From: a virus
Length of the DNA: 31,936 nt
IMG/VR virus record: IMGVR_UViG_3300010430_000322
Coordinates: 1-31,936 of that record
Direction: 5' to 3' (one strand)
This document shows positions 1 through 31,936 of this stretch, in pieces (within the stretch, counting starts at the first letter, position 1; every line of letters starts with the position of its first letter). A program made the position numbers and the translations under genes. Below the pieces are notes generated by a model that was not told the origin of the DNA, did not search any database, and saw only the letters and a program-made list of their open reading frames with translations.

Positions 1-3000
1 CTGGTAGGTGGTAGACTTGCTAAGAAGATGGGCATCGAGGATATCGATACGTTCTTAGCCAAGGGCAGTACTGATGTAGCTCCTCTCCCAGGACTCGGTA
101 AGGTACGGAATGCAGCTCAGGTCACAGCTAGGATTATAGGTGGTGGTGTATCTGAGGGTGTATTTGAGGAACTTCCGCAGAGTGCTCAGGAAACTATATG
201 GATGAATGCTGCCTTAGGTAAGCCCCTCACTGAAGGACTTCCTCAGGCTATGGCAGAGGGTCTGATGGTAGGTGCTGCTACTGGTGGTCCTATCCAGGGT
301 CTTACTGCTAGGAGTCCACAGGATACATCTAAGCTAGAGAAACAGTTACTGAAACATGAGAAAGCATTAGAGGAAGGTCGTCAGCTAGCTCAGCAAGTAG
401 CTAAAGAACCTGTAGACAATGATGCACAGGAAGTACAGCCTACTACTGAGGAGAAAGAAGTAGAGAGTTCTTCTCCTTATGATATCGTAACTAACAAGAA
501 TGATCGCAGAGCACTAGACAGAGGAGAGAATATAGTAACTGTAGGACCTGATGGTAATCTCATTCGTAGAACCTTTGGTCCTGACGGTAGAGTAACAGGT
601 AGTGTAAAGGTAGGTGGTAAGCCTGTTATCACTGCTCAAGAAGACACCACTCCAGCACACCTCCGTAAAGGACAACCTGCTCCTCTCACTAGGAAGATAC
701 CTCTGGATACAGTACTAGAGACTTCTGACCAGTTGGTAGAGAAAGGTAATACCGTAGATGAGATCATCAGGGGTATAGAGGCAATGGTACAGCCCTCTAC
801 CGCTGAAGAATCTGCTCAGGTATTCGAAGCTGTTGGAGAGACTGGGGTTGAGAGAGCTGCTGCAGCTGCAGAGGTACTCGAAGGTGCTCCGCTAGTAGAC
901 CAGGACTACCGTGGTGTTAACCGTGGTGCTCCTTCTGATGCACAGCAAGCTGGTGAAGTCTTCATCGAAGAGATGCCTTCTCAGATGGAAGACACTATGG
1001 AAGCAATGGAAGGTGCTCCCCTGGTTACTCAGCCTTATGAAGGTAGAGGACCCCAGGCTACCACTGATAATCTTGCAGCTATAGATGACAACGTAAAGAG
1101 TGCCAGGGAATCAGCTGAAGTATTCATAGCTAACTCCAAAGATGCTGACGACATGCTAGCCCAGGTAGACTCTGGTCAGGTATCTCCACAGGAAGCTGTC
1201 GAGAAGATGATTGCTGGTGAAGCTAAGAGTGCTCAGGAATCTGCTGAGACCTTCACTACTGCTGGTCAAGCATTCGTTGCTGCACTTGATGACGCTAACA
1301 AGAAGCTCATGGAAGGTAAGCAGCAAGAAGCTATCGCGGATATCAAGAGAGCAGTTAAGCGTAAAGGTAAGAACGCAGAGAAGTCTGCTGCTATCTTTGA
1401 AGCTGCACCGCAAGACCCAGCCACAGGTAGGGTAAAGAAAGCCCAGGCTGATTTCAAGAAAGCCTTCGATAAAGATGATCAGAAGGGAATGGATAAGGCT
1501 GCAGAGGAGCTGGACTTAGCTCTGAAGGAAGTCGAGAAGAAACAAGGTGTTCCTCAAGAAACTGTAGAGGTTGAACGTGAAGCTGCTCCAGTTGAAGAAC
1601 AAAGTCCTATCCAAGTTGCAGAGAGTGAAGGTACTTTCTTCGATGAAGAGACTGGTACGCCTAACATCCTGTCTAAATCCCCTGAAGATATTCAGATCGA
1701 AAAAGACACACAACAAGAACTTGAATCAAAAGGACTTGTTGCCCCTGCACCCAGCGGAGCTTCTCCTTCAGCGGTATCACAGAAGAAGGGAGGAATTGAC
1801 GCTCCGGTCCAAGAGAAAGTCCAAGGTAAAGTAGCACAGGGATTAGTCCAGAGTATCATAGATGGTGATGTGACTAAGGCCCGACAGTATCTCAAACGTT
1901 TTCCCGCTGATAGAAGACAGAAAGCATTTGCACAAGCCCAGAAGGACGCTATGGACTTGGCAGTGAACTCTGGTATCTATGATGTAGCTTCAGTAGAGGC
2001 TAACATTGAAGAGGTACGTCCCTTCAGTACTGCTAGAGCAGAGGGTTCCACTGAGGGAGAGTTGAAGATCAACGCTGACAAGACAGCCACTGGTGTTTGG
2101 ACCGTCCATAACACTAAATCAGGAAAGAAGTATGACCTTTTCAGTTCTGGTGGCAAGTATTATATCAAGGAGAAGGGCAAAGGGAAAGAATCCTCAGAGT
2201 TTGATTCGCGTGAGAAAGCTCTTGACTCAGTACGAGAAGCTCAGGAAGTCGAATATGATGTGAGGAAGAACTCCAAAGCAGGTAAGAATAATCAATGGGA
2301 AGTATACAGTAAGAAGACAGGCAAGGTAGTTGACCCTGGCAAGAGGACCGGAGGTACAGGTTACTTCACTCAGAAGGAAGCTAATGCAGTCAGGGATGAT
2401 CTGAATAGGGTAGAGTCCACAGGTACACAGAAGGTTAAGAAGAAGACCTACTCGAAAGAAACTGTAGAATACGCTGAAGGTAAGGCTAAGAAAGGGCCTA
2501 AGCAGAGCAAGCCCGAGAAGGCCTCTAAACGTCCCTCTATTGTACGCAGGAGGGATGGAGCTACTACCCCAGTCACGAAACCTAAACGTTCAACACAGGA
2601 GCAAACAGACCCCAAGAAAGAGAAATCTAAGAGTGGGATCGAGAAGTATGATTCGTGGATAAGTAAGATCGAGAAATTACCTGATGGTGCTACTGCTGAA
2701 GATGTAGGTAAAGCTATAGGTAATCCTGAGTGGAAGATGGACAAGAAGAAGTCTCTGTCCGTTGCCAAGATGCAGAGAGGTAGGCTTAAGAAGAGACTGG
2801 AAAGCATCGACAAGACCCTCGGTGACCTTGTAGTAGGATTCTCTGAAGATGGTAGGATGGGAGCTAACTACGATGAGATCGAGAAGCTCGGAGTAGTAGA
2901 GTATGTCCGTAAATACGGTAAGGATAACGGTCTCGCTAATACCTTAGAGATACTTGAAGGCCTTCTTCCTGAGGGTGTACTCAATGAGGTAGATGTAGAG

Positions 3001-6000
3001 TTGGTTACTGGTGCCTCAAGGTCAGGTATCCCTGGTGAGTACATGCCTCGGCTAGATGTAGTGATGATCTACTCAGAGGCTAGCAATGGTCGTAAGTTCT
3101 CTGCACATGAGCAAGCAGTTACTATGCTTCATGAACTGGTACATGCAGTCACTTATAAAGCACTGGAGTTTGATCCTGATGTAAAGGCTAAGCTCGACAA
3201 ACTACGTGACCAAGTAGCTGACAAGCTTCTGAGTGGTGAGAACAGGAAACTATTCGATAGGTACAAAGACAACCCGAATGAGTTCAATGATGACTGGCAG
3301 GACTTAGGTCTGAGTAAGACTGATGCCCGTACCATCTACATGATGCTCACTAATGACGAGTTCCTCGCTAATGCTACTCATCCAGCTATGAGGCAGAAGC
3401 TTGAGACCGTTGCTATTAATAAAACTCAGTTCGAGAAGTGGGTAGATACTATCAAGGATGCTTTCAAGAAACTCTTTGGCTTCACTGATACTGAGTCTAA
3501 TGCATTCCTAGAAGTAATGGGTGCCATAGGAGAACTAAACGATGATTCAGAGATTGAGTTCGAGCTTGAGTGGGAAATTGAAACTCTTGAAGACCTTGTT
3601 ACCGATGAGGGAGAAATTGATCTTGACAATATCAACCAACGTGCTGAAGAGATTTACAAGAAGCAGCTCGAAAAGCACCCCAACCAAGAGAACTACACTG
3701 AAGAGCAAAAGGAATCAGTCCTCAAGAGTATCCTTGCGGAATCGAATAAATTCTTTAAAGATGTTGCGATTGGGATCAACGAAAGACTAGAAGCTATACA
3801 CCCTCAGCTTGCCTCGATGATGCGTATGGCAGAAGCTGCTATCCTGAGGAACAACAAGAAGGGTTCTATAGCTCTGAATAAGTTCCAGCTTGAGTTGAAC
3901 AGGCACTTCAATAAGAATCATCTATCCCAGAAAGCCAGGGATATATTCTTCATGGGCTTGTACAACAATGATAAGAGGTTGGTAGAGAATGTAATCAACG
4001 CTGGCCCTGCATCCCTGCGTAAAGCCTGGAAGGATATCTCAGATGTAAGGGATAACATACAGACTGAACTGCTTGAGGTTGGATCACTGCAGAGGGAGCA
4101 GCTTATCAAGGATTATATGTGGCATCGTGAAGTAAAAGACCTTGAGGGTCTGATGGATGCTATGGCTAAGGATGCTAAGGATGATCCCGAGGCTAAGGGA
4201 ATCGTTGATTTACTTGAGAAGGAGATAGAAGAGTTCTCTCCTACGTTGATCAAGCAAGGTATGACCCAGGAACAAGCAGAGGCTTTCATACTCGAAAGGG
4301 TAATGAGGACTGGCAAGTTCTTTAGTAATGTACGTAAGGTTCGCGGTACCAAGATGCGGTCCTTCGACAAGATTCCTGCTCGATACATGCGGTTCTATAA
4401 GGACCCCTTCGAGGCTATGGCTAACCACATCGAGGAATCGAATGAGGTTATCCAGATGCGTAGGATGATGGGTACTGCTCCGTTCAGACAGCAGATAAAG
4501 AAACTCCAGGGCTACCGTAGGCAGTTCGAGAAAGCCACTGGTCAGGACAGAGATAACCTCTATGATCTTATCCAGCAAGCAGAGTTCGATCTCGCAAGAG
4601 CTGGTGCTAATACTGAGAACGGTATATCCTTCCTAGTACAGAAACTTGTACGTGAAGGTAGGGTACAAAAGGATCAGATAAACGAGGTATCTAAACTGGT
4701 AAGAGCCAGGGTAAATCAGATAGGTATAACCAGTAAGTTCATAGCCAAGCTGAGAAACTTAGGACTGGCTACTACTCTCGGTCATATATCTAACACTATG
4801 ACCCAGCTGAAGGACGGTTCACTGGTACTGTATAGGCATGGTCTCTATAGATCAACCATGTCGATGGTCAAGGTGATGCTAGGTAAAGCTAGCGTATCTG
4901 CTAAGGACTACGATCTTCAGAGAGTTATGAATGAGTTTCGTGGTACTGAGCACCAGAAAGGTCTTGGTAAATATATTAATCTCCAGACCCTCTTCAGGGC
5001 TACAGGTTTTACTGCACTAGATAACTTCATGAAGTCTGTCAATGTACAGAGTCATTACGATACTATCAACAAAGCTACTAAGAACGAGAAGAAGTTCAGA
5101 GCTAAGTATGAACCCAAATGGGGTACAGAACTGGTCGATAAGATTCTGTACGATATGCGTAATGGTAACGTCACTGACGATGTTAAGAACGTAGCACTGA
5201 CTGAGGTAGCTAGGGATGTACCTATCTTCCTGAGTGAGATGCCTGTAGCATACAATACAGGTGGTAATGCTAGGTTCTTCTATACCCTTAAGTCCTACGC
5301 TATTAAGATCATGAACGTAACCTTAAGGGACGGACTGAAGAAGATAGCTACGGGTACTGCCAAGGAGAAGTACGAGGGTATACGTGACTTGACCAGGCTT
5401 GCACTTATCATAGGCCTAGTAGGTGGTGGAGTAGAGGAGCTGAAAGACTGGATGATTGGTAGGCAGACTCCTTTCTGGGAGAATGTAGGTGATGAACTTC
5501 TGTCACTGATACTGCTCAATCGTTACTCGCTGGACATGACTGCACAGAAAGGTCCTTCAGCACTAGCAGCAAACTTCCTCAGCATACCAGCACTGAACAT
5601 AGGGGATGCAGCCTTTAAACTAGCGAAGGGTGACATTACCGGTCTGAAGTATGTACCTGGGATGAAAGAGTTTACCTACCGTATGACTAGCACAGGTATT
5701 AAGACTGCTCAAACTAAGACAAGGGAAACTATATTCGGAAAGATCAAGAAGGATACCTTGAGAGGTGGGAAGTTATCATCGGATGTGAAGAAGCAGATAC
5801 GGAAGTACAATACCCGTATCAAACATCTTGAGGGTGACGATGCACCTAAGCCTATAACCTTTGACAGTATCAAGAGAGCTAGACAACGGTACAAGAAAGA
5901 GGCTGCAGCTAAGAAGGATTCATTCAATGTACTCGGTGCAGTAGGTGGGTTACTTATCTCACCCGTAGCACTCGGTTACTCTTACTTAAATCAAGAGGAT

Positions 6001-6492
6001 AAAGACACAGTGGTGAAGAACATTACACCTGATACCAACGAGGTAATCAAGTTCCATGCTAAGCGATTAGGGTACGACTATAAGACAGCAGCAGCTAACC
6101 TGTCACTATACGCTGATCTGGTGAGCTACGCTGAGAGTCGTAACGATCCTAAAGCAGCTAACCCTAAGAGCACTGCAAGAGGACTATACCAGTTCCTCGA
6201 AGGGTCCATCGATGAGGCTATCAAGAGGACTGCTAAGTACACTGGAATGAAGGGCTGGATGAAAGAAGCTATGGCACATAGAGATGCTTCTAAGCTCACC
6301 CCAGCTCAGCAGACCCTACTGTTCATGGGTAACTTCCTCGAGATGAAGGGTAGCGATGAGTATGCTAAGAGGATTTTCACTGGTGATATCAAAGCCATGA
6401 CCGATGCATACTACAAACTACACCACACTAAACCTGACGCTCACACGATAGCCAATTGGGAGAAGACCGTCAGCAAACTTATAGGTTCTTGA
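1..6492 (+). CDS. Giant internal virion / ejection-type protein with HExxH zincin motif and C-terminal transglycosylase-like domain (5' partial)
   Basis: The frame is open from the first base, so the N-terminus lies outside the window; the Met at 28 is probably internal. More than 2160 residues are visible. The start resembles internal virion proteins of podoviruses (a Gly-rich stretch, then EELPQSAQE near 165-195). Next is a long Glu/Lys/Ala-rich, probably disordered or coiled part with a degenerate repeat (ESAQVF, AGEVF, ESAEVF, ESAETF, KSAAIF at nt 808, 946, 1108, 1237, 1381). HELVH (nt 3130-3144) is a zincin HExxH motif. Near the C-terminus, AESRNDP...ARGLYQF matches the lytic transglycosylase (SLT) fold, with likely catalytic Glu at nt 6133-6135. 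Such proteins are packaged in the capsid and ejected to digest peptidoglycan and form the DNA conduit, as T7 gp16 does. In T7 gp16 the SLT domain is N-terminal; here it is C-terminal. The SLT call is fairly sure; protease activity is inferred from the motif only. Confidence 0.85.
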   Translation: MVGGRLAKKMGIEDIDTFLAKGSTDVAPLPGLGKVRNAAQVTARIIGGGVSEGVFEELPQSAQETIWMNAALGKPLTEGLPQAMAEGLMVGAATGGPIQGLTARSPQDTSKLEKQLLKHEKALEEGRQLAQQVAKEPVDNDAQEVQPTTEEKEVESSSPYDIVTNKNDRRALDRGENIVTVGPDGNLIRRTFGPDGRVTGSVKVGGKPVITAQEDTTPAHLRKGQPAPLTRKIPLDTVLETSDQLVEKGNTVDEIIRGIEAMVQPSTAEESAQVFEAVGETGVERAAAAAEVLEGAPLVDQDYRGVNRGAPSDAQQAGEVFIEEMPSQMEDTMEAMEGAPLVTQPYEGRGPQATTDNLAAIDDNVKSARESAEVFIANSKDADDMLAQVDSGQVSPQEAVEKMIAGEAKSAQESAETFTTAGQAFVAALDDANKKLMEGKQQEAIADIKRAVKRKGKNAEKSAAIFEAAPQDPATGRVKKAQADFKKAFDKDDQKGMDKAAEELDLALKEVEKKQGVPQETVEVEREAAPVEEQSPIQVAESEGTFFDEETGTPNILSKSPEDIQIEKDTQQELESKGLVAPAPSGASPSAVSQKKGGIDAPVQEKVQGKVAQGLVQSIIDGDVTKARQYLKRFPADRRQKAFAQAQKDAMDLAVNSGIYDVASVEANIEEVRPFSTARAEGSTEGELKINADKTATGVWTVHNTKSGKKYDLFSSGGKYYIKEKGKGKESSEFDSREKALDSVREAQEVEYDVRKNSKAGKNNQWEVYSKKTGKVVDPGKRTGGTGYFTQKEANAVRDDLNRVESTGTQKVKKKTYSKETVEYAEGKAKKGPKQSKPEKASKRPSIVRRRDGATTPVTKPKRSTQEQTDPKKEKSKSGIEKYDSWISKIEKLPDGATAEDVGKAIGNPEWKMDKKKSLSVAKMQRGRLKKRLESIDKTLGDLVVGFSEDGRMGANYDEIEKLGVVEYVRKYGKDNGLANTLEILEGLLPEGVLNEVDVELVTGASRSGIPGEYMPRLDVVMIYSEASNGRKFSAHEQAVTMLHELVHAVTYKALEFDPDVKAKLDKLRDQVADKLLSGENRKLFDRYKDNPNEFNDDWQDLGLSKTDARTIYMMLTNDEFLANATHPAMRQKLETVAINKTQFEKWVDTIKDAFKKLFGFTDTESNAFLEVMGAIGELNDDSEIEFELEWEIETLEDLVTDEGEIDLDNINQRAEEIYKKQLEKHPNQENYTEEQKESVLKSILAESNKFFKDVAIGINERLEAIHPQLASMMRMAEAAILRNNKKGSIALNKFQLELNRHFNKNHLSQKARDIFFMGLYNNDKRLVENVINAGPASLRKAWKDISDVRDNIQTELLEVGSLQREQLIKDYMWHREVKDLEGLMDAMAKDAKDDPEAKGIVDLLEKEIEEFSPTLIKQGMTQEQAEAFILERVMRTGKFFSNVRKVRGTKMRSFDKIPARYMRFYKDPFEAMANHIEESNEVIQMRRMMGTAPFRQQIKKLQGYRRQFEKATGQDRDNLYDLIQQAEFDLARAGANTENGISFLVQKLVREGRVQKDQINEVSKLVRARVNQIGITSKFIAKLRNLGLATTLGHISNTMTQLKDGSLVLYRHGLYRSTMSMVKVMLGKASVSAKDYDLQRVMNEFRGTEHQKGLGKYINLQTLFRATGFTALDNFMKSVNVQSHYDTINKATKNEKKFRAKYEPKWGTELVDKILYDMRNGNVTDDVKNVALTEVARDVPIFLSEMPVAYNTGGNARFFYTLKSYAIKIMNVTLRDGLKKIATGTAKEKYEGIRDLTRLALIIGLVGGGVEELKDWMIGRQTPFWENVGDELLSLILLNRYSLDMTAQKGPSALAANFLSIPALNIGDAAFKLAKGDITGLKYVPGMKEFTYRMTSTGIKTAQTKTRETIFGKIKKDTLRGGKLSSDVKKQIRKYNTRIKHLEGDDAPKPITFDSIKRARQRYKKEAAAKKDSFNVLGAVGGLLISPVALGYSYLNQEDKDTVVKNITPDTNEVIKFHAKRLGYDYKTAAANLSLYADLVSYAESRNDPKAANPKSTARGLYQFLEGSIDEAIKRTAKYTGMKGWMKEAMAHRDASKLTPAQQTLLFMGNFLEMKGSDEYAKRIFTGDIKAMTDAYYKLHHTKPDAHTIANWEKTVSKLIGS

Positions 6493-6493
6493 C

Positions 6494-6844
6494 ATGAAAT
6501 ATATTATAGAGATAAGACCTACCAAAGTACCTAGAACTTGGCAGCTTATCAACAGCTTCACATACGGAGAGATTACAGTGCCTAGAGGTTTTCTCTTTGA
6601 TGGTGCTTCAGTACCTGTAGGGTTACGTTGGATTTTTCCTCACGGTGGGGCAAAGATGGCAGCTGCCCTAGTCCACGATTACTGTTACAGGACTGCATGT
6701 GTCAGTCGTAAAGAAGCTGACAAACTGTTCCATGATCTTATGCTGGAGAACGGTGTGAGTAAGTGGAGAGCTAAAGCTATGTATGCAGGGGTAAGGTCTT
6801 GCGGTTTCGTTTCTTGGAGAAACAGGAGAAAAGAAGATGACTGA
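6494..6844 (+). CDS. DUF1353 family protein
   Basis: A 116-residue protein. The run FDGASVPVGLRW, then ALVHDYCYR, then RKEADKLFHDLMLENGVSKWRAKAMY is the conserved pattern of DUF1353, a family common in phage late regions and of unknown biochemical function. The His-Asp pair in VHDY is conserved in the family. It starts one base after the stop of the giant virion protein and overlaps the next gene by 8 bases, so it is part of the late operon. Its ribosome binding site is weak (AGG 8 bases upstream), so it may be translated by coupling. Confidence 0.8.
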   Translation: MKYIIEIRPTKVPRTWQLINSFTYGEITVPRGFLFDGASVPVGLRWIFPHGGAKMAAALVHDYCYRTACVSRKEADKLFHDLMLENGVSKWRAKAMYAGVRSCGFVSWRNRRKEDD

Positions 6845-7709
6845 TCATATTAAAAGCACTCTCGATAACGGTGAGGGTTGGTTCAAGTCTGAAGGTGATG
6901 GTACTAAAGGTGATCCTTGGAAGCCTACCACTGGCGTAGTTAATACACCAGGGTCAGGTGGTATTGATGTGAATGTACAGGACCAAACGAGTCCTCCGTT
7001 CGACCTGTTCTTTAGTAGAGCTAACGGCCCACCTACTACCATTGCTGAGGTGGCTGTATCTATTGAGAGTTTGAACAAAGATATAATAGTTGCAGACGCT
7101 ACGAATATTGAGATAGGGGATTACCTTGGTATATTCTCAGGTGACTCCGATGAAGGTAGGTACTACTGGGGAGATGTTATCGGTAAAGCAGGTAATGTAA
7201 TCACGATGGACTCACCGATAGACTACCCGTTCGTAGCTGGTGACACAGTATTATCCACATCAAGGAACTTAGCAGTAGATGGTTCAATTACTCCTCAGAT
7301 ATTCTCTATACAGGCAGGTGATTCAGGTATACAACTTGATGTTACGAGGATCATGATCGCTGTTATCTCACAAACATTACCGTTGCTAACAAGCTTCGGA
7401 GATATAGATGGTGGGTTGACCAACGGCATAGTGCTCCGGTTTACTGATGGTGAGATAAGGAACTACTTTAACTGGAAGAGTAACTACGACATAGGTGTTT
7501 ATGCATTTGATGCTTCTATTTATGATAGCTCTCACCCTACCCAAGACCTGAACGGGATGAAGGCAAGGTTCACTTACGGTGGGCAGAGTAAACATGGTGT
7601 AGTTCTTAGGGTAGGACCGAATGAATCACTTGACATTATAATTCAAGATGACTTGTCAAGTCTTATAGAGTTCAATGTAATAGCGGAAGGGCATTTAGTT
7701 GTTGACTAA
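6837..7709 (+). CDS. Probable virion-associated protein, function unknown
   Basis: A 290-residue protein starting after AGGAG with 8-base spacing. It is rich in Gly, Asp, Ser and Thr with alternating hydrophobic residues, typical of a beta-rich structural protein. No transmembrane segment or catalytic motif is visible. The N-terminal third (TKGDPWKPTTGVVNTPGSGG) looks like a flexible arm. It sits between DUF1353 and small late genes, so a tail, fibre or decoration protein is the likeliest role, but no family is recognised. Confidence 0.7.
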   Translation: MTDHIKSTLDNGEGWFKSEGDGTKGDPWKPTTGVVNTPGSGGIDVNVQDQTSPPFDLFFSRANGPPTTIAEVAVSIESLNKDIIVADATNIEIGDYLGIFSGDSDEGRYYWGDVIGKAGNVITMDSPIDYPFVAGDTVLSTSRNLAVDGSITPQIFSIQAGDSGIQLDVTRIMIAVISQTLPLLTSFGDIDGGLTNGIVLRFTDGEIRNYFNWKSNYDIGVYAFDASIYDSSHPTQDLNGMKARFTYGGQSKHGVVLRVGPNESLDIIIQDDLSSLIEFNVIAEGHLVVD

Positions 7710-7760
7710 TGGAGCAGCAAGGATAACCCTTGTGGAGAAATATTAACTTGGAGAATTAAA

Positions 7761-8054
7761 ATGGCATTAGATAAGAATTTAAACCCAGGAGATTTAGAAG
7801 TTCAAATTAAGTTTAAGCTGAGGGACATGCGATCTCAGATGATTACTGACGGTACGTTAGATGGTACTGACTACCCAGGTATTCAAGGTGGATTGCATGA
7901 GGTATGTTTTACCCTGAACGACATCTTCGATCAGTTTGTGGTTGATACGGCACTCACCACCTACACTAACCATAAGTTAGCAAACAGTTGGCGAGAACTC
8001 AGGGACATTGCACAAGCTAATTTCGAGGCAATAGACGCTATCATCAATCCATAA
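7761..8054 (+). CDS. Small late-block protein, function unknown
   Basis: A 97-residue soluble protein with good start context (GGAG, 7-base spacing). It is mostly helical by composition, with no cysteines beyond one and no membrane segment. No family is recognised. It lies just before the holin candidate, a place often used by lysis or packaging accessory genes, but nothing in the sequence shows which. Confidence 0.65.
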   Translation: MALDKNLNPGDLEVQIKFKLRDMRSQMITDGTLDGTDYPGIQGGLHEVCFTLNDIFDQFVVDTALTTYTNHKLANSWRELRDIAQANFEAIDAIINP

Positions 8055-8056
8055 TA

Positions 8057-8075
8057 TTTACAGCGTTGCTGTGAA
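8057..8075 (+). other. Hairpin just upstream of the holin candidate's ribosome binding site
   Basis: TTTACAGC and GCTGTGAA form an 8-bp stem (one G-U pair) with a 3-base loop, ending a base or two before AAAGGAG. It could modulate translation or mark RNA processing. There is no U-run, so it is not a terminator. Confidence 0.35.
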
Positions 8076-8089
8076 AGGAGCATAGACCA

Positions 8090-8365
8090 ATGAACGACTG
8101 GCTTTGCGAAACAGAACACTGTAAATCACACGAGTATGTGGTGAAAACGATGGAAAGACTGGAGAGAATATCTATTGATCTTTCTAAGAATCAGTCTGAG
8201 TTAGTAGCAGTAGTGGGGAAGCTAACTGCTTTAACGGATCGTGTCGTTAAGTTAGAGAACAACCAAGAAGAGATTAAGAAGTTCATCTACAAGATCGGTG
8301 GGGCAATAGCCTTAGTAGCATTAACTTCTCCTGTCTTGGTTGCTTTTATCCAGAAACTATTGTAG
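8090..8365 (+). CDS. Coiled-coil plus single membrane segment protein; XhlA-like holin candidate
   Basis: A 91-residue protein with AAAGGAG 9 bases before the ATG. Residues about 20-65 form a heptad-like coiled coil (SIDLSKNQSELVAVVGKL, then VVKLENNQEEIKKF). One hydrophobic segment follows (GGAIALVALTSPVLVAFI) with a short tail. Coiled coil followed by one C-terminal membrane helix is the plan of XhlA-type haemolysin/holin proteins, which help release endolysin from the cytoplasm. It is the last gene of the late block. The holin assignment is inference from architecture and position. Confidence 0.6.
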   Translation: MNDWLCETEHCKSHEYVVKTMERLERISIDLSKNQSELVAVVGKLTALTDRVVKLENNQEEIKKFIYKIGGAIALVALTSPVLVAFIQKLL

Positions 8366-8366
8366 A

Positions 8367-8385
8367 TTTGTATCTCAGATACATT
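8367..8385. promoter_or_regulatory. 19-bp near-palindromic repeat, copy 1 (convergence point)
   Basis: TTTGTATCTCAGATACATT; the inner 15 bases (TGTATCTCAGATACA) are a perfect palindrome about a central C. It lies two bases after the stop of the last rightward gene and before the leftward terminator, at the very end of the leftward unit. Confidence 0.75.
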
Positions 8386-8396
8386 CTCAGAACGAC

Positions 8397-8437
8397 AAAA
8401 AAGATACCCCCAGTACCTCGCAATGAGATACTGGGGG
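8397..8437 (-). terminator. Intrinsic terminator of the leftward transcription unit
   Basis: CCCCCAGTA (8407-8415) pairs with TACTGGGGG (8429-8437), with 3 more pairs inside and a 5-base loop. On the minus strand the stem is followed within four bases by six U (the A-run at 8397-8402), so it terminates leftward transcription. On the plus strand no U-run follows, so termination of late transcripts here would be weaker or use another mechanism. Confidence 0.85.
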
Positions 8438-8452
8438 CATTCGTGGTTGGAG

Positions 8453-8566
8453 TTAAAGTTTATCTACGGTCAGTACTGCAAATATCCCATAGATGTTAAC
8501 CAGTATACAAGCGATGATCATCAGCCTTATGGCTAATCCGCTTTCCTCTTCCTTCTCTTTACTCAA
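8453..8566 (-). CDS. Small single-span membrane protein (37 aa, TTG start)
   Basis: The TTG start overlaps the stop of the lipoprotein gene (TTGAGTAA), with GAGG 9 bases upstream. The product has a charged N-terminus (SKEKEEESG) followed by one hydrophobic helix (LMIIACILVNIYGIFAVL) and a short tail. It is the last gene of the leftward unit and ends 16 bases before the terminator hairpin. A role with the neighbouring lipoprotein in the cell envelope is possible but not shown. An internal ATG (22 aa) would still make the membrane helix. Confidence 0.5.
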   Translation of the reverse strand: MSKEKEEESGLAIRLMIIACILVNIYGIFAVLTVDKL

Positions 8567-9311
8567 CTGCAGGTTCCTCAACCTCTACACCACCAAGGTC
8601 CTTGTGTCCTGCATAGTGGGAGTTCATAGAACTGACAGGATTACCAGTGTCAACTACAATTACCTGCTCATCCTGAATCTCAACTACACATCCAGTCTCA
8701 GCTGACAGTCTACGCATCAGACCACCAAGGTTAATGTTGTTCATGTCATGTTCAGCTAGGGCTTCCTCTACCTTACCGTCACACTCGGTAGCCTCAAGCT
8801 CGTCACTACCGGAACCACCACCGGACCCGTAGTTCTGGGTACCTTCACCGATGTTAACCAGCTTGTTACGTTCCTGATTAGCGGAGGTAGTGTTACCGTC
8901 ACCTTCAACGTTGATCTCGGTATTACCACCAGCTGACCTCACCATCTCACCTAATACACTAGCACCCTTATAGATAACAGTACCAGTTACTATGTCTCGG
9001 ACGATAGTCTTACCGTCCTGAGTGAGGCTGATCAGTACATCGTTACCAGTGGTCACACTCTTAATACCTGAGGGAGTAACTACCAGACCAGCTATCTGCA
9101 TCCTTGCAAAGTACCGCTCAAGGTCTGACATGTTCTCAGTTACTGTCAGGGCTATAGCCTCGGACTGTGCGATAGTAGCCTGAGCCTTAGCCTCAGCGAT
9201 AGCAATCTCTGCAGCCATCTGGTTCTCAACCATCATGACATCGTACTCATTAGCACATGAGGTTAACATCATAGCAGCAATCAAACCCATACCTAACATA
9301 ATCTTCTTCAT
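8559..9311 (-). CDS. Phage lipoprotein with signal peptide and lipobox
   Basis: A 250-residue protein. It begins with a Lys-Lys N-terminus, a hydrophobic core (MLGMGLIAAMML) and the lipobox LTSC, so Cys19 is the probable lipidated residue. The next residues are Ala-Asn, not Asp, so the +2 rule for inner-membrane retention does not apply and outer-membrane sorting is possible. An Ala/Glu-rich helix (about 30-65) follows, then a Gly/Ser-rich linker (NYGSGGGSGSDE) and an acidic tail. The family is not recognised. Known phage lipoproteins include superinfection-exclusion proteins that block receptors (T5 Llp), which is one possible role. It has AGGAGAGG before the ATG and lies after the ribonucleotide reductase gene at the distal end of the operon. 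Confidence 0.75.
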   Translation of the reverse strand: MKKIMLGMGLIAAMMLTSCANEYDVMMVENQMAAEIAIAEAKAQATIAQSEAIALTVTENMSDLERYFARMQIAGLVVTPSGIKSVTTGNDVLISLTQDGKTIVRDIVTGTVIYKGASVLGEMVRSAGGNTEINVEGDGNTTSANQERNKLVNIGEGTQNYGSGGGSGSDELEATECDGKVEEALAEHDMNNINLGGLMRRLSAETGCVVEIQDEQVIVVDTGNPVSSMNSHYAGHKDLGGVEVEEPAVE

Positions 9312-9325
9312 CTTTCTGTCCTCTC

Positions 9326-11230
9326 CTAGATTTCACATTTGTCTCCAGAGCAAGTAAACTCTCGAGAGTTATCACGGTTATCTTCTACCTCGAACTCCGG
9401 TAGTCGATCCCAGTCAACTTTCTCTGGGAACTCCTCCAATGCTGCAAGGTACTCGTCCTCGGTAACTTCCAAGTACGGTTGAATTTCACGGTCATAAATC
9501 ATATCATCCAGTGGGAAGAAGCTCAACCCTCCGATGATATCCCAGTTATCGTACACCCATTGCTGGACTGCTAGGAAGTCCTTATCGGTGTAGTAGATTG
9601 TTTGACTAGGGTTACCTTCACAGTAGTGCTCTCGATAAACTTTCCAGAGTTCCAACTGTTCGATAGCTCCCATGTCCCTCGCAACCACTGCGTTGTCAGG
9701 AGCTTTAATAGGGAATGAGAATATTACCTTCTCTCCCCGTACTACATAAGGTATCCCTTCTTCTTTCATCAAGTTCGTCAGCGGGTCCTTAACGTCTTGC
9801 GTGACTCTACGAAAATAATAAGGCGCATAACGAGGATGTATACCAGAGCTACACTGAACAAGCTGAGACACCGTACCACTTGGCTTAATGAGTGTGAGCT
9901 GAGTACTCTTAGGAATACCAAGCTTCTCTGCAATCTCCTTGTTAGTCTCACGTACCACCTCCTTTAGTTGCTTGAGCCACTCTACTAACTGTTGGTTCTC
10001 TTTGTTCCTGCCACTCAGGACAGGATGGTCCATTATCCCTGTAAGGCCGACTCCAAGGAGTCTTTCCTCTTCCTGATTTTTACGCCAAACTTTTCGAACA
10101 AACTTAAAATCTGTAAGACTTGACTGTAGTGTACCGATAATTGCTGCTTTTCTTGCCTTGGAAGTGAGGTCAGCAAACGTGTCTGTACTTCTGACAACCA
10201 CTTCTGTAAGGTTGCACAATCCTCCAGAGTCTCTAAGGATAGCTTCTCCGCAGGGGTTAAGGACGTAATCTCCATCGTATTCTCTCCCAGTAGATTCTGC
10301 CTTATTCTTTAAGGCTTGTTTGTTTATAATCCCTCGTTCACCAGCTTTACTCTGGTACAAGTTACGCATCTCTTTCATGAATGCGGAGAGATCGGGCTTC
10401 TCTGTGTATGCTACACTGTTATTACTCAGTGCTCTTTCGGGGTTAGTGTCGAACCAAGCTCCTCGCTTTGCGTGGGCCATGCGAGTATCAGTAAGGTTGC
10501 TAAGAGAAATGCAAGCACTCCTCCGAACTGAACCAACAATAACAGTATCTGCAATTTTACATACCAAGTCATGGCACTCCAGTGAGTTTAATTTCTCTTT
10601 ACCATCCGCGACAGCTCTTTTGAACACCGATACAGTGTAATGAAAGAGAGAGTCAAGAGGCTCAGGTCCACTAGCTCTACCACCGAATGTCTTAAGCCTT
10701 GCTCCAGCAGGGCGAACAGAGGAGAGGTCCCAGCGAGGAATATCGCCACCATACAGGAGTGCAAGAAGTTCCTTAACTCCTTTAGCCCATCCCGCCTTAC
10801 TGTCACGAACTTTGATAACGGTATCTGATTCATGTAACTCCTCCGGTAGTGTTGGTAGCTTGTTAATGTATTGCCTCTCAACACTGAACCCTACCCCAGT
10901 ACCATTCATAAGCGTATGGAATATCTCTGGGAAAACTGTAGGATGATTCACTGCTATACCTGCACAGTTGAACCCACACATGTTGTCTCGGTCCAGAGCT
11001 GGGCCAGCAGTCATCAGTGTTCTCATGCTGGGCATTACATCCTTCTCATGTACACCGTCAAATGCCTCGGTGATCTCATCTTCAAGGTCAGGGAACTTAT
11101 CTATCCACCACTGCTCAAGCCTGTTAACAGACTCATCCCAGCTAAGCTCCCTTCGACCTTCATCGTTGAGCCACTTGGCATACTTCGAGAGATGTATGTA
11201 ATCTCCCATAGCTTCAACGACTTTATCCAT
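9326..11230 (-). CDS. nrdJ: Adenosylcobalamin-dependent (class II) ribonucleotide reductase, single chain
   Basis: A 634-residue protein that reduces ribonucleotides to deoxyribonucleotides for phage DNA synthesis, using a radical generated by coenzyme B12. NPCGEA (about 325-330) carries the radical-site Cys327; Cys89 (FNCAG) and Cys339 (GLCNLTE) fit the other active-site cysteines. The C-terminus ends in CSGDKC (Cys627, Cys632), the CxxxxC redox shuttle seen in the Lactobacillus leichmannii-type monomeric enzyme. TLIKPSGTVSQL is the conserved C-terminal barrel loop. No NrdB or NrdG partner gene is seen, consistent with class II. It is shorter than the bacterial monomeric enzyme (about 740 residues), as phage versions often are. 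Activity needs cobalamin from the host. Confidence 0.95.
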   Translation of the reverse strand: MDKVVEAMGDYIHLSKYAKWLNDEGRRELSWDESVNRLEQWWIDKFPDLEDEITEAFDGVHEKDVMPSMRTLMTAGPALDRDNMCGFNCAGIAVNHPTVFPEIFHTLMNGTGVGFSVERQYINKLPTLPEELHESDTVIKVRDSKAGWAKGVKELLALLYGGDIPRWDLSSVRPAGARLKTFGGRASGPEPLDSLFHYTVSVFKRAVADGKEKLNSLECHDLVCKIADTVIVGSVRRSACISLSNLTDTRMAHAKRGAWFDTNPERALSNNSVAYTEKPDLSAFMKEMRNLYQSKAGERGIINKQALKNKAESTGREYDGDYVLNPCGEAILRDSGGLCNLTEVVVRSTDTFADLTSKARKAAIIGTLQSSLTDFKFVRKVWRKNQEEERLLGVGLTGIMDHPVLSGRNKENQQLVEWLKQLKEVVRETNKEIAEKLGIPKSTQLTLIKPSGTVSQLVQCSSGIHPRYAPYYFRRVTQDVKDPLTNLMKEEGIPYVVRGEKVIFSFPIKAPDNAVVARDMGAIEQLELWKVYREHYCEGNPSQTIYYTDKDFLAVQQWVYDNWDIIGGLSFFPLDDMIYDREIQPYLEVTEDEYLAALEEFPEKVDWDRLPEFEVEDNRDNSREFTCSGDKCEI

Positions 11231-11579
11231 TGGTACCTCTCGAAGATTTGGTTACGAACATACCGTCCAGTTGAGGGTTAACTAACATCGTAAGTCTAGC
11301 AAGACTCGGTGCAAAGTTGTTAGAGATTTTAAAGTCTGTGCCTACCTCATGGAACAGAGAATCCCAACGTAGCTTGTTGATAATAGCAAAGGCACCGTAC
11401 TTGTCCCTCTTACCATTAGCACACAGATCAACAGAGGTCTGCTCGAATGCTTCATAGATATGGAAGTTGTCCCTTAGGTAGTCAGAGAACTTATCGTAGG
11501 TTCCTACCTTCAGGTCTTCAAACACTCTCCGGTTCTCGTCCAACGTTCTAAATACCTCGCCTCTCTTAAGCATCTCCAT
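11223..11579 (-). CDS. Protein of unknown function
   Basis: A 118-residue soluble protein with GGAGG 7 bases before the ATG. It overlaps the reductase start by 8 bases, so the two are probably translated together. Charged and mostly helical in its first half (RGEVFRTLDENRRVFEDL). No signal, membrane segment or metal motif. Family not recognised. Confidence 0.7.
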   Translation of the reverse strand: MEMLKRGEVFRTLDENRRVFEDLKVGTYDKFSDYLRDNFHIYEAFEQTSVDLCANGKRDKYGAFAIINKLRWDSLFHEVGTDFKISNNFAPSLARLTMLVNPQLDGMFVTKSSRGTNG

Positions 11580-11908
11580 CAGTGTGCCTCCGCTTTAGCT
11601 TTCTTGTTAACTTCGAACCTGCCTTCGATTTCCTTCAGCAGTTTAATAGGTTGGTACTGAGTGATCGCACTGAATCTCTGTGCAATTTCATACATCCCCT
11701 GTATTATTACTTCAGGTGGAACGTCACCAGCTGCAATCATCAGCTCGGTTACATACTGCACAGTCCCTACTGATCGGGCTACATACGGTGCTCCTTCATC
11801 GTCAGGGTCCATGAGGCTAGCTGCTAAGTCTTGCTGCAGTTCTGACAGTGCATGGATTAAGTGCAGCTTCCTTTCATCCTTTGCAAGTTTCTCTCTATTT
11901 TTGCCCAT
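11579..11908 (-). CDS. Protein of unknown function
   Basis: A 109-residue helical protein with a basic N-terminus and a Lys/Ala-rich C-terminus (NKKAKAEAH). Ribosome binding site GGGAGA 5 bases upstream; its last base is shared with the start of the next gene. The middle (EVIIQGMYEIAQRFSA) looks amphipathic. No family recognised; it sits between dUTPase and ribonucleotide reductase. Confidence 0.7.
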   Translation of the reverse strand: MGKNREKLAKDERKLHLIHALSELQQDLAASLMDPDDEGAPYVARSVGTVQYVTELMIAAGDVPPEVIIQGMYEIAQRFSAITQYQPIKLLKEIEGRFEVNKKAKAEAH

Positions 11909-11909
11909 G

Positions 11910-12251
11910 CTATCTCCCTTGGGCTAGCTTAAGCCCTTTACGTGTTTTCTTTACCCAGGGTTTCTTCTCACGTTTGACGCTCACCAATGAGTTAGTAAAC
12001 ATCTTGTCGCTCAGAATCTGCTCTCTTTGAGTCACAACGTCCATAGTCTTAGGATCGACTGCGATGAAAGCATGGATACCTTCTTGCTCTCTCTTCTTCA
12101 GAGCTAGCCTGGCGTTACGTCTAGCCTTCCAATAGTTCTTGAAAGACATAGCCTCGGGTCTCTTGTGTGGTGGCCTGTTATGTACTAGTGCCATCACTGG
12201 TATGTCTACTAGCTTACGCTCGGAATGTTTCTCAGATACATTTTCTTCCAT
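11910..12251 (-). CDS. Basic protein of unknown function with operator-encoded N-terminal peptide
   Basis: A 113-residue, strongly basic protein (Lys/Arg-rich C-terminus REKKPWVKKTRKG), which could bind nucleic acid. The ATG overlaps the dUTPase stop (TAATG) and follows GGGAGG. Codons 4-10 read NVSEKHS because copy 2 of the 19-bp repeat lies inside the gene, 9 bases after the ATG. No known domain is recognised. Confidence 0.7.
   Translation of the reverse strand: MEENVSEKHSERKLVDIPVMALVHNRPPHKRPEAMSFKNYWKARRNARLALKKREQEGIHAFIAVDPKTMDVVTQREQILSDKMFTNSLVSVKREKKPWVKKTRKGLKLAQGR
12224..12242. promoter_or_regulatory. 19-bp near-palindromic repeat, copy 2
   Basis: AATGTTTCTCAGATACATT, inside the first ten codons of the basic protein gene on the minus strand (encodes NVSEKH). 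Confidence 0.75.
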
Positions 12252-12682
12252 TACATCCTCCCTGAACTACCGAATCCTTCCTTACCTCCGGTGATCCACT
12301 CAGATTCAAACAACGAGACAGGCTCAACGTGCTCGAACTTAATCTGCACTATCCTCTCTCCGAACTCGAAGTGCTGAGTCTCTTCACCAAGGTTAAATAT
12401 CTTAGCGAACACATCGTCATCGAATGAACTGTCGATAACTCCGTAGCTACAGATACAATCCCTCTTGAAAGCAAGGGAAGATCGGTGGGTTATAATACCT
12501 ACGAGATGGTTAGGTATCTTAAATGCTACACCAAGGGGTACGATGTGACTCTCCCCTGGTTCTACGTAGAAGTTCTCAGCTGACTTAAGGTCATAGCAAG
12601 CATCACCTATTGTCATCATCTCTGGGGCGCACTCCTTGTGCCTTACCCTTACTGGTATCTTCCATATCTGTTCCTTTAACAT
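12251..12682 (-). CDS. dut: dUTPase (dUTP diphosphatase)
   Basis: A 143-residue trimeric-type dUTPase that hydrolyses dUTP to dUMP, keeping uracil out of phage DNA and feeding dTMP synthesis. All five motifs are visible: 1 GDACYDLKS, 2 HRSSLA, 3 GVIDSSFDDD, 4 ERIVQIKF, 5 GKEGFGSSG. Motif 3 keeps the catalytic Asp but has Phe where the base-selecting residue is usually Tyr, and lacks the usual Gly after it. The start is taken at 12682 (MLKEQ) because GGAGG lies 6 bases before that ATG; the Met two codons earlier has no spacing. The first 80 bases overlap the upstream gene in another frame. Confidence 0.92.
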   Translation of the reverse strand: MLKEQIWKIPVRVRHKECAPEMMTIGDACYDLKSAENFYVEPGESHIVPLGVAFKIPNHLVGIITHRSSLAFKRDCICSYGVIDSSFDDDVFAKIFNLGEETQHFEFGERIVQIKFEHVEPVSLFESEWITGGKEGFGSSGRM

Positions 12683-12857
12683 CGTCATCCTCCACTATCT
12701 TTTCAAAACAACTGCACATATCCCACTCGTCCATCCCTGGACCTACTAGTAAGTACGAGAACTCAGGGCAGTAATGCCACCCAGAATCATGTTCCTCGTC
12801 TGTAACCTCAAAGAACTCTGGGTACTTCATGAGCATTGCCCATCGTTCCTTATTCAT
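12603..12857 (-). CDS. Small acidic protein of unknown function, 3' end overlaps dUTPase
   Basis: An 84-residue protein whose ATG overlaps the previous stop (ATGA), implying coupled translation. It is acidic and Trp/Cys-containing (GWHYCPEF, WDMCSCFEK), with a charged tail. Its last 80 bases are read in a second frame as the dUTPase start. The first 58 codons have no other gene opposite them, so I think it is real; the overlapping tail may be only tolerated sequence. No family recognised. Confidence 0.6.
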   Translation of the reverse strand: MNKERWAMLMKYPEFFEVTDEEHDSGWHYCPEFSYLLVGPGMDEWDMCSCFEKIVEDDDVKGTDMEDTSKGKAQGVRPRDDDNR

Positions 12858-13123
12858 TCTACCTTACCGTGGATGTCCTCATAGGTCAGCGGTGGTTTAC
12901 CTTGCCTACGCCTGAACTCATCGATGTCTCCGATGTAGTCAGAGTAACCATCCTCGGCCCAGCCTCCACCTTCGAGCTTGAACCCTGCATTACCACACTT
13001 GCGCTTCATCTTCTGACCACAGGAGGGACAGTTGTAATCCATGTTGTCCAGTTCAGAGATGTTGAAGAACACATCGTCTACTTCTTCTGTACAGTTAGGA
13101 CAGAATAGATCATATATCGGCAT
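12854..13123 (-). CDS. FmdB-like zinc ribbon protein
   Basis: An 89-residue protein. MPIYDLFCPNC and YNCPSCGQ give two CxxC knuckles of a zinc ribbon, and GFKLEGGGWAEDGYS matches the segment after the ribbon in FmdB-type small regulators. The family is a putative transcriptional regulator in bacteria; the phage role is unknown. It lies in the run of small genes before dUTPase, overlapping both neighbours by a few bases. Confidence 0.75.
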   Translation of the reverse strand: MPIYDLFCPNCTEEVDDVFFNISELDNMDYNCPSCGQKMKRKCGNAGFKLEGGGWAEDGYSDYIGDIDEFRRRQGKPPLTYEDIHGKVE

Positions 13124-13329
13124 TACAATACCTCAAAGTTAAGTTTAACATCTTCCTTACTCATCTCTACCACTCGGTCCCTCAGGTCCACTAAGTATAC
13201 ACTAGGGTTAGGTTTGTCATTACCTTCGCAGAACCTTTGGAGAGTAAGACTATCCCTAATGAAGCCATACTCATCTACAGGATGAACACTGTAGAGTTCT
13301 CTAGTAGTACGGTCTCTAACCAGAAACAT
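13123..13329 (-). CDS. Small protein of unknown function
   Basis: 68 residues, with an excellent ribosome binding site (GAGGAGG, 6-base spacing). It overlaps the upstream gene by 14 bases. Beta-type alternation (MFLVRDRTTRELYSVHPV) and a charged C-terminus; no motif or membrane segment. No family recognised. Confidence 0.65.
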   Translation of the reverse strand: MFLVRDRTTRELYSVHPVDEYGFIRDSLTLQRFCEGNDKPNPSVYLVDLRDRVVEMSKEDVKLNFEVL

Positions 13330-13564
13330 ACTTTGCCTCCTCTTTCTTGATTGTTGTATAGAACCTAGCTACTAACTCGATAGGTCCTATGTTTTCACAG
13401 TCCATGTAAGCTACATACTTTGGAATGTCATTGTTAGGCCCAACGTAGAACAGTAGCCTGTAGATTGTACCTACCAGAGACAGAGGGGATATGTTAAAGA
13501 CTGCTTCCTCGTTATGTATTTCACATCCCATGTCTCTGAGGGTCTGGGCTACTACCTTGATCAT
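13316..13564 (-). CDS. Small protein of unknown function
   Basis: 82 residues. The ATG overlaps the stop of the DUF3310 gene (ATGA) and lacks a good ribosome binding site, so translation is probably coupled. It has a hydrophobic middle (LVGTIYRLLFYVG) too short and polar to be a sure membrane segment. No family recognised. Confidence 0.6.
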   Translation of the reverse strand: MIKVVAQTLRDMGCEIHNEEAVFNISPLSLVGTIYRLLFYVGPNNDIPKYVAYMDCENIGPIELVARFYTTIKKEEAKYVSG

Positions 13565-14175
13565 AGCTCTACACCATAGTCAAGCTTAGCAAGGAGCCTG
13601 GCGTAGTGGATGATCTTCTTCACATCCTCTATACCACCTTTGTTCATGTGCCTCGAAGCATACTTAATGATGTTCGACTCACAGGTGTTAAGCTTGTTCT
13701 TCTGACAGTACTCAGTTGGTTGGATTGCCATGTCCTTGTAGTGGTTACCACCTACCTGAGTACTCAGTGCATCCTGTCTTTCCTTCATGCTCATACCCCA
13801 TTCTTCAGGTAATTCCTTACATGGATTCTCACCATAAGCACCTTTCAGCTGCTTCAGAGCTACAGGTTCATAGCCCTCATAGTTGTTACACCCACCGCAG
13901 TGGCCTCTACGTTGATAAGGTACACAAGTATCCTTGCAGTACGGATACCCATCTGCTGGTTCCTCCATAGCAGCTACCAGAGGTTCCTCTACGTAGTCCT
14001 CATCCTCTGGGAGGTATATAGCATCCTTTACGAACAGACCACCCTCACAGTCGAACATGTTGCAGTCTTCTCCATTGAAATCCAGACAACAATCTCCGCA
14101 AGGGTCGTAGACATCATCCAACATCTCAGGATAATTGAACTCCTCGGCATACTCCTTGTACGTTACGAATCTCAT
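13561..14175 (-). CDS. Cys-rich protein fused to a C-terminal DUF3310 (SaV-like) domain
   Basis: 204 residues from the Met at 14175, chosen because AGGAGG lies 4 bases upstream; an upstream Met has no such site. The first 130 residues hold several Cys clusters (CGDCC, CNMFDC, CKDTC, HCGGC) that could bind zinc. The last 70 match DUF3310: QVGGNHYKDMAIQPTEY, then CESNIIKYASRH and GIEDVKKIIHYARLL. DUF3310 occurs in many phages near nucleotide metabolism genes; its function is unknown. The domain call is strong; the Cys-rich part is not assigned. Confidence 0.8.
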   Translation of the reverse strand: MRFVTYKEYAEEFNYPEMLDDVYDPCGDCCLDFNGEDCNMFDCEGGLFVKDAIYLPEDEDYVEEPLVAAMEEPADGYPYCKDTCVPYQRRGHCGGCNNYEGYEPVALKQLKGAYGENPCKELPEEWGMSMKERQDALSTQVGGNHYKDMAIQPTEYCQKNKLNTCESNIIKYASRHMNKGGIEDVKKIIHYARLLAKLDYGVEL

Positions 14176-14183
14176 AGCTCCTC

Positions 14184-14903
14184 CTATCGTATGACTCTGT
14201 TCCACTTTCCTTTAGGTCCTACATCAAACGGGATGAGTCGTGGTACCCCATCGATGATCATCAGACAGCCTCTGTTTGGACGTATGATAGACCTTCCGTT
14301 GTAACCGAAGGCATACCTATTGTCACCTATCAAACAGCCAGTGTAGCACCCATAGACACGCTTGTCGAGCAACATAACGGAGGCTACCTCGGCCTTGGTA
14401 TGATTATGACCGTACACTACTGAGCAACTAAGTGCTTTGGCTAGGTTCAGCGGAGTGCCAGCCTTCTCATGTACAAGATAATACTGTTCCCTGGTTGCGT
14501 CAACCGTAAAGGAAGCTTCGTACTTCATATCCCATTCAGTTTTCTCGAGACCGATCACCTTCTCATACGGCATGATCAATCCCCTGGGAATCCCTGCATT
14601 CTTCGCCCTCTCCCACAATCGTGCATCGTGATTACCCTTGAGTGCGGTACCTCTAGGGAACTCATCGGTTAGCATCTTTGTGAACTTCTTGACTTGCTTG
14701 TACTCCGTAGTATAGCTATCAGCTTCAGGGTCCTTAGGGAACCGAGTGAATGCATAGCTATCAGTCCAGTCACCTATCTGATACACTCGGTCAGGCTGGT
14801 ACTTATCCCGTACTGCACATAGGAACGGGATGGTATCGGGGTGGTGGTACGGAGCATGGAAGTCAGGCATGACTAGAACTGCATTGTTCTTATACCTCTT
14901 CAT
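14184..14903 (-). CDS. Calcineurin-like metallophosphoesterase
   Basis: 239 residues from the Met at 14903, which follows GGGGGAG; an upstream in-frame Met has no ribosome binding site and would overlap the previous gene more. The four metal-binding motifs are present in order: DFH (Asp14, His16), GDWTD, GNHDARLW and YGHNHTK. Enzymes of this fold hydrolyse phosphomonoesters or diesters, including nucleotides and nucleic acid ends. The phage substrate cannot be told; end-processing or nucleotide salvage fits the neighbours (resolvase, exonuclease, dUTPase). Confidence 0.88.
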   Translation of the reverse strand: MKRYKNNAVLVMPDFHAPYHHPDTIPFLCAVRDKYQPDRVYQIGDWTDSYAFTRFPKDPEADSYTTEYKQVKKFTKMLTDEFPRGTALKGNHDARLWERAKNAGIPRGLIMPYEKVIGLEKTEWDMKYEASFTVDATREQYYLVHEKAGTPLNLAKALSCSVVYGHNHTKAEVASVMLLDKRVYGCYTGCLIGDNRYAFGYNGRSIIRPNRGCLMIIDGVPRLIPFDVGPKGKWNRVIR

Positions 14904-15174
14904 TAAGTTTCTCCCCCAGGTTATAGATGGTGTTGCGAGTCTCGACCATACCTCTCTCAACATCGATGCTCTCTATCAAGGAAGACCTTATTAACATACC
15001 GTCATCCCAGAAGTCATCGTCATATACAGTTCCGATGATGCACTCTCTAGCCTCAAGGTCTCCCGCACCTAGAAGTAGTGGCTTTACTGTCCACTCCTCT
15101 AGCGTTCCTCCTATCCTCTTACCGCTTATCTTCGGGTCGCTAATTGCTCCCTTACTGTTAAAGATTTTACTCAT
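14890..15174 (-). CDS. Protein of unknown function
   Basis: 94 residues after GGAGG with good spacing. It overlaps the phosphoesterase start by 14 bases. Beta-rich appearance with an acidic centre (YDDDFWDDG). No family recognised. It lies between the T7-like nuclease and the phosphoesterase. Confidence 0.7.
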   Translation of the reverse strand: MSKIFNSKGAISDPKISGKRIGGTLEEWTVKPLLLGAGDLEARECIIGTVYDDDFWDDGMLIRSSLIESIDVERGMVETRNTIYNLGEKLNEEV

Positions 15175-15355
15175 CGTATTCCTCCATTAGTCCGTTTAAT
15201 ACTAGCTCACTCTCAATGTTCTCAAGGTTATCCTCAATGTGATCTTGGAGTGCGTATACTATCTCTTCGGTATCTTCCTCGGGAAAACAAACCTCCATGA
15301 TCTCACTAGGTCTGAGCTGAATAAGTATCTCAGATACATTTTTAATAGTACTCAT
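15167..15355 (-). CDS. Small acidic protein with operator-encoded N-terminal peptide
   Basis: 62 residues from the ATG at 15355, which overlaps the nuclease stop (ATGA). Strongly acidic second half (PEEDTEEIVYALQDHIEDNLENIESEL), predicted helical. Codons 6-10 (NVSEI) come from copy 3 of the 19-bp repeat. No family recognised; a small acidic protein next to DNA enzymes could be a DNA mimic, which is speculation. Confidence 0.6.
   Translation of the reverse strand: MSTIKNVSEILIQLRPSEIMEVCFPEEDTEEIVYALQDHIEDNLENIESELVLNGLMEEYDE
15322..15340. promoter_or_regulatory. 19-bp near-palindromic repeat, copy 3
   Basis: TAAGTATCTCAGATACATT, with a perfect 13-bp inner palindrome; it lies in the first codons of the small acidic protein gene. 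Confidence 0.7.
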
Positions 15356-15843
15356 TTTCCTAACCACTCCTGTCGTTGGTTTCGTTTCTCTTCCTCGATC
15401 TTATCCCTATCAAAGTTCCCTTCGATAAACCACTTGGGAATCTTCTTCTCTTCAAAGAATAGAAACTTATTCTTAGCGCACCACTCACCCATAGTCAGCA
15501 CTGAGCCATCCTTCCTACGCTTAGCTGCAGTGTATGCCTTGGTGAGAGCACGTTCTAGTATAAAGACTACCTCCAACTCTCGGTGCTGCTCGGCTACCTT
15601 GACGTACTTACGAGCCTCGGTGGTACCGTTAATGAACCTACCCTTAGCCTCGATGACTAGCCACTCTTTATCAGCGAAGTCGAAGTCAGGGTTATATGTA
15701 CTCGGCACCACGTACTCTACCTTACGCTTCTCGTACCGGCAGAACTTAAGAATCTTAGATAGTCTTCTCTCTAAATCTGAACGGTAAGGATCACCATTCG
15801 TTTTCTTTCTACGTTTAGGGTAGGAGTGTCTTCTCCATGCCAT
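15352..15843 (-). CDS. T7 endonuclease I-type Holliday junction resolvase
   Basis: 163 residues. RSDLERR (Glu25), YNPDF (Asp53) and IEAKGRF (Glu65, Lys67) match the catalytic residues Glu20, Asp55, Glu65 and Lys67 of T7 gp3 endonuclease I, with almost the same spacing. The enzyme is a PD-(D/E)XK dimer that cleaves branched DNA; in T7 it resolves junctions and helps degrade host DNA. The basic N-terminus (RRHSYPKRRKKT) suits DNA binding. It overlaps neighbouring genes by 1-4 bases, directly after the exonuclease, as in a T7-like recombination module. Confidence 0.92.
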   Translation of the reverse strand: MAWRRHSYPKRRKKTNGDPYRSDLERRLSKILKFCRYEKRKVEYVVPSTYNPDFDFADKEWLVIEAKGRFINGTTEARKYVKVAEQHRELEVVFILERALTKAYTAAKRRKDGSVLTMGEWCAKNKFLFFEEKKIPKWFIEGNFDRDKIEEEKRNQRQEWLGK

Positions 15844-16931
15844 TAGAAATTCCTCCGGTCACATAAAGGTGGACTCCAGTTTACACCTTCCTCGTGTAGA
15901 ATGTACAGGCACTTAGCAGATGCGATGTACCTATCCAATACTTCTTCAAGTCCTTCACATCCATAGCTTCCGTTCTTACCTGGGCCTCCCTCTAGCCAAC
16001 AATCAAGAGCTGTATTGAACAGGTGTTCCTCTAGCAACTGGCACACTGCATACTCGAACTCAACCTCAGTATCGAATGAGTTACACCAGTCACTGTCAAG
16101 TCCTGCTTGGAACTCTTCGGTTGCTTTCTGGATTATCTTCTGCGCTTTACCTGTACCTTTGTTGTTAATACCCAGGCCTTTAACACCAGGGATATTATCA
16201 GTGGTATCACCAGCTATTGTCTGTGCATAGAAGAACTTCATAGCCTCAACCTCACTAGACTTAGACTCTTCCTGGGTAGTCCAATCGAAATGAACACCTG
16301 GGATTGTCTTAAGGTCCTTGTCGTTGGTGACTATGATGTACGGGGTACCTTCTTTCCGAAGCTCATACGCACGAATGCCGATTAAATCATCTGCCTCTAT
16401 CCCTGTCTTATTTACTTCATGGTACCTCTTGGTTATGTGTGCTTTACAGGCAGACAGGTGGTGTGGCCTACGTTTACCCTTCCGGTTTGCTTTGTACTCA
16501 GGAAGGAACTGCATCCTCCAACCCTCAGCACTGGGTCCAGAGTGGAAGAACTCCATGTTGAACCTGTCGAACTTGTCCTTGCCATAGTTAATGATACCGT
16601 GGATAGATATGCCCACAATCTTTATGGCATTCTTTAGAGGCTCAGGATAGTACTCTTCCTGTATCTCAGATACATCTATACCTTCCTTGGCACAGTACTT
16701 AACAACGTCAGACTTGTACTTAAACGCTGTCTTACCAACGCTGTACTGTCTGCCATCGGTCACTGCTGCACACCTGTAAGCTATCGTATCTGAATCTATG
16801 AGCAGGACAGGTAGCCCAGGCTCATTCTCGTGGAAGGCATCAACTAGGTTGACACTATCTTGTGCAAGAGCATCGTCCAGACTGGTCGAGGCCATCTTGT
16901 TTTCCTTCTTTGTATCCTTGTTCGTGTCCAT
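15843..16931 (-). CDS. 5'-3' exonuclease (T7 gp6 / FEN-like)
   Basis: 362 residues from the ATG at 16931, chosen for AGGAGG 7 bases upstream; a Met ten codons earlier has none. It carries the metal sites of the FEN/5'-3' exonuclease fold: LIDSD (about 44-48), the arch-like YKANRKGKRR (146-155), GIEADDLIG (177-185), VTNDKDL (201-207) and GDTTDNIPGVKGLG (241-254), the last being the helix-hairpin-helix region. It would remove RNA primers and process ends for recombination. Copy 4 of the 19-bp repeat encodes DVSEI at about 86-90. Its first 77 bases overlap the upstream gene in another frame. Confidence 0.9.
   Translation of the reverse strand: MDTNKDTKKENKMASTSLDDALAQDSVNLVDAFHENEPGLPVLLIDSDTIAYRCAAVTDGRQYSVGKTAFKYKSDVVKYCAKEGIDVSEIQEEYYPEPLKNAIKIVGISIHGIINYGKDKFDRFNMEFFHSGPSAEGWRMQFLPEYKANRKGKRRPHHLSACKAHITKRYHEVNKTGIEADDLIGIRAYELRKEGTPYIIVTNDKDLKTIPGVHFDWTTQEESKSSEVEAMKFFYAQTIAGDTTDNIPGVKGLGINNKGTGKAQKIIQKATEEFQAGLDSDWCNSFDTEVEFEYAVCQLLEEHLFNTALDCWLEGGPGKNGSYGCEGLEEVLDRYIASAKCLYILHEEGVNWSPPLCDRRNF
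16658..16676. promoter_or_regulatory. 19-bp near-palindromic repeat, copy 4 (intragenic, diverged)
   Basis: CCTGTATCTCAGATACATC keeps a 13-bp perfect palindrome (GTATCTCAGATAC) but has lost the outer A/T bases on one side. It is inside the exonuclease gene. Confidence 0.55.
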
Positions 16932-17085
16932 CTCTCCACTCCTCCTTTCTAGAGTCCTCAATACAAGAGTTGCATATCTCTACTGTCAGACGTTCATAGT
17001 ACTCATCCCAGTAGACCACAAGACCAGCTCCGCACCCTTCGCATTCAACGTTGATCTCTATTGTTTTCTTTATTTCTATATTCAT
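16855..17085 (-). CDS. Small zinc-binding protein
   Basis: 76 residues with CEGCG and CNSC, two CxxC knuckles 25 residues apart, then a charged helix (RDGHEQGYKEGKQDG). The start follows AGGAGG. The last 77 bases overlap the exonuclease start in another frame, and the C-terminus there (QSGRCSCTR) may be incidental. No specific family recognised. Confidence 0.65.
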   Translation of the reverse strand: MNIEIKKTIEINVECEGCGAGLVVYWDEYYERLTVEICNSCIEDSRKEEWRDGHEQGYKEGKQDGLDQSGRCSCTR

Positions 17086-17093
17086 ACTGCCTC

Positions 17094-17294
17094 CTATGAC
17101 ATATCAACGATGCCTTCCATCTGGTACATGAACTCACTTATACCAGCCCTGGCTGAAGCTGTCCAGTAGTACTTCTTCATACTGTCGAGCTGTTCCCAGG
17201 TGGGAAGGTCATCTCCGTTATGAGCAACGTGACTACATGATACACAGTACTGCTCATACATCTTCCTTGCTACCTTGTACATGTCAATCTTCAT
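17094..17294 (-). CDS. Small protein of unknown function
   Basis: 66 residues from the ATG at 17294, which has GGAGG 9 bases upstream; a Met two codons earlier is too close to the same site. It contains CVSCSH near the start and a Trp/Tyr-rich centre (MKKYYWTASARAG). It follows a long hairpin and repeat copy 5. No family recognised. Confidence 0.65.
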   Translation of the reverse strand: MKIDMYKVARKMYEQYCVSCSHVAHNGDDLPTWEQLDSMKKYYWTASARAGISEFMYQMEGIVDMS

Positions 17295-17317
17295 GTTCAT
17301 TTTCCTCCAATGTTCAC

Positions 17318-17352
17318 GGGGCATGAACACTAAGCTACAGTGGACATGCCCC
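17318..17352. other. Long intergenic hairpin after the ssDNA-binding protein gene
   Basis: GGGGCATG (17318-17325) pairs with CATGCCCC (17345-17352); inside, CACT (17328-17331) pairs with AGTG (17339-17342), giving 12 bp with a 2x2 internal loop and a 7-base loop. No U-run follows on either strand, so simple intrinsic termination is unlikely. It may be an attenuator, RNA processing site or 3'-end stabiliser for the abundant ssDNA-binding protein message. Confidence 0.6.
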
Positions 17353-17355
17353 AGA

Positions 17356-17374
17356 TATGTATCTCAGTTACATT
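17356..17374. promoter_or_regulatory. 19-bp near-palindromic repeat, copy 5
   Basis: TATGTATCTCAGTTACATT. Its last base is the first base of the stop codon of the ssDNA-binding protein gene, and the hairpin at 17318-17352 follows on the minus strand. Confidence 0.75.
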
Positions 17375-17856
17375 TAGAACGGAGCGGGATCATCGTCCTG
17401 CTTACCACCTACTGCTGCAAACGGAGAAGCGTGGTAAGGTACATGCTCCACTACCTGCACAGCGTTGAGGTACAGAGGCAGACGAAGCTTACCACCAACC
17501 TCGCGGTACATAGCAGCTACCTGTACGTTGAGGACACTACCGTTACCGATAGCATCTTCCTTGGCCCACCGCTTTGCATCAGGTCCATAGACATTCGGTG
17601 GGTACATCGGGTCACCACTGCGCTTGTGGGTCTTGCGCTTCGCAGTGATCACGTTAACCTCACCATCACCGTAGTCTTTCTGACGGACGTTGAATCCTAC
17701 TGCTGCCATACTCTGGGCAAGCTCATCGGGAAGGATAAGATCAACCTTCCATACAGATTCGAACTTAGTGTCAGGCTCGAACAGTCTCGGGTACATACAC
17801 TTGAGGCCTTCGAGTTTAAAGGTAGTCATTTCATTGAATCTTTCATCTCTTTTCAT
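17374..17856 (-). CDS. ssDNA-binding protein (T7 gp2.5 / DUF2815-like)
   Basis: 160 residues. The start (MTTFKLEGLKCMYPRLFEPDT, within residues 10-30) and the alternating beta pattern (WKVDLILPDELAQSM) match phage OB-fold ssDNA-binding proteins. The tail is acidic and ends DDDPAPF; a terminal acidic stretch closed by Phe is the protein-docking tail of T7 gp2.5 and is analogous to that of bacterial SSB, used to recruit polymerase and helicase. It lies in the replication block between the sigma-like gene and the exonuclease. AGGAGG lies 5 bases before the ATG. Confidence 0.85.
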   Translation of the reverse strand: MKRDERFNEMTTFKLEGLKCMYPRLFEPDTKFESVWKVDLILPDELAQSMAAVGFNVRQKDYGDGEVNVITAKRKTHKRSGDPMYPPNVYGPDAKRWAKEDAIGNGSVLNVQVAAMYREVGGKLRLPLYLNAVQVVEHVPYHASPFAAVGGKQDDDPAPF

Positions 17857-17865
17857 AGTAACCTC

Positions 17866-18426
17866 CTAGTTACTTGGGTGGAAAATCCTCAGAATTTCTC
17901 TGAGTTCGTCTTTCAATCGTGCTACTCTAGCATCGTGCTCTTCTTTAGTCTCACCTAGTATCTTCCTGAGCTTCCAGTAAGGATACATCTCGATGATACC
18001 TTCCAACAACTTCTGATCATCAGGGTCTGTGATCATACGCAACACACTTTCATAGTCAACCATCTCGCTGGGTATTAAATCTTGCCAGTCTAATTGTTCA
18101 CTGTCTGCTGCATTAGCGTATAACTTCAGGTCCTCGATGGGCATGGTGTATGTCTCGAACTTTGCATACTTAGCTATGTCACTTTGCATAGCACTCTGTA
18201 TACGTAACCAAGCTAGGCCAAGGAACGACCCCCTCCCAGGCTCGTACTTCTCCTTAGCTTTTATGAGACCACAGTAGCCCGACTGAATTAAGTCCTGCTT
18301 GTACCGTTGCAGCCACGTACCAAACTTAGTAATCATGTGGCAGTACACCTTCAGTACAAGGTTATGGTAATCCTCGATTATTATATCTTCGTTCCGTTTA
18401 GGATACTTCTGCAAGTCTAGCTGCAT
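17866..18426 (-). CDS. Phage sigma-70-like factor
   Basis: 186 residues from the ATG at 18426 (AGGTGG, 6 bases upstream; Mets 9 and 14 codons earlier are alternatives). DLIQSGYCGLIKAKEKYEPG followed by GSFLGLAWLRIQSAM matches sigma-70 region 2 (core binding, -10 recognition: DLIQEG..GL..A...F.P.RG..F..YA...IR.A). The C-terminal part (MYPYWKLRKILGETKEEHDARVARL) could be a region 4-like helix-turn-helix, less certain. Such a factor could redirect host RNA polymerase to phage promoters, which fits the absence of a phage RNA polymerase in the window. It starts 28 bases inside the previous gene and ends just before the ssDNA-binding protein. Confidence 0.72.
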   Translation of the reverse strand: MQLDLQKYPKRNEDIIIEDYHNLVLKVYCHMITKFGTWLQRYKQDLIQSGYCGLIKAKEKYEPGRGSFLGLAWLRIQSAMQSDIAKYAKFETYTMPIEDLKLYANAADSEQLDWQDLIPSEMVDYESVLRMITDPDDQKLLEGIIEMYPYWKLRKILGETKEEHDARVARLKDELREILRIFHPSN

Positions 18427-18607
18427 AGAAGACCACCTGTTTACCTTCTTCATTAGTGAATGGACCACCGTGATAACCTTTGACAGTCGCGGTGATCTCG
18501 TATGGATCGGCTGTCATTATCGTACCTTCTTCCCAGGCATCTGACTTACCATACCATGCATCCGATTCGTGAATCTCTAACAACTTATACTTCCTTAGTC
18601 TACTCAT
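18398..18607 (-). CDS. Small protein of unknown function
   Basis: 69 residues after AAGGAGA. A short repeated element (SDAWYGKSDAWEEG) lies near 15-28; the rest is beta-like. It follows the DNA polymerase gene by 9 bases and overlaps the sigma-like gene. No family recognised. Confidence 0.65.
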   Translation of the reverse strand: MSRLRKYKLLEIHESDAWYGKSDAWEEGTIMTADPYEITATVKGYHGGPFTNEEGKQVVFYAARLAEVS

Positions 18608-18616
18608 ATCATCTCC

Positions 18617-20497
18617 TTAATGTGTTGCTGCATAGCTGTACCCGATGGAGTACTCAGCATCTAATGGTACATTAAGTTCGTATTGCTCACCTGTCAAGAC
18701 TGCACACTGAACTACTTTCTGTGCAAAACATTCTGGATGCCAGCCCTCGTTGAACGTACAGTATGCAAACTGCAGCTCATCGTGGTAGGCTACCATCTGG
18801 TGGGCATGTCCCTGCTGTACATCTTGGAGCTTGTCCACCATCCTCATCCAGTGCTTGAACAGTACCGCACAGTCACCCTGTATCTTAGTGTTGAGCGTAT
18901 CCTTCTTGCTCTTGGGATACAGTGGACGACCATCAATACTTGGAATCCAACCACCGTTTGCATTGTATGCATCTGTCAGGTCCTCAACCAAACATGCGTA
19001 TGCAGGGTTAGCTTCGAGGAATGCTTCCTTAATACCTGCTCCTCTAGCTGCACTGCCTCCCGCTGTCTTGCCTAGCTTCTCATCCCCTGCACCGTACATC
19101 ATAGCGTAGAGAATAGTCTTGGCAGTATCACGAGAGACCCTCCATATACTGGCATTCTCACTGTGCCAATCACCATGCAACACCATCTCTGCGAACTCCT
19201 CACCACCTGGGTAAGGGTAACACAGGTCACATAGTTTCCTTGCTTCCACCCCTGATAAGTCCACACCTATCTGGATAGCACCAGGAGGTGGAACAAATAT
19301 TCTACGGCAGGGGTAACCGTACTTCGATGAAGGTCGCGGAAGATTAGCTACTGGTTTAACGTGGGCATACCTCGCAGTGTTGGTACCGCAAGTGAATGCA
19401 TCAGCTCTCACTAGTCCAAGTGTCGTACCCTCTACTGGATTGGCCTTAGCCATAGGCAATGAGCCTTGATTAGGGTCTCTCTGACTTACGAACAGTGATC
19501 TCCGGTGCTTCAGTATGTTGAAGTCTGCTATTACTTTGCCCAGTCCCTCAGGCAGGGATTCAAAACTATCCTCCGTTAACTTCGGTGAAGTCCGTACTCG
19601 CTGACCGGCTGGGTCTATCTTGTAGTTCCACTGAGTAGGTTGCCAGCCTAGCTTCAGCAATGTATTCTTTACCTGCTGGTCAGAGTTAAGGTTAATGTTC
19701 TCGAACTCGATACGTGTGAACTGGCCTCTTACATTAAGCTGGTCGTCCTCATCAGGGAACCAGTCAGTCAATGCCTTGCTAGCTGTACCGTCTTTCTTGA
19801 AAGGCTTCTTAACTTCGACACTGCCGTACATCTTGCAGGTCTTAGGTACACCTTCATGAATTTCCTTAGCTAGTTTAGCTGACCGTTTCTCCCATCCAGC
19901 AAATGTCACCTCGGCATATGGTATGTCATAGTAGATGCCGTGTCTTACCTGCTTAGAATGTATACGAGATACATCCTGCTCAAGCTGCAGCGCATCTCCA
20001 ATGTGTAGTACATCTGAATGTGCCTTGTTCAAGTCTCGAGTTTCTTTAGCCAGGTGATCATACAACATCTTGTTACCTCTGACATCGTTAACACACCGTC
20101 TTAGTAATTCATCGGTGAGATTACTGAAGTCAGTGATCTTAACCTTGGCTACAGGTAGACCTAACTTAATGAACCAATCTTCGAGTCCGTTCTTTCTCAT
20201 GGAAGAGTGCAGGATACAGGACAACAGCATGGTATCGATACGTATCTGATCGAACCTAGTCTCATAGCTGGTCAGCATCTCCAGTACAGGGATATCGTAA
20301 CCCTCTATGTTATGTCCTATGATTCCTTGCGCTTCCTTCAGTGCATGAACACCAGCCTCCAGGCTAGCGTCCCTTGGCATAGAGAAGTAGTCGTGATACT
20401 TCATGACCTTCTCAGTGTTCGTGTCCTGAGTTACGATACAATGTATCTCAGTTACATTCTCGATGAAGCCATTAGCTTCGATATCAAATACTAACAT
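18617..20497 (-). CDS. DNA polymerase, family A (T7 gp5-like) with 3'-5' exonuclease
   Basis: 626 residues. Exonuclease motifs: DIE (Asp5, Glu7), GHNIEGYDI (Asp68), CVNDV (Asp138). Polymerase motifs: A GVDLSGVEARKL (Asp413), B RDTAKTILYAMMYGAGDEKLG (456-476), C YHDELQ (Asp573). Motif B matches T7 gp5 closely, with Tyr464 at the position of T7 Tyr526, which predicts weak discrimination against dideoxynucleotides. It is shorter than T7 gp5 (704); the stretch between exonuclease and motif A is about 275 residues against about 300, so I cannot tell whether a thioredoxin-binding loop is present. Two repeat copies lie inside the gene, at codons 14-20 (NVTEIHC) and near 175-180. AGGAGG precedes the ATG. 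Confidence 0.96.
   Translation of the reverse strand: MLVFDIEANGFIENVTEIHCIVTQDTNTEKVMKYHDYFSMPRDASLEAGVHALKEAQGIIGHNIEGYDIPVLEMLTSYETRFDQIRIDTMLLSCILHSSMRKNGLEDWFIKLGLPVAKVKITDFSNLTDELLRRCVNDVRGNKMLYDHLAKETRDLNKAHSDVLHIGDALQLEQDVSRIHSKQVRHGIYYDIPYAEVTFAGWEKRSAKLAKEIHEGVPKTCKMYGSVEVKKPFKKDGTASKALTDWFPDEDDQLNVRGQFTRIEFENINLNSDQQVKNTLLKLGWQPTQWNYKIDPAGQRVRTSPKLTEDSFESLPEGLGKVIADFNILKHRRSLFVSQRDPNQGSLPMAKANPVEGTTLGLVRADAFTCGTNTARYAHVKPVANLPRPSSKYGYPCRRIFVPPPGAIQIGVDLSGVEARKLCDLCYPYPGGEEFAEMVLHGDWHSENASIWRVSRDTAKTILYAMMYGAGDEKLGKTAGGSAARGAGIKEAFLEANPAYACLVEDLTDAYNANGGWIPSIDGRPLYPKSKKDTLNTKIQGDCAVLFKHWMRMVDKLQDVQQGHAHQMVAYHDELQFAYCTFNEGWHPECFAQKVVQCAVLTGEQYELNVPLDAEYSIGYSYAATH
19957..19975. promoter_or_regulatory. 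19-bp near-palindromic repeat, copy 6 (diverged, intragenic)
   Basis: AATGTATACGAGATACATC, three mismatches to the consensus, inside the DNA polymerase gene where it encodes DVSRIHS. It may be a decaying site or a chance match. Confidence 0.4.
20440..20458. promoter_or_regulatory. 19-bp near-palindromic repeat, copy 7
   Basis: AATGTATCTCAGTTACATT, identical to the intergenic copies at 24300, 24499 and 26133, but inside codons 14-20 of the DNA polymerase gene, about 40 bases after its ATG. Confidence 0.75.
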
Positions 20498-20541
20498 GTT
20501 ACCTCCTCGGGTAGGTTTAACAGCCCGATGGTTGAGGTTAA

Positions 20542-22386
20542 CTAGAATAAATCGTTAAGTGTCTTGGTCTCTCGTCTGACCTCAGGCACCTGTTCGATTT
20601 CCTCTTGAGGTTTATCTTCGTACTTCTCCTTAGTCAAGCCTGGATTGATAGACTTGAACTCACTGCAGTTATCTACTAACCTACCAGTAGCCTTGTCATA
20701 GTTCAGCTTACAGAACCTGCCCATCAAGGAACCATCAGCCCTATGCTTCAGGTTGCGGATCGTGACCTGATTCTTCTCCTCATCCTCCTCCGATAAGGAG
20801 TTCCTTTCGATCCCCCACATGTCGGTACTGAATCTCCATTGGGACTTTGATCCTGTGAACTGCGAGGGTAAGACCCTTCCACCTTCATCGTGAGTAGGAC
20901 CAGAAGTAGGGTTATTAAGATGGTTAACAAGCATAACATAGATTGGTATCTCCTGCATTAAGGTAGACAGGTCAGACATTATCTTTCCGAGTGCAGTGTT
21001 CTGACCCGATGCGTCAAGGTGAACAACGAGTGCCGTGATGGGATCAATGAAGAAGTGTTTGATACCCAGAGCATACATGTGCCTGATAGCTCTCTCGATC
21101 TTATCCCACTGTCCATTAAAGAATCTTCGGTCATAGATATAAGCTTTCCCTTCAAGCCTCTCCGCATAGTGCATTGCCTCTTCAATGTTATAAGTGGACC
21201 CAGGTAAGTGAATCCTCTCGTTCATTTGATAGCCTACCAGTTGACGCAATGTCATCTCTTTAGATTCTTCCAGGCTAAAGATACCTACTGGTAGTTCATG
21301 ATGAAACATTAGATGTTCTTGGATACCACGTACCAGGGTAGTCTTACCTGCACCTGGGCCTGATCCTACAGACAGGATGGTATGCGGATTCATACCGTAG
21401 GTGATGGCATCCAGTGAAGCCCAAGGGTACCCGATACCGATTGGTACTGTATCCCTTAAGCTGTCCTTGATATCAGACACCTCGACTATCGAGGGTGGTT
21501 GGTACTGCCCAGCTCTCCAGTAAGCATCGATGAACTCTACCTGCTTATCCTTCCGCAGCATATCATTAGCATCTTTCTCGCTGATCTTCATGACCTTGAC
21601 CTGGGGTAGCAGGTTCAGTAGCTTCTCGCAGTAGTCATTACCTGCTGGGTCATTGTCTGGACAGAATGTTAAGTCCTCAACTGATTCGAGGAACTCGATG
21701 TTATGGGTTATGTTCTTCAGTGAGTCACCGTCCATACCGGACAGGCACCTGACGTTCCACTTCTTCAACATGTGGTAGGCAGAGACAGCGTCAACTTCAC
21801 CTTCGGTCAGTAGTACCCGCTTCGGTACCTTGCCCTTCAGTGTTGTCATTCCAAACAAGTCTTTCTTCTTGGCCTTCTTACTGTCTTCCCAGTAGAACTC
21901 CTTCTCTTCGACCAGCCTCACCTTACGTGTTCGATCCTTACCATTGAGAGTGACAGGGTAGTACTGCTTTATCGGTGCATTAGTCTCATCAAGTAAGAAT
22001 GATACACCGTAGAACTCCCAGTCCTCTGCAGGTACACCTCGAAAACCCACGTAAACAGGGCTAGCTGGCTCTGTATTGAACGATTGAGGGGTGACAGGTA
22101 CTTTGCCCTTCGTCACACTGAACGTGCTGTCAGCAGCCTCTGAGGTATCTTCTTGTACATCCCAGGGATTCTCAGAATGTTTCTCAGATACATCTTCGTC
22201 CTCGAGAATAGGTTCGTTGTTGTCCATGTCGTTGTCATAGAACACCATCATGCCATCAGGGTGATAGTCAGTGCGGTTACAACACCAACGATCACCCTTG
22301 TCCATCAGGAACAGGTGACCGGCATCGTTGCCATTGTCATGTCCATTCTCTTGACATGCTGGACATCTCCTGTTCGGTACGGTCAT
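20542..22386 (-). CDS. Primase-helicase (T7 gp4-like)
   Basis: 614 residues. The N-terminal zinc site uses Cys8, Cys11 and the Cys35-Cys36 region. TOPRIM motifs follow: LLTEGEVDA (Glu195) and FCPDNDPAG (Asp244, Asp246). After a linker, the DnaB-type helicase domain has Walker A GSGPGAGKTT (341-350), Walker B HFFID (444-448) and GSKSQWRFSTD (512-522), which fits motif 4 with its arginine finger. The C-terminus ends LNDLF; a terminal aromatic residue on an acidic tail is used by T7 gp4 to contact its polymerase. It would unwind DNA at the fork and prime lagging strands. The linker after the zinc site contains DVSEKHS (66-72), encoded by repeat copy 8. Confidence 0.95.
   Translation of the reverse strand: MTVPNRRCPACQENGHDNGNDAGHLFLMDKGDRWCCNRTDYHPDGMMVFYDNDMDNNEPILEDEDVSEKHSENPWDVQEDTSEAADSTFSVTKGKVPVTPQSFNTEPASPVYVGFRGVPAEDWEFYGVSFLLDETNAPIKQYYPVTLNGKDRTRKVRLVEEKEFYWEDSKKAKKKDLFGMTTLKGKVPKRVLLTEGEVDAVSAYHMLKKWNVRCLSGMDGDSLKNITHNIEFLESVEDLTFCPDNDPAGNDYCEKLLNLLPQVKVMKISEKDANDMLRKDKQVEFIDAYWRAGQYQPPSIVEVSDIKDSLRDTVPIGIGYPWASLDAITYGMNPHTILSVGSGPGAGKTTLVRGIQEHLMFHHELPVGIFSLEESKEMTLRQLVGYQMNERIHLPGSTYNIEEAMHYAERLEGKAYIYDRRFFNGQWDKIERAIRHMYALGIKHFFIDPITALVVHLDASGQNTALGKIMSDLSTLMQEIPIYVMLVNHLNNPTSGPTHDEGGRVLPSQFTGSKSQWRFSTDMWGIERNSLSEEDEEKNQVTIRNLKHRADGSLMGRFCKLNYDKATGRLVDNCSEFKSINPGLTKEKYEDKPQEEIEQVPEVRRETKTLNDLF
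22176..22194. promoter_or_regulatory. 19-bp near-palindromic repeat, copy 8
   Basis: AATGTTTCTCAGATACATC, inside the acidic linker of the primase-helicase gene; encodes DVSEKH. Confidence 0.7.
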
Positions 22387-22730
22387 TAGGCACCTCGTTT
22401 TTTCAACTCCCGTTCATAGTACACTGTTACCTGGCGCAGAATCTCACCTGTAAATCCAGCAGACATATCAAAGATAGCCTTGCTGTATTCCTCCTGCTCT
22501 TCAGGTAAGGCCAGGCCAGCAGCATAAGCCAGCATAACAAACTCAGCTTCACACTCCAGGGCCACCTCCATCGATAACATGATGAAGTTCTTTTCGTATA
22601 CCCCTGTCTGGATAATAGGCACACCGCATTCTCTCAATGCCTGTACCTCTGGTGGTCCTTGCTGAGCCATGACCGAACTTGAAATTAACATGCATAATCC
22701 AAGTGCTGCTGCAAATATCCCCTTAACCAT
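22386..22730 (-). CDS. Secreted small protein with signal peptide
   Basis: 114 residues. A Lys-containing N-terminus and hydrophobic core (GIFAAALGLCMLISSSVMAQQ) end in AMA-like VMAQ, a signal peptidase I site, so the mature protein of about 92 residues would be periplasmic. It has two cysteines in the mature part that could form a disulfide, and a second hydrophobic stretch (EFVMLAYAAGLALPEE). GGAGG precedes the ATG; the stop overlaps the primase-helicase start. No family recognised. Its place just before replication genes suggests early expression and an envelope role. Confidence 0.7.
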   Translation of the reverse strand: MVKGIFAAALGLCMLISSSVMAQQGPPEVQALRECGVPIIQTGVYEKNFIMLSMEVALECEAEFVMLAYAAGLALPEEQEEYSKAIFDMSAGFTGEILRQVTVYYERELKKRGA

Positions 22731-23226
22731 TGAATGCCTCCTTCTTCATCTCTTCGATTGCTTCATCGATATCAAAGCTTTTCTCTACTGGCTGGGCTGA
22801 TTCACCCAGGTCACCCAGTAATTCCTGTATCATCTGCTGCATAGCAACCTGCTTCATACCTGTAATGACAGTCTCGATAACTGAATACACAATGTCAGAA
22901 GCTCTGGCAGTGGTGACGAACTCCACCTCGTTATCGTAGTCCTCGGAGAGACTCTTAATCTCATCGCTGGCATACTCGATAGTCAAGGTGAACTTCAATG
23001 TATCATCCACCAGCTTCATGAACTTCATACCTGACATGGACTCACACTCTCGGTCCAAGAACTCGCGGAACCCTTCACGATCTGAATCTTCATGGGTGTT
23101 AGCTGCGATAACTTTCTTTGCCTGGAGTTCCATCTCTGGCTCACGACCTTCGAAAGGAATCGTCATAAAGTATTTCAGGGTTTCCAGCTCAGTAGTTGCT
23201 TTGGTGTAATCGTTTTTGCTCGGCAT
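22723..23226 (-). CDS. Protein of unknown function
   Basis: 167 residues, acidic and mostly helical, with AGGAGG 7 bases before the ATG. The C-terminus is strongly amphipathic (FDIDEAIEEMKKEAF). No cofactor motif or membrane segment. It overlaps the secreted protein gene by 8 bases. No family recognised. Confidence 0.7.
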   Translation of the reverse strand: MPSKNDYTKATTELETLKYFMTIPFEGREPEMELQAKKVIAANTHEDSDREGFREFLDRECESMSGMKFMKLVDDTLKFTLTIEYASDEIKSLSEDYDNEVEFVTTARASDIVYSVIETVITGMKQVAMQQMIQELLGDLGESAQPVEKSFDIDEAIEEMKKEAFNG

Positions 23227-23237
23227 CTGTAATCCTC

Positions 23238-23429
23238 CTATTGTTCACAGATTAATTTACATCTTACGTTGCACTTCATAGATACACAATAGTTTCCTGC
23301 GGTGCAGTAAATCTCCTGCCCATACTCCTTTACCTCAGCTATCTGTATCGGGTGCTCAGCGTAGTGCTCACACCAGTAGATACGACAGCTCCGTTTCTGT
23401 GCTAGTTCACATTGCACCAGTGTCTCCAT
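23238..23429 (-). CDS. Small Cys-rich protein
   Basis: 63 residues with eight cysteines, from the ATG at 23429 that overlaps the preceding stop (TGATG) and follows AGGAGG. Pairs such as CRIYWC and CNVRCKLIC suggest metal binding or disulfides. No signal peptide, so metal binding is likelier. No family recognised. Confidence 0.65.
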   Translation of the reverse strand: METLVQCELAQKRSCRIYWCEHYAEHPIQIAEVKEYGQEIYCTAGNYCVSMKCNVRCKLICEQ

Positions 23430-23692
23430 CAATCCTCCTCTGGGTAATAGGGTTTAAGTACATGGGTATTAGCCATGATACTTTCGAAGCTACATCGGAA
23501 CAGCGGTACCTCTGACTGTGCCTCACGTACTTCTATTGTGTCCTCGCTTTCAATCTTACCACTCAGCCTTGCAATGTATATCGCATGGGTACGAGCAGAG
23601 AAGTAACTATCCTGTGGGAAAGTTTTCAGCGGGAACGATTCGCCTTTCTTGTTGACTGCTACTACTACTAAATCTTCTGTTGGTATAATCAT
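23429..23692 (-). CDS. Small protein of unknown function
   Basis: 87 residues after GGAGG. Beta-rich N-terminus (TEDLVVVAVNKKG) and an acidic C-terminus (YPEED). It overlaps both neighbours by a few bases. No family recognised. Confidence 0.65.
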   Translation of the reverse strand: MIIPTEDLVVVAVNKKGESFPLKTFPQDSYFSARTHAIYIARLSGKIESEDTIEVREAQSEVPLFRCSFESIMANTHVLKPYYPEED

Positions 23693-23919
23693 TTCACTTC
23701 CTCCACTATGGCACCGTAAAGAGTAATCTCCTCTCCTGCTTCGATATACTGGGGTCCATAGTACCCAGGCTCTGCCAGGATGAATGAACCTGATTCATAC
23801 ATAGAGTTCTCGTGCAATTCCTGGTCCCCATCAGGTACCCACTCACCGACAAACTTCTTAATGTCTTTTTCGTGTCCCTTATGTGCTGACTGTGGGTGTA
23901 CTCTAGTTATCTTTTGCAT
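23689..23919 (-). CDS. Small protein of unknown function
   Basis: 76 residues, hydrophilic, with Gly/Tyr-rich centre (AEPGYYGPQYIEAGEEITLYG). Start context GGAG with 7-base spacing. No family recognised; one of the run of small early genes. Confidence 0.65.
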   Translation of the reverse strand: MQKITRVHPQSAHKGHEKDIKKFVGEWVPDGDQELHENSMYESGSFILAEPGYYGPQYIEAGEEITLYGAIVEEVK

Positions 23920-24106
23920 GGCTCCTCTCCAATCTCCATTGACTCTTGCAGTTCGTGCAGTACGTTAGGTAGATGGTCGAGTTGATATCGTAGTCCACCT
24001 CTTTGAAATGACAGCTGCTCTGGATCGAACAGATCGGACACCTCACCTTCACCATTGGTGCTTCGGTAGTTCTCGTCACACCATCCTTGATAATACACAG
24101 CTTCAT
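23903..24106 (-). CDS. Small zinc ribbon protein
   Basis: 67 residues. MVKVRCPIC and YCTNCKSQW give CxxC-x(23)-CxxC, a classic zinc ribbon. The ATG overlaps the previous stop (ATGA) and follows GGAGG with 6-base spacing. Small zinc ribbons like this are common among phage early genes, some of them anti-restriction or regulatory. Most of its length is overlapped in another frame by a second reading with an equally good start (23907-24137); this one is preferred because of the ribbon. Confidence 0.65.
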   Translation of the reverse strand: MKLCIIKDGVTRTTEAPMVKVRCPICSIQSSCHFKEVDYDINSTIYLTYCTNCKSQWRLERSHAKDN

Positions 24107-24137
24107 GAATCTCCTCCAAGTCCTCTATTGTAATCAT
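23907..24137 (-). CDS. Alternative-frame small protein overlapping the zinc ribbon gene
   Basis: 76 residues from the ATG at 24137, which has GGAGG 6 bases upstream. The product (acidic start ITIEDLEEIHEAV, then LRYQLDHLPNVLHELQ) looks soluble and protein-like. It shares nearly all its bases with the zinc ribbon gene in another frame and also overlaps the end of the gene at 24103-24288. Either it is a real overprinted gene or a chance frame under a strong ribosome binding site; I cannot decide. Confidence 0.35.
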   Translation of the reverse strand: MITIEDLEEIHEAVYYQGWCDENYRSTNGEGEVSDLFDPEQLSFQRGGLRYQLDHLPNVLHELQESMEIGEEPCKR

Positions 24138-24288
24138 CGAACACCTCCCTGTCAAGCCTCTTGATAGAACACATCATGCAGCTCAACTCCACATCCTCCA
24201 TTCCTTCTTCTCGGTACAGCTTCCTCCAGTAAGGGTTCTTAAAGATTTCTTTCCAGTACTCCTCACAACAAGGGTTCTTGTATCTCAT
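24103..24288 (-). CDS. Small protein of unknown function
   Basis: 61 residues after AAGGAGG, directly downstream of repeat copy 9. Charged, Tyr/Trp-rich (EYWKEIFKNPYWRKLY), with Cys in CCEEY and CMMC, perhaps metal binding. No family recognised. Confidence 0.65.
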   Translation of the reverse strand: MRYKNPCCEEYWKEIFKNPYWRKLYREEGMEDVELSCMMCSIKRLDREVFDDYNRGLGGDS

Positions 24289-24299
24289 CTATCCTCCTT

Positions 24300-24318
24300 A
24301 ATGTATCTCAGTTACATT
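24300..24318. promoter_or_regulatory. 19-bp near-palindromic repeat, copy 9
   Basis: AATGTATCTCAGTTACATT. On the minus strand it supplies the last codons and TGA stop of the upstream gene, and AAGGAGG of the next gene follows it at once. Confidence 0.85.
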
Positions 24319-24487
24319 TCACCAGTAGTTTGTCTATCATCTTTACAACTTTTCCGTATGCTTCCGTTCCGCTGTTGTTCCATTTTGCGTGGCCCTCGTC
24401 TGAAAGTTTATCCCGCAGCTTGCGGAGGTCGTCTTTCTTGACATAATCTTTCAGTATCTGCTCGATAGTATCGTGCCAATCGCCCAT
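24308..24487 (-). CDS. Small protein of unknown function (59 aa)
   Basis: 59 charged residues (GDWHDTIEQILKDYVKKDDL at the start), probably helical. GGAGG lies 6 bases before the ATG and directly after repeat copy 10. The end (KCN, then TGA) is formed by repeat copy 9. No family recognised; GHAKWNNSGTEAYGKVVKMI is a distinct C-terminal part. Confidence 0.7.
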   Translation of the reverse strand: MGDWHDTIEQILKDYVKKDDLRKLRDKLSDEGHAKWNNSGTEAYGKVVKMIDKLLVKCN

Positions 24488-24498
24488 TACTCACCTCC

Positions 24499-24517
24499 AA
24501 TGTATCTCAGTTACATT
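24499..24517. promoter_or_regulatory. 19-bp near-palindromic repeat, copy 10
   Basis: AATGTATCTCAGTTACATT, between the 24-residue membrane peptide gene (whose CN-stop it encodes) and the GGAGG of the 59-residue gene. Confidence 0.85.
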
Positions 24518-24581
24518 CTTCATCGATCAGTATCCATGTCAGTACAACTGAGACAGACACCAGCCATATCCAAAATAACAT
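24507..24581 (-). CDS. Tiny membrane peptide (24 aa)
   Basis: MLFWIWLVSVSVVLTWILID followed by EECN. One hydrophobic helix with an acidic end. AGGAGG lies 6 bases before the ATG and the stop lies in repeat copy 10, the same arrangement as the next gene, which argues it is translated. Function unknown. Confidence 0.55.
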   Translation of the reverse strand: MLFWIWLVSVSVVLTWILIDEECN

Positions 24582-24722
24582 ACCTAACCTCCTCTTGCTC
24601 CATCCGTTTGATAACCTATATAGTACTTATAGTATATACACTGTGTACATACCCTTTGTATATACCCTGAGAGTTAAGTCCTGTATAGTATATCCTTATA
24701 AAAACCCTCAGGGTATATACCC
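24582..24722. promoter_or_regulatory. AT-rich intergenic control region with AGGGTAT motifs
   Basis: The only gap above 120 bases inside the leftward unit. It contains AGGGTAT four times (24649 and 24662 reversed, 24710, and 24717 reversed, the last two forming the 14-bp palindrome AGGGTATATACCCT). The same motif recurs at 31.57-31.74 kb. Sequences such as TATACT occur on the minus strand, but no clear -35/-10 pair. A small hairpin (ACCC-TGA-GGGT) followed by five T on the minus strand, just after the ligase stop, could be a weak terminator. A promoter for the genes downstream (leftward), perhaps for the phage sigma-like factor, is my inference. Confidence 0.5.
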
Positions 24723-25886
24723 TTAGTACCCAGGGGTACGGAAGTCAATAGCCACAGCATGGAAGGGTACCTTGTTCTTTGTCCTCTCTCTAAACTCTAC
24801 AGTGAGAGGCTCTAAACTGTTGATGACTTCGGTATCTTCCTTGCCCAGGTTATCTTTATAGAACTGAAACCTACGCTCTACATCCCACTTGGGTACTGCC
24901 TTAAACATCTGTCCTGACTCAGGGTCATGGCAATGGAACTCAACTAACTTGTACTGTACTCCATTGATCATCCGATGTTCATACGTAATGTGTACCACCT
25001 CGAACTCCTCATCGAACACTGGCTTCCACTTCAGTATGTGTTTGCTCCTCTTGTCTGACTCATAGGGACCATCATAGGTACGAATCATCAGACCCTCGTG
25101 ACCCTGGTCAAGGTATCGCTCATACTCTACATTCAGAGGCTCAAGTCCTTTATACACTATGGATATCTCTTCGAAATGCACCAGTCGTACAGGTATGATC
25201 ATGTGTCCATTACTGTACAACTCATCCCACATATCATGGAACCCTTCAGCTAGCCTCTCCAACCTCACGTTCTGAGGCTCGTCAGTTATGATATCAAAGA
25301 TATGATACTCAAGGTCAAGGTATCTCACATGTTCTGGGTGGTGGCATATAGATTTGATAGTGGCAACCGGAGTACTCGGTAGGAAAATCTCACCGTCCAG
25401 TGTCGCACCATCTATGCATCCAGATAGGGTACGTGCAAATTGTTTTATCTCAGGGAGATTAAATTCTATACCAGATTTTGTGTAAAGAGTGTCATCATCC
25501 CAGGAATAAGTGCATCTAAGCCCGTTAATCTTAGGCTGTATCCACACACGGTTACCAAGTTTAGTTTTCCCTGGCTTGTACGTCTGCGCTTTCATAGGCT
25601 TCGTCAGGGTAGGTGCGTGCAAGGCTTCTTCGTAGATAGGAGTGTATCCTTCACGCTTCTTCTTCTTAACTGCGTTCCGCATTAACTCCACTGCCCTGGG
25701 CCATGCTTCCTTTACCTTGGAGTCCTTGATCTCCTTGACTCTCTGAGTTTTCTTACCATCTTCAAGACCGGAGATTGTCTTTTGGTATACCTTATCTCCA
25801 GTCTCATACAGCTCCATAGACCATGATCTTATCTTGCCTGCAGAGTCTAGCTTGTACATCTCATCGGTATACTTTTGTCTGTTCAT
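24723..25886 (-). CDS. ATP-dependent DNA ligase
   Basis: 387 residues. Nucleotidyltransferase motifs: I KING (Lys119, the residue that takes AMP; family KxDG or KxNG), III DGEIF (164-168), IV EGLMIR (264-269), V SKHILKWKP (281-289). An N-terminal domain of about 75 residues (WSMELYETGDKVYQ, then GKKTQ) has the look of a WGR-like domain, seen in some phage ligases. The last 100 residues fit the OB-fold. It seals nicks between Okazaki fragments and after recombination. Its ATG overlaps the previous stop (ATGA), and its stop lies in an AGGGTATATACCCT palindrome. Confidence 0.92.
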   Translation of the reverse strand: MNRQKYTDEMYKLDSAGKIRSWSMELYETGDKVYQKTISGLEDGKKTQRVKEIKDSKVKEAWPRAVELMRNAVKKKKREGYTPIYEEALHAPTLTKPMKAQTYKPGKTKLGNRVWIQPKINGLRCTYSWDDDTLYTKSGIEFNLPEIKQFARTLSGCIDGATLDGEIFLPSTPVATIKSICHHPEHVRYLDLEYHIFDIITDEPQNVRLERLAEGFHDMWDELYSNGHMIIPVRLVHFEEISIVYKGLEPLNVEYERYLDQGHEGLMIRTYDGPYESDKRSKHILKWKPVFDEEFEVVHITYEHRMINGVQYKLVEFHCHDPESGQMFKAVPKWDVERRFQFYKDNLGKEDTEVINSLEPLTVEFRERTKNKVPFHAVAIDFRTPGY

Positions 25887-26122
25887 GCATCCTCCTCGGG
25901 CCAGGTGGCATACTCTTTACCGCTGATGTATATCCACTTGGAATACCCGCATTCATTACAGTACTCTTCCTCTGCTTCATTGAAGTGTCTCGATGGTGGA
26001 CAGAAGTTAACTTCCTCTTCGTTATCCTTCTCCATCGCAGCACTCCAAACTGAAGGCGTCCAGAAAAAATCACATTGACAGTGCAGCTCGTAGTCCTTTC
26101 CGTTTACAGTAATCTTTTTCAT
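25883..26122 (-). CDS. Small protein of unknown function, possibly zinc-binding
   Basis: 79 residues from the ATG at 26122 (GGAGG, 5 bases upstream); four codons earlier a TTG is in frame but too close to the site. CQC near the start, CPPS and CNEC later could bind a metal. The start lies 11 bases after repeat copy 11. No family recognised; coupled to the ligase. Confidence 0.65.
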   Translation of the reverse strand: MKKITVNGKDYELHCQCDFFWTPSVWSAAMEKDNEEEVNFCPPSRHFNEAEEEYCNECGYSKWIYISGKEYATWPEEDA

Positions 26123-26132
26123 TTGATCCTCC

Positions 26133-26151
26133 AATGTATCTCAGTTACATT
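26133..26151. promoter_or_regulatory. 19-bp near-palindromic repeat, copy 11
   Basis: AATGTATCTCAGTTACATT. On the minus strand it contains the TAA stop of the zinc-ribbon gene and is followed directly by GGAGG of the next gene. Confidence 0.85.
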
Positions 26152-26369
26152 ATACCGCCCAAGATTAGGCACGACACGACAGTATTGGTACCACATATAT
26201 CACACCAGCCAGCATCCTGATCAGGTTCGTAGTGATACACATTCTCACACTCACTGCATACACCAGGGACTACTGAATCAAATGCATAAGTCTCTAGTAA
26301 CTCCCATTCACTGTCGAATCCCTCTTCGATCACAATAATATCTAGTAAGTATCCTTTGCTCATACCCAT
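26145..26369 (-). CDS. Small zinc ribbon protein
   Basis: 74 residues from the ATG at 26369, which has AGGAGG 5 bases upstream. CSECENVYHYEPDQDAGWCDIC gives two CxxC knuckles of a short zinc ribbon. N-terminus is beta-like (GYLLDIIVIEEGF). The frame is open further upstream, but no other Met has a binding site. Function unknown. Confidence 0.7.
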   Translation of the reverse strand: MGMSKGYLLDIIVIEEGFDSEWELLETYAFDSVVPGVCSECENVYHYEPDQDAGWCDICGTNTVVSCLILGGIM

Positions 26370-26476
26370 AATATCCTCCTGAAGGGGTCTAGCTTGCCCT
26401 GTACTGCACGATAATATAAAACAGGTAGGTTGCCCTTCGTTCATACGATCATGCAATACAGAGCCATTTAGCATGG

Positions 26477-26680
26477 TTAATCGTTACTCTTATCTTCCCA
26501 TGCAGTTTTAACATCCTCTCGCAGGTCAGCGAGTTCCTTCTCCAGCTCAGCCCTACGTTCTTTGATAGTCTGAACACTGGCTGCAGCCTTGTCAACACCC
26601 TCGTCAAGCAGAGGAGTTAACTTCGATACGAACCCAAGCACATGCTTGATCGCCTCATACAACACCTTCAACTTCTCCAT
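26477..26680 (-). CDS. Small coiled-coil protein
   Basis: 67 residues, entirely helical by pattern, with a heptad-like C-terminal half (TIKERRAELEKELADLREDV). The start follows GAGAGGTG and lies 16 bases after repeat copy 12. It could oligomerise or bind a host protein; no family recognised. Confidence 0.65.
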   Translation of the reverse strand: MEKLKVLYEAIKHVLGFVSKLTPLLDEGVDKAAASVQTIKERRAELEKELADLREDVKTAWEDKSND

Positions 26681-26696
26681 ACGTCACCTCTCAGTT

Positions 26697-26715
26697 AATG
26701 TTTCTCAGATACATT
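26697..26715. promoter_or_regulatory. 19-bp near-palindromic repeat, copy 12
   Basis: AATGTTTCTCAGATACATT; it encodes the last residues (CI) and TGA stop of the upstream gene and precedes the coiled-coil gene. Confidence 0.85.
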
Positions 26716-26989
26716 CCTTCTTGGAACGCTCCAGTTTAGTGACCAGTTGTACTATCTGATCATTGATCCTCTCTTGCTCTCGTTCACACAAGAGTTTATC
26801 TATGTCACCAGTGAACGGCATCGGTAGCCAACCGCTCAGATTAGTGTCACGATCCTGAACGAATACCTTAGTAGTAGATTCATCACCATCCCAGTATCCA
26901 CAATCATGTTCGAAAGAAACCTTCCTTCTCTTGCCTGACCTGGCCCAAAACAGTGCGTGCTCCAGCGTCATAATCTCATGTGCTTTCAT
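26705..26989 (-). CDS. Small protein of unknown function
   Basis: 94 residues. The N-terminal part EIMTLEHALFWARSGKRRKVS resembles small phage proteins that open with a short helix before a beta domain (KVFVQDRD, GWLPMPFTGDI), ending in a charged helix. GAGGAGG precedes the ATG. No named family is assigned. Confidence 0.65.
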   Translation of the reverse strand: MKAHEIMTLEHALFWARSGKRRKVSFEHDCGYWDGDESTTKVFVQDRDTNLSGWLPMPFTGDIDKLLCEREQERINDQIVQLVTKLERSKKECI

Positions 26990-27174
26990 TAGTAATCCTC
27001 CTCACTTGGGTAACAGTTATCACAGAGCGCAGATATCATGTACTCTATAACCTCATGGGGTACATCCTCGATCTTTTCTTTGCAGCATACACATACTGAC
27101 TGGTGCCATGCCTCATCTCTACTCATACCATACATAGAGAAGGCTAATTCATTGAGCAGTGTATCTCTATCCAT
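26989..27174 (-). CDS. Small Cys-rich, probably zinc-binding protein
   Basis: 61 residues from the third of three successive ATGs (27174), the one with 6-base spacing from GGAGG. CVCC and CDNC, 24 residues apart, suggest a zinc knuckle. The stop overlaps the next start (TAATG). No family recognised. Confidence 0.65.
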   Translation of the reverse strand: MDRDTLLNELAFSMYGMSRDEAWHQSVCVCCKEKIEDVPHEVIEYMISALCDNCYPSEEDY

Positions 27175-27364
27175 CATCATCCTCCGTTATCACTTTGAAT
27201 ATAACATCACGAACTCCACATACCACCCTCACTTTGGACCTGTTGTTAGCCCAGATGTTGACGTAGCATACCTCACCAAGAGGTGGTTCAAAGGCACAGC
27301 CACTACAGGAGCCATGCCCTGGAACCTCTCGGTACCTTAATCCCAGATACTTATGTACTTTCAT
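27167..27364 (-). CDS. Small protein of unknown function
   Basis: 65 residues with CSGCAF and later single cysteines; the second half is beta-like (RSKVRVVCGVRDVIFKVI). The ATG overlaps the previous stop (TAATG). No family recognised. Confidence 0.65.
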   Translation of the reverse strand: MKVHKYLGLRYREVPGHGSCSGCAFEPPLGEVCYVNIWANNRSKVRVVCGVRDVIFKVITEDDDG

Positions 27365-27507
27365 TACCTCTTCCAGTCAGTACATGTTTTCTTACGACCA
27401 GTGTACTTGTCATGATGTTTACAGAAGCTCGGACGGTTAGTCTGATGTTTACAATCCTGACAATACCGATCTTCCTCAATGTTTCTCTTCTTAGGAGTTG
27501 ATTCCAT
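27364..27507 (-). CDS. Small basic zinc-finger-like protein (47 aa)
   Basis: 47 residues after GGAGG with 8-base spacing. CQDCKH at 16-21, then CKHH near 29-32, and C42 give a CxxC...C..H pattern that could bind zinc; the protein is Lys/Arg/His-rich and could bind nucleic acid. It lies between repeat copy 13 and the next small gene, joined by TAATG. No family recognised. Confidence 0.65.
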   Translation of the reverse strand: MESTPKKRNIEEDRYCQDCKHQTNRPSFCKHHDKYTGRKKTCTDWKR

Positions 27508-27541
27508 AGTTCGTACCTCCAGTACGTCTTGTTTAGTAGTG

Positions 27542-27560
27542 AATGTTTCTCAGATACATT
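27542..27560. promoter_or_regulatory. 19-bp near-palindromic repeat, copy 13
   Basis: AATGTTTCTCAGATACATT. Its last base is the first base of the upstream gene's stop codon; the next gene starts 35 bases on. Confidence 0.85.
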
Positions 27561-27976
27561 TACATTTGGTAATCGTAAGAGTCCGAATCTTGTTTCGCGA
27601 CCCAGTATGTTACACCGTCCGTTGTATATGTACCATTCCGCTCTGCCTCTGCCTGGGATACACCTTTCAGGGTACCGCAGGGTACTACCGCTCCGCTGTC
27701 GAGCATCAGCTTAGCGCACTCCCTGTTATCTCTGATCAGGAAAACATAATCCTGACTGCACTGACCAGCCAAGAATATTACACGGTTAAGCACGTCCTGG
27801 CTGCTGATCTCTGTCAGGTAGACAGTCTCAGTCTCGTTATTATCACAGCCCGTCAAGGTCTTAACAGGTTGCTTGATGAATCTCTGAATAGCGTCAAGCA
27901 AAGTCTCACTTGCCATTGCAGGGGCCAGGTCGTCAGATACTGCGAACAATACACATGGTCTGTAGAAATCTTTCAT
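27560..27976 (-). CDS. Protein of unknown function
   Basis: 138 residues after GGAGG. Mixed alpha/beta composition with five cysteines scattered through it; no signal or membrane segment. The segment VIFLAGQCSQDYVFLIRDN looks like a buried core. No family recognised; one of the larger early-block proteins. Confidence 0.7.
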   Translation of the reverse strand: MKDFYRPCVLFAVSDDLAPAMASETLLDAIQRFIKQPVKTLTGCDNNETETVYLTEISSQDVLNRVIFLAGQCSQDYVFLIRDNRECAKLMLDSGAVVPCGTLKGVSQAEAERNGTYTTDGVTYWVAKQDSDSYDYQM

Positions 27977-27992
27977 AGGTTAATCCTCCAGA

Positions 27993-28427
27993 TTAATATT
28001 CATAGTCAAATTCAGCGATCTCTAATGCAGCGTCAATCATAGCCTCTCGATCATGTTCAGTGGTATGCTCCACCTGACCGAGTGTCTCGTTAATACGCCT
28101 ATACGGTGAGTACATACCACCTTCACAAGGTGAGTCAAAGTCCTCTTTCTCCTGGTCTAGGTCCTGGGTCCAGAGCGGATAGCCTAAACACTTTGAACAA
28201 TCGTCATAATGCATGACACATAATGAGCAGAAGAAGGTATCACTCAACTCTCTGTACTCAGCCTTCGTAATAAACTCCTGCCCCAGCATATCAGTGACGA
28301 TCATTTCCTTCAGATCGTAGACTGAGCTGATCTTATCTAACCGATCCAGGCTAAACGTTTCCAAATCCTTAGCTACCTGTTTCCAGACAGCCCGACAAAT
28401 CTCGATTGCTCGTTCTTCAGATTCCAT
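27993..28427 (-). CDS. Protein of unknown function with Cys cluster
   Basis: 144 residues from the ATG at 28427, 5 bases after GGAGG and overlapping the previous stop; the adjacent ATG is too close. An N-terminal acidic helix is followed by CSLCVMHYDDCSKC, a compact four-Cys cluster that probably binds zinc, and an acidic C-terminus. No family recognised. Confidence 0.7.
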   Translation of the reverse strand: MESEERAIEICRAVWKQVAKDLETFSLDRLDKISSVYDLKEMIVTDMLGQEFITKAEYRELSDTFFCSLCVMHYDDCSKCLGYPLWTQDLDQEKEDFDSPCEGGMYSPYRRINETLGQVEHTTEHDREAMIDAALEIAEFDYEY

Positions 28428-28612
28428 CATTTCCTCCATTGGTTTTTGCGGTATTGCTTCCAACATCTACGGTTATCCCTACTTGCATTCTCATTCTTGT
28501 GGTAGGGACAGTAATCACAGTTGATCCTACCCTGATAAGCAAGGTATCTTTTCCTGGCCTTGCGATAAACCGATGGGTTAGTGGTAGTTCGCATCAACTT
28601 TTTAGATTTCAT
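28427..28612 (-). CDS. Small basic zinc-binding phage protein
   Basis: 61 residues from the ATG at 28612 (GGAGG, 5 bases upstream). CDYCPYHKNENASR followed by RRCWKQYRKNQW is a pattern found in many small phage proteins (CxxCxxHxxENA, then a Trp/Lys/Arg-rich end); their function is unknown. Very basic, so nucleic acid binding is likely. It follows repeat copy 14 directly. Confidence 0.7.
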   Translation of the reverse strand: MKSKKLMRTTTNPSVYRKARKRYLAYQGRINCDYCPYHKNENASRDNRRCWKQYRKNQWRK

Positions 28613-28623
28613 CCTCACCTCCG

Positions 28624-28642
28624 AATGTTTCTGAGATACATT
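28624..28642. promoter_or_regulatory. 19-bp near-palindromic repeat, copy 14
   Basis: AATGTTTCTGAGATACATT, between the upstream stop codon (sharing one base) and GGAGG of the next gene one base on. Confidence 0.85.
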
Positions 28643-28926
28643 TAGCAGCAGCTATAAGACATGTGTACCAGCCCAGGCAAATCAACCTCTATTTCTTTAA
28701 CCTGAAACTGCACCTTATCATAGCCTATTGCATTCTGTACCTCGGGTTTATGGTCAACAGGGATGAATCTCTCGTACCAATCCTTATCATCCTCATCCCA
28801 CTTGCTGTACTTGTTTTCTATATCATCCTCCAATTGTTCCTTGCTGAAGTGAGCGAATACACCGGACTGCATAGCACTCGGGGCGTAGCTAAACGTTACT
28901 AAGAACAGTTTGAGTTCATTGGGCAT
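28642..28926 (-). CDS. Small protein of unknown function
   Basis: 94 residues after GGAG with 8-base spacing. LKLFLVTFSYAPSAMQSGVF begins a beta strand region; a charged helix (QLEDDIENKYSKWDEDDKDW) follows; it ends in a Cys pair. No family recognised. Confidence 0.65.
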   Translation of the reverse strand: MPNELKLFLVTFSYAPSAMQSGVFAHFSKEQLEDDIENKYSKWDEDDKDWYERFIPVDHKPEVQNAIGYDKVQFQVKEIEVDLPGLVHMSYSCC

Positions 28927-29192
28927 GGCACTTTCTCCAATAATGGTAAAGGGTTACGGATGAATCTACGGTGACATTCCTCGAAGTGAGTATCATAACG
29001 CCCATCCCAGGTGATAACTCCTTTATTGACGTAGATGTATCCAGGCTTAAAGTGATCACTGATTTTCATTAGGATTGCTCCAGTACCGGACTGCCACAAG
29101 GCACCGAGATTATTAAGCTCATTCACAATCTCACAGTAATGACCGTACCCTTTCACCTGAATCTTGCCGTTGATAAAGTCTAGCCTTTTCAT
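28899..29192 (-). CDS. Protein of unknown function
   Basis: 97 residues after GGAGG. KIQVKGYGHYCEIVNELNNLG reads like the first strand and helix of a small alpha/beta domain; basic with several His and Cys. It overlaps the next gene by 28 bases. No family recognised. Confidence 0.65.
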   Translation of the reverse strand: MKRLDFINGKIQVKGYGHYCEIVNELNNLGALWQSGTGAILMKISDHFKPGYIYVNKGVITWDGRYDTHFEECHRRFIRNPLPLLEKVPCPMNSNCS

Positions 29193-29314
29193 ACTAATCC
29201 TCCAAGGATAAGGTATGCTGATACATAGAGAACAGCACCGATTATAAAGTTGACGTACAGGTTACAAGCCCAAATCCAGATTGCATCTCTGTGGAATTCC
29301 CAGATTGCTTTCAT
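29189..29314 (-). CDS. Small membrane protein (41 aa)
   Basis: A short amphipathic start (MKAIWEFHRDAIWIWACN) is followed by one membrane helix (LYVNFIIGAVLYVSAYLIL). GGAGG lies 6 bases before the ATG and the stop overlaps the next start (ATGA). It starts 18 bases after repeat copy 15. Function unknown; small early membrane proteins of phages often act on the host envelope. Confidence 0.65.
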   Translation of the reverse strand: MKAIWEFHRDAIWIWACNLYVNFIIGAVLYVSAYLILGGLV

Positions 29315-29331
29315 AATAATCCTCCAATGTA

Positions 29332-29350
29332 AATGTTTCTGAGATACATT
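29332..29350. promoter_or_regulatory. 19-bp near-palindromic repeat, copy 15
   Basis: AATGTTTCTGAGATACATT, sharing two bases with the upstream stop codon; GGAGG of the small membrane protein follows 6 bases on. Confidence 0.85.
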
Positions 29351-29735
29351 ATCTCGGGTCAGACAGCCTAACTACCTGGGGAAAATTCACCTCGATGTAC
29401 TCTTTGCAACCGCGAAGTGAATCATCTCCACCATAGGACCTACGATGTTCTCTAAGGTGCTTGATCATAGGGATTTTGCCTCGACCAGCCTTTGCCATCT
29501 CATAAAGCTCACCGTAGATGCCAGTGGCAGGGAAGCACATTACTATCATTTCCTTGTACAGCTCGATGGATTGTTCGGGTCCCTGGGTATAGTGTGCAGC
29601 CAAGGTCCAGAGGCTAGTTTCTGCCTGGGATTGTGAGATGCTCTCAGATTCCACGTTCTCAACCAACCTAGACATGGTAGCCAGCATACCAGAACGGGCT
29701 GCAATCGGATATCCAAAATTGTCGTAGTTTTCCAT
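29349..29735 (-). CDS. Protein of unknown function
   Basis: 128 residues from the ATG at 29735 (AGGAG, 7 bases upstream). Helical by pattern (SMSRL-like start region MLATMSRLVENVESESISQS, then EQSIELYKEMIVMCF), basic C-terminal part. No motif or membrane segment. No family recognised. Confidence 0.7.
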   Translation of the reverse strand: MENYDNFGYPIAARSGMLATMSRLVENVESESISQSQAETSLWTLAAHYTQGPEQSIELYKEMIVMCFPATGIYGELYEMAKAGRGKIPMIKHLREHRRSYGGDDSLRGCKEYIEVNFPQVVRLSDPR

Positions 29736-29747
29736 TTTCAATCTCCT

Positions 29748-29921
29748 CTATACCAAAGGGTTAGTGTGACGACCATTCTCGGTCATAAGTTTACGGATGT
29801 TTCCTTTCTTAGGTTGTACCCTACGGGTCATAAGGTATTGCTCGGTATTCCTGGCCTGATCTACCCTCTGAGAATGTCTCTCAGATACATTTTCACGTTT
29901 AACTCTAATTACTCTAGGCAT
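29748..29921 (-). CDS. Small basic protein with operator-encoded peptide
   Basis: 57 residues from the ATG at 29921 (GGAGG, 6 bases upstream; an in-frame ATG 14 codons earlier has no site). Very basic, Arg/Lys-rich. NVSERHS at residues 10-16 is encoded by repeat copy 16. Nucleic acid binding is likely from charge. No family recognised. Confidence 0.65.
   Translation of the reverse strand: MPRVIRVKRENVSERHSQRVDQARNTEQYLMTRRVQPKKGNIRKLMTENGRHTNPLV
29873..29891. promoter_or_regulatory. 19-bp near-palindromic repeat, copy 16
   Basis: AATGTCTCTCAGATACATT, inside the first codons of the small basic protein gene. Confidence 0.75.
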
Positions 29922-29967
29922 AATGATCCTCCTGATCTGATTTTGATCTATCTTTGGTTCCATCCCA

Positions 29968-29986
29968 AATGTATCTCAGAAACATT
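29968..29986. promoter_or_regulatory. 19-bp near-palindromic repeat, copy 17 (inverted orientation)
   Basis: AATGTATCTCAGAAACATT, the exact reverse complement of the form at 28624, 29332, 30881 and 31756, lying between two early genes. Confidence 0.8.
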
Positions 29987-30006
29987 GTTCATGAGATACC
30001 TCTGCT

Positions 30007-30840
30007 TTACTTCTTGACGTTCTTCTGATAGGTGGCAAACATTGCGTTAAGCTCGATGATAGCAGTAGCCATTTCCTCGAATCCTTCGGAATCGCATTCT
30101 TCCAGTTTCTTGGTTGCCATCTGTACTGATCTTTCCACGGTTTTCCAGGCAGGTTCTCCAGGGCTATCCGAGCCATTCTTCAGCAGCTCATCCAGCTCAG
30201 CCTTAGTGATCAGTCTACCCTCTGGGAAAACTGCTTTCCAACCTGCAGCCTCGATACCCTGGAATATACGGGCCAGGTACTGGGTCCATCGGCGTGTTTC
30301 GGACCAGGCAGCCCATTTGACAGCACCGTTTTTCTTCCGCAAGGTGATTTCTTCGCCAGTGTTCGAAGTACCTTTCTCAGGAATGGCTCCACCGCTGGAT
30401 TTATCCAACAATTTGTACATCACTTTCCTGTTTTCCTTTGCCTCGGTACCGAAAGAAGCCTTTCTGGAGTAAATCCAGTCTCCAGTCCTGTACCATTCCT
30501 CAGCCTCAGCAGCGTTTGCACCGATTACAGCACCAATCAGCAGGACCGTATCTTCGTCAGCAGTGGTTGGCTCGGTTACAGCTTTACCTTTCTTAGCAGG
30601 TGCCTGGGTCTTAGCAGAAGCCTTCTTAGCAGGTTTTTTCTTGGGTACCAGGGAAATGGAAGCGTCATCGTTAATTAGGTACTGGTGACCTTGCTTCTCG
30701 ATGGTCTCGATGACTGCAGCTCTAAGCTCGTCAACCTGCTTGTGGGTCCTGACGTTAGGGATTTCAATACCCAGGTTATTCAGGGCAGGGCTGGAAACTA
30801 CTTGATTAAGATTGTCAATTCTTTGGGATACTTTCAACAT
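30007..30840 (-). CDS. First gene of the leftward unit; protein with Lys/Ala-rich histone H1-like linker
   Basis: 277 residues from the ATG at 30840 (GGAGG, 8 bases upstream; an earlier Met has no site). The N-terminal 65 residues are helical (SQRIDNLNQVV..., VDELRAAVIETIEKQG). A Lys/Ala/Pro linker (KKKPAKKASAKTQAPAKKGK) resembles H1-like tails. The C-terminal 170 residues include two Trp-rich segments (AEEWYRTGDWIYSRK, VKWAAWSETRRWTQYLARI). No family recognised. Being first in the unit, it may be expressed very early; the linker suggests DNA or RNA contact, perhaps with the structured RNA just upstream. Confidence 0.75.
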   Translation of the reverse strand: MLKVSQRIDNLNQVVSSPALNNLGIEIPNVRTHKQVDELRAAVIETIEKQGHQYLINDDASISLVPKKKPAKKASAKTQAPAKKGKAVTEPTTADEDTVLLIGAVIGANAAEAEEWYRTGDWIYSRKASFGTEAKENRKVMYKLLDKSSGGAIPEKGTSNTGEEITLRKKNGAVKWAAWSETRRWTQYLARIFQGIEAAGWKAVFPEGRLITKAELDELLKNGSDSPGEPAWKTVERSVQMATKKLEECDSEGFEEMATAIIELNAMFATYQKNVKK

Positions 30841-30880
30841 GGTAACATCCTCCAATAATGGATTCATAGTTTACTTCGTG

Positions 30881-30899
30881 AATGTTTCTGAGATACATT
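30881..30899. promoter_or_regulatory. 19-bp near-palindromic repeat, copy 18
   Basis: AATGTTTCTGAGATACATT, between the structured RNA region and the first leftward gene. Confidence 0.85.
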
Positions 30900-30915
30900 T
30901 GAGATGGTAAAACAA

Positions 30916-31494
30916 AGTGAAGGATACATAGTTTAGATGGAGGAAGCGGGGAAAAGCACCCGCTCACGGAGATGGATTAGCAGGACCCGTACAGGTTGCA
31001 ACCTGCAGCCAATGCCTTCAACCGTAGTACCCGTAGCAGTTAGCCATCCTACGACCCAGAACCTTAAAAGGTAAAACGTCTAGGTTGATTGGCTTTCCTA
31101 CGCTACGAAGTACCTAGTATCAGACTAGGGACCCGTTCGGCATGGACCTTGTTATACGATGCTAGTTTGCTAGACTAGGCACCGCAAGGTTTATCCGATT
31201 GCGTTGACCATCTCTTTGCGCTTCCGCTTGGCACCATATCCCAGGTGCGTTTACAGGGGACCTTTCATTCGACCCAGTGACTAAATGTAGTTTGGGTCGA
31301 GCTAGTCCTTTGCCTTTTCGCCTAGCCTGACCTTTCCTCGGTCTAGTCAAACTAGGTTACCTCGCGCTCTCCATCCAGGCATAACTTGTATTGCTTGCCT
31401 TCAACCTGTCCTGTTCCTACCGTTACCCGTCTGAGATAGTTTGTGTGGGTAACCTCGCTGTACTTCCCAGGTTGCTATGTAGTGTTCCTTCACT
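30916..31494 (-). ncRNA. Candidate large structured RNA (about 580 nt)
   Basis: No credible gene lies here. The ends pair: 30916-30931 with 31475-31494, 16 bp with one 4-base bulge, spanning about 550 bases. Nested inside are GATGGAG (30936-30942) with CTCCATC (31369-31375), GAGATGG (30969-30975) with CCATCTC (31208-31214), and CAACCTG (31402-31408) with CAGGTTG (31468-31474), which encloses GTTACCC (31422-31428) with GGGTAAC (31447-31453). Local hairpins lie at 30945-30964, 30992-31005, 31061-31072, 31113-31129, 31146-31190, 31231-31248, 31269-31300 and 31301-31326. The long helices do not cross. Size and multi-junction form resemble phage-borne ornate RNAs such as ROOL and GOLLD, but I cannot assign a family. 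The minus strand is favoured because a -10-like TATAAA lies just upstream. Confidence 0.6.
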
Positions 31495-31512
31495 AATGGT
31501 GTACCGTAAATG

Positions 31513-31540
31513 TTTATAGTTGACCGATTAAACCGATTAA
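31513..31540 (-). promoter_or_regulatory. Possible promoter of the structured RNA, with tandem 9-bp repeats
   Basis: On the minus strand TTAATC (31535-31540) and TATAAA (31513-31518) are separated by 16 bases, placing a start near 31506, about 12 bases before the closing stem. The -35 match is poor. Two perfect tandem copies of ACCGATTAA (31523-31540, plus strand) overlap it and could bind a regulator. Confidence 0.35.
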
Positions 31541-31561
31541 GGCAATAGACTATACTTGGCA

Positions 31562-31570
31562 TGATATAAT
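31562..31570 (+). promoter_or_regulatory. Possible extended -10 promoter facing right
   Basis: TGATATAAT is an exact extended -10 (TGn plus TATAAT) on the plus strand, without a good -35 (nothing near TTGACA at 16-18 bases). It would start transcription near 31577 heading for the right edge, in the direction of the late genes. Confidence 0.4.
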
Positions 31571-31755
31571 ACTAAGGGTATTACTTATGAGTATACCCTG
31601 GTAGTACACTAGAGTATTACTACCAGGATACAGTTAGTACATACTACCAGTGTAACAGTTAGGGTATTCAATATGTATTTAAGATAGGGTATAGTCTACC
31701 AGGTTATTCTTACCTAAGGTATATACCCAGGGTATTACTCTAGGGTAGTATGATA
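31571..31755. repeat. AT-rich repeat region: AGGGTAT and CTACCAG motifs (control region or origin)
   Basis: No gene. AGGGTAT occurs at 31575, 31593 (reversed), 31661, 31686 and 31729. CTACCAG occurs at about 31620, 31645 and 31695, with an inverted copy at 31597; the first pair forms a 10-bp inverted repeat (31597-31606 with 31618-31627). Repeats in AT-rich DNA between divergent blocks fit a promoter cluster, a replication origin with iterons, or both. Confidence 0.5.
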
Positions 31756-31774
31756 AATGTTTCTGAGATACATT
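31756..31774. promoter_or_regulatory. 19-bp near-palindromic repeat, copy 19
   Basis: AATGTTTCTGAGATACATT, at the right edge of the AT-rich control region; the only copy well away from any gene. Confidence 0.85.
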
Positions 31775-31936
31775 CAAAGGATGTGCGTAGGGGTAGCACC
31801 CCCGTGAGTACCATGTGATGAACAAAAAGATACCAATAGGTACCATCCAGCAATACATAGGGGTGGGGGGTGTTTTCCGTGGGGTATGCAACCCTGGAGA
31901 CAAGACGAGACCCCCCGTACACCCCCTCCCTTACCC
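31775..31936. other. G/C-tract region at the right edge, no gene
   Basis: A small hairpin (GGGGT-AGC-ACCCC, 31790-31802) is followed by unstructured sequence, then runs of G on this strand (31861-31884) and runs of C (31911-31930). GGGGGGT (31865-31871) can pair with ACCCCCC (31910-31916), or GGGGGTGT (31866-31873) with ACACCCCC (31919-31926). It may belong to a leader of rightward transcripts or to a terminus; neither is shown. Short frames here look like chance. Confidence 0.4.

Follow-up and report, generated by a model that had tools for sequence, protein, structure and literature searches.

The DNA analysed here, which we call the window throughout, is a 31,936-nt stretch, a fragment of 31.9 kb from a phage to which nothing in the phage collection is closely related; the best matches there are about 30% (DNA polymerase), 35% (large terminase) and 38% (capsid) identical. 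With a dispersed 19-bp palindrome as probe, further contigs of this species were recovered. One of these, L007, overlaps positions 31137-31936 of the window with 3 differences and extends it rightward with the genes of the small terminase, the large terminase and the portal, while a second, L016, contributes capsid and tail genes. Their gene content places the element described below, a candidate structured non-coding RNA on the minus strand (30916-31494), in a gap of roughly 1.16 kb from which two units diverge, the early/replication unit leftward and the terminase/structural unit rightward. The leftward unit extends over ~23 kb and ends at a strong intrinsic terminator on the minus strand (8440-8404), in which a 16-bp stem is followed by a T-run. 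The convergent gap at this far end (8366-8558) is also highly structured, with a minus-strand z of -5.4 for which the terminator is at least partly responsible. Directly 3' of the element, which thus stands at the head of the leftward unit as the first-pass annotation had stated, lies the first early gene (30007-30867, minus strand). It is listed as an ORF of 286 aa, has a better-placed start at 30840 after a GGAGG and has a homolog in the related contig L223. Among the other genes of the phage is one for a sigma-like protein, and the early gene at 27560-27976 gives a match just under the cut-off to the S-adenosylmethionine lyase family PF23780, which makes it a possible anti-restriction protein.

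Several further features surround the element. Between it and the first early gene there is a copy of the 19-bp palindrome, AATGTTTCTGAGATACATT (30881-30899), and a second flanking copy is located at 31756-31774. Both belong to a set of 19 copies with the consensus AATGTWTCTSAGATACATT that is spread over positions 8367-31774, with further examples at 12224 and 27542. Many copies occupy short gaps directly 5' of leftward genes, an arrangement similar to that of dispersed operators or stoperators; no corresponding repressor was identified. Upstream of the element, short AT-rich direct and inverted repeats (AGGGTATTACT, CTACCAGG) fill positions 31540-31750 and possibly mark a promoter or origin region. 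Promoter scans gave signals no better than chance. At the right end of the window, a GC-rich block (31856-31936) near the terminase small-subunit gene resembles, as judged by eye in alignments of the relatives, a block present there, and is a possible packaging site. Another contig of the same species, 3300010430_000534, starts at 31823, and its 114-bp overlap with the window end at 31936 could represent a terminal repeat or a packaging site beside the terminase gene.

The leftward strand of the element (579 nt, 5' end at 31494) folds with a minimum free energy of -209 kcal/mol, compared to a mean of -178 kcal/mol for dinucleotide shuffles. The corresponding z is -4.35 over 200 shuffles, none of which was as low (0/200), and -4.67 over 100 shuffles, so that the comparison with shuffled controls suggested in the first-pass annotation came out in favour of the structure. 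When the whole window is divided into consecutive 579-nt minus-strand pieces, the element ranks first among the 54 (z -4.40, against a mean of -0.93 and an s.d. of 1.28), followed by the piece at 7756-8334 with -3.99. According to the predicted fold the ends of the RNA pair with each other: RNA positions 1-9 with 571-579 and 14-20 with 564-570 form a closing stem of 9 + 7 = 16 bp with a 4-nt bulge, whose arms correspond to 31475-31494 and 30916-30931 and whose pair probabilities are 0.97-0.99. Duplexes of equal strength between terminal 26-mers arise in 17 of 2000 shuffles, a figure that applies to the ends as chosen and is uncorrected for that choice. Three long-range helices are nested inside the closing stem in the minimum-free-energy structure, at 119-126/553-560 (0.98), 281-287/520-526 (0.94) and 360-363/511-514 (0.61), and numerous local hairpins are present. 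The hairpin domain at 31402-31474 (minus strand; helices 21-27/87-93 and 42-48/67-73, probability 1.00) abuts the closing stem, the helix that ends at 31475 meeting one that starts at 31474. The architecture read by eye from the letters, with its 16-bp stem, at least three nested long-range helices, many hairpins and two adjoining stems, is thus reproduced by the calculation. The majority of the named helices have a pair probability above 0.9, and all 180 of the 180 predicted pairs are retained when the element is folded in a context of 668 nt.

The plus strand of the same segment is also over-stable, with a z of about -5.0 to -5.12 versus shuffles, and therefore the fold alone does not indicate a strand. 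The A-rich single-stranded parts were considered as evidence for the minus strand and rejected, because base composition accounts for them. The region contains no ORF longer than 62 aa and no credible gene, in agreement with the first-pass annotation. No tRNA was found in the window, nor was a degenerate tRNA cluster, and an Rfam search of 30916-31494 at the gathering score and at E values up to 5 returned no family and specifically neither ROOL nor GOLLD; faint hits to snoRNA and microRNA families in the relaxed search were dismissed as noise. No known family thus fits the element, a candidate large structured phage RNA, and membership of ROOL or GOLLD is not supported, given the missing Rfam match, the lack of a tRNA in the window and the early-operon position.

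Is a structured RNA also present at this place in other phages? A capsid search led to L109, which shares with the window phage a colinear order of terminase, portal, scaffold, capsid and tail genes, and the terminase Walker A pattern VAVSSCTGxGK retrieved about 20 related contigs. A sister phage of the window phage, L226, has a terminase of 75% identity, and its contig stops within the terminase small-subunit gene. Three matches of the same pattern in bacterial genomes were taken as chance. Protein searches of viral_contigs with the first early gene, the ligase and the primase/helicase returned no relatives, and a broad terminase alignment returned distant phages only. In L217, L230, L234 and L238 the large terminase is an unbroken frame of at least 766 codons, in which the Walker A lysine is directly followed by additional in-frame sequence, the pattern expected of an intein. 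The gap between the small terminase and the first early gene measures 705 bp in L229, 882 bp in L236 and 788 bp in L231. In L223 it is about 1.9 kb, depending on which small ORF is counted as the first gene, and a gene homologous to the first early gene of the window (36-38% identity) occupies the same place here. This gap in L223 also contains 10-bp direct repeats (TATCCCTAGA, L223:4224-4298), possibly origin iterons, whose letters resemble the repeats beside the element. A single tRNA gene is located in the terminase-early gap of L224 (L224:776-850), at the same contig end as the structured RNA of that contig.

In several of these approximately 20 contigs the early-operon gap carries an element that is strongly structured on the strand of the early genes. 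Beside the first early gene, z is -7.85 on the early-gene strand versus -4.98 on the opposite strand in L229, and -4.03 versus -1.86 in L236. Three further contigs end before the early gene is reached, and their gaps show the same bias: -3.16 versus -1.88 in L233, -4.56 versus -2.41 for the last 300 nt in L224 and -5.25 versus -2.22 for the last 580 nt in L109. The gap of L240 is mixed, as positions 301-600 give -2.83 versus -1.31 and the last 580 nt -2.80 versus -3.82 on the opposite strand. There is no structure signal in L231 or in the partial L219 and a weak one in L223, which indicates that the structured gap element is not universal. None of the relatives' gaps matched ROOL or GOLLD in an Rfam search.

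The relatives also supply covariation. L109, L224 and L240 align across a three-way-junction domain, in which 97.4% of the cells are paired and both sides have changed in 12 of 26 pairs. This result is matched by none of 500 shuffles, and sliding the partners lowers the pairing to at most 50%. The structure was drawn by hand from the same three sequences, which inflates the paired fraction but does not by itself imply the double-sided changes. Near the 3' end, an 11-bp hairpin shared by L109 and L240 has 6 of its 11 pairs changed on both sides. L229, L233 and L236 have a different feature in common, a stem that carries the invariant loop UUGACUGG and in which all three variable pairs (3/3) are changed on both sides; the pairs are few, and 17 of 500 shuffles equal this result. 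With regard to strand, four cells of the L109/L224/L240 alignment are G-U pairs on the early-gene strand. A-C mismatches, the equivalent of G-U pairs on the opposite strand, hardly occur, with a single cell in the L229/L233/L236 motif. Although the numbers are small, this favours an RNA that is read in the early-gene direction.

Local alignment of the window's element with the gaps of 12 relatives gave no score clearly above shuffles. Covariance models built from L109/L224/L240 (R1) and L229/L233/L236 (R2), run over about 248 kb, recovered nothing beyond their own members, and both scored at chance level against the window with filters off. R2 gave an E of about 0.1 in the window, once per strand, and this was treated as chance. 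A 150-nt covariance model of one domain of the element found the window and L007 alone. Since no homology is detectable, the kinship of the element with the relatives' RNAs is positional. No sufficiently diverged homolog of the element was found either; the sole near copy is that of L007, with 1 difference in 358 nt, which falls on an unpaired base. The case for function is consequently made by the element's own fold and position and not by its own covariation. The covariation search suggested in the first-pass annotation gave compensatory changes in the positional counterparts of L109, L224 and L240.

Between the element and the first early gene the window has no intrinsic terminator oriented with the early genes, and the same holds for this place in L229, L236 and L240, so that the element is most simply read as the 5' leader of an early mRNA. 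Our best reading is that the element would be a large structured leader of this kind that evolves rapidly, and we see about an even chance that it is indeed transcribed as a structured early leader RNA. The early transcript would begin within the AT-rich stretch immediately to the right of 31494, and its first ~580 nt would fold into a multibranched structure closed by its own ends. The polymerase, meeting no terminator, would then continue into the first early gene and the ~23-kb operon.

What could such a leader do? Most likely it would act in cis and condition the early transcript. It could do so by marking the host RNA polymerase, like the put RNA of HK022, or by controlling how stable the long mRNA is or how it is processed; the leader may also be cut free later as a stable RNA. 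The put RNA acts in cis on RNA polymerase without the need for a phage protein, and consists of about 70 nt in two stem-loops (PMC9378689). The element resembles it as a structured RNA that, by its predicted transcription, would head an early phage transcript, but at 579 nt and with more than 20 helices it is far larger. Leftward terminator-like sites within the operon are not above chance, and an antiterminator would accordingly be without an obvious target. A put-like action on host RNA polymerase is a guess by analogy, and an improbable one in our judgement.

An alternative that we regard as unlikely, although it fares best among the rivals, is a stand-alone RNA that is made early, cut from the mRNA and acts in trans as a scaffold or cage. 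There is precedent in ROOL and GOLLD, large phage RNAs without known function that often lie by tRNA islands and assemble into RNA-only cages (PMC12286853). The element is close to ROOL in size and density of structure, and closure by its own ends is what would be expected of an independent domain. On the other hand, it matches neither the ROOL model nor the GOLLD model with its conserved 3' region, its 3' end has no terminator or known processing site and it has no tRNA neighbour in the window, heading an early operon instead. The likeness to GOLLD is limited to being a large structured phage RNA, as GOLLD is bigger (many exceed 800 nt) and is usually found close to tRNA islands (PMC12286853).

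It appears less probable still that the gap is a replication origin, where repeats, hairpins and perhaps an RNA primer would start DNA synthesis. ColE1 RNA II is a structured RNA of ~550 nt next to an origin, similar to the element in length and in being structured; it differs from the element, which has no Rfam match, runs directly into an operon and gives no sign of priming. The divergent arrangement of the gap, the AT-rich repeats that adjoin the element, the 10-bp repeats in the equivalent gap of L223 and the good folding of both strands of 30916-31494 would fit an origin. However, the structure lies beside the repeats and not over them, and the relatives show better folding for the early-gene strand than for its complement and keep G-U pairs on it, which points to RNA.

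There is only a small chance, in our view, that the fold is functionless and owes its excess stability to composition and to the choice of the best segment. The segment was indeed picked by a reader for its stems, the piece at 7756-8334 also reaches a z of -3.99, and with no diverged homolog the element shows no covariation of its own. Against this, none of the 200 shuffles is as stable, the helices are well defined and structured elements with compensatory changes stand at the equivalent place in relatives. Least probable is an RNA or DNA site read by the terminase for packaging: a similar GC-rich block adjoins the terminase small-subunit gene in relatives, and contig ends fall there, but in the window this block is ~360 bp away from the element, which is on the early-gene side of the gap, and both terminase genes of the phage, small and large, are ordinary.

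There are few large structured RNAs of unknown function, and ROOL and GOLLD are without an established role. With the leader as our preferred reading, we tentatively suggest, while considering it the less likely outcome, that these contigs may represent an undescribed lineage of environmental phages in which one or more new classes of large ornate RNAs head the early operon, with position and structuredness kept while sequence and fold vary by subgroup, as an early-acting counterpart of ROOL and GOLLD. The L109/L224/L240 subgroup provides a defined target that is independent of the window's own RNA. If a large RNA had a fixed position at the head of the early operon, this would link RNAs of this kind to the first minutes of infection and offer a definite stage and place for testing them.
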